Assembly (NCBI RefSeq): GCF_020253645.1
Contig: NZ_JADCBG010000110.1
Span: forward strand, 1 to 64,000
Source: Phenylobacterium sp.
Lineage (GTDB): Bacteria > Pseudomonadota > Alphaproteobacteria > Caulobacterales > Caulobacteraceae
Direction: 5' to 3'
Length of the DNA: 64,000 bases
Shown here: positions 1-64,000 of the stretch, in pieces
How the letters are laid out: every line of letters begins with the position of its first letter
Position numbering within the stretch: position 1 is the first letter of the stretch
Made by a program: the position numbers and the translations under genes
Notes under the pieces: generated by a model
Told to the model about the DNA's origin: nothing
The model's database searches: none
Seen by the model: the letters and a program-made list of their open reading frames with translations, nothing else

Positions 1-463
1 GGGGTTCGATGCCCAGGACATGGGCCGCCCACACATTGATCACGCCGCCATGACAGAAGACCGCCACCTTGCCGCCGGGATGGGCGGCGATGATCTCCTC
101 CATGCCGTCGACCACCATCTTCTGGAACGCGGCCATGTCGACCCCGTGGCCGCCGGTGGCCATGGCCTGCCAGGCGGCGAAGTTCTCCTTCTTGAGCTCC
201 TCGGTGGGGATGTAGACCCCGGAGTTGCGGTCGAACTCGACAATGCCCGGGTGCTGCTGGACCTCATGCCCCACCAGTCCGGCGAAGGCCTCGGCGGTCT
301 GGACCGCGCGGCGCATGGTGGAGGACCAGGTGGCGTCGATGGGCTCCAGGGCCAGCCAGGCGGCGGCCCGGCGGGCCTGTTCCAGCCCCACCTCGTTCAG
401 GTGCGGGTCGGCGGTGGTCTCCATCCGGGCGGGGCGTCCGTGGCGGACCAGGATCAGCTCCAT
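1..463 (-). CDS. Histidine phosphatase family protein (partial, runs off window start)
   Basis: Minus-strand translation from 463 begins MELILVRHGRPARMETTADPHLNEVGLEQARRAAAWL, with the RHG phosphatase motif and a later CHGGVINVW. Confidence 0.85.
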   Translation of the reverse strand, partial: MELILVRHGRPARMETTADPHLNEVGLEQARRAAAWLALEPIDATWSSTMRRAVQTAEAFAGLVGHEVQQHPGIVEFDRNSGVYIPTEELKKENFAAWQAMATGGHGVDMAAFQKMVVDGMEEIIAAHPGGKVAVFCHGGVINVWAAHVLGIEP

Positions 464-489
464 GGGGTCTCTCCGTTCTGGGCTGCGGG

Positions 490-945
490 TCAGCGCCCGC
501 CTGTGGATCCGAAGCCGCCGGCGCCGCGGGCGGTGGCGTCCAGGGCACCCACCTCGCGCCAGGCCGCCTGGACCACCGGAGCAATGACCAGCTGGGCGAC
601 CCGGTCGCCCCGGCGGATGACGAAGTCTTCCTCACCAAGGTTCACGAGAAGGACCTTCAGCTCGCCTCGGTAGTCCGCATCGATGGTGCCGGGCGCGTTG
701 GCGACAGTGACGCCGGATTTCAGCGCCAAGCCCGAGCGCGGCCGCACCTGGGCCTCGAAGCCGTCCGGCAGGGCGAAGGCCAGGCCGGTGGGCACGGCGG
801 TCCGGGCGCCAGGGCGCAGGACCAGGGCCTCGTCCTCGGGCACGGCGGCCCTCAGGTCCATTCCAGCCGCCCCGGCGGTCTCATAGGCGGGCAAGGGCAG
901 GTCCGGATTGTGCGCCAGGCGCACGATGTCGACGACGGGCGTCAC
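490..945 (-). CDS. dut: Deoxyuridine 5'-triphosphate nucleotidohydrolase (dUTPase)
   Basis: ORF with dUTPase motifs [52 protein letters not shown]. Confidence 0.97.
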
Positions 946-2150
946 GGGGCCTCTCCTTCCAGGGCGGCGGCGATCCGAGCGGCCAGCCTGCGGGCGACCT
1001 CGACCTTGGGGGCCTCTTCCCAGCGCTCGATCCCCTCGCGGGTGACGATGGAGACGGTGTTCTCGGTCCCGCCCATGACGCCGGGCCGGGACACGTCGTT
1101 GGCGACGATCCAGTCGCAGCCCTTCCGCGCCAGCTTGGCCCGGGCGTGGTCCTCGACGGTCTCGGTCTCGGCGGCGAAGCCGATGACCAGGGTCGGGCGT
1201 CCGGGGCTGCGGGACAGGGTGGCGAGGATGTCGGGGTTCTCCACCAGCCGGATCTCGGGCGGCGGCGCCCCTGCGACCTTCTTGGTCTTGCCCGCCGCGA
1301 CCTCGGCGGGGCGCCAGTCGGCCACGGCGGCCACGCAGACGGCGACATCGGCGGGCAGGGCGGCCTCGCAGGCGGCCAGCATTTCCCGCGCCGTCTCGAC
1401 GTCCACCCGACGGACGCCCGCCGGCGTGGGTTCGGCCACAGGGCCGGCCACCAGGGTGACCTCGGCGCCCAGGGCGGCCAGGGCCCCGGCGATGGCGAAA
1501 CCCTGCTTGCCGCTGGAACGGTTTGTCAGCACACGGACGGGATCGACCGGTTCCGCTGTAGGACCGGCGGTGACCAGGGCGCGCCGGCCGGCCAGCGGTC
1601 GGTGGGCCCCGGCCCCAAGGGCCTCAAGGATGGCGGCGCAGATCGCAGCGGGCTCGGCCATGCGCCCCGGACCGGTCTCGCCGCAGGCCATGTCCCCGAC
1701 GTCCGGCCCGACGATGCGGATCCCGTCGGATTGCAGGGCCGCAAGGTTCCTCCGGGTCGCTGGATGCGTCCACATGCGGACGTTCATGGCGGGGACCATC
1801 ATCACCGGCGTGTCGGTGGCGAGCAGGAGGGTCGTCGCCAGGTCATTGGCCAGTCCCGCCGCGGCCCGCGCCATCAGATCCGCTGTGGCCGGGGCCACAA
1901 CGACCAGGTCCGACGACCGGGACAGGCGGATGTGGCCCATCTCGGCCTCGTCGGTCAGGGAGAAGAGGTCGGTGTGGACCTTGTCCTCGCAGAGGGCCGC
2001 CAGGGACAGGGGGGTGACGAACTTCGACCCCGCCTCGGTCAGGACCGGTCGTACGGCGATCCCCCGCCCGCGCAGCAGGCGGACAAGCTCCAGACACTTG
2101 TAGGCCGCAATTCCGCCGCCCACGATCAATAGCACCCGTCTGTCCGACAT
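942..2150 (-). CDS. coaBC: Bifunctional phosphopantothenoylcysteine decarboxylase / phosphopantothenate-cysteine ligase
   Basis: [30 protein letters not shown]..., [21 protein letters not shown]; start trimmed from the 942..2570 ORF. Confidence 0.95.
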
Positions 2151-2268
2151 GGGTCCTGGCAGCCTCCAACAACGTCCCCGCCTCTTACGCCAAAACGACG
2201 GGACTCGACAAACCGGATACGATGTTCCTATTCTGTTCCGACCTGGGCGGGCGCACTGGGAGACCACC

Positions 2269-2850
2269 ATGACCAACCGTTCCGTCCGCACCCCTGTCGT
2301 GCTCGTCCTCGGGGCCCTTTCCCTCGCCGCCGCTCTGGCCGGCTGCGAGCGGCCCTCCGCCGTCCGCGCCGAAGCGGGTCCGTCCTCGGAGGACGCGCCG
2401 GCCGCCGCCAGCGCCGCCGCCGGCGGGGCCGCCGTCTTCGCTGATCGCCCCGGCGCGGGGTCGCAGGACGCGGCGACGGCCCCGGCGCCCCTGCTCGACG
2501 GACGCCCGCTCTGGACGTCCAGCCGGCGCGGTTCGGCCGAGGAGAACGCCCGCCGGGCCTTCGCCCGCAACGGCGAAAGCTTTGGCGCCGCCAGCCTCGA
2601 GGCCTATGTCCGCAAGGCCAGGGCCTTCATCGACGTCCCGCCGGCCGGGGCCGAGCGCCTGACCCGCCGCAATGGCGATGTCCTGCTTTATCATCCCGCC
2701 TCCAACACCTTCGCCGTGGCCAGCCGTGACGGCGACCCCCGGGCCTTCTTCCGTCCAGACGAGGGGGCGGCCTACTGGGCGGAGCAGAAAGCGCGGGAAA
2801 GCCGGGGCCGCACCGCCCGGGCCGGATCCGAACGGCCGTCAGAGGGCTGA
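2269..2850 (+). CDS. Putative lipoprotein of unknown function
   Basis: MTNRSVRTPVVLVLGALSLAAALAGCE lipobox-like signal peptide; C-terminal half contains NGDVLLYHPASNTFAVASRDGDPRAFFRP. Confidence 0.75.
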   Translation: MTNRSVRTPVVLVLGALSLAAALAGCERPSAVRAEAGPSSEDAPAAASAAAGGAAVFADRPGAGSQDAATAPAPLLDGRPLWTSSRRGSAEENARRAFARNGESFGAASLEAYVRKARAFIDVPPAGAERLTRRNGDVLLYHPASNTFAVASRDGDPRAFFRPDEGAAYWAEQKARESRGRTARAGSERPSEG

Positions 2851-4344
2851 GACCGCCACCACCAGGGCCGCCAGGGCCGAGACCAGGGCTGCGGCGGCCA
2901 GAATCACGGCCGCCGAAGCCTCGCGGCGCTCCGGCGCGGGCGGCGCGGGGGGCGTCTCCGCGAGCTTGGACAGCCTGGACAGGACGCGCCCGGCCTGTTC
3001 GCCCAGCCGGTTCAGGCGGGCCGCGGGGGACAGCTCCCGGGCCATCCAGCGCCGCACGACCGGGTCGGCCGCCGTCCAGATGTCGAGATCCGGCCATATC
3101 GACCTGGCCACGCCCTCGGCGGTCATCATGGTCTTCTGCAAGAGGACCAGCTCGGGCCGCAGGTGCATGTCGAACTGGCCTGTGATCTCGAACAGCTGGA
3201 TCAGGACCCGGCTCATGGGCACGTCCCGCGCCGTGCGCCCGAAGATCGGCTCCCCTACGGCGCGCAGGGCCTGGGCGAAGTCGCCCACCGCGTGCCGGGC
3301 GGGGACGTACCCGGCCTCGAAATGGATGCGCGCGACACGATCATAATCGCGCTGGAGGAAGCCCCAGAGGATTTCGGCCAGATAGCGCCGCTCGTCCGGC
3401 CCCAGCCGGCCGACGATGCCGAAGTCGACAGCCTCGATCCTGTCCGGCGCCGAGACGAAGAGGTTGCCCTCATGGAGGTCGGCGTGGAAGACGCCGTGGT
3501 CCAGGGCCTGGGCCAGGAAGGCGCGGATCAGGCCCGTCGCCAGGGCCTGCCGGTCGAGACCGGGCGCCTCGAGGCTGGCCGGGTCGGACAGTGGAATCCC
3601 CCGCGCCCATTCCAGGGTCAGGACACGGCGGCCCACCCCCTCCCAGACCACTATCGGCGCCGACATGTAGCCATCGAGCGCCATCACCGCGCGCAGCTCG
3701 TCCGCCCCCGCCGCCTCGAGCCGAAGGTCCAGCTCGCGCCGGACGGACTCGATGACCGAAGCCGCCAGGGTGCGCGGCTCCAGCCGTTTCGCATCCGGGG
3801 CGAAGCGCTCGGCGAGGCCCGCCGCCAGGTTCATGACCCGGGCGTCCACCTCGACCTGGCGCTCGATGCCGGGTCTCAGGACCTTGACCGCCACCCGGCG
3901 GCCGTCATGCAGCCGGGCCTCGTGGGCCTGGGCGAGCGAGGCCGCGGCCACCGGCGGGCCGAGCTCCGGGAAGAGGGTCTCGACGGGACGGCCAAGGCTG
4001 GCGGCGATCTCCCGGCGAGCGATCGCCAGGGGAAAGGGATCCAGCCGGTCCTTGAGCCTCGCCAGGTCCTGGGCGAACTCCGCCCCGAAGATGTCGGCCC
4101 GGGTGGACAGGAGTTGCCCCAGCTTGATGGCCACCGGCCCCATGCCCTCAAGACTTCGGGCGAGGCGCTCGCCGGGCCGGCCGCGCCTGGACGCCGGGCC
4201 GGCGAAGAGCCCCGCCAGCCGCGACATGCGCTCCAGGGCGGGCGGGTAGAGGGGCCGTAACTCCCGGGGCAGGAGGGCGTCGGCGCGCGCCAGCCGCCAT
4301 CCGGCCCCCGCCAGCCTCCCCGCCGCCGCCAGACCCGCCAGCAT
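2839..4344 (-). CDS. ubiB: UbiB/ABC1-family ubiquinone biosynthesis kinase-like protein
   Basis: GMGPVAIKLGQLLSTRADIFG, VFHADLHEGNLFV, DFGIVGRL; start trimmed to MLAGLAAAGRL. Confidence 0.93.
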   Translation of the reverse strand: MLAGLAAAGRLAGAGWRLARADALLPRELRPLYPPALERMSRLAGLFAGPASRRGRPGERLARSLEGMGPVAIKLGQLLSTRADIFGAEFAQDLARLKDRLDPFPLAIARREIAASLGRPVETLFPELGPPVAAASLAQAHEARLHDGRRVAVKVLRPGIERQVEVDARVMNLAAGLAERFAPDAKRLEPRTLAASVIESVRRELDLRLEAAGADELRAVMALDGYMSAPIVVWEGVGRRVLTLEWARGIPLSDPASLEAPGLDRQALATGLIRAFLAQALDHGVFHADLHEGNLFVSAPDRIEAVDFGIVGRLGPDERRYLAEILWGFLQRDYDRVARIHFEAGYVPARHAVGDFAQALRAVGEPIFGRTARDVPMSRVLIQLFEITGQFDMHLRPELVLLQKTMMTAEGVARSIWPDLDIWTAADPVVRRWMARELSPAARLNRLGEQAGRVLSRLSKLAETPPAPPAPERREASAAVILAAAALVSALAALVVAVSAL

Positions 4345-4346
4345 CC

Positions 4347-5096
4347 TCAGACCGCCCAGCCGTGATGCAGGGCCGCGACCCCGCCGGTGAAGTTGGTGTA
4401 GCCCGCCCGGCCGAAGCCTGCGGCCTCGATCATCGACTGGAAGGTCTTCTGGTCCGGGAACCGGCGGATGCTCTCCACCAGGTACTGGTAGGAGTCCCGG
4501 TCGCCCGCGATCCTCTCGCCCATGAAAGGAATGACCCGGAAGGAATAGGCGTCGTAGAGTCGCGCCAGGGCCGGGGCGGGGGGCCGGGAGAACTCCAGGC
4601 ACAGAAAGCGGCCGCCCGGCTTCAGGACCCGACGGGCCTCCCGCAGGGCGGCGGGGATGTCGGTGACGTTGCGGATGCCGAAGCTGATGACGTAGGCGTC
4701 GGCGCAGGCGTCGGGCAGGGGCAGGCGCTGGGCGTCGCCGACGGCCCAGTCGATCTCCGGCTCCAGGCCCCTGTCACGGCCGGCGGCGATCATCTCGGCG
4801 TTGTAGTCGATCACCAGGATGCGGGCGTCCGGCCCCCCCCGCCTGCTCCGCGCCCGCCGGGCGAGGTCGGCGAAACGCCGGGCCATGTCGCCGGTGCCGC
4901 CGGCGCAGTCGATGATGGTCTCGCCCGGCTGGGGGTTGAGCCGCGCCGCCGCGGCGTCCTTCCAGAGCCTGTGGACGCCCGCGCTCATGACGTCGTTCAT
5001 CAGGTCGTAGCGGCTCGCCACGCGGTCGAAGACCCCGCGCACCAGGCCGGGCTTCTCCCGGGGATCGACGTCCCGAAATCCGAAGGTCGCGCTCAT
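4347..5096 (-). CDS. ubiE: Demethylmenaquinone/2-polyprenyl-1,4-benzoquinol methyltransferase
   Basis: [10 protein letters not shown]..., [34 protein letters not shown]. Confidence 0.96.
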
Positions 5097-5205
5097 GCCG
5101 GGCTCTTAGAACGACGGGGCCCCGCGGGAAAGCGGCTTCACGCGATACGCGGCCCCGCCCCGCCCGCCGGTTGCCCTGCGCGCCGGGCCGTGCGAGGCCA
5201 TCCCC

Positions 5206-6060
5206 ATGCCCGAACTTCCCGAAGTCGAGACTGTCCGCCGCGGCCTGGCGCCCGTGCTAGAGGGCCGCCGCCTTGCGCGCGTCGAGGCCCGCAGACCCGA
5301 CCTGAGGTTCCCCTTCCCGGAGGGCTTCGTCCAGCGCCTGGCCGGCGCCCGGGTCATCGCCCTGAGGCGCAGGGCCAAGTACCTACTCGCCGACCTCGAC
5401 CGCGGCGAGACCCTGATCGCCCACCTCGGCATGAGCGGCCGGTTCCGGATCGAAGGGACGCAGGCGCCAGGCCGGTTCCACCATCCGGTCGGCGACAATC
5501 CGCGGCACGACCATGTGATCTTCGACACCGAGGAGGGTGGTCGCATCGTCTATCACGATCCCCGGCGCTTCGGTTTCATGGGCCTTGTCCCCACAGCGGA
5601 CCTTGAGCGGCATCCCTGGTTCGCCGGCATGGGCCCCGAACCCCTCTCGGACGCCTTCGGGGGAAGTCGGCTGGCCGAGGCCTTCGAAGGGCGCCGGCAG
5701 GGCCCCAAGACCCTTCTCCTGGACCAGCGCACGGTGGCGGGGCTGGGCAATATCTATGTCTGCGAGGCCCTGCATGAGGCGCGGATCTCTCCCTTCCGTC
5801 CGGCGGGCCGGATCTCGCAGGCCCGCCTCGACGGCCTGGCCCGCACGGTGAAGGCGGTCCTGGAGCGGGCCATCGCGGCGGGCGGCTCGACCCTCAGGGA
5901 CTTCTCCGCCGCAGACGGGGCCCTCGGCTATTTCCAGCACAGCTTCCGCGCCTACGACCGCGAGGGCGAGGCCTGCGCCAACGCCGGCTGCGGCGGGCGG
6001 ATCCGCCGGCGGGTCCAGGCCGGCCGGTCCACCTTCTGGTGTCCCGCCTGCCAGAGGTGA
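5206..6060 (+). CDS. mutM: Bifunctional DNA-formamidopyrimidine glycosylase/AP lyase
   Basis: [15 protein letters not shown]-terminus and C-terminal zinc finger [28 protein letters not shown]. Confidence 0.98.
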
Positions 6061-6124
6061 CGCCGCCCTTGGCCTTTTCGCCCCCGCCGCCTAAAGCGAC
6101 GGGAATACTCCGCCGGAGACCCCC

Positions 6125-6901
6125 ATGGCCTACGAGACCCTGATCGTCGAAGCCCACGACGCCGTCGCCCTGATCCGCCTGAACCGTCCGGAGGCGCTCA
6201 ACGCCCTCAACAGCCAGCTCCTCGAGGAGCTTGGCCGGGCGCTGGACGCCGCCGAGGCCGACCCTGGCGTCCGCTGCCTGGTCCTCACCGGCTCCGAGCG
6301 GGCCTTTGCGGCCGGCGCCGACATCAAGGAGATGTCGGACAGGTCCTATGCCGAGATGTTCGCCAGCGACTTCTTCGGCCCGGCGGCGCGCCGGATCGAG
6401 GCCTGCCGCAAGCCCATCATCGCCGCCGTCTCAGGATACGCCCTGGGCGGCGGCTGCGAGCTCGCCATGCTCTGCGATTTCATCATCGCTTCGGAGACGG
6501 CGAAGTTCGGGCAGCCCGAGATCAACCTCGGGGTCATGCCCGGCATAGGCGGCACCCAGAGGCTGACCCGGCTGGTGGGCAAGTCCAAGGCCATGGACAT
6601 GATCCTCACCGGCCGGATGATGGACGCCGCAGAGGCCGAGCGCGCGGGCCTGGCGTCCCGCGTGGTTCCCGCCGACCGGCTGATCGCGGAGGCCCTGGAA
6701 GCCGCCGGGAAGATCGCCGGCCAGTCCCCCCTCGCCGTGATGATGAATATCGAGCTGGTGGACGCCGCCTACGAGACCACCCTGGCGACCGGCGTGGCCA
6801 TGGAGCGCAGGCTCTTTCACTCCCTCTTCGCCTTCGAGGACCAGAAGGAGGGGATGGCCGCCTTCATCGAAAAGCGTAAGCCCCAGTTCAGGGGCCGGTG
6901 A
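6125..6901 (+). CDS. Enoyl-CoA hydratase
   Basis: Crotonase fold motifs [51 protein letters not shown]. Confidence 0.95.
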
Positions 6902-7008
6902 GACGGCGCACCGCATTGACCGGTCGGGCTCCATCCCGTATACCCGCGCCTCCGAATTCGGCCGTTGTCCTGAACGGGCGACGGCGTCTCCTCTCAGAGA
7001 GCTGAAGC

Positions 7009-7278
7009 ATGGCCAATAACCCCGGCGCCCGGAAGGCGGTCCGCAAGATCGCCCGCCGTACGGAAGTCAACAAGGCGCGCCGCTCCCGAGTGCGGACCTA
7101 TCTCCGGAAGTTCGACGAGGCCCTTGCGTCGGGCGACCTCGCAGCGGCGAAGACTGCCTTTGTCGAGGCCGAGTCCGAGCTGATGCGCGCCGTGTCCAAG
7201 GGCGTGGTTCATCGCAACACCGGATCGAGGAAGGTCTCTCGTCTCGCCGCCCGCCTGCGCAAGGCGTCAGCTGCCTGA
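7009..7278 (+). CDS. rpsT: 30S ribosomal protein S20
   Basis: [39 protein letters not shown]...[17 protein letters not shown]. Confidence 0.97.
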
Positions 7279-7335
7279 GGCGGACGATCTCTTTCGGGTC
7301 AACCGCCCGTCAAATCGTTGGATTGATTTAAGAAG

Positions 7336-7367
7336 AGGCCCAGCCCCCGGCGGGGCCTCGCCTTTTT
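7336..7367 (+). terminator. Rho-independent terminator downstream of rpsT
   Basis: AGGCCC (7336-7341) / GGGCCT (7353-7358) stem followed by a T-tract (7363-7367). Confidence 0.7.
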
Positions 7368-7685
7368 GGTTCGTGTTTTTCCGGGCCTGTGACAGGTCCT
7401 GAAACGTCCTGATATGGATCAGGAAAAGCGCACTTCCTTGCGGAAATTGGCTTTCCCGGAGTCAACGAAAATATCCGCTGAAGCGAGAAAGAATCTGCGT
7501 TGACCGGCCCTTTCCGGCCACTAGTGTTGGGGCCGTAGAGCGTTTTTCCAAGCGACCTCAATAATCAAAAGACAGCAGCTGGCGACCTGGGTCGCGGCAG
7601 CTTCAGGGTCCTTTTGCGCTTTAGCGGAGCGCTCTCTCGCCAGTGTCGGCGGGTGGGCGAGAACGGGTCAGGACTGGGTGGGGTG

Positions 7686-9155
7686 ATGGCGAGCGGGAGC
7701 GTATCGAAGGATGATGCATCGGTCGAAGTCTGGAACAGAACCTGCCAGGTTCTGAGGCGGGAGCTCGGCGAGGCGACCTTCGGTTCCTGGCTCGGCCAGG
7801 CCTCGCTGCGCGAGCAGGACGGCGGCGTCTGTCTCGTGGCCGCCACAGGGGTGGCCCGTGACTGGATTCGCCGCCACGCCTGGCGTCGGATCGGTGAGCT
7901 CTGGGCCCAGAACGATCCGATGGGGCGCAGCCTCGCCCTCAAGTCCAAGATGGAGTTTGAGGGGCAGGGTGCAGGAACGTGGCGGGATGTTCAGGCTCCA
8001 TCCGCGGCGCCGGCGACGCCCGCAGGGACCGCGCACGCCAGATCGTCAGCGGACCCGGCGCCCGCACCTGCGCCAGCGTCTGGCTCCACCGCTGTTCCTC
8101 CCCCGTCGGGCGGGCGGCTTCAGGGCCTGCAGGAGCGCTTCAGCTTCGAGACCTTCGTCCCCGGGCCTTCCAACGAGTTCGCCTTCGCGGTGGCGCGGAG
8201 GGTGGCGTCCTGGGCCGATGGTCACTTCAACCCCGTCCTGTTCCATGGACCCTATGGCTTCGGCAAGACGCACCTCCTCAACGCCCTCGCGTGGGAGGCC
8301 ATGCAGACAGGAGAGGCGCGCCGGGTCGTCTATCTGACGGCCGAGAGGTTCACCTCGACATTCGTCCGGGCGATCCAGGATCGACAGACCGCTGCCTTCA
8401 AGGCGGAGCTCAGGAACGCCGACCTTCTCCTGATCGACGACGTTCATTTTGTCGCCGGCAAGCAGAACACGCAGGAAGAGCTCTTCCATACCCTCATCGC
8501 CCTGATCGAGGATGGCCGGCGCGTCGTCCTCACGGCGGACCGCTCCCCGTCGGACCTGTCCGAGATGGAGCCGCGACTCCGGTCTCACCTTCAGTCAGGT
8601 CTTGTTTGCGGCATCGAGCCTGCCGACCGCACCCTTCGTCTGGGCATTCTTGAGCGGAAGCTCGCTATCCTCGCCCAGGCGGGAGGTTTCCTGCCGTCGG
8701 TCCGGAGTGAAGTTCTCCAGTTCCTGGCGGACCGCTTCTCGGACTCGGTCCGGGAGCTTGAAGGCGCCCTCAACACCCTGATCGCCCGCGTGGGCGGCGA
8801 TATCGCCCGGCTTGGCCTGGACGAGGCGCAGGCGATCCTGCGGCCTCACCTCGCCTGCAATGAGAAGCGGGTGACGGTCGATCAGATCCAGAAGGCCGTG
8901 GCTGAGCACTATGGTCTCAAGCAGGCCGACATCGTCTCGGAACGCCGGGCGCGGATCGTGGCGCGGCCGCGCCAGGCGGCCATGTGGATCGCCAAGCAGA
9001 TCACCACGCGGTCCCTGCCGGACATCGGGCGCCGGTTCGGCGGCCGGGACCACACAACGGTCCTGCACGCCGTTCGACGGATTGAGGCCCTCAAGCAGGA
9101 GGACGTCGTCCTTGCCCGGGATCTCGATGCGATCATCCGTAAACTGAGAAGCTGA
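7686..9155 (+). CDS. dnaA: Chromosomal replication initiator protein DnaA
   Basis: AAA+ motifs GPYGFGKTHLLNA and LLIDDVHFVAGK; C-terminal DnaA-box binding motif GRRFGGRDHTTVLHAVRRIE; start MASGSVSK assigned inside the 7614 ORF. Confidence 0.96.
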   Translation: MASGSVSKDDASVEVWNRTCQVLRRELGEATFGSWLGQASLREQDGGVCLVAATGVARDWIRRHAWRRIGELWAQNDPMGRSLALKSKMEFEGQGAGTWRDVQAPSAAPATPAGTAHARSSADPAPAPAPASGSTAVPPPSGGRLQGLQERFSFETFVPGPSNEFAFAVARRVASWADGHFNPVLFHGPYGFGKTHLLNALAWEAMQTGEARRVVYLTAERFTSTFVRAIQDRQTAAFKAELRNADLLLIDDVHFVAGKQNTQEELFHTLIALIEDGRRVVLTADRSPSDLSEMEPRLRSHLQSGLVCGIEPADRTLRLGILERKLAILAQAGGFLPSVRSEVLQFLADRFSDSVRELEGALNTLIARVGGDIARLGLDEAQAILRPHLACNEKRVTVDQIQKAVAEHYGLKQADIVSERRARIVARPRQAAMWIAKQITTRSLPDIGRRFGGRDHTTVLHAVRRIEALKQEDVVLARDLDAIIRKLRS

Positions 9156-9163
9156 GCCCCGGC

Positions 9164-9700
9164 TCAGCCCGCTGACAGGCGGCGGATCAGCGCCAGCGCC
9201 TCCGGCGTCGGAAGTCGCTCCACCCGCCGATAGTCCCGGCAGTCATCCGTTCTCGAAACAAGGCCCGCATGGACCATCGAACGGCGCAGCAGGGCGGGAT
9301 CGCCGATCTGGCTGACGACATTCAGCCTGTGGTTGAATTCGATCTCTGAAAAGATGGCGTCCGCCGGGATCCTGGCCCACAGGCCCCAGAGGGCGAGGGA
9401 CTGCAAGGAGGTCCTGGCGGGCCAGGTGGCGAGGCGTCCCTGGTCGTCAAAATGGCGAGCGGTTCGTTCCACCAGGGTGAGGTCCGGCTCTGGCCCGGTC
9501 TCAGGCGTCGGGGGTGAAGGCTCTGCGGCGGTCTGCGCCCGGAAGTGCTGAAAGTTCCGGGCGCCGGCCGCGCGGGCCAGCATGTTCAGCATCTCGACGT
9601 GCCCCGGAGGATCCGTCCGGGCGGCCAGCTGGCTTCGGAGGGATCGGGCCAGGGCCGAGATATCGTCGACTGCAAAAGGCAGGAAGGTTCTGGGCATCAC
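9164..9700 (-). CDS. DUF2087 domain-containing protein
   Basis: C-terminal half has the DUF2087-like pattern FDDQGRLATWPARTSLQSLALWGLWARIPADAIFSEIEFNHRLN...DPALLRRSMVHAGLVSRTDDCRDYRR. Confidence 0.75.
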   Translation of the reverse strand: MMPRTFLPFAVDDISALARSLRSQLAARTDPPGHVEMLNMLARAAGARNFQHFRAQTAAEPSPPTPETGPEPDLTLVERTARHFDDQGRLATWPARTSLQSLALWGLWARIPADAIFSEIEFNHRLNVVSQIGDPALLRRSMVHAGLVSRTDDCRDYRRVERLPTPEALALIRRLSAG

Positions 9701-9882
9701 GCGTCCTCGTGCTGCGCCTGGCCCGGGGGGCTGTGTCGGGGTCGCCGGCTTCGACCTGGCGCAGGGGAAGAGCGTCAGACGGGGAAGACGTTTGCCTGCG
9801 CAGGTTTAGCTCCCCTTGCGGGGCGGCGACGCCTGGGTGAACTGCGGACCCTGTTCCGCCTTACCCCGGCGCGCCGGATATG

Positions 9883-9915
9883 AAAAGGGGCGGCCGGATC
9901 GCTCCCGCCGCCCCT
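9883..9915 (-). terminator. Probable terminator downstream of pnp
   Basis: Inverted repeat AGGGGCGGC (9886-9894) / GCCGCCCCT (9907-9915), followed on the minus strand by TTTT. Confidence 0.65.
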
Positions 9916-9940
9916 CACATGTTCCTGTTGGATCGGTGGA

Positions 9941-12085
9941 TCAGTCCTCGGCTTCCGGCGCGGCGTCTTCCTTCTTGGAGAGATCCTCGCCCGTCTCCTG
10001 GTCGACCACCTTCATGGACAGACGCGTCTTGCCGCGGTCGTCGAAGCCCAGGAGCTTGACCTTCACGGTCTGGCCTTCCTGAAGGACGTCGGAGACCTTG
10101 TTCACGCGGTCCTTTGAGATCTGGCTCACGTGGACCAGGCCATCCTTGGCCCCGAAGAAGTTCACGAAGGCGCCGAAGTCGACGATCTTCACGACCTTGC
10201 CGGTGTAGATGGCGCCCAGTTCAGGCTCCGAGGCGATGGACTTGATCCAGTCGCGGGCGGCGTCGATCTTGGCCTGGTCCGCCGCTGCGATGCGGATGGT
10301 GCCATCCTCGCCGATGTCGACCTTGGCCCCGGTCTCGGCGGTGATCTCGCGGATCACCTTGCCGCCCGAGCCGATCACTTCGCGGATCTTGTCCACGGGG
10401 ATCTTGATGGTCTCGATCTTGGGGGCGAACTCGCCGAGCTGGGTGCGCGGGGCCTCCATGGCCTTGGCCATCTCGCCCAGGATGTGCTGGCGGCCGCCCT
10501 TGGCCTGTTCCAGCGCCTTGCGCATGATCTCCTCGGTGATCCCGGCGATCTTGATGTCCATCTGGAGGGAGGTGATCCCGTCCTCGGTGCCGGCCACCTT
10601 GAAGTCCATGTCGCCGAGGTGATCCTCGTCGCCCAGGATGTCCGAGAGCACGGCGAAGCCGTCCTTCTCCAGGATGAGGCCCATGGCGATGCCGCTGACG
10701 GGCTTCTTCAGGGGCACGCCGGCGTCCATCAGGGCGAGAGAGGCGCCGCACACCGTCGCCATCGACGACGATCCATTGGACTCCAGGACCTCCGACACCA
10801 GGCGAAGGGTATAGGGGAACTCGTCATGGCTGGGGAGCATGGGACGGACAGCCCGCCACGCCAGCTTGCCGTGGCCGACTTCCCGCCGCCCGGGGGCGCC
10901 CATCCGTCCGGTCTCGCCGACGCTGAACGGGGGGAAGTTGTAATGCAGCAGGAAGCGCTCGTAGTACTTGCCCTCCAGGGCGTCGATCAGCTGCTCGTCG
11001 TCGCCGGTGCCGAGGGTGGCGACCACCAGGGCCTGGGTCTCGCCGCGCGTGAACAGGGCCGAGCCGTGGGCCCGGGTCAGCACGCCGACTTCCGAGACGA
11101 TCGGCCGCACCTTGTCCACCGTCCGGCCGTCGATACGGATACCCGTCTCGATGATGTTGCGGCGGACGACCGCGGCCTCGAGCTCCTTCAGCACGCCGGC
11201 CAGCTTCTGGCTGTCGGCGCCGGAGGGGTTGGCCTCGGACTTGGCCAGGGCGGCGACAGCCTTGGCCTTGGCCTGGCCGACAGCGTCGTGCCGCTGGCCC
11301 TTGGCGACGATCTTGTAGGCGGCGGCCAGGTCGGCGCCGATCAGCTTGCGGGCTTCCGACTTCAGGGCCTCGGTATCGTCCGGGGTGAATTCGAAGGGAT
11401 CCTTGGCCGAGTGCTCCGCCAGCTCGATGATGGCGTCGATCACCGCCTGCATGGATTTGTGGGCGAAGGTCACGCCGCCCAGGACCACCTCTTCCGAGAG
11501 CTCCTGGATTTCGGATTCCACCATCATGACCGCGTCGCTCGTGCCGGCGACGACCAGGTCCATGGCCGACTCCTTCATCTGGTCGAGGGTCGGGTTCAGG
11601 ATGTACTCGCCGTTGGCGTAGCCCACGCGCGCCGCGCCGATGGGGCCCATGAAGGGTGCGCCGGACAGCACGAGGGCTGCGGAGGCGGCGACCATGGCGA
11701 CGATGTCGGGATCGTTCTCAAGGTCATGGGCCAGCACGGTGGCGACCACCTGGACCTCGTTCTTGAAGCCCTCGACGAACAACGGCCGTATCGGACGGTC
11801 GATCAGGCGCGAGGTCAGGGTTTCCTTCTGGCTCGGCGCGGCCTCGCGGCGGGGGAAGGAGCCCGGGATCTTGCCCGCGGCGTAGTACTTCTCCTGGTAG
11901 TTCACGGTCAGGGGGAAGAAGTCCTGCCCGGGCTTGGCGCTCTTGGCGTAGACGGCGGTGGCCAGGACCATGGTCTCGCCATAGGTGGCCAGGACGGAAC
12001 CGTCGGCCTGACGGGCCATGCGGCCGGTCTCGAGGGTCAGGGCGCGACCACCCCACTCGATGGTCTTTCTCTTGATATCGAACAT
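9941..12085 (-). CDS. pnp: Polyribonucleotide nucleotidyltransferase
   Basis: [31 protein letters not shown]..., C-terminal KH ([15 protein letters not shown]) and S1 ([15 protein letters not shown]) domains. Confidence 0.98.
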
Positions 12086-12308
12086 TTGGCTTCTTTCTTG
12101 TCCCGCGGGCGTATTCCCGGCGGGGGCGGACAGGGTGTCGGACGACCGAAATCCTCTCCAGGAACGACAGGCGCGGTGAGGATTTCTTTGGAACCCCCGA
12201 CGTAGGACGAAGACCCCCGAATGGGCCTCCGCGCACCGCCCCTGGTCCCCCGGCCTGTCGCGGGGGCGGCGGTGAATGTGGCCAGGGCCCCTTGCGGGGC
12301 CCCGTGAA

Positions 12309-12578
12309 CTATCGGCGCAGGCCGAGCTTCTCGATGATCGCCTGGTAACGGGCGACGTCGGAGGCCTTCAGGTGGTCCAGAAGGCGACGCCTCTGGGACA
12401 CCATCTTCAGCAGGCCCCGACGGGAGTGGTTGTCCTTCTTGTGGCTCTTGAAGTGCTCGGTCAGGTTGGCGATCCGTTCGGACAGGATGGCCACCTGGAC
12501 TTCCGCACTCCCGGTATCGCCTTCGGAGCGACCGTGGGTCTGGATGAGTTCCGCCTTGCGTTCCAGCGTAATCGACAT
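12309..12578 (-). CDS. rpsO: 30S ribosomal protein S15
   Basis: [71 protein letters not shown]. Confidence 0.98.
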
Positions 12579-12597
12579 CGTAAGGTCCCCGCTCTGG

Positions 12598-13527
12598 TCA
12601 GAGGTGAAAGACGCGGGCGGGTTCGAGCCGTCCCATCCGCATCTCGCAGAGCGCCACCAGCGATCCGTCCTCCATGGCCGAAACGGTCCGGGAGCCGGCC
12701 GGAAGCCGGGTCCTCAGGTCGTCAACCTGTCGGGGAACGAGAACGATGGGCCGTCCCTGCTTGAGCCTGAAGGCGTCTTCTGCGGTCACGGCCAGCTCCG
12801 GGATGTCGTCCAGAGCGGTCTCGACCGGAAGCAGGGCCTCCAGGAGGCGGGCCTTATGCCCCAGATCCTCAAGGTTTTCCAGTCCAATCGCCCGGGCCTC
12901 CGTAAAGGGGCCCACCCGGGTCCGCCTCAGGGCGCTGACATGGCCGCAGGCGCCGAGCCGCTTGGCGAGGTCGCGCACCAGGGAGCGGACATAGACGCCC
13001 TTGCCGCAGTCGATCTCGATCTCGACATGATCGGGGTCCGGCGCAGCGGTCACCCTGGCGGTGTGGATGACCACCCGCCGGGGGGCCAGCTCCACAGCTT
13101 CGCCCGCCCGGGCCAGGTCGTAGGCGCGCTCGCCGTCCACCTTGATGGCGGAGTAGGCCGGCGGGACCTGGTCGATCTCGCCGACGAAGTCCGGCAGGAC
13201 CTGCTCGACCTCGGCCGCCGTCGGGCGCGAGTCCGAGGCGGCGCTGGTCTCGCCCTCGCGGTCCAGGGTAGTCGTGGTGCGCCCCCAGGCGATGGTGAAG
13301 CGATAGGTCTTGCCCGCCTCCATCATGAAGCTGACCGTCTTGGTCGCTTCCCCGAGGGCGATGGGCAGGATTCCGGTGGCCAGGGGATCAAGGGTCCCGG
13401 CGTGCCCGGCCTTGCGGGCGTTGAACTGTCGCCGGACCCGGCCCACCGCCTGGGTCGACGTCAGGTCATAGGGCTTGTCCAGGCAGATCCATCCGGAGAC
13501 AGCCTCTCCGCTCTTGCGGCGACCCAT
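12598..13527 (-). CDS. truB: tRNA pseudouridine(55) synthase
   Basis: [47 protein letters not shown]. Confidence 0.97.
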
Positions 13528-13528
13528 C

Positions 13529-13954
13529 TCAGGCCTCGTCGTCGGTATCTTCGGGGCCCAGGTCGCGTGCGACCTTCGGATCCCGGAACAAGGCGTCCAT
13601 TCGCGCCGCCTCGGTAAAGCTCTCGTCGTGGATGAACCGCAGGTCTGGGGTGAACTTCATGTCGATGCTCCGGCCCAGACGCCCTCTGAGGAACCGGGCG
13701 TGGCGGTTCAGGGCGGAGACCATGCGATCCGCGTCCGCCCCGCCCAGGGGCTCGACGAAGGCATGGGCGTGGCGCAGGTCCGGGCTCATCCGGACCTCGG
13801 TCACGGTCACCGAGACGCCGGCCAGGTCGGGATCCGCGATCTCCTCCTCGCGCAGGATCTCGACCAGGGCGTGGCGTATGAGTTCTCCGGCCCGCAGCTG
13901 TCGCTGCGAGGGTCCGGCCGGGGCGCCGCGACCGGCGCCGGTGTGTCGTTTCAT
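13529..13954 (-). CDS. rbfA: 30S ribosome-binding factor
   Basis: [55 protein letters not shown]. Confidence 0.95.
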
Positions 13955-14058
13955 GGGAAGGTCCCGGATGGCTGGCCCGGACCGCGGATCGGACGCGGGC
14001 TCGGGGAAAGGCGGCGGGTTCTAGTCGGGTGCGACGCCGCTGTCCAGCGGGAGGCCGG

Positions 14059-14361
14059 GTCAGGCGCTCGTGCGCCACCGCAAAAAGGCGATGACCTTCT
14101 GCTCCGCCGCCTTGGTCGGACCGTCCTCCCGCATTTGCAGCGTCAGGACCGAGTGGGGCGGCATGTCGCCGGGCGCGGCGTCGATGTCCGCCGCCCGGTC
14201 CGCAAAGCGGATGACGAGGGGTGGAGGCCTGGAATCTCATGGACGATGATGACGGCGGGTCCGCTCCCGCGGCGCCAGACCGGGCGGGTCCAGGGGCCAT
14301 CCTCGAAGTCGAACCGCTCGCAGGCGGACAGGGCGTCTTCCCAGGCCATGCAGGCCTCCAT
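14059..14361 (-). pseudogene. Dienelactone hydrolase family pseudogene (internal deletion plus frameshift)
   Basis: N-terminal remnant MEACMAWEDALSACERFDFEDGPWTRPVWRRGSGPAVIIVHEIPGLH abuts, in a shifted frame, the C-terminal remnant LVIRFADRAADIDAAPGDMPPHSVLTLQMREDGPTKAAEQKVIAFLRWRTSA; the central catalytic region is missing. Confidence 0.7.
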
Positions 14362-14876
14362 CAGAGCCGGATCTTGAGAGAGGAAAGGTCGCCCTCGAAG
14401 CCGCTCAGTCGCCACCGGCCCGCATTCGACCGACTGAAGATGAGGACGCAGGGGCCATCCCTTCGCTGCGCGGCGCAGACCCGTCCATCGGGCAGGGCCC
14501 TGAGATGGCTGGCGATGGCCAGCGTACCCGGGATCGGCTTGTCCCGGGTGTAGCCATAGGCCTCGGCCACCTGGCGGAAGACCCCCGGCTGGATCAGGGC
14601 GTCCCCTGCAAGGCTGGCGAGGGCGGGAGCCGCTACGAGGCCGAGCCGGCCCAGGTCGAGGCCGTCGACCTTCAGGTGGGAGGCCTCCCGGGCCAGTCGG
14701 GAGGCGATTTCGGCCTTCAGGGCCTCCCGGTCTACGCGGGCGTCGAAGGCCTGCCGGTCCTCGTCCCGGATCGCCACGAGCAGGGCGTGGACGTCATTGG
14801 CCGCCTCAAGACGGCTGGAGGTCGCGCAGGCCGCCAGGAGCCCGAGGAGCCCGAAGAGGACGAGGCGTCTGAGCAT
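14361..14876 (-). CDS. DUF2939-like lipoprotein
   Basis: MLRRLVLFGLLGLLAACATSS signal/lipobox; body VHALLVAIRDEDRQAFDARVDREALKAEIASRL resembles DUF2939. Confidence 0.7.
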   Translation of the reverse strand: MLRRLVLFGLLGLLAACATSSRLEAANDVHALLVAIRDEDRQAFDARVDREALKAEIASRLAREASHLKVDGLDLGRLGLVAAPALASLAGDALIQPGVFRQVAEAYGYTRDKPIPGTLAIASHLRALPDGRVCAAQRRDGPCVLIFSRSNAGRWRLSGFEGDLSSLKIRL

Positions 14877-14899
14877 GGACCTCCCCGTTTGGGCGCATC

Positions 14900-17860
14900 C
14901 TAGAGGCTGCGCTTGACCTCTTCGATGGTGAAGCACTCGATGATGTCGCCTTCCTGGATGTCCTGGAAGCCCTGGAAGGCCATGCCGCACTCGACGCCGT
15001 TGCCCACCTCGGCCACCTCTTCCTTGAACCGCTTGAGGGTCTGAAGGACGCCCAGCTCGAGGACGACAATGTCGTCGCGCACGATCCGGACGCGGGCGCC
15101 GCGCCGGACCACGCCCTCGGTGACGCGGCAGCCGGCCACCTTGCCCACGCGGGTGATGTCGAAGACCTGCAGGACGCGCGCATTACCGAGGAAGGTTTCC
15201 CTCTGCTCCGGCGCCAGCAGGCCGGACATCACGCCCTTCACGTCATCGAGCAGGTCATAGATGATGGCGTAGTAGCGGATCTCCACTCCCTCGCGCTCGG
15301 CGAGCTGGCGGGCCTGGCTGGTGGCGCGGACGTTGAAGCCCAGGATGGGCGCCCCCGACCCCTTGGCCAGCATGACGTCGCTTTCGCTGATCGCGCCGGC
15401 GCCGGACAGGATGACCCGGGCCCGGACCTCATCTGTGGCCAGCTTGTCCAGGGAGCCGACGATGGCTTCCGCGGACCCCTGGACGTCGGCCTTGATGATG
15501 ACCGGCATCTCCGAGATCTTCTTGTCCTGCATCTTGGCCATGAAGTCCGCCATGGAGACGCCGCCGCCCACCGGGGCCCCGGCCTTCTCGCGTTTCAGGC
15601 GGATCCGGTACTCGGTCAGTTCGCGGGCGCGGGCTTCTGAGTCCACCACCGCGAAGGCCTCGCCGGGTGCGGGAGCGCCGTCGAGGCCGAGAACCTCCAC
15701 GGGCTCGGAGGGGCCTGCGGCGGGCACCTGCTCGTCACGCTCGTTCAGGAGCGCCCGGACACGACCGAAGTTGGCCCCCGCCACCACGATGTCGCCGCGC
15801 TTCAGCGTACCGCGCTTGACCAGAACCGTGGAGACGGCGCCGCGACCCCGGTCGATCTTGGACTCGATGACCACGCCTTCGCCGGTCCGGTCCGGGTTGG
15901 CCTTCAGTTCAAGCACCTCAGCCTGCAGCAGGATGGCCTCGATGAGGTTCTCAAGCCCGGTCTTCTTCAGCGCCGAGACCTCGATGATCTGGGTATCGCC
16001 GCCGAGGCTCTCGGCCACCACTTCATGCTGCAGGAGCTCGTTGATGACGCGGGTCGGATTGGAATCCGGCTTGTCCATCTTGTTGACGGCCACGATGAGC
16101 GGCGTCTTCGCCGCCCGGGCGTGTTGAATGGCCTCGATCGTCTGGGGCATGACCCCGTCGTCGGCGGCGACCACCAGGACGACGATGTCCGTCACGTCCG
16201 CGCCCCGGGCCCGCATGGCGGTGAAGGCGGCGTGGCCGGGGGTGTCCAGGAAGGTCACCTTCTGGCCGTCGGGCAGCTTCACCTGGTAGGCGCCGATATG
16301 CTGGGTGATGCCGCCATGTTCCCCGCCGGCCACGTCGGCCTGGCGCAGCGCGTCGAGCAGCGAGGTCTTGCCGTGGTCGACATGGCCCATGACGGCGACC
16401 ACGGGCGCGCGCGCCTCCATGTTCTCGTCGACATCCTCCGCGCCGAGGAAGCCTTCCTCGACGTCAGAGTCGGACACGCGCTTCACGGTGTGGCCGAACT
16501 CGGTGGCGATCAGCTCTGCCGTGTCGCTGTCGATCACGTCGTTGATCTTCACCATCATGCCCTGGCGCATCAGGAACTTGATGACGTCCACGCCGCGGGT
16601 GGCCATCCGGTTGGACAGCTCCGCCACGGTGATCACGTCCGGGATGACCACCTCGCGGGCAACCCGCGCCTGCTCCTGGACCCCGCCCTTGCGCTTTTCG
16701 CGCTCACGCTCCCGGGCCCGGCGGACCGAGGCGAGGGACCGCATCCGCTCGACGGCGCCCTCGTCGTCCCCGGCCACCGCCTGGATGGTCAGGCGGCCCT
16801 CGCGGCGCTGGGTGGCGCCCTTGGCGCGGCTGATCGGCTTGCCGGCCGCGTTGGCGGCCTTGCGGCGCGTATCCTCGTCCTCGTCGGTGCGCCGGTCGAG
16901 GGTCTGGGAGCCAGGCCTCGGGGCCTGGCGTGCTGCGCGCTGAATCTCCGGGGTTGCGGGCGCGGCCGCAGGCGTCAGACGCGGCGGTCGCGGTCCTCCC
17001 GGACGAGCCCCGTCCCGCGCGCCCGGCGCGGGGCGGGGCGCCAGGGCCGAGTAACGGACGGTCTCCCCGCCCGGCGCGGCGGGGCGCGGCGGACGCGGTC
17101 CGCGGTCGCCGTCCCGGGGCCGTTCCGGTCCGCCGCGGTCGCGGAGGGGCTGATCGGCGCGAGGCGACCGCTGCCCGAAGCTGGTGTTCTCGAAGCGGCC
17201 CTGCGGGCGCTCGGGCCGGTAGGTCGTCGTGGTCGGCCGGTCATCCCGCCGTTCGCGGGAGGGTTCGTAGGTCCGGGTCTGGCCGGGAGCCGGCGTCCGT
17301 CCCGCCTCGCCCGCAGGCCGCGCCGCAGCAGGGGCGGCGGGGGCTGGCGACGGCTGCGGGGACGACGCCTCGGCCGGAGCGGCGACGGACGGCGTGGCGG
17401 GCCCATCCCTCGGGGCGGGCGCCGGCGCGGCGGCGGCTTCCGCCTGCGCCGCGGCCGCGCGGACGGCGACCTCCGCCCTCGCGGCGGTTTCGGCCCGGGC
17501 CCGGGCCTCGGCAGCCTGTCGGGCCTGGTGCTCGCGGGCGAGTTCGATGGCCCTTTGCCGGGCCTTCAATTCATCTGCGGAGAGGCCGCCGTCGGCGCTG
17601 GACGCCGGCGCGACAGGGCGCGGCGCCGCCGGCGCAGGACCGCGGCGTTCCGACGGCGAGGGCGCGGCCAGATTGCCGGGCCCCGAACCCGCGGTGCGGG
17701 CGCGCTTGGTCTCGACGACCACGGTCTTCGAGCGGCCATGGCTGAAGCTCTGCTTCACCGTGCCGGCGCTGACCGAGCCGGCGCCGAGACGCGGCTTCAG
17801 GGTCAGGGGCTGGCGTCCGCCGGGGGCGGAAGGACGGCCGTTGTCTTTTTCGTCGCTCAT
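14900..17860 (-). CDS. infB: Translation initiation factor IF-2
   Basis: GTPase core [50 protein letters not shown]; long Pro/Ala/Arg-rich N-terminus. Confidence 0.98.
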
Positions 17861-17914
17861 GCGCTCGCTTTACATCCGGCCGGACATTTCCGGCCCACTT
17901 CACAATCCCATGCC

Positions 17915-18634
17915 TCAGGCTGGAGTCCCCGCCCCGGAGGCCGAGGGAGTCATCTCGGTCCAGGACGCCGGAACCAGGGGCCGGAAGCCTGAAAGCCGCT
18001 GGACATCCACTGTCCAACGGTCGGCGCCCCGTCCCGCAAGGAAGGCGGTGTGTATCACATTCTCGCCCCCCAAGGCCAAACTCAATTCTTCCCCCGTCCA
18101 GAGCGCCGCCAGACCGGGCTCCAGGGCCGCCTTCCGCGCCGCGGCGAGGATCTTCCGGCGCCCCTCCGGCGCTCCGTCCGCAGCCTCCACCAGCCAGGCG
18201 ACGCGTCCGCCCGAGAGCGCCGACTGAACCTTTTCGAACCCGAACACCACCTCTCCGGCCCGACGGGCAAGGCCCAGTCCGTCGAGAAGCCGGCGCAGCA
18301 GGAGGTGCTCCACCTGATCCGCCAGTTCCGGGTCCGCCTTCAGCGCGGTCCGCGCCGCGCGACTGAAAAGCCCCCTTCGGGCGGCCGACTCCACCGAAGC
18401 CCGGTCTGCGGCCACCCAAAGCCCGCGGCCCGGAAGCCGCCCCGCCAGGTCCGGCGTCACCCGGCCGTCCGGGCCCGCCGCGAACCTGATCATGGCTTCC
18501 CGCCGGCGCACCTCGCCGGAAACAAGGTCACGGCTCTGGCGTGAGGCCTCTGCGTGAGTCCGCGGCGCTCCGGGGCCGGGCGGCGGCGAGGTGGTCGCGC
18601 GACGGTTCACCCCCGGTTCAGGCCTCGCGCGCAC
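17915..18634 (-). CDS. YlxR (DUF448)-type RNA-binding protein with C-terminal L7Ae-like domain
   Basis: MIRFAAGPDGRVTPDLAGRLPGRGLWVAADRASVESAARRGLFSRAARTAL; located between infB and nusA; exact start uncertain. Confidence 0.85.
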   Translation of the reverse strand: MRARPEPGVNRRATTSPPPGPGAPRTHAEASRQSRDLVSGEVRRREAMIRFAAGPDGRVTPDLAGRLPGRGLWVAADRASVESAARRGLFSRAARTALKADPELADQVEHLLLRRLLDGLGLARRAGEVVFGFEKVQSALSGGRVAWLVEAADGAPEGRRKILAAARKAALEPGLAALWTGEELSLALGGENVIHTAFLAGRGADRWTVDVQRLSGFRPLVPASWTEMTPSASGAGTPA

Positions 18635-20288
18635 CCGGCTGGCCGAAGACGATGTCTTCTTCGCTCAGCTCGGCTTCGATCTCTTCCTCGACCTCCTCCG
18701 GCGCGGGTTCGATCCAGCCCATGGCGACGCGGGCGCGCAGGATCAGGGCCTCGGCGTCGCCGGCGTCCAGGCCGAAGGATTCCAGAATCCCGGCCTCCCG
18801 CACCCGTTCGCCATTCCGGGTCTCGTACCAGCCGCGCAGGTCGTCGGGCACCAGGCCGGCGAGATCCTCCACCGACTTGACGTCGCCCTCGCCCAGGGCG
18901 ACCGCCATGGGCAGAGACACGCCCTCGATCTCCAGCAGGCCATCCTCGACCCCCAGTTCTCGGCGACGGCCGTCCAGCTCGGCGGCCTCGCGCTCCAGGT
19001 GGTCGCGGGCCCGGGCCTGGATCTCCTCGGCGGTTTCCTCGTCGAAACCCTCGATCGCCGCCACTTCCGAGGCGTCCACATAGGCTACGTCCTCGACGGT
19101 GGCGAAACCCTCGGTCACGAGCAGCTGGGCGATGACCTCGTCCACGTCCAGGGCTTCCTGGAACAGGGCGGTGCGCTCGGCGAACTCGCGCTGGCGGCGC
19201 TCGCTTTCCTGGCTCTCGGTCATGATGTCGATCTGCCAGCCGGTCAGCTGGGAAGCGAGCCGCACGTTCTGGCCGCGCCGGCCGATGGCCAGGGAGAGCT
19301 GCTCGTCAGGAACCACCACCTCGACCCGCTCATCCTCCTCGTCCATCACCACCTTCGACACTTCGGCGGGCGCAAGGGCGTTGACGATGAAGGTGGCCTC
19401 GTCCGGACTCCACTGGATGATGTCGATCTTCTCGCCCTGGAGTTCGGCCACCACGGCCTGGACCCGGCTGCCGCGCATGCCGACGCAGGCGCCCACCGGG
19501 TCGATGGAGCTGTCGTTGGAGACCACGGCCATCTTGGCCCGGCTGCCCGGATCTCGGGCGACGGCGCGGATCTCGATGACGCCGTCATAGACCTCGGGGA
19601 CTTCCTGCGCGAACAGCTTGGCCATGAAGCCGCCATGCGCCCGGCTCAGCAGAATCTGGGGCCCCTTGGTCTCCCGGCGGACGTCATAGATGTAGCACCG
19701 GATTCGGTCGCCGATGTTGAAGTTCTCGCGCGGGATGGACTGGTCACGGCGCATGATCCCTTCGCCCCGGCCGAGGTCGACCACGGTGTTGCCGTACTCC
19801 ACCCGCTTGACCACCCCGTTGATGATCTCCCCGACCCGGTCCTTGAACTCCTCGTACTGCCGTTCGCGTTCAGCCTCCCGAACCTTGCCCGTGACCACCT
19901 GGCGGGCCATCTGGGTCTGCACCCGCCCGAATTCGAAGGGCGGCAGGATTTCCTCGTAGGTCTTGCCGACGAAGGCCTCGGGGTCGTCCCGCAGCGCTTC
20001 GGACAGGCGTCGGACGCCGATGGGCTCGACCGGCAGGCCGTCTTCATCGGTGAAGGTCTCGTCGTCCGGGATGACCCGGATCACGCGCTTCAGCGTCGTT
20101 TCGCCCGACTTGGGGTCGATCCGCACCCGGATGTCATGCTCGGCGCCGTAGCGGGCGCGGGCGCCCTTCTGGATGGCTTCCTCGATGGCCGAGATGACCA
20201 CTTCCCGGTCGATCGATTTCTCCCGGGCGACGGCTTCGGCGATCTGAAGCAGTTCCAGGCGGTTGGCGGCGATGCCGGTGGGGCTCAT
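18618..20288 (-). CDS. nusA: Transcription termination/antitermination factor NusA
   Basis: [48 protein letters not shown]..., [30 protein letters not shown]. Confidence 0.98.
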
Positions 20289-20842
20289 GGGGCGTTCTCC
20301 TCATGGGGATCAGGGGGTTGACCGTCGGCCATCCGCCGGGCGCGTTCCTGCGCGCCCCGCTCCATCAGCCGGTCTGTCAGGATGAGTTTCGCCTCGGTGA
20401 TCCAGGCGAAGGGGATCAGCGCGGTCTCGGCTTCGCCTTCGAGGTTCACGGCGACCTGGTCGCCCTCGACCCCGGCCAGTTCGCCCCGGAAACGCTTGCG
20501 GCCCTCGGCCATGCGGTCCAGCTCGATCCGGGCCTCGAAGCCCTCGAAGGTCTCGAAATCCTTGAGCCTCGTCAGCGGGCGATCGACGCCCGGCGTGGAG
20601 ACCTCCAGGGTATAGTCCCCGGACAGGGGATCGGCAGCGTCCAGCACCTCGGACAGGGCCCGGGACAGGCGGGCGCAGTCATCTATGGTCATCTCGCCGG
20701 CAGGCGTCTCGGCCATCACCTGCAGACGCCGGGCATGGTCTCCGCCCATCAGCCGCAGGCGCACGATCTCGTACCCCGTCGCCTCCGCCACGGGGTCGAG
20801 CAGATCCAGAAGTCGGGCGTCTTCCGCCGTCCTGCTGCGCAT
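20285..20842 (-). CDS. rimP: Ribosome maturation factor RimP
   Basis: [33 protein letters not shown]; adjacent to nusA; start trimmed to MRSRTAED. Confidence 0.93.
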
Positions 20843-21051
20843 TCCGCCTCTTCGCGCCGTTTCCGGCGCGCCTTCGAACCAACAAAAAAGCGGCCGGGCC
20901 GCAGCCCGCCGCTCGCAGACGTCATCCAACGCCACAAACGATGTGAACTGCCTTATAGACGGAATCCGGGCGGCTGTCAGCCCCTTCCGCCGGCCGCCGC
21001 TTTGGGCCATAGCAACGGCCCCACCGACCTTCCCCTCCAGGAGCCGCCGAC

Positions 21052-21588
21052 ATGGACATTTCCCGGATTCCCGTCGGGATGAACCCGCCCTACGACGTCA
21101 ACGCCCTGATCGAAATCCCCCAGGGCGGCGCTCCCGTGAAGTATGAGCTCGACAAGGCGTCCGGCGCCATGTTCGTCGACCGCTTCCTGCATACGGCCAT
21201 GTTCTATCCCGGGAACTACGGCTTCATCCCCCACACCCTCTCCGGCGACGGGGACCCGATCGACATCCTGGTGGTGGGGCCGACCCCGGTGGCGACCGGG
21301 GCCATCATCCGCTGCCGGCCGATCGGCTGCCTGATCATGGTCGACGAGGCGGGGGACGACGAGAAGGTCCTGGCCGTCCCGGTCGACAAGCTCCATCCCT
21401 ATTACGCCGGCATCGATTCCTGGCGCGCCCTACCCGGCATCCTGACCGAGCAGATCGCCCACTTCTTCACCCACTATAAGGATCTGGAGAAGGGCAAGGT
21501 GTCCGAGGTCGGACGCTGGGCCGACCCGGAGGAGACGGGCGAACTGATCCGCCAGGCCATCGAGCGTGCGAAGCACGGCGGAAGCTGA
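21052..21588 (+). CDS. ppa: Inorganic pyrophosphatase
   Basis: [46 protein letters not shown]. Confidence 0.97.
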
Positions 21589-21590
21589 CC

Positions 21591-23360
21591 TCAGTCCGGA
21601 TCGGCCCGGTGTCCCGGCCGGCCGGCCGGCCCTTCCCGGGCGGCCACGGCGAGGGCGAGGGCCACTCCGAGCCCTCCGAGGACCGCCGAGTAAAGAAAGA
21701 AGGCGATGTATCCGGCGCCGAGGCCGGTCGCGCTGACGCCCGACTTCAGAGCGGCCTCGGCGAGGCCGCCGGCCGGAATCGGACCCAGAAGGGCGCCGAG
21801 GGCGGCGGTGGGACCGCCGGCGTCCGACATTCGCGCCGCCGCCTCCACGAACCGGCCCGACTGGGACGCGACAAGCTTGCCGAGCAGGGCGTAGAGCGAT
21901 GAGAACAGCGCGTACTGGGAGGCGGTGAACCCGCGGCTTGTCAGGCTGGACATGTACGCGATCAGGCAGGTCCCGGCGAACCCCGACGCCAGGTTGTCCA
22001 GGCTGATCGCCGCCGCCAGGGCCCAGACCTGGGCGCCCTGCAGGGTCAGCCAGGCGAAGGCCAGGTTCGAGATCGGCCCTGCAAAGGCCCCGATCACAAG
22101 GGACCGGATCAGACCCAGCCGCGCCACCGCCAGGCCGCCGAGAGCCACGCCGGCCAGGGACATCACCACCCCCAGAACCTTTCGCACCTCGGCGATCTCC
22201 AGCTTGGAGAAGCCAAGGTCCAGATAGAAGGGGTTCATGATGTTCAGGACGAAGTCGGGCAGCCGATAGACGCAGATCAGGGCGAGGATCAGAGCGGCCG
22301 TTCCCCGGTGTCTCCGCATGAAGTCCGCAAGGGGCTCGCCCAGGGCCCGGAAGAGAATCCGGCCAGGGCGGCTCGGCCGGCCCGGCAGGGGGATCACCGA
22401 ACCGGCCAGGAGGGCCAGTCCGCCCAGGGCGACGACGACCTGGGCGATGGCGCCGGCGGGCTTGGCCTCCCAGAGCCCGGAGACGGCGGAGGCAGCTCCC
22501 TCGAGGCCGGTGAAGGAGAGCGGCGCCGTGATCAGGATCGGGTCCCCGGACAGGCCGGAGCCCAGGAGGATCACCGCCAGCGCGAGGAGCGCTCCGCGCC
22601 CCGTCCACTCCAGGGCGTCCCGGCCGGGGCGGGGAAGGGTCTCGCCCGCGCGCTCGGTCGCCGGCGCTTCGGCGCCCTCCCCGGCGGCGCCCTCCCCGGC
22701 GGCGACCTCCCTGGCCGCGTCCCTCGGCGCCGCCAGCACCCCTGCAACCCCGCAGAGCATCAGCGCCGCCATCAGGGCGTAGGAGCCGCCCCAGCCGAGG
22801 CTGTCGCTCAGGACAAGGGGCAGGATCCCGGCCAGGATGATGGCGATCCGGTAGCCCCACTGGTAGGCGGCCGCCAGGGCCCCCGCCCGCTCCGGGCCTG
22901 CCGCCTCGATCCGCCAGGCGTCGATGACGATGTCCTGGGTCGCCGAGACAAAGCCCACCAGCACGGCCAGGCTCGCCATCGCCCAGAGGCTCTGCGCCGG
23001 ATCCACTCCGGAGATCGCCAGGAGCCCGGCCATGATCAGGCCCTGGCAGACGAGCATCCAGGAACGTCTTCGTCCGAGGCGTCGGGTCAGGCCGGGTATG
23101 GCCACCCGGTCCACCAGGGGCGCCCAGAGAAACTTGACCGAGTAGGCGAGGGTGGCGAGGCTGAAGACCCCGATCACCTCCAGGGACAGGCCGGCGTCGC
23201 GCAGCCATGCCGAGAGCGTGTCGAATATCAGCAGGTTGGGGAGACCTGAGGCGAAGCCCAGGGCCAGCATCACCAGGGACCGCCGCTCCAGGAAGACCGC
23301 GAGGGCCTGAAGGGTCGAGAGCCGCTCCTCCCTGCTCTCCGGCGCCGCATTCTCGCTCAT
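21591..23360 (-). CDS. AmpG-family MFS transporter (muropeptide permease-like)
   Basis: MLALGFASGLPNLLIFDTLSAWLRDAGLSLEVIGVFSLATLAYSVKFLWAPLVDRVAIPGLTRRLGRRRSWM, SATQDIVIDAWRIE. Confidence 0.9.
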   Translation of the reverse strand: MSENAAPESREERLSTLQALAVFLERRSLVMLALGFASGLPNLLIFDTLSAWLRDAGLSLEVIGVFSLATLAYSVKFLWAPLVDRVAIPGLTRRLGRRRSWMLVCQGLIMAGLLAISGVDPAQSLWAMASLAVLVGFVSATQDIVIDAWRIEAAGPERAGALAAAYQWGYRIAIILAGILPLVLSDSLGWGGSYALMAALMLCGVAGVLAAPRDAAREVAAGEGAAGEGAEAPATERAGETLPRPGRDALEWTGRGALLALAVILLGSGLSGDPILITAPLSFTGLEGAASAVSGLWEAKPAGAIAQVVVALGGLALLAGSVIPLPGRPSRPGRILFRALGEPLADFMRRHRGTAALILALICVYRLPDFVLNIMNPFYLDLGFSKLEIAEVRKVLGVVMSLAGVALGGLAVARLGLIRSLVIGAFAGPISNLAFAWLTLQGAQVWALAAAISLDNLASGFAGTCLIAYMSSLTSRGFTASQYALFSSLYALLGKLVASQSGRFVEAAARMSDAGGPTAALGALLGPIPAGGLAEAALKSGVSATGLGAGYIAFFLYSAVLGGLGVALALAVAAREGPAGRPGHRADPD

Positions 23361-23457
23361 GGAACCGCCCGCATGACCGCCTGGTGCGCGGCGAGGCCAG
23401 ATTGGCGCGCGCCGGCGCCGACGTCCAGCGGTCCCGGCCGCGCCCTCTGACCGCCAG

Positions 23458-25002
23458 TCAGGCCAGTTGATGCTGTCCCGTGGCGGGGCTCCAGCCGCTG
23501 GCGACGCGGGTCAGGATTCGCCTCAGTGCATCTCCCGAGAGGGGCTTGACCAGGAATTCGTCCATTCCGGCGGCGAGGCACGCCTGCCGGTCATCCTCGA
23601 AGGCGTTGGCGGTGAGGGCGACTATGGGCGTCGAGAGACCCAGGGCGCGCATTTCCTGTGCGGTCTCCAGTCCGCTCATGCCGGGCATGCGCATGTCCAT
23701 CAGGATCAGGTCATAGGCGCCGACCGCGACGGCCGCCATGGCCTCGGGTCCGCTGCCGGCGTGATCGACCGAACAACCCTCTCGGGTCAGCATGGCCGTG
23801 GCCAGCAGGGCGTTGATGGCGTGATCTTCGACCAGCAGGACCCGGATGCCTAGGGCGACCGCAGGGGCGATCCGGTCATCGAGCGACTCCTTCCGCTTGC
23901 CGGCTCCGGCCGCGGCCAGGACACGTTCGGCCAGGGAGCCGGGGCGCAGCGGCTTGATGAGATAGCCGGCGAATCCACGCTGTCTGTAGATCTCGATCTG
24001 GGTCCGGTCCTCTGGCGACAGAAGGATGATGGCCGGCCGGTCATCCGGCGGGGCCTGAGGCGCCAGGGCGTGATCGACCAGCAGCACCTCTGCGTCCGCC
24101 GGTGGCGCCTCCAGTCCGGCGGCCCCGGCCGCCTCGCCCCCCCGCGCCAGGACCTGCCGGTTTGCGGCCTCCCTGACCACAAGGCAGGGGCTGATGACCC
24201 CGACCCTGCGGCGGGCCAGGTTCCGACTCGGCGCGCCGCCCGCTTTCGCTGCAGGGAAGTCCAGCCAGAAGTCGGCGCCGCCGTCCGTGGCGGAGTCCAC
24301 CCCCGCCGCGGCGTTCAGCGCAGTGGCCAGTGAGCGGACGATGGCCAGGCCGAGGCCTGCCCCGCCCAGGCTTACAGCGTCGACCCGGGGGTCCAACTGT
24401 ATGAAGGGCTCGAAGATTCGCTCGCGATCGTTCTCGGCGACGCCGGGGCCCGTATCCCGCACGCTCAGCCGGATGCGGCCCGGCCCTGCGGGCGCCGCAG
24501 ACACAATGACCCCTCCCGACCGGGTGAACTTGATCGCGTTTCCGATATAGTTGAGCAGCACCTGCCGTAGCCGGCTCTCATCGGCCCGGATCCTGCCCAG
24601 TCCCGGCGCCGTCCACCAGCCGATCTCAAGCCCCTTTTCGATGGCGCGAGGGGCCGTCAGTTCGCAGACGCCCCTCAGGAGGTCCTCCAGCGAAACCTCC
24701 TCGTTGACGATCTCAACGCTTGAGGCGCCAAGCCGGGCGAAGTCGAGAAGCTGGTTCACCAGGCCCAGGAGATGCTCGCCGGACTCCCTCAGGGCGTCCA
24801 CATAGCTGCGCTGCTCCCCGGAAAGGGTGGTCGCCTCCAGAAGGCGCGCCAGGCCGATGACGCCGTTGAGCGGCGTCCGGAACTCGTGGCTCAGGCTGGC
24901 CAGCTGTTCGATGGTGACCGGCGCGGCCGCCTGCTCGCCGCGGCCCGGGTCCCGGGCTGCAGCGGGGTCGGCGTCGAACGAAGGTCTGACGGCGTGGATC
25001 AT
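23458..25002 (-). CDS. Cytosolic hybrid histidine kinase (DHp-CA-REC1-REC2), ShkA-like
   Basis: SHEFRTPLNGVIG (H box); ATPase motifs NYIGNAIKFT and LGGAGLGLAIV; degenerate receiver with GYLIKPLR; linker ESLDDRIAP; canonical receiver LLVEDHAINALL...DLILMDMRMPGMSG. Confidence 0.9.
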   Translation of the reverse strand: MIHAVRPSFDADPAAARDPGRGEQAAAPVTIEQLASLSHEFRTPLNGVIGLARLLEATTLSGEQRSYVDALRESGEHLLGLVNQLLDFARLGASSVEIVNEEVSLEDLLRGVCELTAPRAIEKGLEIGWWTAPGLGRIRADESRLRQVLLNYIGNAIKFTRSGGVIVSAAPAGPGRIRLSVRDTGPGVAENDRERIFEPFIQLDPRVDAVSLGGAGLGLAIVRSLATALNAAAGVDSATDGGADFWLDFPAAKAGGAPSRNLARRRVGVISPCLVVREAANRQVLARGGEAAGAAGLEAPPADAEVLLVDHALAPQAPPDDRPAIILLSPEDRTQIEIYRQRGFAGYLIKPLRPGSLAERVLAAAGAGKRKESLDDRIAPAVALGIRVLLVEDHAINALLATAMLTREGCSVDHAGSGPEAMAAVAVGAYDLILMDMRMPGMSGLETAQEMRALGLSTPIVALTANAFEDDRQACLAAGMDEFLVKPLSGDALRRILTRVASGWSPATGQHQLA

Positions 25003-25077
25003 GGTTTGAGCATGCCGCCCTTCGCTTAATGGACCGTCAAGGGGCGGGGTGAACTTCCTGTCGAATCATCCGGCGCC

Positions 25078-26613
25078 TCAGGCGCCTCCGCCGACTCCCC
25101 GATAGGCCAGGGCCTCGGCGACATGACGGCGGCCGACGGGCGGGGAAGGCGCGCCGGGCGCAGCCTCCAGGTCGGCCAGGGTGCGGGCCAGCCGCAGGAC
25201 CCGGCTCCAGCCCCGGGCGGTGAGGCCCGCGGCGTCCGCGGCGCGGGTCAGCAGGGCCCGGGCGTCCGGCTCGGGGTCGGCGATGGCCTGCAGCCAGTCG
25301 CCTGAGGCCCGGGCGTTGGCGGCCTCGGTCTCGGGCCTGCCCGCCTCTGCGGCCCGGCGGACCTGGACCTGGCGCGCCGCCGCCACCCGGGCGGCGACCT
25401 CGGCCGATCCCTCGGCGGCGGCGGGCAGGGCGAGGTCGGCGGCGCGCACGGCGGGGACCTCCACCTGCAGGTCGATCCGGTCCAGGAAGGGCCCCGATAC
25501 CCGCGCCCGGTAGTCGACCTGGCAGCGCGGCGCCCGACCGCAGGCGCCCCGTCCCTCGCCCCCCTTGCCGCACTTGCAGGGGTTCTGGGCGGCGACCAGC
25601 TGGAACCGGGCCGGGTAGCGCACGTGTCCGGCCGCCCGGGCCACGGTGATCTCGCCGGTCTCCAGGGGCTGGCGCAGGGAGTCCAGGGCCTGGGCGCTGA
25701 ACTCCGGCAGCTCGTCCAGGAACAGTACGCCATTGTGCGCCAGGGAGGCCTCGCCGGGGCGGATGCGCGCGCCGCCGCCGGTCAGGGCCGCCATGGTCGC
25801 CGAATGGTGCGGGGCGCGGAAGGGCCGGGCCCGGGTCAGCTCGCCCCGGGCGATCAGTCCGGCCACCGAATGGACCATGGAGGTCTCCAGTAACTCGGCG
25901 GCCGAGAGGGGCGGAAGGAGGCCCGGCAGGCGGGCGGCCATCATCGACTTTCCGGCGCCGGGCGGACCGGTCAGCAGGAGGTTGTGGCCCCCGGCGGCGG
26001 CGATCTCCAGGGCCCGGCGGGCGGTCTCCTGGCCGCGCACCTCGCGCAGGTCGGGGGCGGGAGCGCCTTCGGTCAGGGCGCCCGGTTCCGGGGGCGAGAG
26101 CGCCTGGGTTCCGCGGAAGTGGTTGACCAGGGCCACCAGGCTGGGCGGCGCCAGGATCGGCGTCGACCCCGCCCAGGCCGCCTCGGGCCCGCTGGCCTCG
26201 GGGCAGATCAGGCCCAGGCCCAGGGCCCCCGCCGCCACCGCCGCCGGCAGGGCGCCCGCCGAGGCGGTGATGCGCCCGTCGAGGGACAATTCGCCCATGG
26301 CCGCCCAGCCCTCGAGGGCGTCGGGCGGGATCACCCCCATGGCCGCCATCACGGCCAGGGCGATGGGCAGGTCGTAATGACTGCCCTCCTTTGGCAGGTC
26401 GGCGGGGGCCAGGTTGCAGATGATCCGGCGGCCCGGCATGGCCAGGCCCAGGCCGGCGAAGGCGGCCCGCACCCGCTCGCGGCTCTCGGCCACGGCCTTG
26501 TCGCCCAGGCCCACCAGGACGAACTTCTGCTCGCCCGCGGTCAGCTGGACCTCGACCTCGACGGGCCGGGCCTCGACGCCCAGGAAGGCCAGGGTGATGA
26601 CGCGGGCGGCCAT
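25078..26613 (-). CDS. YifB/ComM family Mg-chelatase-like AAA ATPase
   Basis: GAGKSMMAARLPGLLPPLS, RPFRAPHHSATMAALTGGG, LAHNGVLFLDELPEF, AAQNPCKCG; start MAARVITLAFLG. Confidence 0.95.
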   Translation of the reverse strand: MAARVITLAFLGVEARPVEVEVQLTAGEQKFVLVGLGDKAVAESRERVRAAFAGLGLAMPGRRIICNLAPADLPKEGSHYDLPIALAVMAAMGVIPPDALEGWAAMGELSLDGRITASAGALPAAVAAGALGLGLICPEASGPEAAWAGSTPILAPPSLVALVNHFRGTQALSPPEPGALTEGAPAPDLREVRGQETARRALEIAAAGGHNLLLTGPPGAGKSMMAARLPGLLPPLSAAELLETSMVHSVAGLIARGELTRARPFRAPHHSATMAALTGGGARIRPGEASLAHNGVLFLDELPEFSAQALDSLRQPLETGEITVARAAGHVRYPARFQLVAAQNPCKCGKGGEGRGACGRAPRCQVDYRARVSGPFLDRIDLQVEVPAVRAADLALPAAAEGSAEVAARVAAARQVQVRRAAEAGRPETEAANARASGDWLQAIADPEPDARALLTRAADAAGLTARGWSRVLRLARTLADLEAAPGAPSPPVGRRHVAEALAYRGVGGGA

Positions 26614-26750
26614 GCGCTCTCCTTGCGCTGCGCCCCGTTCCCCGCTCTCAGACAATCACGTCGCTTGCCGACAGACAAGAACAAAAATCGAACATCAATC
26701 CTGTACACCTGGGCGGAACGAGGGCAGGAGGGCGCCCGCGCGCATTCCTG

Positions 26751-27527
26751 TCACCCGACGTGGGCGGTCGGCTGAAGCGTCGATCGGAGTTTGCGCCGCC
26801 GCAGAAGGAAGATGATTGCACCCACAGGTGCAGACATTGAGATTGTCCATGGACCGTAAAGTGGAGCAAAATAGCCGGCGCTGAACAAGCTGACACTGAG
26901 CAACTTGAAACTTACCACGCCAGTAGACCAGTTCACCGAAAGAAGACCAAATCCGACTATGATGAATATAATCCACAACCATTTGCGGCGGATTCCCTTC
27001 ATGCGGATACAATCCACGAGTGCAAACGCTGTCAGACAGAAGGCGAGGATCGCACCCGCCAGGATCGCATACTGCGATGCACTCTTGCCCTTCAGAGTGA
27101 ACTTGGTCTGCGCCTTCAGCGACGTTTTCTGCAGATTGACGTGCATTCCGAGAATGGTCTGGGCTGTCGCCGACTTCTTGATTGTGACGTTACACAGGAA
27201 CCACTTGTCACCCCACTGATACTCGAGGGTCGTGGTCACGCGAGTAAAGGACGGATATATAAACCTTTGGGCGCCGACGAGTTTCACCGAAGTTGGCGGC
27301 CCCTCCGGGAGAATTTCAGCCGCAGCGACAAGTATTCTTCTCACTTCGGGATTCCTGAGGCTAGGATCGAGCTTACTCTCGATAACGTCCAGTCTTCCCG
27401 CTTGCAAATCGGCTATGTAACTCTTGGCTAAGGCTTGATCAGAGGGCGTTGAGATTTTCTCCAACATCTGATGCTGGTTACAGCCGAATAGCAGAAACGC
27501 CGAAAACGCCAAAATCAATGCGCGCAT
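26751..27527 (-). CDS. Hypothetical lipoprotein with C-terminal membrane segments
   Basis: MRALILAFSAFLLFGCNQHQ lipobox-like start; hydrophobic segments YAILAGAILAFCLTAFALVDCI and KWLWIIFIIVGFGLLSV; low local GC. Confidence 0.7.
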   Translation of the reverse strand: MRALILAFSAFLLFGCNQHQMLEKISTPSDQALAKSYIADLQAGRLDVIESKLDPSLRNPEVRRILVAAAEILPEGPPTSVKLVGAQRFIYPSFTRVTTTLEYQWGDKWFLCNVTIKKSATAQTILGMHVNLQKTSLKAQTKFTLKGKSASQYAILAGAILAFCLTAFALVDCIRMKGIRRKWLWIIFIIVGFGLLSVNWSTGVVSFKLLSVSLFSAGYFAPLYGPWTISMSAPVGAIIFLLRRRKLRSTLQPTAHVG

Positions 27528-27691
27528 AGATCCCACCCCCTCCGTTGCAATCAATAAAGCCCAAGGAGAGAAGGGACGCAATAGAGCTTAAACTGCCCGC
27601 CGCAAGCCACACAACCTTTCAATAGCCTCGAGCTCTGCAAAACAGTGGGATGCGGCCCTGGGTCGGTGGCGATCTCTCGGGCGCGCCCCTC

Positions 27692-28639
27692 TCAGCTCCC
27701 CGCACGCTTCGTCTCGATCACCTCCCAGAGGGCCGAGATCGCGTCGATCCCCGACAGGCGCTTCAGGGCGCGGGCGCCGGTGGGGGAGGTGACGTTGATC
27801 TCGGTCAGGTAGTCGCCGATCACGTCGACGCCGACGAACAAGAGGCCCCGGGCCCTCAGCTGCGGGCCGATGATGGCGCAGAGCTCGAGGTCGCGGGCGG
27901 TCAGCTCCACGGCGTCGGCCCGGCCGCCCACGGCCAGGTTTGAGCGGATCTGACCCGGCGCGGGCACCCGGTTGATGGCGCCGACCGGCTCGCCGTCCAC
28001 CAGCAGGATGCGCTTGTCGCCCTTGGTCACCGCCGGGATGAACTTCTGGGCGATCACAGGCTCGCGGCCGATCATCCGGTGCAGGTCCAGAAGGGCGTCG
28101 AGGTTGGGGTCGTCCGCGAGCAGACGGGCCACGCCCGAGCCGCCGCCGCCGTAGAGCGGCTTGAGCACGATGTCCCCGTGCCGGGCGCGGAAGTCGTAGA
28201 GGGCCTCCACGTCCGAGGTCACCAGGGTCGGCGGCTGCACGCCCGGAAAGGTGGTGACGTAGAGCTTTTCCGGCGCGTTGCGCACCTCGGTCGGGTTGTT
28301 CACCACCAGGGTCTTCGGGTGGATGGCGTCCAGGAAGTGGGTGGTGGTGATGTAGGCCATGTCGAAGGGCGGATCCTGGCGCAGCAGCACCACGTCGGCC
28401 TCCGACAGGTTGCGCTGTTCCCAGGGACCGAAGGCGGCGTGCTCGTCCTGGACGTCCTTGACCCGGACGGAGCGGCCGCGGGCCATCAGGGTTCCGCCCT
28501 CCAGGGCCAGCCGGTCCGGCGTGTAGACGAAGAGGTCGTGGCCCCGGGCCTGGGCCTCCAGCATCATGGCGAAGGTGGAGTCCCCCTGGATGCGGATGTG
28601 CTCCAGCGGGTCCATCTGGACGGCGACGTTCAGCTTCAT
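27692..28639 (-). CDS. gshB: Glutathione synthase
   Basis: [46 protein letters not shown]..., [15 protein letters not shown]. Confidence 0.97.
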
Positions 28640-28687
28640 GGCGGGCTCCCTCTGAGAGGGCCTTCTAGCACGCGGCGGCGGCGCGGC

Positions 28688-28732
28688 GTCAAAGCCCCGC
28701 CCATCAAAGCCCCGCCCGTCAAAGCCCCGCCC
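28688..28732. repeat. Three tandem copies of a 15-bp unit, (g/a)tcaaagccccgccc
   Basis: gtcaaagccccgccc / atcaaagccccgccc / gtcaaagccccgccc read directly; overlaps the yraN stop codon. Confidence 0.95.
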
Positions 28733-29105
28733 AGGCGTCGGCCAGATGGCGGGGGCGCCGGCCGGGGGCGAGGGCCACCAGGTCCAGCCGAACCGTGCGG
28801 CCCGACAGGTCCGCGCGCCGGGCCGCAAGGGTCTGGCCCGCCCGCCTCAGCCTCTCCCTCTGGTCGGGGCCCACGGCCTCCAGGGCCGCCTCCAGGCTGG
28901 CCCGGGACTTGACCTCCACCACCGCCAGGACGGGGCCGCGCAGGGCCAGGATGTCGATCTCGGCCTGGGGGGTCTTCAGGCGGAAGCCCAGTATGCGCCA
29001 GCCCTTCAGCATCAGCCAGATCAGGGCGATCCATTCGGCGCGGCGGCCGCCGGTCCGCGCCCGGGCGCCCAGCCGGCGCCGCCAGGGCCTCGCCGCGGCC
29101 CTCAT
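28719..29105 (-). CDS. YraN family (UPF0102) nuclease-like protein
   Basis: [49 protein letters not shown]. Confidence 0.92.
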
Positions 29106-29977
29106 CCGTCGGCCTTCAGGTCGAGGGCCCGGCGGTAAAGCTCGCGGCGCGGCAGACCCAGGGCCCTCGCGACCTCCGAGGCCGCCTCGCCGGGGGAGAG
29201 CCGGGTCAACGCCTCGGCCAGGGCCGCGTCGGCGTCGTCCGCCGTGGCGGCCTCCTCCCGGCCGGGGGCGATCACGATCACCACCTCGCCCAGGGGATGG
29301 TCCAGGGCCAGGTCGGCGGCCAGGACGTCCAGGGGACCCCGCACCAGGGTCTCGTGAAGCTTGGTCATCTCCCGGGCCACGGCCGCAGGTCGGGGACCCA
29401 GCACCTGCGCCATGTCCGAAAGGCTGGCCTTCAGCCGGCTGCCCCCCTCGAACAGGATGAGGGTGGCGCGGATCCCCGCCAGTTCGGCCAGTTCCCGCCT
29501 GCGGGCGGCCGACTTCGGCGACAGGAAGCCGGCGAAGAGGAAACGTTCGGCGGGCAGGCCCGAGACGATCAGGGCCGCCAGGGCCGCCGAGGGGCCGGGC
29601 GCGGCGAAGACGGGCAGGCCCAGGGCGATGGCCTCCCGCACCAGGGGAAAGCCCGGATCCGAGACGAGGGGCGTGCCCGCGTCGGAGGCCAGGGCCACCC
29701 GCCCCCCCTGTTCCAGAAGGGCCAGGGCCCGGGGCGCGGTGCGCCCGCCGGCGTGGTCGTCGTAGCGGGCCATGGGCTTGGACACGCCATAGGCCGCCAG
29801 AAGCTTGCCCGTCACCCGGGTGTCCTCGGCCAGGATGAGGTCCGCTGCCGACAGGATGTCCAGGGCCCTCAGAGTGATGTCGCGCAGGTTCCCGATGGGG
29901 GTCGCCACCAGGTAGAGGCCGGGCGCCAGGGGGGCGTCGGACAGGGGCGGCGGGGGCGGGCGGCGGCTCATGGGCAA
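29102..29977 (-). CDS. rsmI: 16S rRNA (cytidine(1402)-2'-O)-methyltransferase
   Basis: LYLVATPIGNLRDITLRALDILSAADLILAEDTRVTGKLL, ASDAGTPLVSDPGF. Confidence 0.97.
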   Translation of the reverse strand: MPMSRRPPPPPLSDAPLAPGLYLVATPIGNLRDITLRALDILSAADLILAEDTRVTGKLLAAYGVSKPMARYDDHAGGRTAPRALALLEQGGRVALASDAGTPLVSDPGFPLVREAIALGLPVFAAPGPSAALAALIVSGLPAERFLFAGFLSPKSAARRRELAELAGIRATLILFEGGSRLKASLSDMAQVLGPRPAAVAREMTKLHETLVRGPLDVLAADLALDHPLGEVVIVIAPGREEAATADDADAALAEALTRLSPGEAASEVARALGLPRRELYRRALDLKADG

Positions 29978-30015
29978 GCCTTCGCGGCTTTGTGCGGCGT
30001 TTGCAAGGCGCCGGG

Positions 30016-31173
30016 TCAGCGTGCGAGCAGGCGCTCCAGGACGGCGTCAAGCAGGCGGCGCCCGTCGTCCGTCACCCTCAGCCGCCGGGGGTCTTCGGCC
30101 AGCAGGCCCTGCGATGCGAGCTCGCGCACCTCTGCATGCCCGGCCGAAAGGCCAAGGGCGTCGAGCGCCCCGAAATCCACCCCCTCCGCCAGCCTCAGCC
30201 CCGACAGCACCCGCTCGACGGCGGCGTCCCGGGGCGACAGGACCTCGATCTCTCCCGCCCCCTCGCCCCGGTCTGCGGCGGCGATGTAGTCGGCGGGCCG
30301 CGCTGCGCAGGCCTGACCGGTCCGCACGCCGTCGAGGGTCAGTCGCCCATGGGCGCCGGGGCCCACCCCCAGCCAGTCGCCGCCCCGCCAGTAGGTCAGG
30401 TTGTGACGCGAGCGGTCGGCGGGGCTGCGGGCATGGTTCGAGACCTCATACGCCTCGAAGCCGGCGGCGGAGAGGCGGTCCTGGGTCACTCCCCACAGGT
30501 CGGCCGCCTGCGGGTCAGCCGGGGGTCTCAGCCGGCCGCGCCGTACGGCCCGCTCAAAGGCTGTGCCCGGCTCGATGGTCAGCTGGTAGGGCGAAACATG
30601 GCCGGTCCCCAGGGCGACGGCGGCGTCCAGCTCGGCCGCCCAGGCCTGGGGCGTCTGGTCGGGCCGGGCGTAGATCAGGTCGATGGAGACTCGGGAAAAG
30701 ACCTTCAGCGCCGTCTGCGTCGCCCGGCGGCCCGCCGCCGCATCGTGGTTGCGGCCCAGCTGGACCAGGGCCTCGTCCTCCAGCGACTGCAGGCCCAGGG
30801 ACAGGCGGTTCACACCGGCTTCGGCGAGGCCGGCGAAGCGGCCGGCCTCGGCGTCGGTGGGATTGGCCTCCAGGCTGACCTCCAGGTCGGGGTCCGCGTC
30901 CCAGAGCGTCCGGCAGGCGGCGATCACCGCGCCCACGGCCTCCGGGTCCATGAGCGAGGGTGTGCCGCCGCCGAAGAAGATCGAGGTCAGTCGCCGCGGG
31001 CCCGTCACCTCCCGCCGCCGCGCGAGGTCCTGCAGGATCGCCTGCGCCAGCCGGGCCGCCTCACCGGGCCGGCGGTCGCGGTGGACGTTGAAGTCGCAAT
31101 AGGGACAGATCCGTCCGCAATAGGGCCAGTGGACATAGACCCCGAAGCCCGGTGCGGCGGCGTCGTCCGTCAA
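30016..31173 (-). CDS. hemW: Radical SAM family heme chaperone HemW
   Basis: [35 protein letters not shown]. Confidence 0.95.
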
Positions 31174-31769
31174 GCCAGCGCCGCCTTCAGCCGGGCAAAG
31201 GCCCGCGCGCGGTGGCTCATGGCGTCCTTGGCCGCCGGGTCCATCTCGCCGAAGGTCAGATCGTGGCCGTCGGGCCGGAAGACGGGGTCGTAGCCGAAGC
31301 CCCGGTCCCCGCGCGGCGGGAAGACCAGGTCGCCGTCGATCCGGCCCTCGGCCACCACCGCCAGGTCGTCGGGCCAGGCCAGGGCCAGGGCGCAGGTGAA
31401 GTAGGCCCGGCGGTTGGTCTCGCCCCGTTCCGCAAGCTCCCGCTCGATCCGCGCCATGGCCGGGGCGAAGTCCTTGCCCGGCCCGGCCCAGCGGGCCGAA
31501 ACCACGCCTGGCGCCCCGTCCAGCCCCAGGACGGAGAGCCCGGAGTCGTCCGCCAGGGCCGGCAGGCCGCTGGCCGCCGCCGCCGCTCGGGCCTTCAGGA
31601 GGGCGTTGCCGGTGAAGGTGGCCTCCGTCTCCTCGGGCTCGGAAAGGCCCAGCTCGCCCGCCGTGACAAGCCGGTACCGCCCCTCGAGGATCTCCGACAG
31701 CTCCCGCGCCTTGCCGGGATTGTGGGTCGCCACCACCAGCCGGGACCCGGCTTCAAGTCTGATCGCCAT
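31170..31769 (-). CDS. rdgB: RdgB/HAM1 family non-canonical purine NTP pyrophosphatase
   Basis: [52 protein letters not shown]. Confidence 0.96.
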
Positions 31770-31873
31770 GCAGATCTCCGGGGCCCGTCATGGCCCTTAC
31801 GACAATTTAACGCGGATTCCAGAGTTTCCGCGACATAAGGGCCCGGTGAGCGCAACGGAACGGGGGCGCCGAA

Positions 31874-32413
31874 ATGCCGACCATGAGAGCCCTGGGTCCG
31901 GGCTCACTCTCCAGCTTCCTGAAAACGGTCCTCGACCTCGTCTGGATCCTGCTACTTGTCGTGCTCGCGATCCTGGCCGCAAGCCTCCTCTACGGCGTCC
32001 TCGCCGCCGTCAATCCCGCCCTGCCCTTCGCCCGTCTGGCCCTGTTCGAAGGACTGGACCCGCTTCAGGCCTGGGCCGTCGTCCTCGTGCGCCTGCTGAC
32101 GGCCTTCCTCTTCGTCGCCGGGGTGCAGGTCATCGTCAGTCGCCTTCGGGAAATCTTCGCCACCCTCAAGGCCGGCGATCCCTTCCATCCGGAGAACGTC
32201 ACACGGCTCCGCGTCGTCGCCATCGGGCTCGCCTGGCTGGAGCTGGTCCGATATGCGGTCTGGATCCTCGGCGCCCTGTTGCCGCCTCCCGCCGCGCCGG
32301 ACCGGCCCAACCTGTCCCTGACCGCCTGGTTCTCGGTTCTGGTGGTGGTGGTGCTGGCGGAGGTCTTCCGGGAGGGCGCCCGCCTGAGGCGGGAAGCGGA
32401 GCTGACCATCTGA
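31874..32413 (+). CDS. DUF2975 domain-containing membrane protein
   Basis: Hydrophobic segments DLVWILLLVVLAILAASLLYGVLAA and LTAFLFVAGVQVIVSRLREIFATLKAGDPFHPENVTRLR, typical of DUF2975. Confidence 0.8.
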   Translation: MPTMRALGPGSLSSFLKTVLDLVWILLLVVLAILAASLLYGVLAAVNPALPFARLALFEGLDPLQAWAVVLVRLLTAFLFVAGVQVIVSRLREIFATLKAGDPFHPENVTRLRVVAIGLAWLELVRYAVWILGALLPPPAAPDRPNLSLTAWFSVLVVVVLAEVFREGARLRREAELTI

Positions 32414-32631
32414 TGCCGATCCGCGTCACCCTCGACCGCCTGCTTGTCCAGCGCCGGATGTCGCTGGCGGAGCTAGCGGACCGCACGGGCCTCACCGCCG
32501 CGAACCTCGCCATTCTGAAGGACGGCGAGGCCAGGGCCCTCAGATTCTCCACCCTGGAGGCCCTGTGCCGGGAGCTCGACTGCGAGCCCGGCGACCTGCT
32601 CAGCCGGGAGCCCGAAGAGCGCCGCGCCTGA
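32413..32631 (+). CDS. Small XRE/Cro-type helix-turn-helix regulator
   Basis: MPIRVTLDRLLVQRRMSLAELADRTGLTAANLAILKDGEARALRFSTLEALCRELDCEPGDLL; TGATG start-stop overlap with the DUF2975 gene. Confidence 0.9.
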   Translation: MPIRVTLDRLLVQRRMSLAELADRTGLTAANLAILKDGEARALRFSTLEALCRELDCEPGDLLSREPEERRA

Positions 32632-32725
32632 GCGCTGCGCCTCATCCCTGCCGCAGCGCAACAATTTTCGCCCCTCCGCACGGCGCCGGACCTTGCAGGC
32701 TCCCGCGCTTCGGCCTATGTGCAGC

Positions 32726-32740
32726 GCAACAATTTGTTGC
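32726..32740. promoter_or_regulatory. Palindromic operator-like element GCAACAA-T-TTGTTGC
   Basis: Perfect 7-bp inverted repeat with 1-nt centre, 20 nt upstream of the ATG at 32760. Confidence 0.5.
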
Positions 32741-32759
32741 AACGCACAAGGAGCAAGCC

Positions 32760-32915
32760 ATGGCCCACGTCATGGACATCCGCGAAGCCCCCCTGTTCGG
32801 CGGCCTGCTGCGCCGGCTCGAGGCCTTTCTCGACGGCCTGATGATGCCGTTCGCCGAGGAGATCGCCCGCCTCTCGCCCTCCGCCTTCCGGCATCTCCTC
32901 AACGCCCGGTTCTGA
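32760..32915 (+). CDS. Small protein of unknown function (51 aa)
   Basis: ATG preceded by AAGGAG; MAHVMDIREAPLFGGLLRRLEAFLDGLMMPFAEEIARLSPSAFRHLLNARF. Confidence 0.6.
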   Translation: MAHVMDIREAPLFGGLLRRLEAFLDGLMMPFAEEIARLSPSAFRHLLNARF

Positions 32916-33018
32916 TCGCCCGCCTTCCGGCGACCATTGCGCCGGCCGCCGCTGTCTCTCCCGACGACGGACCGGCGCCGGGAGCGGGCGACCCTCCAGG
33001 GGGTCGCCCGTGTCCCCA

Positions 33019-33753
33019 TCAGGATCCCGCCGCCGCCACCGCAGCCTGCTGGATCCGGAACAGTTCACCAATCCCCTTTTCCGCCAGGCCGTAAAGGGCC
33101 TCGAATTCCCCCCGGGTGAAGCCCCGCTTCTCGCCCGTGGCCTGGATTTCGACAATCTCCCCCGCCCCCGTCAGAACGAAGTTGGCGTCGGCCTCGGCGT
33201 TGGAATCCTCTTCGTACTCGAGGTCCAGAACCGGAACCCCCTGGCAGACGCCGCAGGATATGGCCGCCACCTGGTCCACAAGGGGCGACCGCGGGATCAG
33301 GCCCTCCCGGACGAGCAGGTCGGTGGCCTGGCGCAGCGCCACCCAGGCGCCGGTAATGGCCGCCGTCCGCGTGCCGCCATCCGCCTGTATGACATCGCAG
33401 TCGATGGAGATCTGGCGCTCGCCCAGAACGGCCATGTCGACCACCGCCCGCAGGGACCGTCCGATCAGGCGCTGGATCTCCTGGGTCCGGCCGGACTGCT
33501 TGCCCTCGGCGGCCTCCCGCCGGCCGCGGGTGTGGGTGGCCCGGGGCAGCATGCCGTACTCCGCCGTCACCCAGCCCTGGCCCCGGCCGCGCAGGAAAGG
33601 GGGAACCCGCTCCTCGACGCTTGCAGTCACCAGAACCCGGGTGTGCCCGAAGGCGACGAGGCAGGAACCCTCGGCATAGCGGTTCACCCCTGTCTCCAGG
33701 GTCACGGTCCTCAGGCTGTCGGCGGCGCGGCCGAAGGGGCGGTTGGCGGTCAT
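33019..33753 (-). CDS. rph: Ribonuclease PH
   Basis: [60 protein letters not shown]. Confidence 0.97.
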
Positions 33754-33845
33754 GGCTCTGGCGGGCTCCTGGAGGATGTGGCGGGGCTTCCGGCGACTTG
33801 CGCCGGCGGGGTGGGTGCTTATCGTGTATGCTCGGGTGCGCGTCC

Positions 33846-34943
33846 ATGCCCGACCGGAAACAGGGACACCAGACCGTGACCGGCCAGTTCCTCCCGCGGG
33901 GGCCGACCCTCGCCGAACTCGACAGCCGAGCCCGCGAAATCTTCCGGCGGGTGGTCGAGACCTATCTCGAGACCGGCGAGCCGGTGGGTTCGCGAACCCT
34001 TTCGCGCGGCGGGGTCCAGCTCTCGCCGGCGTCGATCCGCAACACCATGCAGGATCTCACCGAAATGGGCCTCCTCGGCGCCCCGCACATCAGCGCGGGC
34101 CGCCTGCCCACCCATGCGGGCCTGCGGCTCTTCGTCGACGGCCTGATGGAGGTCGGCGACGTCGGCGACAGCGACCGGCGCGAGATCGAGCAGCGCCTCG
34201 CCGGTCGCGGCCGTTCCTTCGAGGACATGCTGAGCGAGGCTTCGGCCCTGCTCTCCGGCCTCGCGGGCGGCGCCGGCATTGTCGTCGCCCCGGTGCGGGA
34301 GGCGGGGGTCAAGCACGTGGAGTTCGTGGTCCTCGGCGGCGACCAGGCCCTGGCCGTCATGGTCTTCGAAGACGGGGTCGTCGAGAACCGCCTGATGCAG
34401 CTCGCCGCCGGCGTCACCCCCTCGGCCCTGCAGGAGGCCGCGAACTTCCTGAACGCCCGGATGAGGGGAAAGACCCTGGCCGAGGCGGGCCAGGATATCC
34501 GCTTCGAGCTGGAGCAGGCCCGGCGGCAGCTGGACGTCGCGGCGGCCCGGCTGGTGGAGGAGGGCCTCGCCGTCTGGGGCGGGGGGGAGGGCCGGGACCG
34601 CGCCCTCATCGTCCGCGGCCGCGCGAACCTGCTCGCCGACCGGGAAACCCTGGATGACCTGGAGCGGGTCCGGATGCTGTTCGACGACCTCGAGCAGAAG
34701 GAACAGCTGATCGGCCTGCTGGACGGGGTTCGCGAGGCCCAGGGCGTACGCATCTTCATCGGCGCCGAGACGCGGCTTTTCTCGCTCTCCGGTTCCGCCG
34801 TCATTGCGGCGCCCTATATTTCGGGCCAGAAGAAGCTGCTCGGAGCGATCGGCGTGATCGGCCCGACGCGGCTGAACTACGCCCGCGTCATCCCCCTCGT
34901 GGACTATACCGCGAGGGTGTTGTCGCAGATGGCCGGGGTCTGA
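33846..34943 (+). CDS. hrcA: Heat-inducible transcriptional repressor HrcA
   Basis: [48 protein letters not shown]; followed by grpE. Confidence 0.95.
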
Positions 34944-35010
34944 AGCCGGGTGACGCCCCCGGCGCATCTGCATCCGCCGGCCGGCAAGGCCAGAAGAGGT
35001 TGAGTAAGTC

Positions 35011-35595
35011 ATGTCCGAGGAAACCCAGTCCCCCGAAGAGACGCCCCTGGCGGCCGAAGGCGCCCGGGGCGAGGGCGAAGCGCTGGCCGCCCTGGAAGCC
35101 GAGGTCGCCGCCCTGAAGGAGCAGGTGCTCCGCTACGCCGCCGACGCCGAGAACATTCGCCGCCGGGCCGAACGCGAGACCAACGACGCCCGGGCCTACG
35201 CCATCCAGAAGTTCGCCCGGGATCTGCTGGGCGTGGCCGACACCCTCGGCCGGGCCCTCGCCGCTCCGCCGGCAGGAGAAGACGCCGCGGTCCGCAACTT
35301 CGTCGTCGGCGTCGAGATGACCCAGAAGGCCCTGCTGGCCGCCTTTGAGTCCAATGGCCTGAAGTCGGTGACGCCCTCGGCCGGCGATCGCTTCGATCCC
35401 CATCTTCACCAGGCCATGATGGAGCAGGACAGCCCCGACCTGTCTCCGGGGTCGGTCATCCAGTGTCTCCAGCCGGGCTACGAACTGCTCGGCCGCCTGG
35501 TCCGGCCGGCCATGGTGGTCGTCGCCTCGCGCAATTCATCCGGCGCCGGCGAGGCCGGCGAGGCTCCTGGATCGCGTCTCGACACGCGGGCCTGA
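35011..35595 (+). CDS. grpE: Nucleotide exchange factor GrpE
   Basis: YAADAENIRRRAERETNDARAYAIQKFARDLLGVADTLGRAL, DPHLHQAMMEQ. Confidence 0.95.
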   Translation: MSEETQSPEETPLAAEGARGEGEALAALEAEVAALKEQVLRYAADAENIRRRAERETNDARAYAIQKFARDLLGVADTLGRALAAPPAGEDAAVRNFVVGVEMTQKALLAAFESNGLKSVTPSAGDRFDPHLHQAMMEQDSPDLSPGSVIQCLQPGYELLGRLVRPAMVVVASRNSSGAGEAGEAPGSRLDTRA

Positions 35596-35701
35596 CCTCG
35601 CCCCCTTTCCCCGGACTGACAAATGATTAAAGTCCGGAATCCACCTCCCGGGGCGGATTCGGTCACCCCGATCCCATCCCGGCCCACATCGGATCCGACT
35701 G

Positions 35702-36820
35702 ATGAAGCTGACGATCGAGCGCGCCGCCCTGCTGAGAGCCCTGGGCCACGTCCAGAGCGCGGTGGAGCGCCGGAACACCATCCCGATCCTCTCGAACGTG
35801 CTGCTTTCCGCCGAGCGCGGGCGACTGAGCTTCTCCGCCACCGATCTCGACATGGAGATCGTCGACGAGGCCGAGGCCCGGGTTGAACAGGCCGGACAGG
35901 TCACCGCCCCCGCCCACACCCTTTACGAGATCGCCCGCAAGCTTCCCGAGGGCGCCGAGGTCACCCTGGCCTGGACCGGGGAAGACCCTCGCCTGGCCGT
36001 CTCGGCCGGCCGGTCGCGGTTCAGCCTGCCGGTCCTTCCGGCCGGGGACTTTCCGGTCATGTCCGCCGACGGCCTGTCGAGCCGCATCTCCGTGGATGTC
36101 AACGACCTGATCCGACTGATCGACCGCACGCGCTTCGCCATCTCCACCGAAGAGACGCGGTACTATCTCAACGGCCTCTACCTGCACACGGTCACCGAGG
36201 GCGGGGTCGCCCGACTCCGCGCCGTGGCCACGGACGGACACCGGCTGGCCCTGGCCGAGATGCCGGCGCCGGAAGGCGCCGCGGGCGCACCGGGAGTGAT
36301 CGTGCCCCGCAAGACGATCGGCGAGGCGCGCCGGCTGCTCGACGACGCCGGAGAGAGCGTCGACCTTGCCGTCAGTCCCCAGAAGGTGCGCTTCGATCTC
36401 GGCGCGGCCGCCCTGACCTCCAAGGTCATCGACGGCAGTTTCCCGGACTATGCCCGCGTCATTCCCAGGGACAATTCCCGGGTCATGATGGTCGACAACC
36501 AGCTGTTCGCCCGGGCTGTCGACCGGGTGGCCACCATCTCCGCCGAGAAGAGCCGCTCGGTCCGCATGTCCATCGAGGCCGGTCGTCTGACCCTCACCGT
36601 CCGAAACATGGAGGCGGGCCAGGCGGTCGAGGAGCTGGAGGTCGACTATGACGGCGACGCCTTCGAACTGTCCTTCAACGCCCGCTATCTCCTGGACGTC
36701 ACCGACCAGATCAGCGCCGACCAGGCCGAGTTCCGGTTCGGCGGACCCAACGATCCCGCCCTGGTCCTGGACCCCACCGATCCCGACGTCCGCTATGTCC
36801 TGATGCCCCTGCGGGTCTGA
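35702..36820 (+). CDS. dnaN: DNA polymerase III subunit beta (sliding clamp)
   Basis: MKLTIERAALLRALGHVQSAVERRNTIPILSNVLL...; C-terminal YVLMPLRV. Confidence 0.98.
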   Translation: MKLTIERAALLRALGHVQSAVERRNTIPILSNVLLSAERGRLSFSATDLDMEIVDEAEARVEQAGQVTAPAHTLYEIARKLPEGAEVTLAWTGEDPRLAVSAGRSRFSLPVLPAGDFPVMSADGLSSRISVDVNDLIRLIDRTRFAISTEETRYYLNGLYLHTVTEGGVARLRAVATDGHRLALAEMPAPEGAAGAPGVIVPRKTIGEARRLLDDAGESVDLAVSPQKVRFDLGAAALTSKVIDGSFPDYARVIPRDNSRVMMVDNQLFARAVDRVATISAEKSRSVRMSIEAGRLTLTVRNMEAGQAVEELEVDYDGDAFELSFNARYLLDVTDQISADQAEFRFGGPNDPALVLDPTDPDVRYVLMPLRV

Positions 36821-36872
36821 CCGGGCCAACGGCCCTCACCCCGCCGCCGCGAACCGTCTATAGACTGGGCCC

Positions 36873-40459
<3,587 letters not shown>

Positions 40460-41713
40460 TCAGCCGTCTTCCGCCCAGCGGGGGGCTTTGGCGAAGTCAC
40501 CCTCGCGGAACGGCGTCTCGTTGAAGATGTAGGGGTAGTAGAACCGCCGGAGCCGCTCGTGGAAGGCCCGGATACGGTCCTGGTAGGCGAGCTGGGCCGC
40601 AAGGTCCGTTTCCGCCATCCGGTGCAGAGTGGTCTGGAGTCCCACGGCCGGGAGGAACCATCCCGCCCTCGCGGTCCAGGCGTCCCGCGCCTCGAGACCG
40701 CGGCGATAGGCGGCGACCTGGTCTGCGACGCTCAGGTCCCCGAGGTGCTGGAAGGCGTAGTACCACTTCCAGTGGAATCCCGTGAGGACCGGCGGCGTGT
40801 CCCGCCACTCCGGGTGTGCGGCGAAGAAGGCGTTGAGGGTGGCGTCCTTGGGCTTGTCCCAGCCGGCGTGGACAGCCTCGCGCTGCGCAAGGGTGAGCTC
40901 CACCCCCTGTCGGACGGGAATGGTGGAGTTGATCAGAAGGTGCGCCAGGGCGGGCAGGACCAGGGTCAGGGCGACCCAGGTCGCCGCCAGCAGGGCTCCG
41001 TTCGCCACCGAGCTCCGTCCCAGGGCGCCCACGCCAAGGCAGACCAGGGCCCAGAAGGCGAGATAGAGCGCCGTCGCCCCCAGGGCCGCGAGGCTGACCC
41101 CGGCGGCGGCCCCCGAGATCCAGGCGCCCGCTGCAAAAGGCGCCCCCAGGGCGACGAAGGCCAGGCCGAGGCGAAGTCCAGCGCGGCGCAGCCAGAGACC
41201 GGTGGACCCGCCCGCCGCCTGCAGGGCCTGGAGCCGGCCGGCCTCCCGCTCGCCCGAGACCAGGTCGTGCAGGAGAACGATCAGGATCAGCGGGGCCAGG
41301 AAGGTCGCGACGAAGGCCCAGTCGAACCGGCCGGACAGGGCCAGTTCGGCGTTGTAGGCCTCGCCCTCGTGGATCTGGCTCTCGAGCGCCAGGGCGCGGA
41401 CCCGCAGCACATAGGGCGCCACGTCTCGCTGCCCCAGGGCGGCGAAGGCGAGAGCGGCGGGCGGGTCCCATGTCGCGTGGAAGGTGTAGTAGGCGGCGTT
41501 TCCGGCGTCGCCCTCCCGGGAGACCCAGGCCGACACCGCTTTCTCCTCCTCCGCCTGAAGCGGCTGAATCCGGGCGATGGTCTCCGTCTGGCGGCGAACC
41601 TCCCACAACCCGGTCGCGACGCTCACCGTCGACAGGAGCGCCAGCAGCACCAGGGTTGGAACCGCAAGTCTCTGCCGGAGGAAGAGGCGAAGCTCCTGTC
41701 CGAGGCGCATCAC
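40460..41713 (-). CDS. ABC-2 type permease, DUF3526-like (second permease)
   Basis: Multiple hydrophobic segments; HDLVSGEREAGRLQALQAAGGSTGLWLRRAGLRLG; 4-bp overlap with the upstream permease. Confidence 0.8.
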   Translation of the reverse strand: MMRLGQELRLFLRQRLAVPTLVLLALLSTVSVATGLWEVRRQTETIARIQPLQAEEEKAVSAWVSREGDAGNAAYYTFHATWDPPAALAFAALGQRDVAPYVLRVRALALESQIHEGEAYNAELALSGRFDWAFVATFLAPLILIVLLHDLVSGEREAGRLQALQAAGGSTGLWLRRAGLRLGLAFVALGAPFAAGAWISGAAAGVSLAALGATALYLAFWALVCLGVGALGRSSVANGALLAATWVALTLVLPALAHLLINSTIPVRQGVELTLAQREAVHAGWDKPKDATLNAFFAAHPEWRDTPPVLTGFHWKWYYAFQHLGDLSVADQVAAYRRGLEARDAWTARAGWFLPAVGLQTTLHRMAETDLAAQLAYQDRIRAFHERLRRFYYPYIFNETPFREGDFAKAPRWAEDG

Positions 41714-43158
41714 CCCGCCCCCCGTGCCAGCCGCCGGCCCGCGCCCCAGGCGAGGCTGCCGGCGAGTCCCGCCCAGAGGCCCAGAAGGGCGAGGCCGGGA
41801 AGGGCGGCCGTCAGGGCCTCGGCCGTCGAGGCCGGCCGATAGACGAAGTCAGGCGTCCGCCGCCATGCGCCCGGGTCAATCCGGACCCTGCGACCGGCCT
41901 CCGGATCCCGGTTGCGGTTGGTGTCGTCGGAGAAGGTCAACGCCTCCGCCTGAAGGCGATTCAACCCCTGGACGATGGTGTAGCGATAGGCTTCGGCCTG
42001 CTGCAGAAAGCGGCGATGCCCCTCCAGGTCCGTCCCCGAGGCGGCCATCGACAGGCTTCGCACCGCCAGGGTCGGGCTGGCGAGGCCCAGAATCAGCGCC
42101 ATCCTTGACTGCTCTCGCTGGCCGGCGAACTGCCGTTCGGCATAGCGGTCGAAGAGGGCCGAGGTCAGACGCTCTCCCTCCATGGCGATGAGGCCCCGGT
42201 AGTTCACCGGGAGGTCCTCGACGCGCGAGACGCCATAGGATTTCAGGACCGACGCCCGGAAGGCGTTGAAGTGGGGATCGTCGGGGTTATGGCTGTCTCC
42301 GATCTTCTTCAGGTCCCGCTGGATGGCGATGTCCGTCTCCAGCCGGCTGGCCTGGGGCATGGCCGCCAGGGCGATGTCGGTCGCCAGGCGCGGCGCGAGG
42401 ATCGCGGAAACGGCCCATCCTGCGACCAGCAGGGCCAGGGCGCTGCGGCTGCTCGGCGCCAGGGCGGACACCGACGTCGTGATCAGCACCCAGACCAGGA
42501 GATAGACGGCGTACCCACCCGCCAGCATCGCGACGGCGGGCGCCGGTGCGCCGCCGAACAGGGCGAGCCAGACCAGGGCGATGAGAGCCGGCGCCAGGAT
42601 GAGACCGGCCACGGCGGCCAGGGCGACGACCTTGCCGGCCAGGACCTGGCGGGCGCCGACTCCCTGGGCGAGGTGCAGTCTGAGGAGGCCGGACTCCCTC
42701 TCCCGGGCCAGGGCCCCGAAGCCGATGAAGATCAGGACCAGCGGACCCAGCGCCTGGATGACGAAGGCCGGGGTCAGCTGGCCGAAGCGGACCAGGAGGG
42801 AAGACTGGCGCACATCCCCGAAGTTGGCGCTGTTCTGCCTGTGGCCCTCCAGGAACAGGGTGGAGCCGGTGAAGGCGTCGACGCCGGGGTCGAAGCCCGC
42901 CAGGGCGGGCAGGGGACGGAAGACGAAATGCCCGTAGTGCACCATCCGGTGCGGATGGCGGGCCGGTTGCCCGTCGAATTCGCGGTCCGCCTGGGCCTGG
43001 AAACGGCTCCGGATCTCCTGGCTTTCCCGGCCCTGGGAGATGGCGGTCAGGGCGGCGACGGCGGACAGGGCGACCACAAGGGCGACGGCGATCTGAGCCA
43101 CCCGGGTCCGGGCCAGCAGGCGCAGCTCATTGGCTGCGATGCGCAGGACCGGGCTCAT
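41710..43158 (-). CDS. ABC-2 type permease, DUF3526-like (first permease)
   Basis: MSPVLRIAANELRLLARTRVAQIAVALVVALSAV...FGALARERESGLLRLHLAQGVGARQVLAGK. Confidence 0.82.
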   Translation of the reverse strand: MSPVLRIAANELRLLARTRVAQIAVALVVALSAVAALTAISQGRESQEIRSRFQAQADREFDGQPARHPHRMVHYGHFVFRPLPALAGFDPGVDAFTGSTLFLEGHRQNSANFGDVRQSSLLVRFGQLTPAFVIQALGPLVLIFIGFGALARERESGLLRLHLAQGVGARQVLAGKVVALAAVAGLILAPALIALVWLALFGGAPAPAVAMLAGGYAVYLLVWVLITTSVSALAPSSRSALALLVAGWAVSAILAPRLATDIALAAMPQASRLETDIAIQRDLKKIGDSHNPDDPHFNAFRASVLKSYGVSRVEDLPVNYRGLIAMEGERLTSALFDRYAERQFAGQREQSRMALILGLASPTLAVRSLSMAASGTDLEGHRRFLQQAEAYRYTIVQGLNRLQAEALTFSDDTNRNRDPEAGRRVRIDPGAWRRTPDFVYRPASTAEALTAALPGLALLGLWAGLAGSLAWGAGRRLARGAG

Positions 43159-43886
43159 CCCGTCGCCGCCTCGCCGAGGCGGCGATGCAGTCCCAGAAGA
43201 TCCACCTCGCCCCGGGGCCGGGCCTCCTCCACGATGACGCCGCCCGCCAGAAGACCGATGCGGTCGGCGCAGTCTGCGGCGCCCAGGAGGTCATGGGTCA
43301 CCATGAGGATCGCCGTCCCCCGCTCCCGCAAGCCGGACACCAGGCGATTGAAATCCGCTGCGGCGACGGGGTCGAGCCCGGTCGTCGGTTCATCGAGAAG
43401 CAGGACCGGCGCTTCACGCAGGAGGGCCATGGCGATGGCGACCTTCTGTCTCATGCCCTTTGAGAACCCTGCGGTTCGCCGGGTCCGCGCCTCGGCCTGG
43501 AGGCCTGCGGCGTCGAGGGCGGCGTCCATCTCCGACCGGGTCGGCCGGGCCCCGGAGAGCCCCAGGAAGTAGGCGATGTTCTCATAGGCGGAGAGGGTCT
43601 CGTAGAGGGCGACCGTTTCCGGGAGGTACCCGATCCGTCCCCGGACCGCCGCGGCCTCGCTCGCCGTATCGAGGCCTGTGACCCGAGCCGTTCCGGATGT
43701 CGGCCTCAGGAAGCCCATGAGAACGGCCAGGGTGGTCGACTTGCCGGCGCCGTTCCCGCCCAGCAGGGCGTAGACCTCCCCTGGATTCACGGTCAGCTGC
43801 AGGTTCTTCAGGACCTGGGCTCCGCCCCTGTTCACGCACAGGTCGCGGATCTCGATGGCGGGGGAGGAGGAGCAGGGGGCCGGCAT
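43155..43886 (-). CDS. ABC transporter ATP-binding protein
   Basis: Walker A LLGGNGAGKSTT, signature-region TRRTAGFSKGMRQKVAIAMALL, Walker B VLLLDEPTTGLDP; start assigned MPAPCSSSPAIEIRDL. Confidence 0.95.
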   Translation of the reverse strand: MPAPCSSSPAIEIRDLCVNRGGAQVLKNLQLTVNPGEVYALLGGNGAGKSTTLAVLMGFLRPTSGTARVTGLDTASEAAAVRGRIGYLPETVALYETLSAYENIAYFLGLSGARPTRSEMDAALDAAGLQAEARTRRTAGFSKGMRQKVAIAMALLREAPVLLLDEPTTGLDPVAAADFNRLVSGLRERGTAILMVTHDLLGAADCADRIGLLAGGVIVEEARPRGEVDLLGLHRRLGEAATG

Positions 43887-43915
43887 GTCAGTCTGTTCTC
43901 CCGCGGTCGGCGCCC

Positions 43916-43945
43916 TGTCAATGCTGATATAACATTGCATTGACA
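43916..43945. promoter_or_regulatory. Perfect inverted repeat in the divergent ABC/TonB-receptor promoter region
   Basis: TGTCAATGC (43916-43924) - TGATATAACATT - GCATTGACA (43937-43945). Confidence 0.6.
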
Positions 43946-43991
43946 TGGCGAACGCCACGGTTATGAGGCTCGACGCTATACTGTAACACCC

Positions 43992-46133
43992 ATGGGGCCT
44001 CAGGTGAACTCAACGTCCAGGTCGATCCTCCTCCTCTCGGCGAGCCTCGCCTGCCTGTCCGGTCCGGCCCTTGCGGAAGTCGCCAGCAGCGTCTCCGAGG
44101 TCGTGGTGACCGGGCAGAGACAGGCCTATCGGGGCCTCTTCACGCCGGCCGAGACCCCCCAGAGCCTCGCCGTCATCTCGCAGCGCACCCTGCAGGACAA
44201 CAACATCACCGGCCTGACGGAGGCCCTCGACCTCAACGCGGGGATCGCCCGGCAGAACAACTTTGGCGGTCTGTGGGACTCCTACGCCGTCCGGGGCTTC
44301 GCAGGGGACGAAAACCTGCCCAGCGGCTACCTGGTGAACGGCTTCAACGGCGGTCGCGGATTCGGCGGTCCCCGTGACGTGTCCGGCGTCGAGCGGATCG
44401 AGATTCTCAAGGGGCCGAACGCTGCGCTCTTCGGTCGCGGAGAGCCCGGCGGGACGGTGAACATCGTCACTCGCAAGGCCCGTTTCGGAGAGAGCGGAGG
44501 CGACTTCAGCGCCAGCCTCGGGGCGTTCAACGCCCGCCGGGCGGATGCAGACGTGAACCTGGCGGCGGGAGATGTCGTCGGCGCCCGGTTGATCGGCTTC
44601 TACGAGGAGGCCGAGAGCTTCCGGCGGACGGTCAGCACCGAGCGCTACGGTTTCCTTCCCTCCTTCGGGTTCCGGCTGGGTGCGGACACGACCGTCACCT
44701 ACGACCTCGAGATCACCCGTCAGAAGGCGCCCTTTGACCGCGGCGTCCCGGCCATCGGCGGCGTCCTCGGCAAGGTGGACCGCCGGACCTTCCTGGGCGA
44801 GCCCGGCGACGGGCCCGTCAAGGCCGACGCCACCGGCCAGCAGCTCGAGATCCAGCACGACTTCAGCCCCGCCTGGAGCCTGCTCCTGGGCGCGGGTTTC
44901 CGCACGACAAGCCTGTCCGGCTTCTCCACCGAGGCCGAGCTCGCCGCCTCCCGGCAAAAGCTGAACGTCGATGGCAAGTCCCTCTCCCGCCAGAGGCGTT
45001 TCCGGGACTACGAGGCCGACCACGCGGTCCTGAGGGGCGAGGTGTCCGGCGACTTCCAGGCCCTTGGCGTCAGGCACCGCCTCCTCGTCGGGGCAGACTT
45101 CGACCGGTTCGAGAACAGCCAGCTCTTCCTGCGGTTCCGCCCGGCGGCGGTGAGCGGCAATCCCTCGGACCAGGCCGCCAATGTCATTGATGTCTTCGCC
45201 CCGGTCTATGGCCGGTTCCCGTTGCCGACCCCCGGTCCGCAGACGAACCGGCTGGACGTCCAGGAGGCTGCCGGCCTCTACATCCAGGACCAGATCAGCC
45301 TTTCGGACGCCCTGCAGATCCGGCTCGGCGTCCGCTATGACGATTTCTCGCTGGAGAGCCTCAACCGGGCGACAGGCGTGTCCCAGAACCGGTCGGAGAG
45401 CCGCCTCAGCCCGCAGGTCGGGCTGGTCTGGACCGCGACGCCGTCCCTCTCGCTGTTCGCGGCCTATGGCGAGGGCTTCCGCGCCAATATCGGCGCGACG
45501 GCGAAGGGCGAAGTCTTTGACCCCGAGATCAGCCGGTCTTTCGAGGCGGGCCTGCGGTTCACCCTCCTGGAGGGCGACCTGTCCGGAACCCTCGCCTACT
45601 TCTCGATGCGCAAGAGCCAGGTTCTCGCCGCTGACCCGGCCAATCCGGGCTTCTCCCTGCCCATCGGCAAGGCCGGCAGCCAGGGGGTCGAGTTCGACCT
45701 GAACGGCCGCCTTCCCGGCGGGGTCGAGGCCCTATTCTCCTACGCCTATGTCGAGGCCGAGGCCCGGTCGGATGTCCTTGATCCCAACTTCTCCCTCCAG
45801 ATCCGCAAGGGGGACCGGCTCATCAATGTGCCGCGCCACAGCCTGAACGCCCAGCTCGCCCGGGACTTCGATCTCGGGGAGACCGAGGTCCGTCTCGGCG
45901 CCGGCGTCCAGCATGTGGGCGAGCGGCTGGGCGAGACCGCGACGAAGTTCGAGCTGCCCGCCTACACCCTGGTCCGGCTGTTCGGCGCCTGGCGGGCCAC
46001 GGACCGGGTGGAGGTCTTCGGGGAGGTGCAGAACCTCTTTGACGAGACCTATTACACCAACAGCTTCGCCACCCTGTGGGTCCAGCCGGGCGCGCCGCGG
46101 ACCGGCTCGGTCGGGGTGCGCCTGCGCTTCTGA
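43992..46133 (+). CDS. TonB-dependent siderophore-type receptor
   Basis: Signal peptide; plug motifs SEVVVTGQRQAYRG, AETPQSLAVISQRTLQDN, YAVRGFAGDENLPSGYLVNGF, VERIEILKGPNAALFGRGEPGGTVNIVTRKA; terminal aromatic RLRF. Confidence 0.95.
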   Translation: MGPQVNSTSRSILLLSASLACLSGPALAEVASSVSEVVVTGQRQAYRGLFTPAETPQSLAVISQRTLQDNNITGLTEALDLNAGIARQNNFGGLWDSYAVRGFAGDENLPSGYLVNGFNGGRGFGGPRDVSGVERIEILKGPNAALFGRGEPGGTVNIVTRKARFGESGGDFSASLGAFNARRADADVNLAAGDVVGARLIGFYEEAESFRRTVSTERYGFLPSFGFRLGADTTVTYDLEITRQKAPFDRGVPAIGGVLGKVDRRTFLGEPGDGPVKADATGQQLEIQHDFSPAWSLLLGAGFRTTSLSGFSTEAELAASRQKLNVDGKSLSRQRRFRDYEADHAVLRGEVSGDFQALGVRHRLLVGADFDRFENSQLFLRFRPAAVSGNPSDQAANVIDVFAPVYGRFPLPTPGPQTNRLDVQEAAGLYIQDQISLSDALQIRLGVRYDDFSLESLNRATGVSQNRSESRLSPQVGLVWTATPSLSLFAAYGEGFRANIGATAKGEVFDPEISRSFEAGLRFTLLEGDLSGTLAYFSMRKSQVLAADPANPGFSLPIGKAGSQGVEFDLNGRLPGGVEALFSYAYVEAEARSDVLDPNFSLQIRKGDRLINVPRHSLNAQLARDFDLGETEVRLGAGVQHVGERLGETATKFELPAYTLVRLFGAWRATDRVEVFGEVQNLFDETYYTNSFATLWVQPGAPRTGSVGVRLRF

Positions 46134-46136
46134 GCC

Positions 46137-47981
46137 TCAGTCCACCGGGGTCCCGGCCACCAGGGCCAGGACGGCGGGGCCGTAGCGGGCGAGCTTGGTC
46201 TCGCCGACGCCGCTGACCCGGGACAGGGCTGCAGAATCGGCCGGTCGGACCGTCGCGATCTCCGCCAGGGTGCGGTCGCTGAAGATGACATAGGGGGGCG
46301 CCTTCTGGCGCACCGCCTCGGCCCGGCGCCAGGCGCGCAGGGCGGAGAAGAGTTGCGGATCGCCCTCGAAATCGGTCCCGGGACCGTCGCGCCGGCGTCG
46401 TGCGGGCGTCGCGCCGGCGTCGCGGGACCCGTCGGGGTGACGCTGCGCCAGGCGTCCCTCCACCCGTCGCTCTCCTCGATAGACCGCGCGCACGGCGTCC
46501 GCGTCGCCCAGGGTGATGAGGGGCCGGCCCTCGTTCGGGTCCTCGCGCAGGAGGCCATCGAAGATCAGCTGGTCGATCAGGCCCCGCCAGGCGCCCGCCG
46601 GCAGCTCGGCGCCCACCCCGAAGGTGCTCAGACCCGCCTCGAAGGCCGAGGGCTCGCGGGTCTTGCCGAGGAGGTGCTCCACCAGACGGCCGCGGCCATA
46701 CCGCCCGTTCAGCCGGTGAGCGGCGGACAGCACCTTCTGGGCCTGGAGGGTCAGGTCCGCGCCCTTCGGGGGATTCAAACAGTTGTCGCAGCGGCCGCAG
46801 TCCGCCACGCCCTCCTCGCCGAAATAGCGGCGGACCGCCGCCGTGCGGCAGGCGCCCCCGTCCAGCAGGGCGTAGAGCTGGCGCACCTTGCGCACCTGCA
46901 CTGCGCGGACCTCGTCGGAGAGGGCCTGGCCGTCCAGCCGACGCAGGGCCCAGGCCATGTCCGAGGCGCCGTAGAGGGTGATCCCCTCGGCGGGCTCGCC
47001 GTCGCGCCCGGCGCGGCCCACCTCCTGCCAGTAGGCCTCGATGGAGGCGGGCGGGTCGGCGTGGATCACGTAGCGGACGTCCGGCTTGTCCACCCCCATG
47101 CCGAAGGCGATGGTGGCCACCATGACGGCGTCGTCGGCGGCCAGAAACCCCGCCAGGCGGCGCTCGCGCAGGTCGCGGTCCAGGCCGGCGTGGTAGGCCA
47201 TGGCCGGCAGGCCGGCGGCGCAGAGCTCGGCGGCCAGGGCCTCGGTTCCGTCCCGGGAGCCGGCGTAGATCACCCCCGGCCGGTCGCGCCGCGCCTTGGC
47301 CAGCTCCAGCACCCGCTTGCGTCCCGTCCCGGCCTTGCGCTCGGCGGAGAGGGCCAGCTCCGGCCGGTCGAAGGAGGCGACGAACTCCCGGGCGGCGCCC
47401 AGGTGCAGGCCCTCGCGGATGTCCTGCCGGGTCCGGGCGTCGGCGGTGGCCGTCACCGCCAGCCGCGGGACCCCGGGGAAGACCTCGGCCAGGCGCCCCA
47501 GCAACCGGTATTCGGGGCGGAAGTCGTGGCCCCACTGGCTCACGCAGTGGGCCTCGTCGATGGCGATCACCGACAGGGGAACCTGGGACAGCCGCTCCAG
47601 CATCCAGGGCTGCAAGAGGCCCTCGGGCGAGACGTAGAGGAGGTCGAGGGTCCCGGCCTCGATCCGCGCCCAGGTGGCGGCGCGGTCTTCGGGCGCGGTG
47701 AGGGAGTCCAGCCGGGCGGCGGCGACCCCCGCCTGGACCAGGCCCGCCACCTGGTCGGCCATCAGGGCGATGAGGGGGCTGACCACCAGGCCGAGGCCGG
47801 GCCGCAGCAGGGCGGGGATCTGGTAGCAGACACTCTTGCCCCCGCCAGTGGGCAGGACGGCCAGGGCCGGACGACCGGCCATCACCTCGGCGATCACCGG
47901 CGCCTGCAGGCCCCGGAAGCCGGCGTGCCCGAAGACACGGCGCAGGACCTCCTGCGCCTCCTGTAGCGAATCGTCGGACAT
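46137..47981 (-). CDS. recQ: DNA helicase RecQ
   Basis: LAVLPTGGGKSVCYQIPALL, IDEAHCVSQWGHDFRPEY, C-terminal HRDC-like domain. Confidence 0.97.
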   Translation of the reverse strand: MSDDSLQEAQEVLRRVFGHAGFRGLQAPVIAEVMAGRPALAVLPTGGGKSVCYQIPALLRPGLGLVVSPLIALMADQVAGLVQAGVAAARLDSLTAPEDRAATWARIEAGTLDLLYVSPEGLLQPWMLERLSQVPLSVIAIDEAHCVSQWGHDFRPEYRLLGRLAEVFPGVPRLAVTATADARTRQDIREGLHLGAAREFVASFDRPELALSAERKAGTGRKRVLELAKARRDRPGVIYAGSRDGTEALAAELCAAGLPAMAYHAGLDRDLRERRLAGFLAADDAVMVATIAFGMGVDKPDVRYVIHADPPASIEAYWQEVGRAGRDGEPAEGITLYGASDMAWALRRLDGQALSDEVRAVQVRKVRQLYALLDGGACRTAAVRRYFGEEGVADCGRCDNCLNPPKGADLTLQAQKVLSAAHRLNGRYGRGRLVEHLLGKTREPSAFEAGLSTFGVGAELPAGAWRGLIDQLIFDGLLREDPNEGRPLITLGDADAVRAVYRGERRVEGRLAQRHPDGSRDAGATPARRRRDGPGTDFEGDPQLFSALRAWRRAEAVRQKAPPYVIFSDRTLAEIATVRPADSAALSRVSGVGETKLARYGPAVLALVAGTPVD

Positions 47982-48039
47982 GCCCCTCTATCGCCCGCCC
48001 CGCTGCGGCTGCGAAGGGGCGGAAGGCGGCGCGCCGGGC

Positions 48040-49791
48040 CTATTCGGCGGCGAGGGCCGCCGGGGCGTCCTGGGCGCCGCGGACCAGCCGCCCGGGCAGG
48101 GCGCCGGTGGGCTCGCCGTCGCGGTAGGTGACCTGTCCGGCCACCAGGGTGGCGACATAGCCCCGCGCCCTCTGCAGGAGCCGCCGCCCGCCCGCCGGCA
48201 GGTCATAGCCCACCGTGGGCGGCTCCACCGCCAGACGGTCGAAGTCGATGACGTTGAGGTCGGCGCGCAGGCTGGGCGCCACCAGGCCCCGGTCCAGAAG
48301 GCCCACCGTCTCCGCCGTCGCCCGGGTCTGCAGGCGGACCATGTGTTCCAGGGGCAGGCGCGGACCCCGGGTCCGGTCCCGGGCCCAGAGGGTCAGGTTG
48401 GTGGTCGGGAAGCTGCCGTCACAGATCATGCCCACATGCGCGCCGCCGTCGGACAGGCCGGCCACGCAGTCGGGATGGCGCAGCATGTCATAGGCCGGGT
48501 CCAGCCCGCCGTCGGCGTAGTTCAGGAAGGGCAGGTAGAGCATGCCGCGCCCGCCGCGGGTCATCATGTGGTCCAGGGCCACGGCTTCGGGGGCGACGCC
48601 CCGGGCCCGGGCCAGGGCGCCGATGGAGTCCTCGCGTCTCGGCTCGTAGTCCGGCGTCTCGGCCATCAGGAACATGTTGTCCCAGTCCCGGGTCAGGCGC
48701 GAGGCGATGGCCGCGCCGCCCGGCGGGACCGCGTCGTCGAGGAGGGCGGCCCGGAAGGAGGCCTCCGCCAGCCGCGCCATGCGCTGCTCCAGGGGCAGGG
48801 CCGCCACCGACTTCCAGGCCTCGGTGTGGCTGAAGGGGTTGAGGGTCAGCTCGAAGCCCAGCAGCACGCCCACCCCCCGGCCGCAGACCTGGGCGCGCAT
48901 GGGCAGGCCCTCGGCGGTCGCGGCGGACAGGGCGGCCAGCAGGTCGCGCCAGGCGTTGGGCGCCTTGGGGCCTTGCAGCAGGCTGAAGGACAGGGGCCGG
49001 CCCGAGGCCTCCACCAGCCGGCGCATCAGGCCGAACTCGGCCTTCGGGTCGGCGAAGTCGGAGACGAACTGCAGGACGCCGCGCCCGGCGGCCTTCAGCC
49101 CCAGGGCGATGCCCATCAGCTCGTCCTCGGCGGCGGTCAGGGTCGGCGTCGGCTGGCCGTCCGAGGTGCGGTGATTGAGGGTCCGCGAGGTGGAAAAGCC
49201 CAGGGCGCCGGCCTCCATGGCCCGCTTGGCCAGGGCCGACATGGCGGCGATGTCGGCGGGGCTGGCCGGCTCGCGGTTCGCGCCGCGCTCGCCCATGACA
49301 AAGACCCGCAGGGCCGCGTGCGGCAGCTGGGCGCCGACGTCGAGGTCGTAGGCCCGGCCGGACAGGGACTGGAGATAGTCGGGATAGCTCTCCCAGTTCC
49401 AGGGCAGGCCCTCGGCCAGGACCGGGTGGGGAATGTCCTCCACCCCCTCCATCAGCCGGATCAGCCGGTCGTGGTCCTCGGGCCGGCAGGGGGCGAAGCC
49501 GACCCCGCAATTGCCCATGACGGCGGTGGTCACACCGTGCCATGCGGAGGGGGTGAGGTGGTGGTCCCAGGTGACCTGGCCGTCATAGTGGGTGTGGATG
49601 TCGACGAAGCCGGGGGTGACGATCCTGCCCCGCGCGTCGATCTCCTCGGCGCCTGACCCGCTGACGGCGCCGACAGCGGCGATCCGCCCGTCCTTCACCG
49701 CCACGTCGGCCTCGCGCCCCGGCGCCCCGGAGCCGTCGATCACCGTCCCGCCGCGGACCACCAGGTCGTAGGCGCGTTCCCGTCCGGCCAT
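48040..49791 (-). CDS. N-acyl-D-amino-acid deacylase family amidohydrolase
   Basis: [81 protein letters not shown]. Confidence 0.93.
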
Positions 49792-49888
49792 GACATCTCC
49801 TCCGTCGCGGTCCCCGCCGCGTGAGGGAGATTCAGCGCCTATCGCGGGTGCGGGGTCAAGATGGCGCAGCGTCGCCCGCCCTGCGCTC

Positions 49889-51178
49889 TCACCCCGCCAG
49901 GTCGCGGACGCACAGGACGTGGTTGTGGCCGCGGATGTCGTCGCCCTGGGGGCCGAAGCCTTCGGGAAAGGCGCCGGGGCGGGCCGTCTTCGGGTCGCTG
50001 CGCAGGGCGCCGGCGCCGTGCACGTCCATCCACTGGCGCCGGCCCGAGCCTGGGGGCGCCTCCATATAGCCCCGCGCCGGGCCGATCGCCGCATAGACCG
50101 CCAGCTCGCCGGTCCGGGAGAAGGCGCGGCCGGGCTCCGTGGCGGGCGGCGGGCCCTCCAGATGGGTGGTGGAGGACCAGAGGTAGGCCTCCCGGTCGCT
50201 CAGGACGAACACCGGGTCGAGGGCCGGGATGCGGGAATAATCGACGATGGAGTGGAGTTCCTTGGCGTCTGGAAGGCGCCAGTCCCGGCGCCCGGCGAGG
50301 GAGAGGCCGTCGCAGTAGGCCAGGGCCTTGGCCCAGCTGAGGGCGCCCGCGGTCTCGCGCCGCTGCCAGACGAGACCGCTGGCCCGGTCGGTCACCGTCT
50401 CGGCGTCGGGATGGAAGTCGTTGCGCCCATAGGCGGGCCCACGGACCAGACGCACGGCCAGCCGGTGGGGCGTCTGCATGCGGTTGGCCGGGTCCATGAC
50501 CGGATAGCCTTTGATCCGGCCATCGGCGAAGTTGACGCCAAAGACCGTGTCGTCTCCGCCCATGGTGCGGCCGATATAGGGGGTCGCGCTCCACTCCTGG
50601 ACGTCGATGGGCCTTCGGCCTTGGGCGGCGTCGCCCAGGCCCGAGCCGGCGGCGTAGGCGAAGTCGAAGACCGAGGCGTCGATGTAGGGGCGCGAGGTCC
50701 GCGGATCTCCGGTGTAGCCGCCGCGATAGTCGATGAGGGAGAAGAGTTCGCGGAGGGTGGGGACGCGCCAGTCGTCATGACCCCCCAGCCGGCTCGCCCG
50801 GGCGAAGCCTTCGAGCTCGGCGTAGGCCATCGGGCGGCTTGGCGCCTTCGCCCAGACCAGGCCGGTCACCTGGTCGACGACCGTGCCGTCGCCATTGTCG
50901 CGATAGGCGGGCCTGCGGCCGGGATGCTGGGCGTCCTGTCCGGCGAGGAAGGCCCCCTCCGCCGGGCAGGCGATGACCTCGCCGGTCTCGCCGTAGCAGC
51001 GGTCCTGCGCCGTCCCGACGACCGGATAGGAGGCCGGGGCCGGCGGCGGGGGGGCCGCTCCCCCGGGCCAGGCCGACGCCAGAAGGATGAAACCGCCCGC
51101 GAGGGCGCCCAGAAGGGGACTGAACCGCTGGCCGGTGATCGGGCGCCTTCGGCGGTGGGCGCGGCCCTGTCCGACCAT
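49889..51178 (-). CDS. DUF1566 (Lcl-type) domain protein with duplicated domain
   Basis: Two repeats of V(T/D)...GLVW...W(A/R)..(L)..L.G..DWR(V/L)P...EL.S(L/I)(I/V)DY. Confidence 0.88.
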   Translation of the reverse strand: MVGQGRAHRRRRPITGQRFSPLLGALAGGFILLASAWPGGAAPPPPAPASYPVVGTAQDRCYGETGEVIACPAEGAFLAGQDAQHPGRRPAYRDNGDGTVVDQVTGLVWAKAPSRPMAYAELEGFARASRLGGHDDWRVPTLRELFSLIDYRGGYTGDPRTSRPYIDASVFDFAYAAGSGLGDAAQGRRPIDVQEWSATPYIGRTMGGDDTVFGVNFADGRIKGYPVMDPANRMQTPHRLAVRLVRGPAYGRNDFHPDAETVTDRASGLVWQRRETAGALSWAKALAYCDGLSLAGRRDWRLPDAKELHSIVDYSRIPALDPVFVLSDREAYLWSSTTHLEGPPPATEPGRAFSRTGELAVYAAIGPARGYMEAPPGSGRRQWMDVHGAGALRSDPKTARPGAFPEGFGPQGDDIRGHNHVLCVRDLAG

Positions 51179-51396
51179 GAGGTCTCCTCCGTCGCCGCCC
51201 CCGGCCCGGAAAGTGATTGAGCCCCTGGAGGCGGGGTCCGGTCAAGGTCTCGCGGGCGCCGGCTGGTCTCGTCGCCGTCAAGATTCGGAGCCTCTGCGTC
51301 CAGCCACAGGTCGCCACCGGCGCCCTGAGCGGCTTCATCTTCCCTTTCGTCCCGCCGGGACTATCTGAGTCTGCATCCTGAACCCCGGAGACCCCG

Positions 51397-51714
51397 ATGC
51401 TGACCTCGACCACCCCCTATATCGCCGGCCGCGAGATTGCCGAGACCCTCGGCGTGGTGACGGGCGAGGCCATCATCGGGGCCAACATCTTCCGCGACCT
51501 CCTGGCCGGGCTCACCGACATCGTCGGCGGCCGCTCCCGCGCTTACGAGTCGGCCATGCGGGACGCCCGGGAGATCGCGCTGAAGGAGATGGGCGAGGAG
51601 GCCCGCCGCCGGGGCGGCGACGCCGTGGTGGGCGTGGACCTGGACTATGAGACCTTGGGGTCCGGCAGCATGCTGATGGTCTCGGCCACCGGCACGGCGG
51701 TGCGGCTGAGGTAG
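51397..51714 (+). CDS. YbjQ family (UPF0145) protein
   Basis: [77 protein letters not shown]. Confidence 0.95.
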
Positions 51715-51843
51715 GCGCTCAGGCCCCGTCGTCGCCGCCCGTCCCGGGGGGCGTGACCTCGACATCCGCAGACTCTCCCTGAGGACAGGAGGCGCCGGGC
51801 GCGGTCCCGGTGCGTGGTGCGCAGGGTCCGCGCAGGCGGTTCC

Positions 51844-52743
51844 CTAGGATGCGGCCAGCTCGCGCACGACGTCGATGAAGGCGCGCAGCTTGCGGGCTTC
51901 TGCGGCGCGACGGGGGAAATAGAGGAAGAGGCCGGGCTCCTGGATCGCAGCGTCGGGGAGCAGCTCGACAAGGCGGCCGGCGGACAGGTCGTCTGTCACC
52001 AGCGGCTCGTAGATGTACGCCACGCCTATCCCGGCGAGCGCAAGGTCGCGGGCATAGCTCGCGTCCGAGACCCGCACCGTGCCGCTGACCGGCGCCGCCA
52101 CCTCCCGGGCTCCGTCCCTGAACTCCCAGTCATAGATCGCGCCGGAGGTCAGCAGGCGGAAGCCGATACAGTTGTGATCCCCCAGGTCGGCCAAAGATTC
52201 GGGCCCCGGGCGTTCCGCCAGATAGCCCGGTGAGGCGACAAGGATTGCACGGAAGGGTGGGGTCATCCGCACCGCCACCATGTCCCGCGCGATCATCTCT
52301 CCGAGCCTTACGCCGGCGTCGAATCCCTGCGCGACGACATCGACCAGGGCGTCGTCGCTGATCACCTCGACCACAAGGCGAGGATGACGCCGCGCCATCT
52401 CGGCGAGGATCGCGGTCAGGCCCATGCCGAAGGCGATCCGCGGGACATTGAGGCGCAGAACGCCGGTCACGTCCCGCTGCCAGGCCGCCACCCGCTCGGC
52501 TGCGGCGTCGATCTCGTCAAGGGCGCGTTGTGCGGCCTCGATGAACACCTCCCCCGCTTCGGTCAGCGCGACGCTGCGTGTGGTGCGTGCAAACAGTGGC
52601 GCGCCGAGATGCATCTCAGCGGTGCGCACCGAATGGCTGACGGCCGAGGCGCCTAGATCGAGTTCGGCGGCGGCGCGGACAAAGCTGCGCGTTCGCGCGA
52701 CGGCGACCACAATGGGCAGATGCGGCAGCAGGGCGCGATCCAT
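51844..52743 (-). CDS. LysR family transcriptional regulator
   Basis: Winged HTH VVAVARTRSFVRAAAELDLGASAVSHSVRTAEMHLGAPLFARTTRSVALTEAGE. Confidence 0.95.
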   Translation of the reverse strand: MDRALLPHLPIVVAVARTRSFVRAAAELDLGASAVSHSVRTAEMHLGAPLFARTTRSVALTEAGEVFIEAAQRALDEIDAAAERVAAWQRDVTGVLRLNVPRIAFGMGLTAILAEMARRHPRLVVEVISDDALVDVVAQGFDAGVRLGEMIARDMVAVRMTPPFRAILVASPGYLAERPGPESLADLGDHNCIGFRLLTSGAIYDWEFRDGAREVAAPVSGTVRVSDASYARDLALAGIGVAYIYEPLVTDDLSAGRLVELLPDAAIQEPGLFLYFPRRAAEARKLRAFIDVVRELAAS

Positions 52744-52843
52744 TCCTGAATCCTATCGCATATCCCATCCGATTTCAGGCCCATTGTTTGATCAATGCTC
52801 ATCACCGATCTCCGGCCCCTGATCTTCGGCCGAGGAGCCCGCC

Positions 52844-53704
52844 ATGTCCGACAGCGACAACCCGACCCGCACCTGGTTCATCACCGGAGCGACATCCGGC
52901 TTTGGCCTCGAACTCGCCCGGGCCGTGCTCGAGCGCGGCGAGCGGGCGGTGCTGGCCGGTCGGAGGGTCGACCGGCTCTCCGCGCTTGCGGGCAGACACC
53001 GGGGTCGCGTCCTGCCCATCGCGGTTGACCTGACCGACCCCGGGGCGCGGGCGAGCGCCGTCGCGAAGGGGCTCTCCCGGTTTGGCCGGATCGATGTGCT
53101 CGCCAACATCGCCGGCCGCGGCTCCCTCGGCGCCGTCGAGGAGTTCGCGCCCGAACAGCTGCGCGAGCAGATGGAGCTGAACTTCTTCGCCGCCGCCGAG
53201 CTGGCCCGGGCCGTGCTCCCGGCCATGCGCCGGCAGGGCTGCGGCCATATCCTCAACCTAACCAGTATCGGCGGCCTCGTCTCGATGGGTGGCTTCGGCC
53301 CCTACTGCGCGTCCAAGTTCGCCCTGGAGGGCTGGAGCGAGGCGCTTCGCGAGGAAGGGGCGCCCCTCGGCATACGCGTGACCATCGTCGAGCCGGGCGC
53401 CTTCCGCACCGAGTTCGCCGGCGAAGCCAACATGCGACCCGCGCATCCGATGGACATCTACCGCCCTATCGTCGCACCCCTTGAGGACTATCTTTACGGC
53501 GGTGACGGCAAGCAGATGGGCGATCCCGCCAAGGCTGCGGCCCTTATGATCGCAGTGGTCGACAGCGAGGCTCCGCCGCTCCGCCTGATGATGGGCGCCG
53601 ACGCCTTCGGAATGTGGGAAAACGCGATCGCCGCCCGCCAGGCCGATATCTCCAGCTGGCGCGAGCGCGGCCTCGCGACGGCGTTCGACGAGGCCGGGGA
53701 ATAG
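52844..53704 (+). CDS. SDR family NAD(P)-dependent oxidoreductase
   Basis: TWFITGATSGFGLELARAVLERGERAVLAGRR; catalytic YCASKFALEGWSEALREE. Confidence 0.95.
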   Translation: MSDSDNPTRTWFITGATSGFGLELARAVLERGERAVLAGRRVDRLSALAGRHRGRVLPIAVDLTDPGARASAVAKGLSRFGRIDVLANIAGRGSLGAVEEFAPEQLREQMELNFFAAAELARAVLPAMRRQGCGHILNLTSIGGLVSMGGFGPYCASKFALEGWSEALREEGAPLGIRVTIVEPGAFRTEFAGEANMRPAHPMDIYRPIVAPLEDYLYGGDGKQMGDPAKAAALMIAVVDSEAPPLRLMMGADAFGMWENAIAARQADISSWRERGLATAFDEAGE

Positions 53705-53779
53705 GGTCGGGCAAGGGCCGGCGCCCCCGGCCTGCGGAGGGCCCAGGCCCCGGGCGGGGGGTGCGGGTGAGGTCGCGGT

Positions 53780-54622
53780 TCAGGTCTTCGGGCGGGGGAG
53801 GCTCCTGGCGAAGTCCAGGAAGGCGGCGTCGAAGGCCTCCGGCGTCTCCAGGAAGGCCGCGTGCCCGGCGTCGAACAGGGCGATCCGGGCGCCCGGGGTC
53901 CGGCGGGCGAGGCCCCTGACCAGGAACCAGGGCAGGATCCGGTCCCTCAGGCCCCAGGCGAAGAGAATGGGGATCCGCAGACCCCGCAGCACGGGCCGGA
54001 TGTCTGCCTCGGGCTCGGCGAAGCTGCGCCAGGCTTCGGCGAGGACCGGGGCGGCTTTCTCGCAGCCGGCGACGATCTCTTCCCGGCGCCAGGCCGCCTC
54101 GGGGCGCGGCAGAACCTGCTGGTAGTATCGCCTGAACCACGCCGGGAAGCCGGCGTCCCCTGAAGCCGCCTTTTCGAACCGTCGGGCCATGTGACGGCAG
54201 AACATCCTGATGAAGAGGTTCGGCGGGATCAGTCCGCCCGTATTGCACAGGACGAGACCGCGGACCCGGTCGGCATGGTTCGCAGTGCAGAGGATGGCGG
54301 CCGCGCCGCCGATGGAGTTTCCGAGGAAGATCACGTCCCTCAGATCCAGGGCTTCAAGGACGCCGCCTGCAAGCGCGGCGTAGCGCTCTGCGCTCGCTGG
54401 CGCGGCTTCCCTCGGGCTCTCGCCCTGGCCCGGCCAGTCCAGGGCGATGAAGGTGAAGTCTCCGCCCAGTCTCTGGGCCAGGCGGTCGAAGTCCCGGGCG
54501 CCGTGTCCTGTCGCGTGGAGGCAGACGACCGGCGGTCCGCTGCCGCAGCGAGTTAGGCTGAGGTCTACGCCAAGGATGGAGACTGAGCCCCGTGAGACCG
54601 TGGATTCAAAGCTTTCCGACAT
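53780..54622 (-). CDS. Alpha/beta fold hydrolase
   Basis: VVCLHATGHGARDFDRLAQRL, nucleophile elbow FLGNSIGGAAAIL, GHAAFLETPEAF. Confidence 0.92.
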   Translation of the reverse strand: MSESFESTVSRGSVSILGVDLSLTRCGSGPPVVCLHATGHGARDFDRLAQRLGGDFTFIALDWPGQGESPREAAPASAERYAALAGGVLEALDLRDVIFLGNSIGGAAAILCTANHADRVRGLVLCNTGGLIPPNLFIRMFCRHMARRFEKAASGDAGFPAWFRRYYQQVLPRPEAAWRREEIVAGCEKAAPVLAEAWRSFAEPEADIRPVLRGLRIPILFAWGLRDRILPWFLVRGLARRTPGARIALFDAGHAAFLETPEAFDAAFLDFARSLPRPKT

Positions 54623-54747
54623 GAAACGTCATCCTCTGCTGCGCATTCGGTCAACGGTTAACTGGGGTCGGGTCCCTACCAACCGCCGCCCGGGCTCGCC
54701 AGTCACGACCTCAGGGGCGGTCTGCGGCTGCAAGGGTCGGTCGAGGA

Positions 54748-55791
54748 TCAGTATCCGCCCTCGCTCCAGGCCCTGATGGCGTTCGCCGTTTCCTCCGCGT
54801 ACTCCAGGTGAGGAAAGTGCCCCGCCTGAGGAAGCTTCAGGGTCGAAAAAAGGCGTTGACCCTGGCATCGGGCGGTCGTCGCCGAAGCCATCTCCCGTCC
54901 GGCGGTCGGGTCCGCTTCGCCTACGACGAACATCAAAGGCATTGCCGACGCACACAGTGCCTCCGTCCACCGAGAATCATTCCTGCGGCGTTCCTCGACG
55001 GTCGGAAGTGTCTTGTGCATGAGCCTGGCGTCGGAGGGGTAGTTCAGTAGCCGCCACACTTCCGAGAGATCACCGGCTGGGATTCGTTTCTCGGGGCCTG
55101 AAATCTGGGTCAGGCCGGCGACAAGTGCGGCCTCCGACGCCTGCTGGTTCACGATTCCTCCCAACGGGCTCAGGAGCGCTCTTTGGGTGCTGGTGGGACT
55201 GAATTGGTCCGCAAAAAGCGAGCCGTTGATCAGTACAACAGAATGAATGCCGAAGCGCAGGCTCCGCGCACGATCGCGCGAAAGCAGTTCCTGGACAACG
55301 GCGTTACCGATATCGGACCCGATGAGTCGGACCTGGTTCACCCCCAGGTACGCCACCAATTCGGCGACCAGATCGGCCTGTCGGCTGATGGTGTAGCTGG
55401 CGTCCTTGGGCTTTGCGGAGAAGCCGAAGCCCAGAAGGTCGGGGGCCACGAGCCGCGACTCACGCGTGAGGGGGCCAAGCAGCCTCCGGAAGTCCCAGGA
55501 TGACGTCGGATAACCATGGATGGCGAGCGTCACAGGCCCCTCGCCCTGATCGACGTAGAACACCTCCTGGCCCTCAAATGAAAAGGACTTACCCAAACTC
55601 TTCCATTGTGTGGCGGAGGGGCTGCCTTGCGAGGGCGACGGTGCAGGCGCTTGGGCTTCGACCCCGGGGGTCGCCTCTGTCTGACCTCGGGCTTCCCGAG
55701 CGCTTACGAAGGCCATGCCGAGGGCTGCAATCACCCCCACGGTCCCGGCGAAGGCGGAGGGTCTCCCGGTGGTTCGACGCATCGAAGACAC
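54748..55791 (-). CDS. Exported alpha/beta hydrolase (haloalkane dehalogenase/epoxide hydrolase-like)
   Basis: N-terminal signal-like segment; VTLAIHGYPTSSWDFRRLLGPLTRESRLVAPDLLGFGFSAKP; LIGSDIGNAVVQEL. Confidence 0.9.
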   Translation of the reverse strand: MSSMRRTTGRPSAFAGTVGVIAALGMAFVSAREARGQTEATPGVEAQAPAPSPSQGSPSATQWKSLGKSFSFEGQEVFYVDQGEGPVTLAIHGYPTSSWDFRRLLGPLTRESRLVAPDLLGFGFSAKPKDASYTISRQADLVAELVAYLGVNQVRLIGSDIGNAVVQELLSRDRARSLRFGIHSVVLINGSLFADQFSPTSTQRALLSPLGGIVNQQASEAALVAGLTQISGPEKRIPAGDLSEVWRLLNYPSDARLMHKTLPTVEERRRNDSRWTEALCASAMPLMFVVGEADPTAGREMASATTARCQGQRLFSTLKLPQAGHFPHLEYAEETANAIRAWSEGGY

Positions 55792-55819
55792 TCCTGAGGG
55801 ACAAGAGCCGATCCAAGTT

Positions 55820-55835
55820 GTGATGCAGTTATCAC
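55820..55835. promoter_or_regulatory. Putative TetR operator GTGAT-GCAGTT-ATCAC
   Basis: 5-bp inverted repeat in the 85-bp gap between divergent hydrolase and TetR genes. Confidence 0.4.
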
Positions 55836-55876
55836 TTTGGATTTGACGCCGTCAATCGAGTGCGCCACGATGAAGG

Positions 55877-56437
55877 ATGTCTGCTGCCAACGCGCCTAGG
55901 CGCCGTCCGGAAGTCACTCGCGCCGCCCTCCTCGAAGCGGCTTGGCTTGAGTTTGAGAGTCCCGGCTACGACGCCACCAACACCAACCGGATCGCAGCGC
56001 GCGCCGGGTTTACGCCGCAGACCTTCTACCGCCACTTCCGGGACAAGCCGGCCATCTTCCTCGGGGTCTACCTGCGCTGGGCCGAATCCGAGCTCGACCT
56101 ACTGGCGGGGGTGCAGGATCCCACAGAGGCTGCGAAGATGCTGATCGCCAGCCACCGCGCGTCGCTGAACTTCCGCCGCGCCCTGAGGGTCCTGTCCCTG
56201 ACGGACCCGGCCATGCGCGCCGCCCGGGCGGAGAGCCGGCGTCTCCAGATCGCCCGGCTTGCCGAGCGGCTTCCGAACAACTCCGACCGCAGCCTCGATC
56301 GCCTCGCCGCCGAGCTTCTGACCCTGGAGCGTCTCGCCGACGCAAGCGCCGAGGGCGAGTTCGAAGACCTGGGGATTTCCGAAGAAGTCGCCACGGCCCG
56401 TCTGGCTGGCACGATCCTCCGGATCATCCAATCCTGA
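55877..56437 (+). CDS. TetR/AcrR family transcriptional regulator
   Basis: RPEVTRAALLEAAWLEFESPGYDATNTNRIAARAGFTPQTFYRHFRDKPAIFLGVYLRW. Confidence 0.94.
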   Translation: MSAANAPRRRPEVTRAALLEAAWLEFESPGYDATNTNRIAARAGFTPQTFYRHFRDKPAIFLGVYLRWAESELDLLAGVQDPTEAAKMLIASHRASLNFRRALRVLSLTDPAMRAARAESRRLQIARLAERLPNNSDRSLDRLAAELLTLERLADASAEGEFEDLGISEEVATARLAGTILRIIQS

Positions 56438-56480
56438 CCGACCCGTCGCCACCGTCCCGCCGGGCGCCTATGCTGGGCTG

Positions 56481-57620
56481 ATGAGTCGGGTTCAGGCGAG
56501 ATCGGGGTTCCTGGAGTTTTTCGCGGGCGGCGGCATGGCGCGGCTGGGGCTTGGGCCGGGATGGTCCTGCCTGTTCGCCAATGACTTCGACCCGGTGAAG
56601 GGGGCCGCCTACCGCGCCAACTTCCCCGACGCCAAGGAGCACTTTTCCGACGCCGATGTCTGGAGCCTGACGGCGGCGGACCTGCCGGGGCCGGCGGCCC
56701 TGGCCTGGGCTTCCTCGCCCTGCCAGGACTTCAGCCTGGCCGGGGGGCGGGCGGGGCTGTCGGGGGGGCGTTCCTCGGCCTTCTTCGGTTTCTGGCGGCT
56801 GATGGAGGCCCTGGACGAGGCCGGGTGCGCCCCGCCCCTGATCGTAGTGGAGAATGTGGTGGGCCTGCTGACCTCCCGGGGCGGGGCGGACTTCGCGGCC
56901 CTCTGCGCGGCCCTGGCCGGGCGCGGATATCGGGTCGGGGCCATAGAGGCCGACGCCGCCTGCTTCACGCCCCAGTCGCGGCCGCGTCTCTTCGTCGTCG
57001 CATTCCGAGGCCAGGCGCCGGCGGCCCTTTCCACTGGCGGGCCCCTGGTCACCCCGGCTGTGGCCCGGGCCCGGGACCGGCTGGACGGCGCGGCGCGGGC
57101 GGCCTGGACCGACTGGTCGCCCCGGGCGCCGGCCGGGTGCAACATGCGGCTGGCGGACCTGCTGGAGCCGGACGATGCGGTCGCCTGGAATCCGCCGGAC
57201 CTGACCCGCCGCCTGCTCGCCATGATGTCGCCGGTGCAGGCGGCCCGGCTGGCCGCCCTAAGGGCGACCGGTGGCCGTCATGTCGGCGCCTTCTTCCGTC
57301 GCACCCGGCGCGAGGCCGGGCAAAGCGTCCAGAGGGCCGAGGCCCGGTTCGACGGCCTGGCGGGATGCCTGCGCACCCCGAGGGGCGGGTCTTCCCGCCA
57401 GTCGGTCATCGTCGTCGAGGACGGCGCCGTGCGCACCCGCCTGCTGACGCCCCGCGAAGCCGCCCGGCTGATGGGCCTGCCCGAGGCCTACGCCCTGCCG
57501 AAGGGCGTCTCTGCGGCCCTGCACGTGGCCGGCGACGGGGTCTGCGTCCCGGCGGTGCGCTGGCTGGCCGACGCCCTCCTGGAGCCCCTGCTGGACGTCC
57601 TGCCGCCCGGCCGGGTTTAG
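56481..57620 (+). CDS. DNA (cytosine-5-)-methyltransferase
   Basis: Motif I LEFFAGGGMARLGLG, motif IV SSPCQDFSLAGGRAGL, motif VI VVENVVGLL, motif VIII QSRPRLFVVAF, motif X GDGVCVPAVRWL. Confidence 0.95.
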   Translation: MSRVQARSGFLEFFAGGGMARLGLGPGWSCLFANDFDPVKGAAYRANFPDAKEHFSDADVWSLTAADLPGPAALAWASSPCQDFSLAGGRAGLSGGRSSAFFGFWRLMEALDEAGCAPPLIVVENVVGLLTSRGGADFAALCAALAGRGYRVGAIEADAACFTPQSRPRLFVVAFRGQAPAALSTGGPLVTPAVARARDRLDGAARAAWTDWSPRAPAGCNMRLADLLEPDDAVAWNPPDLTRRLLAMMSPVQAARLAALRATGGRHVGAFFRRTRREAGQSVQRAEARFDGLAGCLRTPRGGSSRQSVIVVEDGAVRTRLLTPREAARLMGLPEAYALPKGVSAALHVAGDGVCVPAVRWLADALLEPLLDVLPPGRV

Positions 57621-57707
57621 AAATCCTGCTCGCCCTGCGCGAAAACCCGCCTTCCCAAAGCTGCGCGGGCGCCTAAGGTCGTCCGCTCATGTCCCGGAGA
57701 CTTCGCC

Positions 57708-58688
57708 ATGGCTGAATCCGCCTACGACGCCGCCCGCTACCGCCGCGCCGGCCGCGGGAAGGTCTATGAGTCCATCGTCGATACCATCGGCGACACCCCC
57801 CTCGTGGCCCTGCCCAACCTGACCCGGGCGCTGAAGCCCAAGGGGCGGGTGCTGGCCAAGCTGGAGTTCTTCAACCCCATCGCCTCGGTGAAGGACCGGA
57901 TCGGGGTCTCGATGATCGAGAGCCTGGAGGCCCAGGGGCTGCTGAAGCCCGGCGCCACCCTGGTGGAGCCCACCAGCGGCAACACCGGCATCGCCCTCGC
58001 CTTCGTGGCCGCCGCCAAGGGCTACAAGCTCATCCTCTGCATGCCGGAGAGCATGTCCATCGAGCGCCGCAAGATGCTGGTCCTGCTGGGCGCCCAGCTG
58101 GAGCTGACCCCGGCCGAGCGCGGCATGGCCGGCGCCGTGGCCCGGGCCAAGGAGCTGGTCGAGGCGACCCCGGGCGCGGTGATGCCCCAGCAGTTCGACA
58201 CCCCCGCCAACCCCCTGATCCACCGGGTCTCCACCGCAGAGGAGATCTGGAACGACACGGACGGGGCGGTGGACGCGGTGGTCTCCGGCGTCGGTACGGG
58301 CGGCACCATCACCGGCGTGGGCCAGGTGCTGAAGGCCCGCAAGCCCGGCCTGAAGATGGTGGCGGTGGAGCCGGCGGCCTCGCCGGTCCTGTCCGGCGGC
58401 GCCCCGGCCCCGCACAAGATCCAGGGCATTGGCGCGGGCTTCGTGCCCTCCATCCTGGACCGGGGCGTCATCGACGAGATCGTCCAGGTCTCCAACGAGG
58501 ACAGCTTCGCCATGGCCCGGCGCGTGGCGCGGGAAGAGGGGATCCCGGTGGGCATCTCCTCCGGCGCGGCCCTGACGGCGGCCTTCAACCTGGCCGAGCG
58601 GGACGACTACGCCGGCAAGACGATCGTCGCCATCATCCCCTCCTTTGCCGAACGCTATCTTTCCACGGCCCTGTTCGACGGCCTCTGA
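57708..58688 (+). CDS. cysK: Cysteine synthase A
   Basis: [62 protein letters not shown]. Confidence 0.96.
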
Positions 58689-58692
58689 GGCT

Positions 58693-59124
58693 GTGTCCGA
58701 CGTCTTCGACCCGCCGGTCCGCTCTGCGGTCATGCGGCGGGTCAAGGGGCGCGACACCGGGCCCGAGATGAAGGTGCGCCGCCTCCTGACCCGGCTGGGG
58801 GCGCGCTACCGCCTGCACCGGGCCGACCTGCCGGGCCGCCCCGACATCGTCCTGCCCGGGCGGCGGCTGGCCATCCTTGTCCACGGCTGCTTCTGGCACG
58901 GCCATGACTGCCCGCGGGGAGGCCGGGTCCCGCAGGCGCGGCGGGACTACTGGACGGCCAAGGTCGCCGGCAACCGGGCGCGGGACGCGCGCAACTTCTC
59001 CGCCCTCGCTGGAGACGGCTGGCGGGTCGAGACGGTCTGGGAATGCGAGCTCAAGGCCCGGGCCCTGCCGGCCCTGGAGGCGAGGCTCACGGCGCTCCTG
59101 GCGGAGACGGCGCCTCGACCCTGA
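58693..59124 (+). CDS. vsr: Very short patch repair endonuclease (Vsr)
   Basis: GTG start 4 nt after cysK; RSAVMRRVKGRDTGPEMKVRRLLTRLGARYRLHRADLPGRPDIVLPGRRLAILVHGCFWHGHDCPRG. Confidence 0.95.
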   Translation: MSDVFDPPVRSAVMRRVKGRDTGPEMKVRRLLTRLGARYRLHRADLPGRPDIVLPGRRLAILVHGCFWHGHDCPRGGRVPQARRDYWTAKVAGNRARDARNFSALAGDGWRVETVWECELKARALPALEARLTALLAETAPRP

Positions 59125-59563
59125 CCTGGCACCGGACGGAATTGGCGATGAAGCAGGCGGCGTGGCTGGCCTCGTGCAGGGCCTCCAGAGCGTCGTCGTC
59201 GGGTGCGGCGCCGACCCAGGCGATGTCCGGCCGCAGGACCACCTCGACCAGGCCCTTGCGGCCCGGGGCGACCTCGCCCATGCGGCCGCGGGCGGCGTCG
59301 ACATAGCGGTCGATGACGAAGCCGGCCCGCCGCGCCACGTCCAGGAAGGTGAGCATATGACAGCTGGAGAGGGCCGCCACCAGCATCTCCTCGGGATCGA
59401 TCCCGGCGGGATCGGCCCAGCGGCCCACCACGGAGGGGGCGGCGGAGGCGAGGATTTCCGCGCCGCCGTCGAAGGCGATCCGGTGGGCGCGGCTGTAGCG
59501 GCCCTTCGGGAAGTCGGCGTCCGCGGCCAGGGTCCAGCTGACGAAGGCGTCGTGGTCGGCCAT
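59087..59563 (-). CDS. OsmC family peroxiredoxin
   Basis: GIDPEEMLVAALSSCHMLTFLDVARRAGFVIDRY. Confidence 0.93.
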   Translation of the reverse strand: MADHDAFVSWTLAADADFPKGRYSRAHRIAFDGGAEILASAAPSVVGRWADPAGIDPEEMLVAALSSCHMLTFLDVARRAGFVIDRYVDAARGRMGEVAPGRKGLVEVVLRPDIAWVGAAPDDDALEALHEASHAACFIANSVRCQVRVEAPSPPGAP

Positions 59564-59579
59564 GGCGGGCCTCCTGTCC

Positions 59580-61367
59580 TCAGAAGGCCTCGGCCGGCAG
59601 GGCCATGACCGTCTCGGCGCCGGACTTCAGCCGCGCCAGGTGGACACCGGCCTCCGGCAGGACCCGGGCCAGGAAGAAGCGGCCGACGGCCAGCTTGGAG
59701 GTCCAGAAGGGATCGGTGTCGCCGGCGGCGATCCTGGCCTGGGCGGCCAGGGCCATCCGGGCCCACATCCAGGCCAGGGCGGTGAGGCCCACAAGGTGCA
59801 GGAAGTCATGGGAGCCGGCGGCGGCGTTGTCGGGATTGGACAGGCCGTTCTGCATGAGCCAGCCCACGCCGTCCTGGAGCTGGGCGCGGGCGCCGTCCAG
59901 GCCGTCGAGGAAGGGATCGGTGGCGGCGTCGCCCCGGGCGCCGGCGGAGAAGGCCTCCAGCTCGGCCAGCCAGGTCAGCATGGCGCGGCCGCCATTGGCC
60001 GGCAGCTTGCGGCCGACCAGGTCCAGGGCCTGAACCCCGTTGGTCCCCTCGTAGATCAGGGCGATGCGGACATCGCGCATGTACTGGCTGGCGGGGAAGT
60101 GCTCGGTGAAGCCCGAGCCGCCATGCACCTGCAGGGCGTCGGAGCAGACCTTCAGGCCCCGGTCGGTGAGGTAGGCCTTGACCACCGGGGTCATCAGGGC
60201 GGCGTAGTCCGAGGCCTTCTGGCGAACCGCCTCGTCGGGGTGGCCGTGGGCCAGGTCGCCCTGAAGGGCGGACCAGAAGAGGAAGGCGCGGCCGCCCTCG
60301 ACAAGGGCCTTGCCCTCCATCAGCTGGCGGCGGACGTCGGGGTGGACGATGATCGGGTCGGCGGGGCCGGCGGGGTTCTGAGGCCCGGTCAGGGCCCGGC
60401 CCTGGAGCCGGTCGCGGGCGAAGTCGGTCGCCGCCTGGAGGGCCGCCTCGGCCTGGGCGATCCCCTGCAGGCCGACGCCGATCCGCGCCTCGTTCATCAT
60501 CACGAACATGAGGGCGAGGCCGCGGTTCTCCTCGCCCACCAGCCAGCCCACCGCCTCCTCGTGCCGCATGACGCAGGTGGCCGAGCCGTGGATGCCCATC
60601 TTTTCCTCGAGGCCGTCGCACCAGACGCTGTTGCGCGCCCCGGGCTTGCCGTCGGCGTCCGGGATGAACTTGGGCACGATGAAGAGGGAGATGCCGCGCA
60701 CGCCCTCGGGCGCGCCCTCGATCCGGGCGAGGACCAGGTGGACGATGTTGTCCGCCATGTCGTGCTCGCCGCCGGAAATCCAGATCTTGGTCCCGGAGAT
60801 GCGGTAGGACCCGTCGGCCTGGGGGACGGCGCGGGTGCGCAGGAGTCCCAGGTCCGTGCCGCAGTGCGGCTCGGTCAGGTTCATGGTTCCGCACCATTCG
60901 CCCGAGGCCATCTTCGGCAGGTAGAGGGTCTTCTGGGCGTCGGAGCCGCCGTTCAGGATGGCCGAATAGGCCCCGTGGGTCAGGCCCGGATACATGGCGA
61001 AGGCCATGTTCGCCGAGGAGCTCATCTCGGAGAAGGACAGGTTGATGACGTGCGGCAGGCCCTGCCCGCCGAAGGCCGGGTCGGCGCCGATGGCCGGCCA
61101 TCCGCCCTCGACCATCTGGCGGTAGGCGGCGGCGAAGCCCGTCGGAGTCCGCACGGAGTGATCCTGAGACCAGGCGCAGCCTTCCTTGTCACCGACCGGG
61201 TTGAGGGGCGCCAGCACCTCCGAGGTGAAACGTCCCGCCTCCTGGAGAATCTGGGCGACGACTTCCGGCCCGGCCTCCGAGAAGCCGGGCAGGTCGGAAT
61301 AGGCGCCGATGTCGAGGACGTCATTCAGCAGGAAGGCGTGCTCGCGCACGGGCGGCCGGTAGGGCAT
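59580..61367 (-). CDS. Acyl-CoA dehydrogenase (C-terminal extended)
   Basis: GEWCGTMNLTEPHCGTDLGLLRTRAV, GTKIWISGGEHDM, QVHGGSGFTEHFPASQYMRDVRIALIYEGTNGVQALDLVGRKL; start MPYRPPVREHAF. Confidence 0.95.
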   Translation of the reverse strand: MPYRPPVREHAFLLNDVLDIGAYSDLPGFSEAGPEVVAQILQEAGRFTSEVLAPLNPVGDKEGCAWSQDHSVRTPTGFAAAYRQMVEGGWPAIGADPAFGGQGLPHVINLSFSEMSSSANMAFAMYPGLTHGAYSAILNGGSDAQKTLYLPKMASGEWCGTMNLTEPHCGTDLGLLRTRAVPQADGSYRISGTKIWISGGEHDMADNIVHLVLARIEGAPEGVRGISLFIVPKFIPDADGKPGARNSVWCDGLEEKMGIHGSATCVMRHEEAVGWLVGEENRGLALMFVMMNEARIGVGLQGIAQAEAALQAATDFARDRLQGRALTGPQNPAGPADPIIVHPDVRRQLMEGKALVEGGRAFLFWSALQGDLAHGHPDEAVRQKASDYAALMTPVVKAYLTDRGLKVCSDALQVHGGSGFTEHFPASQYMRDVRIALIYEGTNGVQALDLVGRKLPANGGRAMLTWLAELEAFSAGARGDAATDPFLDGLDGARAQLQDGVGWLMQNGLSNPDNAAAGSHDFLHLVGLTALAWMWARMALAAQARIAAGDTDPFWTSKLAVGRFFLARVLPEAGVHLARLKSGAETVMALPAEAF

Positions 61368-61407
61368 AGGCGGATCTCCGGGTCTCGGGCGTGTCGATTT
61401 TGGGGGA

Positions 61408-61881
61408 TCAGCCGGCCCGGCGCAATTCGCCGGGGCGGGCGCGGCGGGGACGGATGGCCTCCACCGGCTGTTCCAGAAGCTCGGGCCGGGTGCTGCGCAG
61501 GTGGTCCTCAAGGCGGGCGCAGGCCTCCTGGAGGACGTCCACGGCCATGTCGATGTCGCGACGCTGGGCCTCCAGGGCGCGGATTCTCTCGCGGAACTTC
61601 GCGAGGGAGATGGCGTTCTGCGTCGCTCCGCCGTCGCCGAGCTCGTAAAGGTCGAGGATCTCGCCGATCTCGGACAGGGCCAGGCCCACGCGCTTGCCGC
61701 GGAGGATGAGCTGGAGGCGCGCGCGGTCCTTGTAGGAATACACGCGGTTCATGCCGTCGCGCTCGGGGGAGAGGAGCCCCTTGTCCTCATAGAAGCGAAG
61801 GGCGCGGGGCGTGCAGCCGAACTCCTGGCAGAGCTGGCGGATGGTGAAGGATCGGGCGGGGCGGCGCAGTTCCGTGGGCAT
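61408..61881 (-). CDS. MerR family transcriptional regulator (LiuR-like)
   Basis: FTIRQLCQEFGCTPRALRFYEDKGLLSPERDGMNRVYSYKDRARLQLILRGKRVGLALSEIGEILDLYE. Confidence 0.9.
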   Translation of the reverse strand: MPTELRRPARSFTIRQLCQEFGCTPRALRFYEDKGLLSPERDGMNRVYSYKDRARLQLILRGKRVGLALSEIGEILDLYELGDGGATQNAISLAKFRERIRALEAQRRDIDMAVDVLQEACARLEDHLRSTRPELLEQPVEAIRPRRARPGELRRAG

Positions 61882-61921
61882 GTGAAGACACTCCCTTTCA
61901 GAGACAATGGCTGACGCGGAG

Positions 61922-61947
61922 GTAAGTAGAGCTTACGTGCGCGTCAA
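61922..61947 (-). promoter_or_regulatory. Putative MerR/LiuR-type operator
   Basis: Minus strand TTGACGCGCACGTAA (61947-61933) overlapping a GTAAG-TAGAG-CTTAC inverted repeat (61922-61936), directly upstream of the merR gene. Confidence 0.5.
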
Positions 61948-63464
61948 GTGCCCGACGGCGATTCCGGGCGCAACCTGCGCGGCGCCCTGGCGCCCGGCGC
62001 GGGCAGCTGGATCTCGAAGACGGCGCCGGCCGGCCCCGAGCCGGCGAGGATGAGTTCCCCGCCGTGCCCCTGGACGAGCTCCCGGGCGATGGCCAGGCCA
62101 AGGCCCGCGCCGTCGGCCCGGCCGGAGCCGGCGAAGGGCTGGAAGAGGCGTTCCCGGGCGCGCTCGGAGAGGCCGGGGCCATTGTCCGCCACGGTGATCA
62201 CGTCCGTCTCGCCGTCGCGCCGCCAGCTGGCCCGGACCACGCCGGACCGAGACGGGACGGTGGCCTCTATCGCCTCGCGGGCGTTGCGCATGAGGTTCAC
62301 CAGGATGCGGTGCAGCTGGTCCGGGTCGGCCAGAACCTGGACCCCGGGTTCGACCTCGCAGACGAACCGGACGCGTCGGTGATCGCTCTCCGGCCCGTCC
62401 GAGAGCCGGCCTTCCTCCGCGGCGGCCAGCAGGGCCTCGGCAAGCTCCACCGACGCCAGGGCGGGCGGGGCCTCCTGGGTCTTGCCATAGGCGAGCACCT
62501 CGGTGGCGAGCCGGACCGCGCGGTCCAGCGCCCGCTCCAGTCGGGGCAGGGCCTGGGCGACGCGGGGGTCTGGCACGGAGGCGAGACGCTCGGAGGCCAT
62601 CTGGGCGCTGGTCAGCATGTTGCGCAGGTCGTGATTGATCTTGGCCACCGCCTCGCCCAGGGCCGCCAGCCTCGCGCGGGAGGCCAGGGCGGTCCGCAGG
62701 TCGGCCTGCATCCGGTCGAGCTCGATCTCGGCCCTGCCGATCTCATCCCGCCGGCCGGAGGGGACCAGGTGGGCGGTGGGATCGTCCGGATCGGCCCGGA
62801 ACCGCTCCATCGCCCGCGTGATCCGCTGCATGGGCCGGACGAGGAAGAAGTTCAGGGACAGGAAGACCAGGGCCCCGGCCAGACCCGCCACGAACAGGGT
62901 GGTGAAGACCAGCTGCCAGAGATAGGCCTTGAGCTCGCCCTTCAGGGGCGCGTGGGGGGCCACCACCTCGATGAACTCGGCCTCCTCGCGGAAGCGCGGC
63001 TCGGCGATCACCCGGACCGCGCGGTCGTCGCCCGCGCTCAGAGTCTGGAACGGCGCCAGGAGCCAGGAACTGACCGCCTGCTCCCGCAGGTCGACCAGAT
63101 AGGGCGCCTCGTCCCGGCGCGGTCCCTGCAGGACCAGTCGCCGGAGGCCCCGGGACTGGATGGCGACGGTCTCGACGCCGGCGCCGGCCAGAAGCTGGGC
63201 GGAAAGCTTCTCGGACACCACCCGGTCGGGCGCCACCTCCGTGGCCAGGGAGGCCAGCTCTGCGGCGCGGACGCGGTCGAGAAGCCAGTTGCGCTCGAAG
63301 GCCGCAAGGGACGGGGGCAGGATGAACACCCCCGCCAGGGCGATGAAGAGGGTGGTGAGCACGAGCAGGCGCGCAGACAGGCCGCCCGGCCAGAAGAGCC
63401 TGCGGCCGGTTCTACCCCATCCGGCCTTACCGGCGGCGGGTTCTGGCGCCTGCACCTCGGCCAT
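61944..63464 (-). CDS. HAMP-domain sensor histidine kinase
   Basis: Two TM segments, HAMP region FFLVRPMQRITRAMERF, H box AKINHDLRNMLTSAQM, ATPase motifs NLMRNAREAIEA and GAGLGLAIARELV. Confidence 0.93.
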   Translation of the reverse strand: MAEVQAPEPAAGKAGWGRTGRRLFWPGGLSARLLVLTTLFIALAGVFILPPSLAAFERNWLLDRVRAAELASLATEVAPDRVVSEKLSAQLLAGAGVETVAIQSRGLRRLVLQGPRRDEAPYLVDLREQAVSSWLLAPFQTLSAGDDRAVRVIAEPRFREEAEFIEVVAPHAPLKGELKAYLWQLVFTTLFVAGLAGALVFLSLNFFLVRPMQRITRAMERFRADPDDPTAHLVPSGRRDEIGRAEIELDRMQADLRTALASRARLAALGEAVAKINHDLRNMLTSAQMASERLASVPDPRVAQALPRLERALDRAVRLATEVLAYGKTQEAPPALASVELAEALLAAAEEGRLSDGPESDHRRVRFVCEVEPGVQVLADPDQLHRILVNLMRNAREAIEATVPSRSGVVRASWRRDGETDVITVADNGPGLSERARERLFQPFAGSGRADGAGLGLAIARELVQGHGGELILAGSGPAGAVFEIQLPAPGARAPRRLRPESPSGT

Positions 63465-63514
63465 GGCTCTTCCAGTAGGGGAAAGCCGCCCGCCCGGCAA
63501 CGCGCAGGGCCGGA

Positions 63515-64000
63515 TCAGCGGGCGCCGACCGCCTCGGCGAGGGTTCGGAATCCGTCGGCGCGCAACCTGGAGGCGAGTTCCCTGCCGATGCGCACGGCGA
63601 GGCCCGGCCCTTCATAGACCAGGGCCGAGTAAAGCTGGACGGCCGAGGCGCCCGCCCGGATCCGGGCATAGGCGTCAGCCCCCGAGGCGATTCCGCCCGC
63701 GCCGATCAGGGGCAGGCGACCGGCGGAAGCGGCGCTGAACCGGCCCAGGACCGACTGGGCGAGGTCGCGCAGGGGCGCACCCGACAGGCCCCCCGTCTCA
63801 CCGGCCTGGGGCGAGCGCAGGTCCGGGCGGCTGATCGTGGTGTTGGCGACGATGATCCCGGAGATCCCGAAGGCCAGCACGGTCTCGACGACAGCCTCGA
63901 TCTCGGCGTCGTCCAGGTCGGGGGCGACCTTCAGGAAAAGGGGAACGGCGCCGGCGGCCGGCAGGGTGTCGCGGGCCTCGGCCGCCCTGCCCAGAAGCTC
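63515..64000 (-). CDS. pyrD: Quinone-dependent dihydroorotate dehydrogenase (partial, runs off window end)
   Basis: [40 protein letters not shown]...[16 protein letters not shown]...[37 protein letters not shown]. Confidence 0.93.

Follow-up and report, generated by a model that had tools for sequence, protein, structure and literature searches.

The window analysed here, a 64,000-nucleotide stretch of Phenylobacterium sp. DNA, encodes a hybrid histidine kinase that is very probably the ortholog of Caulobacter crescentus ShkA, feeding a c-di-GMP-switched relay to ShpA and TacA whose output does not run via SpmX. The organism is a Phenylobacterium-like member of the Caulobacteraceae with a small genome. 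Taken alone, the kinase is what one would expect of its family, and the published ShkA alignment already includes the protein of Phenylobacterium zucineum (PMC7010744). What deserves following up is that the relay has been kept while SpmX and the membrane region of DivJ have been lost.

Identity and genomic setting of the kinase

The reading frame runs on the minus strand from an ATG at 25002 to a stop at 23458, a span that a preliminary description of this DNA had given exactly, with the strand left unstated. The same description proposed a DHp-CA-REC1-REC2 protein lacking PAS and transmembrane domains, and this plan is borne out by Pfam matches to HisKA, HATPase_c and Response_reg and by the match to the ShkA structure 6QRJ: the kinase is cytoplasmic and has no N-terminal sensor, with no PAS domain found by Pfam and no transmembrane domain in its 514 residues. 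Pfam recognises Response_reg in residues 388-496 only and leaves the segment between CA and REC2 unassigned, because REC1 is too degenerate. That REC1 is degenerate, as had been suggested, is also apparent from S271-P272, which stand where receivers carry an acidic pair; an Asp, D310, is still present at the phospho-acceptor position. His39 and, in REC2, D436, K486 and E392-D393 are all in place, corresponding to ShkA H23, D430, K480 and acidic pair.

Table 1. Features of the shkA locus, with positions in the window and residues of the kinase
Feature	Position	Strand	Basis
shkA ortholog, hybrid histidine kinase, 514 aa	23458..25002	-	ORF; phmmer and Foldseek to 6QRJ
DHp/HisKA domain, residues 32-93	24724..24909	-	Pfam PF00512; phospho-accepting His39 = ShkA H23 by alignment
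CA/HATPase_c domain, residues 141-252	24247..24582	-	Pfam PF02518
REC1 pseudo-receiver, residues 266-364	23911..24207	-	6QRL match over residues 262-377; acidic pair gone; model without alpha3
R333 = ShkA R324	24004..24006	-	Alignment
Y347-L-I-K-P-L-R353 = ShkA Y338-R344, predicted c-di-GMP site	23944..23964	-	Alignment; strand beta5 and before helix alpha5 in model
D375-D376-R377 latch = ShkA DDR 369-371, REC1-REC2 linker	23872..23880	-	Alignment
REC2 canonical receiver, residues 388-496	23515..23841	-	Pfam PF00072, E 1e-29; E392, D393, D436, T464, K486
ampG-family muropeptide transporter	21591..23360	-	NCBIfam TIGR00901; immediately downstream of shkA, as in C. crescentus
comM/yifB-type AAA ATPase	25078..26655	-	TIGR00368; immediately upstream of shkA

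In a phmmer search of all PDB sequences, the top match is C. crescentus ShkA (6QRJ; E 7.1e-146, 490 bits, residues 29-499), with 55% identity over 470 residues. The second match reaches 157 bits over the kinase core only, and no unrelated hybrid kinase family scores better than ShkA. An AlphaFold2 model built from 29 sequences (mean pLDDT 79.6, pTM 0.64, REC1 mostly above 90) returns 6QRJ first in Foldseek (E 1.4e-50, 484 columns) as the sole full-length fold match among the matches listed, the remaining ones being kinase cores of about 220 columns. In the model, REC1 has no helix alpha3 between beta3 (306-310) and beta4 (324-328), a reported peculiarity of ShkA REC1 (PMC7010744); beta5 (346-349) carries Y347 and I349, and R353 directly precedes alpha5 (354-364). 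Superposition on 6QRJ gives an rmsd of 10.9 over the full length and the domain arrangement is not closely reproduced, so the model is uninformative on the closed state.

The comM-shkA-ampG neighbourhood is shared with C. crescentus, where ampG also lies downstream of shkA (PMC7010744). Among 56 loci from five families read with their flanks, 50 have ampG as the next gene downstream in the same orientation, among them all 18 from Caulobacteraceae. The gene is single-copy in the window's genome (G000; 2.87 Mb, 96% complete), in which the next match scores 116 bits, and 175 of 200 sampled genomes of the order Caulobacterales have a ShkA match at E <= 1e-60. In the ShkA gene tree each of the five families forms one group; the window falls inside Caulobacteraceae and joins two small-genome relatives, G096 and G131 (support 100), in a clade with a long branch (0.47). 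Among named relatives the nearest are Phenylobacterium records (75% identity for the closest), from the same genus as the P. zucineum ortholog. By its sequence, the kinase at 25002..23458 is thus an ordinary, well-supported ortholog of the known c-di-GMP-gated ShkA, and the identity first proposed for it stands on the best PDB match along the whole protein, synteny and single copy. Elsewhere in the window, positions 61974-62372 (minus strand) hold a second histidine-kinase ATPase-domain match, at 40% over residues 125-260 of ShkA.

The c-di-GMP pocket and the DDR latch

The preliminary description had rested its case on a Y-L-I-K-P-L-R stretch, an Arg at -14 and a DDR in the linker. On alignment to ShkA, all of these positions and their spacing prove equivalent: R324, Y338, I340, P342 and R344 correspond exactly to R333, Y347, I349, P351 and R353, all identical, with R333 14 residues N-terminal of Y347, and D369-D370-R371 and D430 correspond to D375-D376-R377 and D436. 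The published ShkA residue numbers (R324, Y338, I340, P342, R344, D369, R371 and D430) agree with the 6QRJ alignment; apart from Y338 and the residues mutated in published work, we take R324, I340, P342 and R344 to be c-di-GMP contacts. As many as 34 of 39 functionally studied ShkA positions are identical in the kinase, the five differences being F230L, F234A and D325T together with K331R and Q351R, both of them common among ShkA orthologs. Identity to ShkA is 75% in DHp, 54% in CA, 69% in the linker and 62% in REC2, and is lowest in REC1 (42%).

Part of this residue set is generic. Among 22 other receiver domains of the same genome, Tyr, [ILVM] and Pro occur together in five, the Arg at -14 occurs in one, and neither the Arg after KP-x nor the full set of five occurs in any. 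Y-x-I-K-P, a common element of ordinary receivers, was accordingly rejected as diagnostic of ShkA; the telling residues are R324, R344 and D-x-R. The proposed signature therefore holds as specific to ShkA for the full residue set, but not for its Y-x-[ILVM]-K-P part. With a full-length ShkA match at E 7e-146, a chance origin of the set becomes irrelevant, and the conclusion stands because of full-length homology even though the original argument drew partly on generic receiver residues.

The ShkA pair F230/F234 is replaced by L247/A251, and F249 between them may compensate. A double Ala mutant of this pair was among those combined with D369N in ShkA rescue tests, and mutants of this kind probably affect the conformational change (PMC7010744). 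The kinase also differs from C. crescentus ShkA at its C-terminus: the Ala-Gly ClpXP degron, reported there for both TacA and ShkA, is absent, and the protein ends in QLA (window 23458-23470). C-termini of other ShkA orthologs vary widely (KVAS, KVG, KLA), and the degron is not defining.

Purified C. crescentus ShkA binds c-di-GMP with a sub-micromolar KD, the Y338A substitution abolishes or interferes with this binding, and mutation of D369 or R371, or removal of REC2, renders the kinase independent of c-di-GMP (PMC7010744). Since all of the ShkA switch residues are kept, we infer the same switch, and c-di-GMP gating of the Phenylobacterium kinase is strongly predicted. By analogy with the C. 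crescentus biochemistry, at low c-di-GMP the REC1-REC2 linker with its DDR latch, together with REC2, would keep the kinase closed. Release would come when c-di-GMP binds the beta5-alpha5 face of REC1 (Y347, I349, P351 and R353, with R333), after which the CA domain would autophosphorylate His39. Phosphate would pass from His39 to REC2 D436, on to the Hpt protein ShpA and finally to the sigma-54 activator TacA.

Relay partners and cell-cycle output

A search for the two partners named in the preliminary description found both encoded in the genome. The ShpA candidate is a 106-aa Hpt protein on contig C138 that matches the ShpA structure 2OOC at E 1e-15 and is the reciprocal counterpart of a C. 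vibrioides Hpt protein; a second Hpt protein, on contig C166, was rejected as ShpA on the grounds that it does not match 2OOC. Of four sigma-54 activators, the one on contig C7 shares 71% identity with the C. vibrioides activator whose C-terminus is Ala-Gly, as reported for the TacA degron. The remaining three have as counterparts proteins taken to be FlbD-, NtrC- and NtrX-like. The TacA ortholog itself (L101) ends in GG rather than Ala-Gly. The genome further encodes a REC-REC-GGDEF (PleD-like) protein, five GGDEF and three EAL domains.

In C. crescentus, active ShkA restores morphology and DivJ localisation in a manner 'entirely dependent on SpmX' (PMC7010744). Recruitment of DivJ to the pole is the work of SpmX (PMC5347347). 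C. crescentus has SpmX and a membrane-anchored DivJ, whereas the window's genome has neither. SpmX was not found in G000, G096 or G131 but was found in all 13 other Caulobacterales genomes tested, and the Pfam profile PF00959 likewise yields no SpmX match in G000 or G096. Unlike the window's lineage, 80 of 101 Phenylobacterium genomes keep SpmX. An assembly gap was rejected as the cause, as SpmX is also missing from complete genomes of 2.8-2.9 Mb (G131, G526 and the single-contig G498); the sister genomes are 99-100% complete, with G131 at 100% in 20 contigs and G498 at 100%. Divergence beyond detection is unlikely as well, given a lysozyme domain that is 72-85% identical among the other genomes compared and the blank Pfam profile in G000 and G096. 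The ShkA of G498 is 80% identical to that of the window, carries the pocket and DDR, and lies beside comM and ampG.

The best DivJ match in G000, G096 and G131 begins only at position 193-270 of the 531-position profile, and the corresponding ORFs contain no hydrophobic segments, as against three to five in the full-length DivJ of six other genomes. These DivJ orthologs (L289, at positions 10454-11341 of contig C8 in G000, L287 and L288) no longer have the N-terminal membrane region, and each is predicted to be a soluble protein. With SpmX missing, the output of the ShkA relay cannot run via SpmX in this lineage, and the relay must then act on other TacA targets. The ShkA-ShpA-TacA relay thus appears to be kept without its known cell-cycle output, and the earlier designation of the protein as a cell-cycle kinase is doubtful here.

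That the protein is a generic hybrid kinase of the BarA, TorS or ArcB kind, resembling ShkA through common kinase and receiver parts alone, we consider to have next to no chance of being correct. The TorS and BarA models do give the best raw NCBIfam scores, but these lie far under the curated cut-offs (276 of 676 bits and 256 of 890), no BarA, TorS or ArcB equivalog reaches its cut-off, and the 490-bit ShkA match extends over the full length, REC1 and linker included. With the Foldseek match, synteny and single copy added, this identity was rejected. It is also quite improbable that REC1 in this lineage binds a ligand other than c-di-GMP. Pseudo-receivers of other kinases do bind other ligands, such as quinones in CikA (PMC12632262), and the Y-x-I-K-P part is generic; yet every contact residue is identical to that of ShkA, also at the discriminating positions R324 and R344, and so is the latch. 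(The five contacts are, as above, in part our assumption.) The genome's c-di-GMP synthases and phosphodiesterases argue in the same direction.

A more specific doubt attaches to whether the switch is shared in full. The replacement of F230/F234 by L247/A251 is its source; the 42% identity of REC1 and the missing Ala-Gly degron also count against the ShkA reading. An ortholog could have retained fold and relay while its c-di-GMP control drifted, becoming weak or altered, after loss of the SpmX-DivJ output; the long branch of the clade, the absence of SpmX, the shortened DivJ and the loss of the Ala-Gly degrons would all fit. Drift would, however, be expected to erode pocket and latch, and both are fully kept in the four of four SpmX-less genomes whose ShkA was read (G000, G096, G131 and G498), which makes drifted control unlikely relative to an intact c-di-GMP switch.

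Pocket and latch across the order

All 36 Caulobacteraceae sequences contain the R-Y-I-P-R pocket with D369 and R371 invariant; the position of D370 holds Asp in 26 sequences and Glu in the other 10. Outside this family, D[DE]R occurs in 10 of 14 sequences of family f3, which has an Aquidulcibacter sequence near it, and in none of 24 sequences from three other Caulobacterales families. At the pocket positions, these three latch-less families of the four others in the order show R-Y-I-P-R throughout in f5, R-[YW]-[IVM]-P-R in f2 and, replacing it, K-W-V-P-R in f4. ShkA-like kinases from more distant parts of the class, often located beside ampG, carry R..Y-x-[ILVM]-K-P-x-R without the latch, although these sequences were selected by REC1 similarity and their motif conservation is consequently biased upward. 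ShkA-like kinases of the other families and of Alphaproteobacteria thus resemble ShkA in the REC1 motif and often in the neighbouring ampG, and many are longer, with extra N-terminal sequence. Judged from the residues present, the pocket is far more widespread across the order than the DDR latch. Individual cases include the ampG-adjoining kinases L055-L079 and L224-L241, with a REC1 pocket and no DDR latch. GYLIKPLR without DDR also occurs in L172 and L176, ShkA-like kinases on two MAG contigs of Alphaproteobacteria, one of which carries the label Bradyrhizobium.

We lean towards the view that this small-genome Phenylobacterium lineage has kept a complete c-di-GMP-gated ShkA-ShpA-TacA relay while losing together its sole known cell-cycle output, SpmX, and the DivJ membrane region, in effect a naturally occurring separation of the switch from the SpmX-DivJ pole. 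More widely, the REC1 pocket would predate the DDR latch or be more stable than it, and latch-less kinases may be gated by another contact. The order-wide survey treats pocket and latch as separate parts of the switch and points to sequences suited to testing one without the other. The lineage itself offers a natural experiment: the target that accounts for the cell-cycle role of the relay in C. crescentus is gone, yet the relay, predicted to be gated by c-di-GMP, persists. Its remaining TacA targets would show what older or broader role it has.
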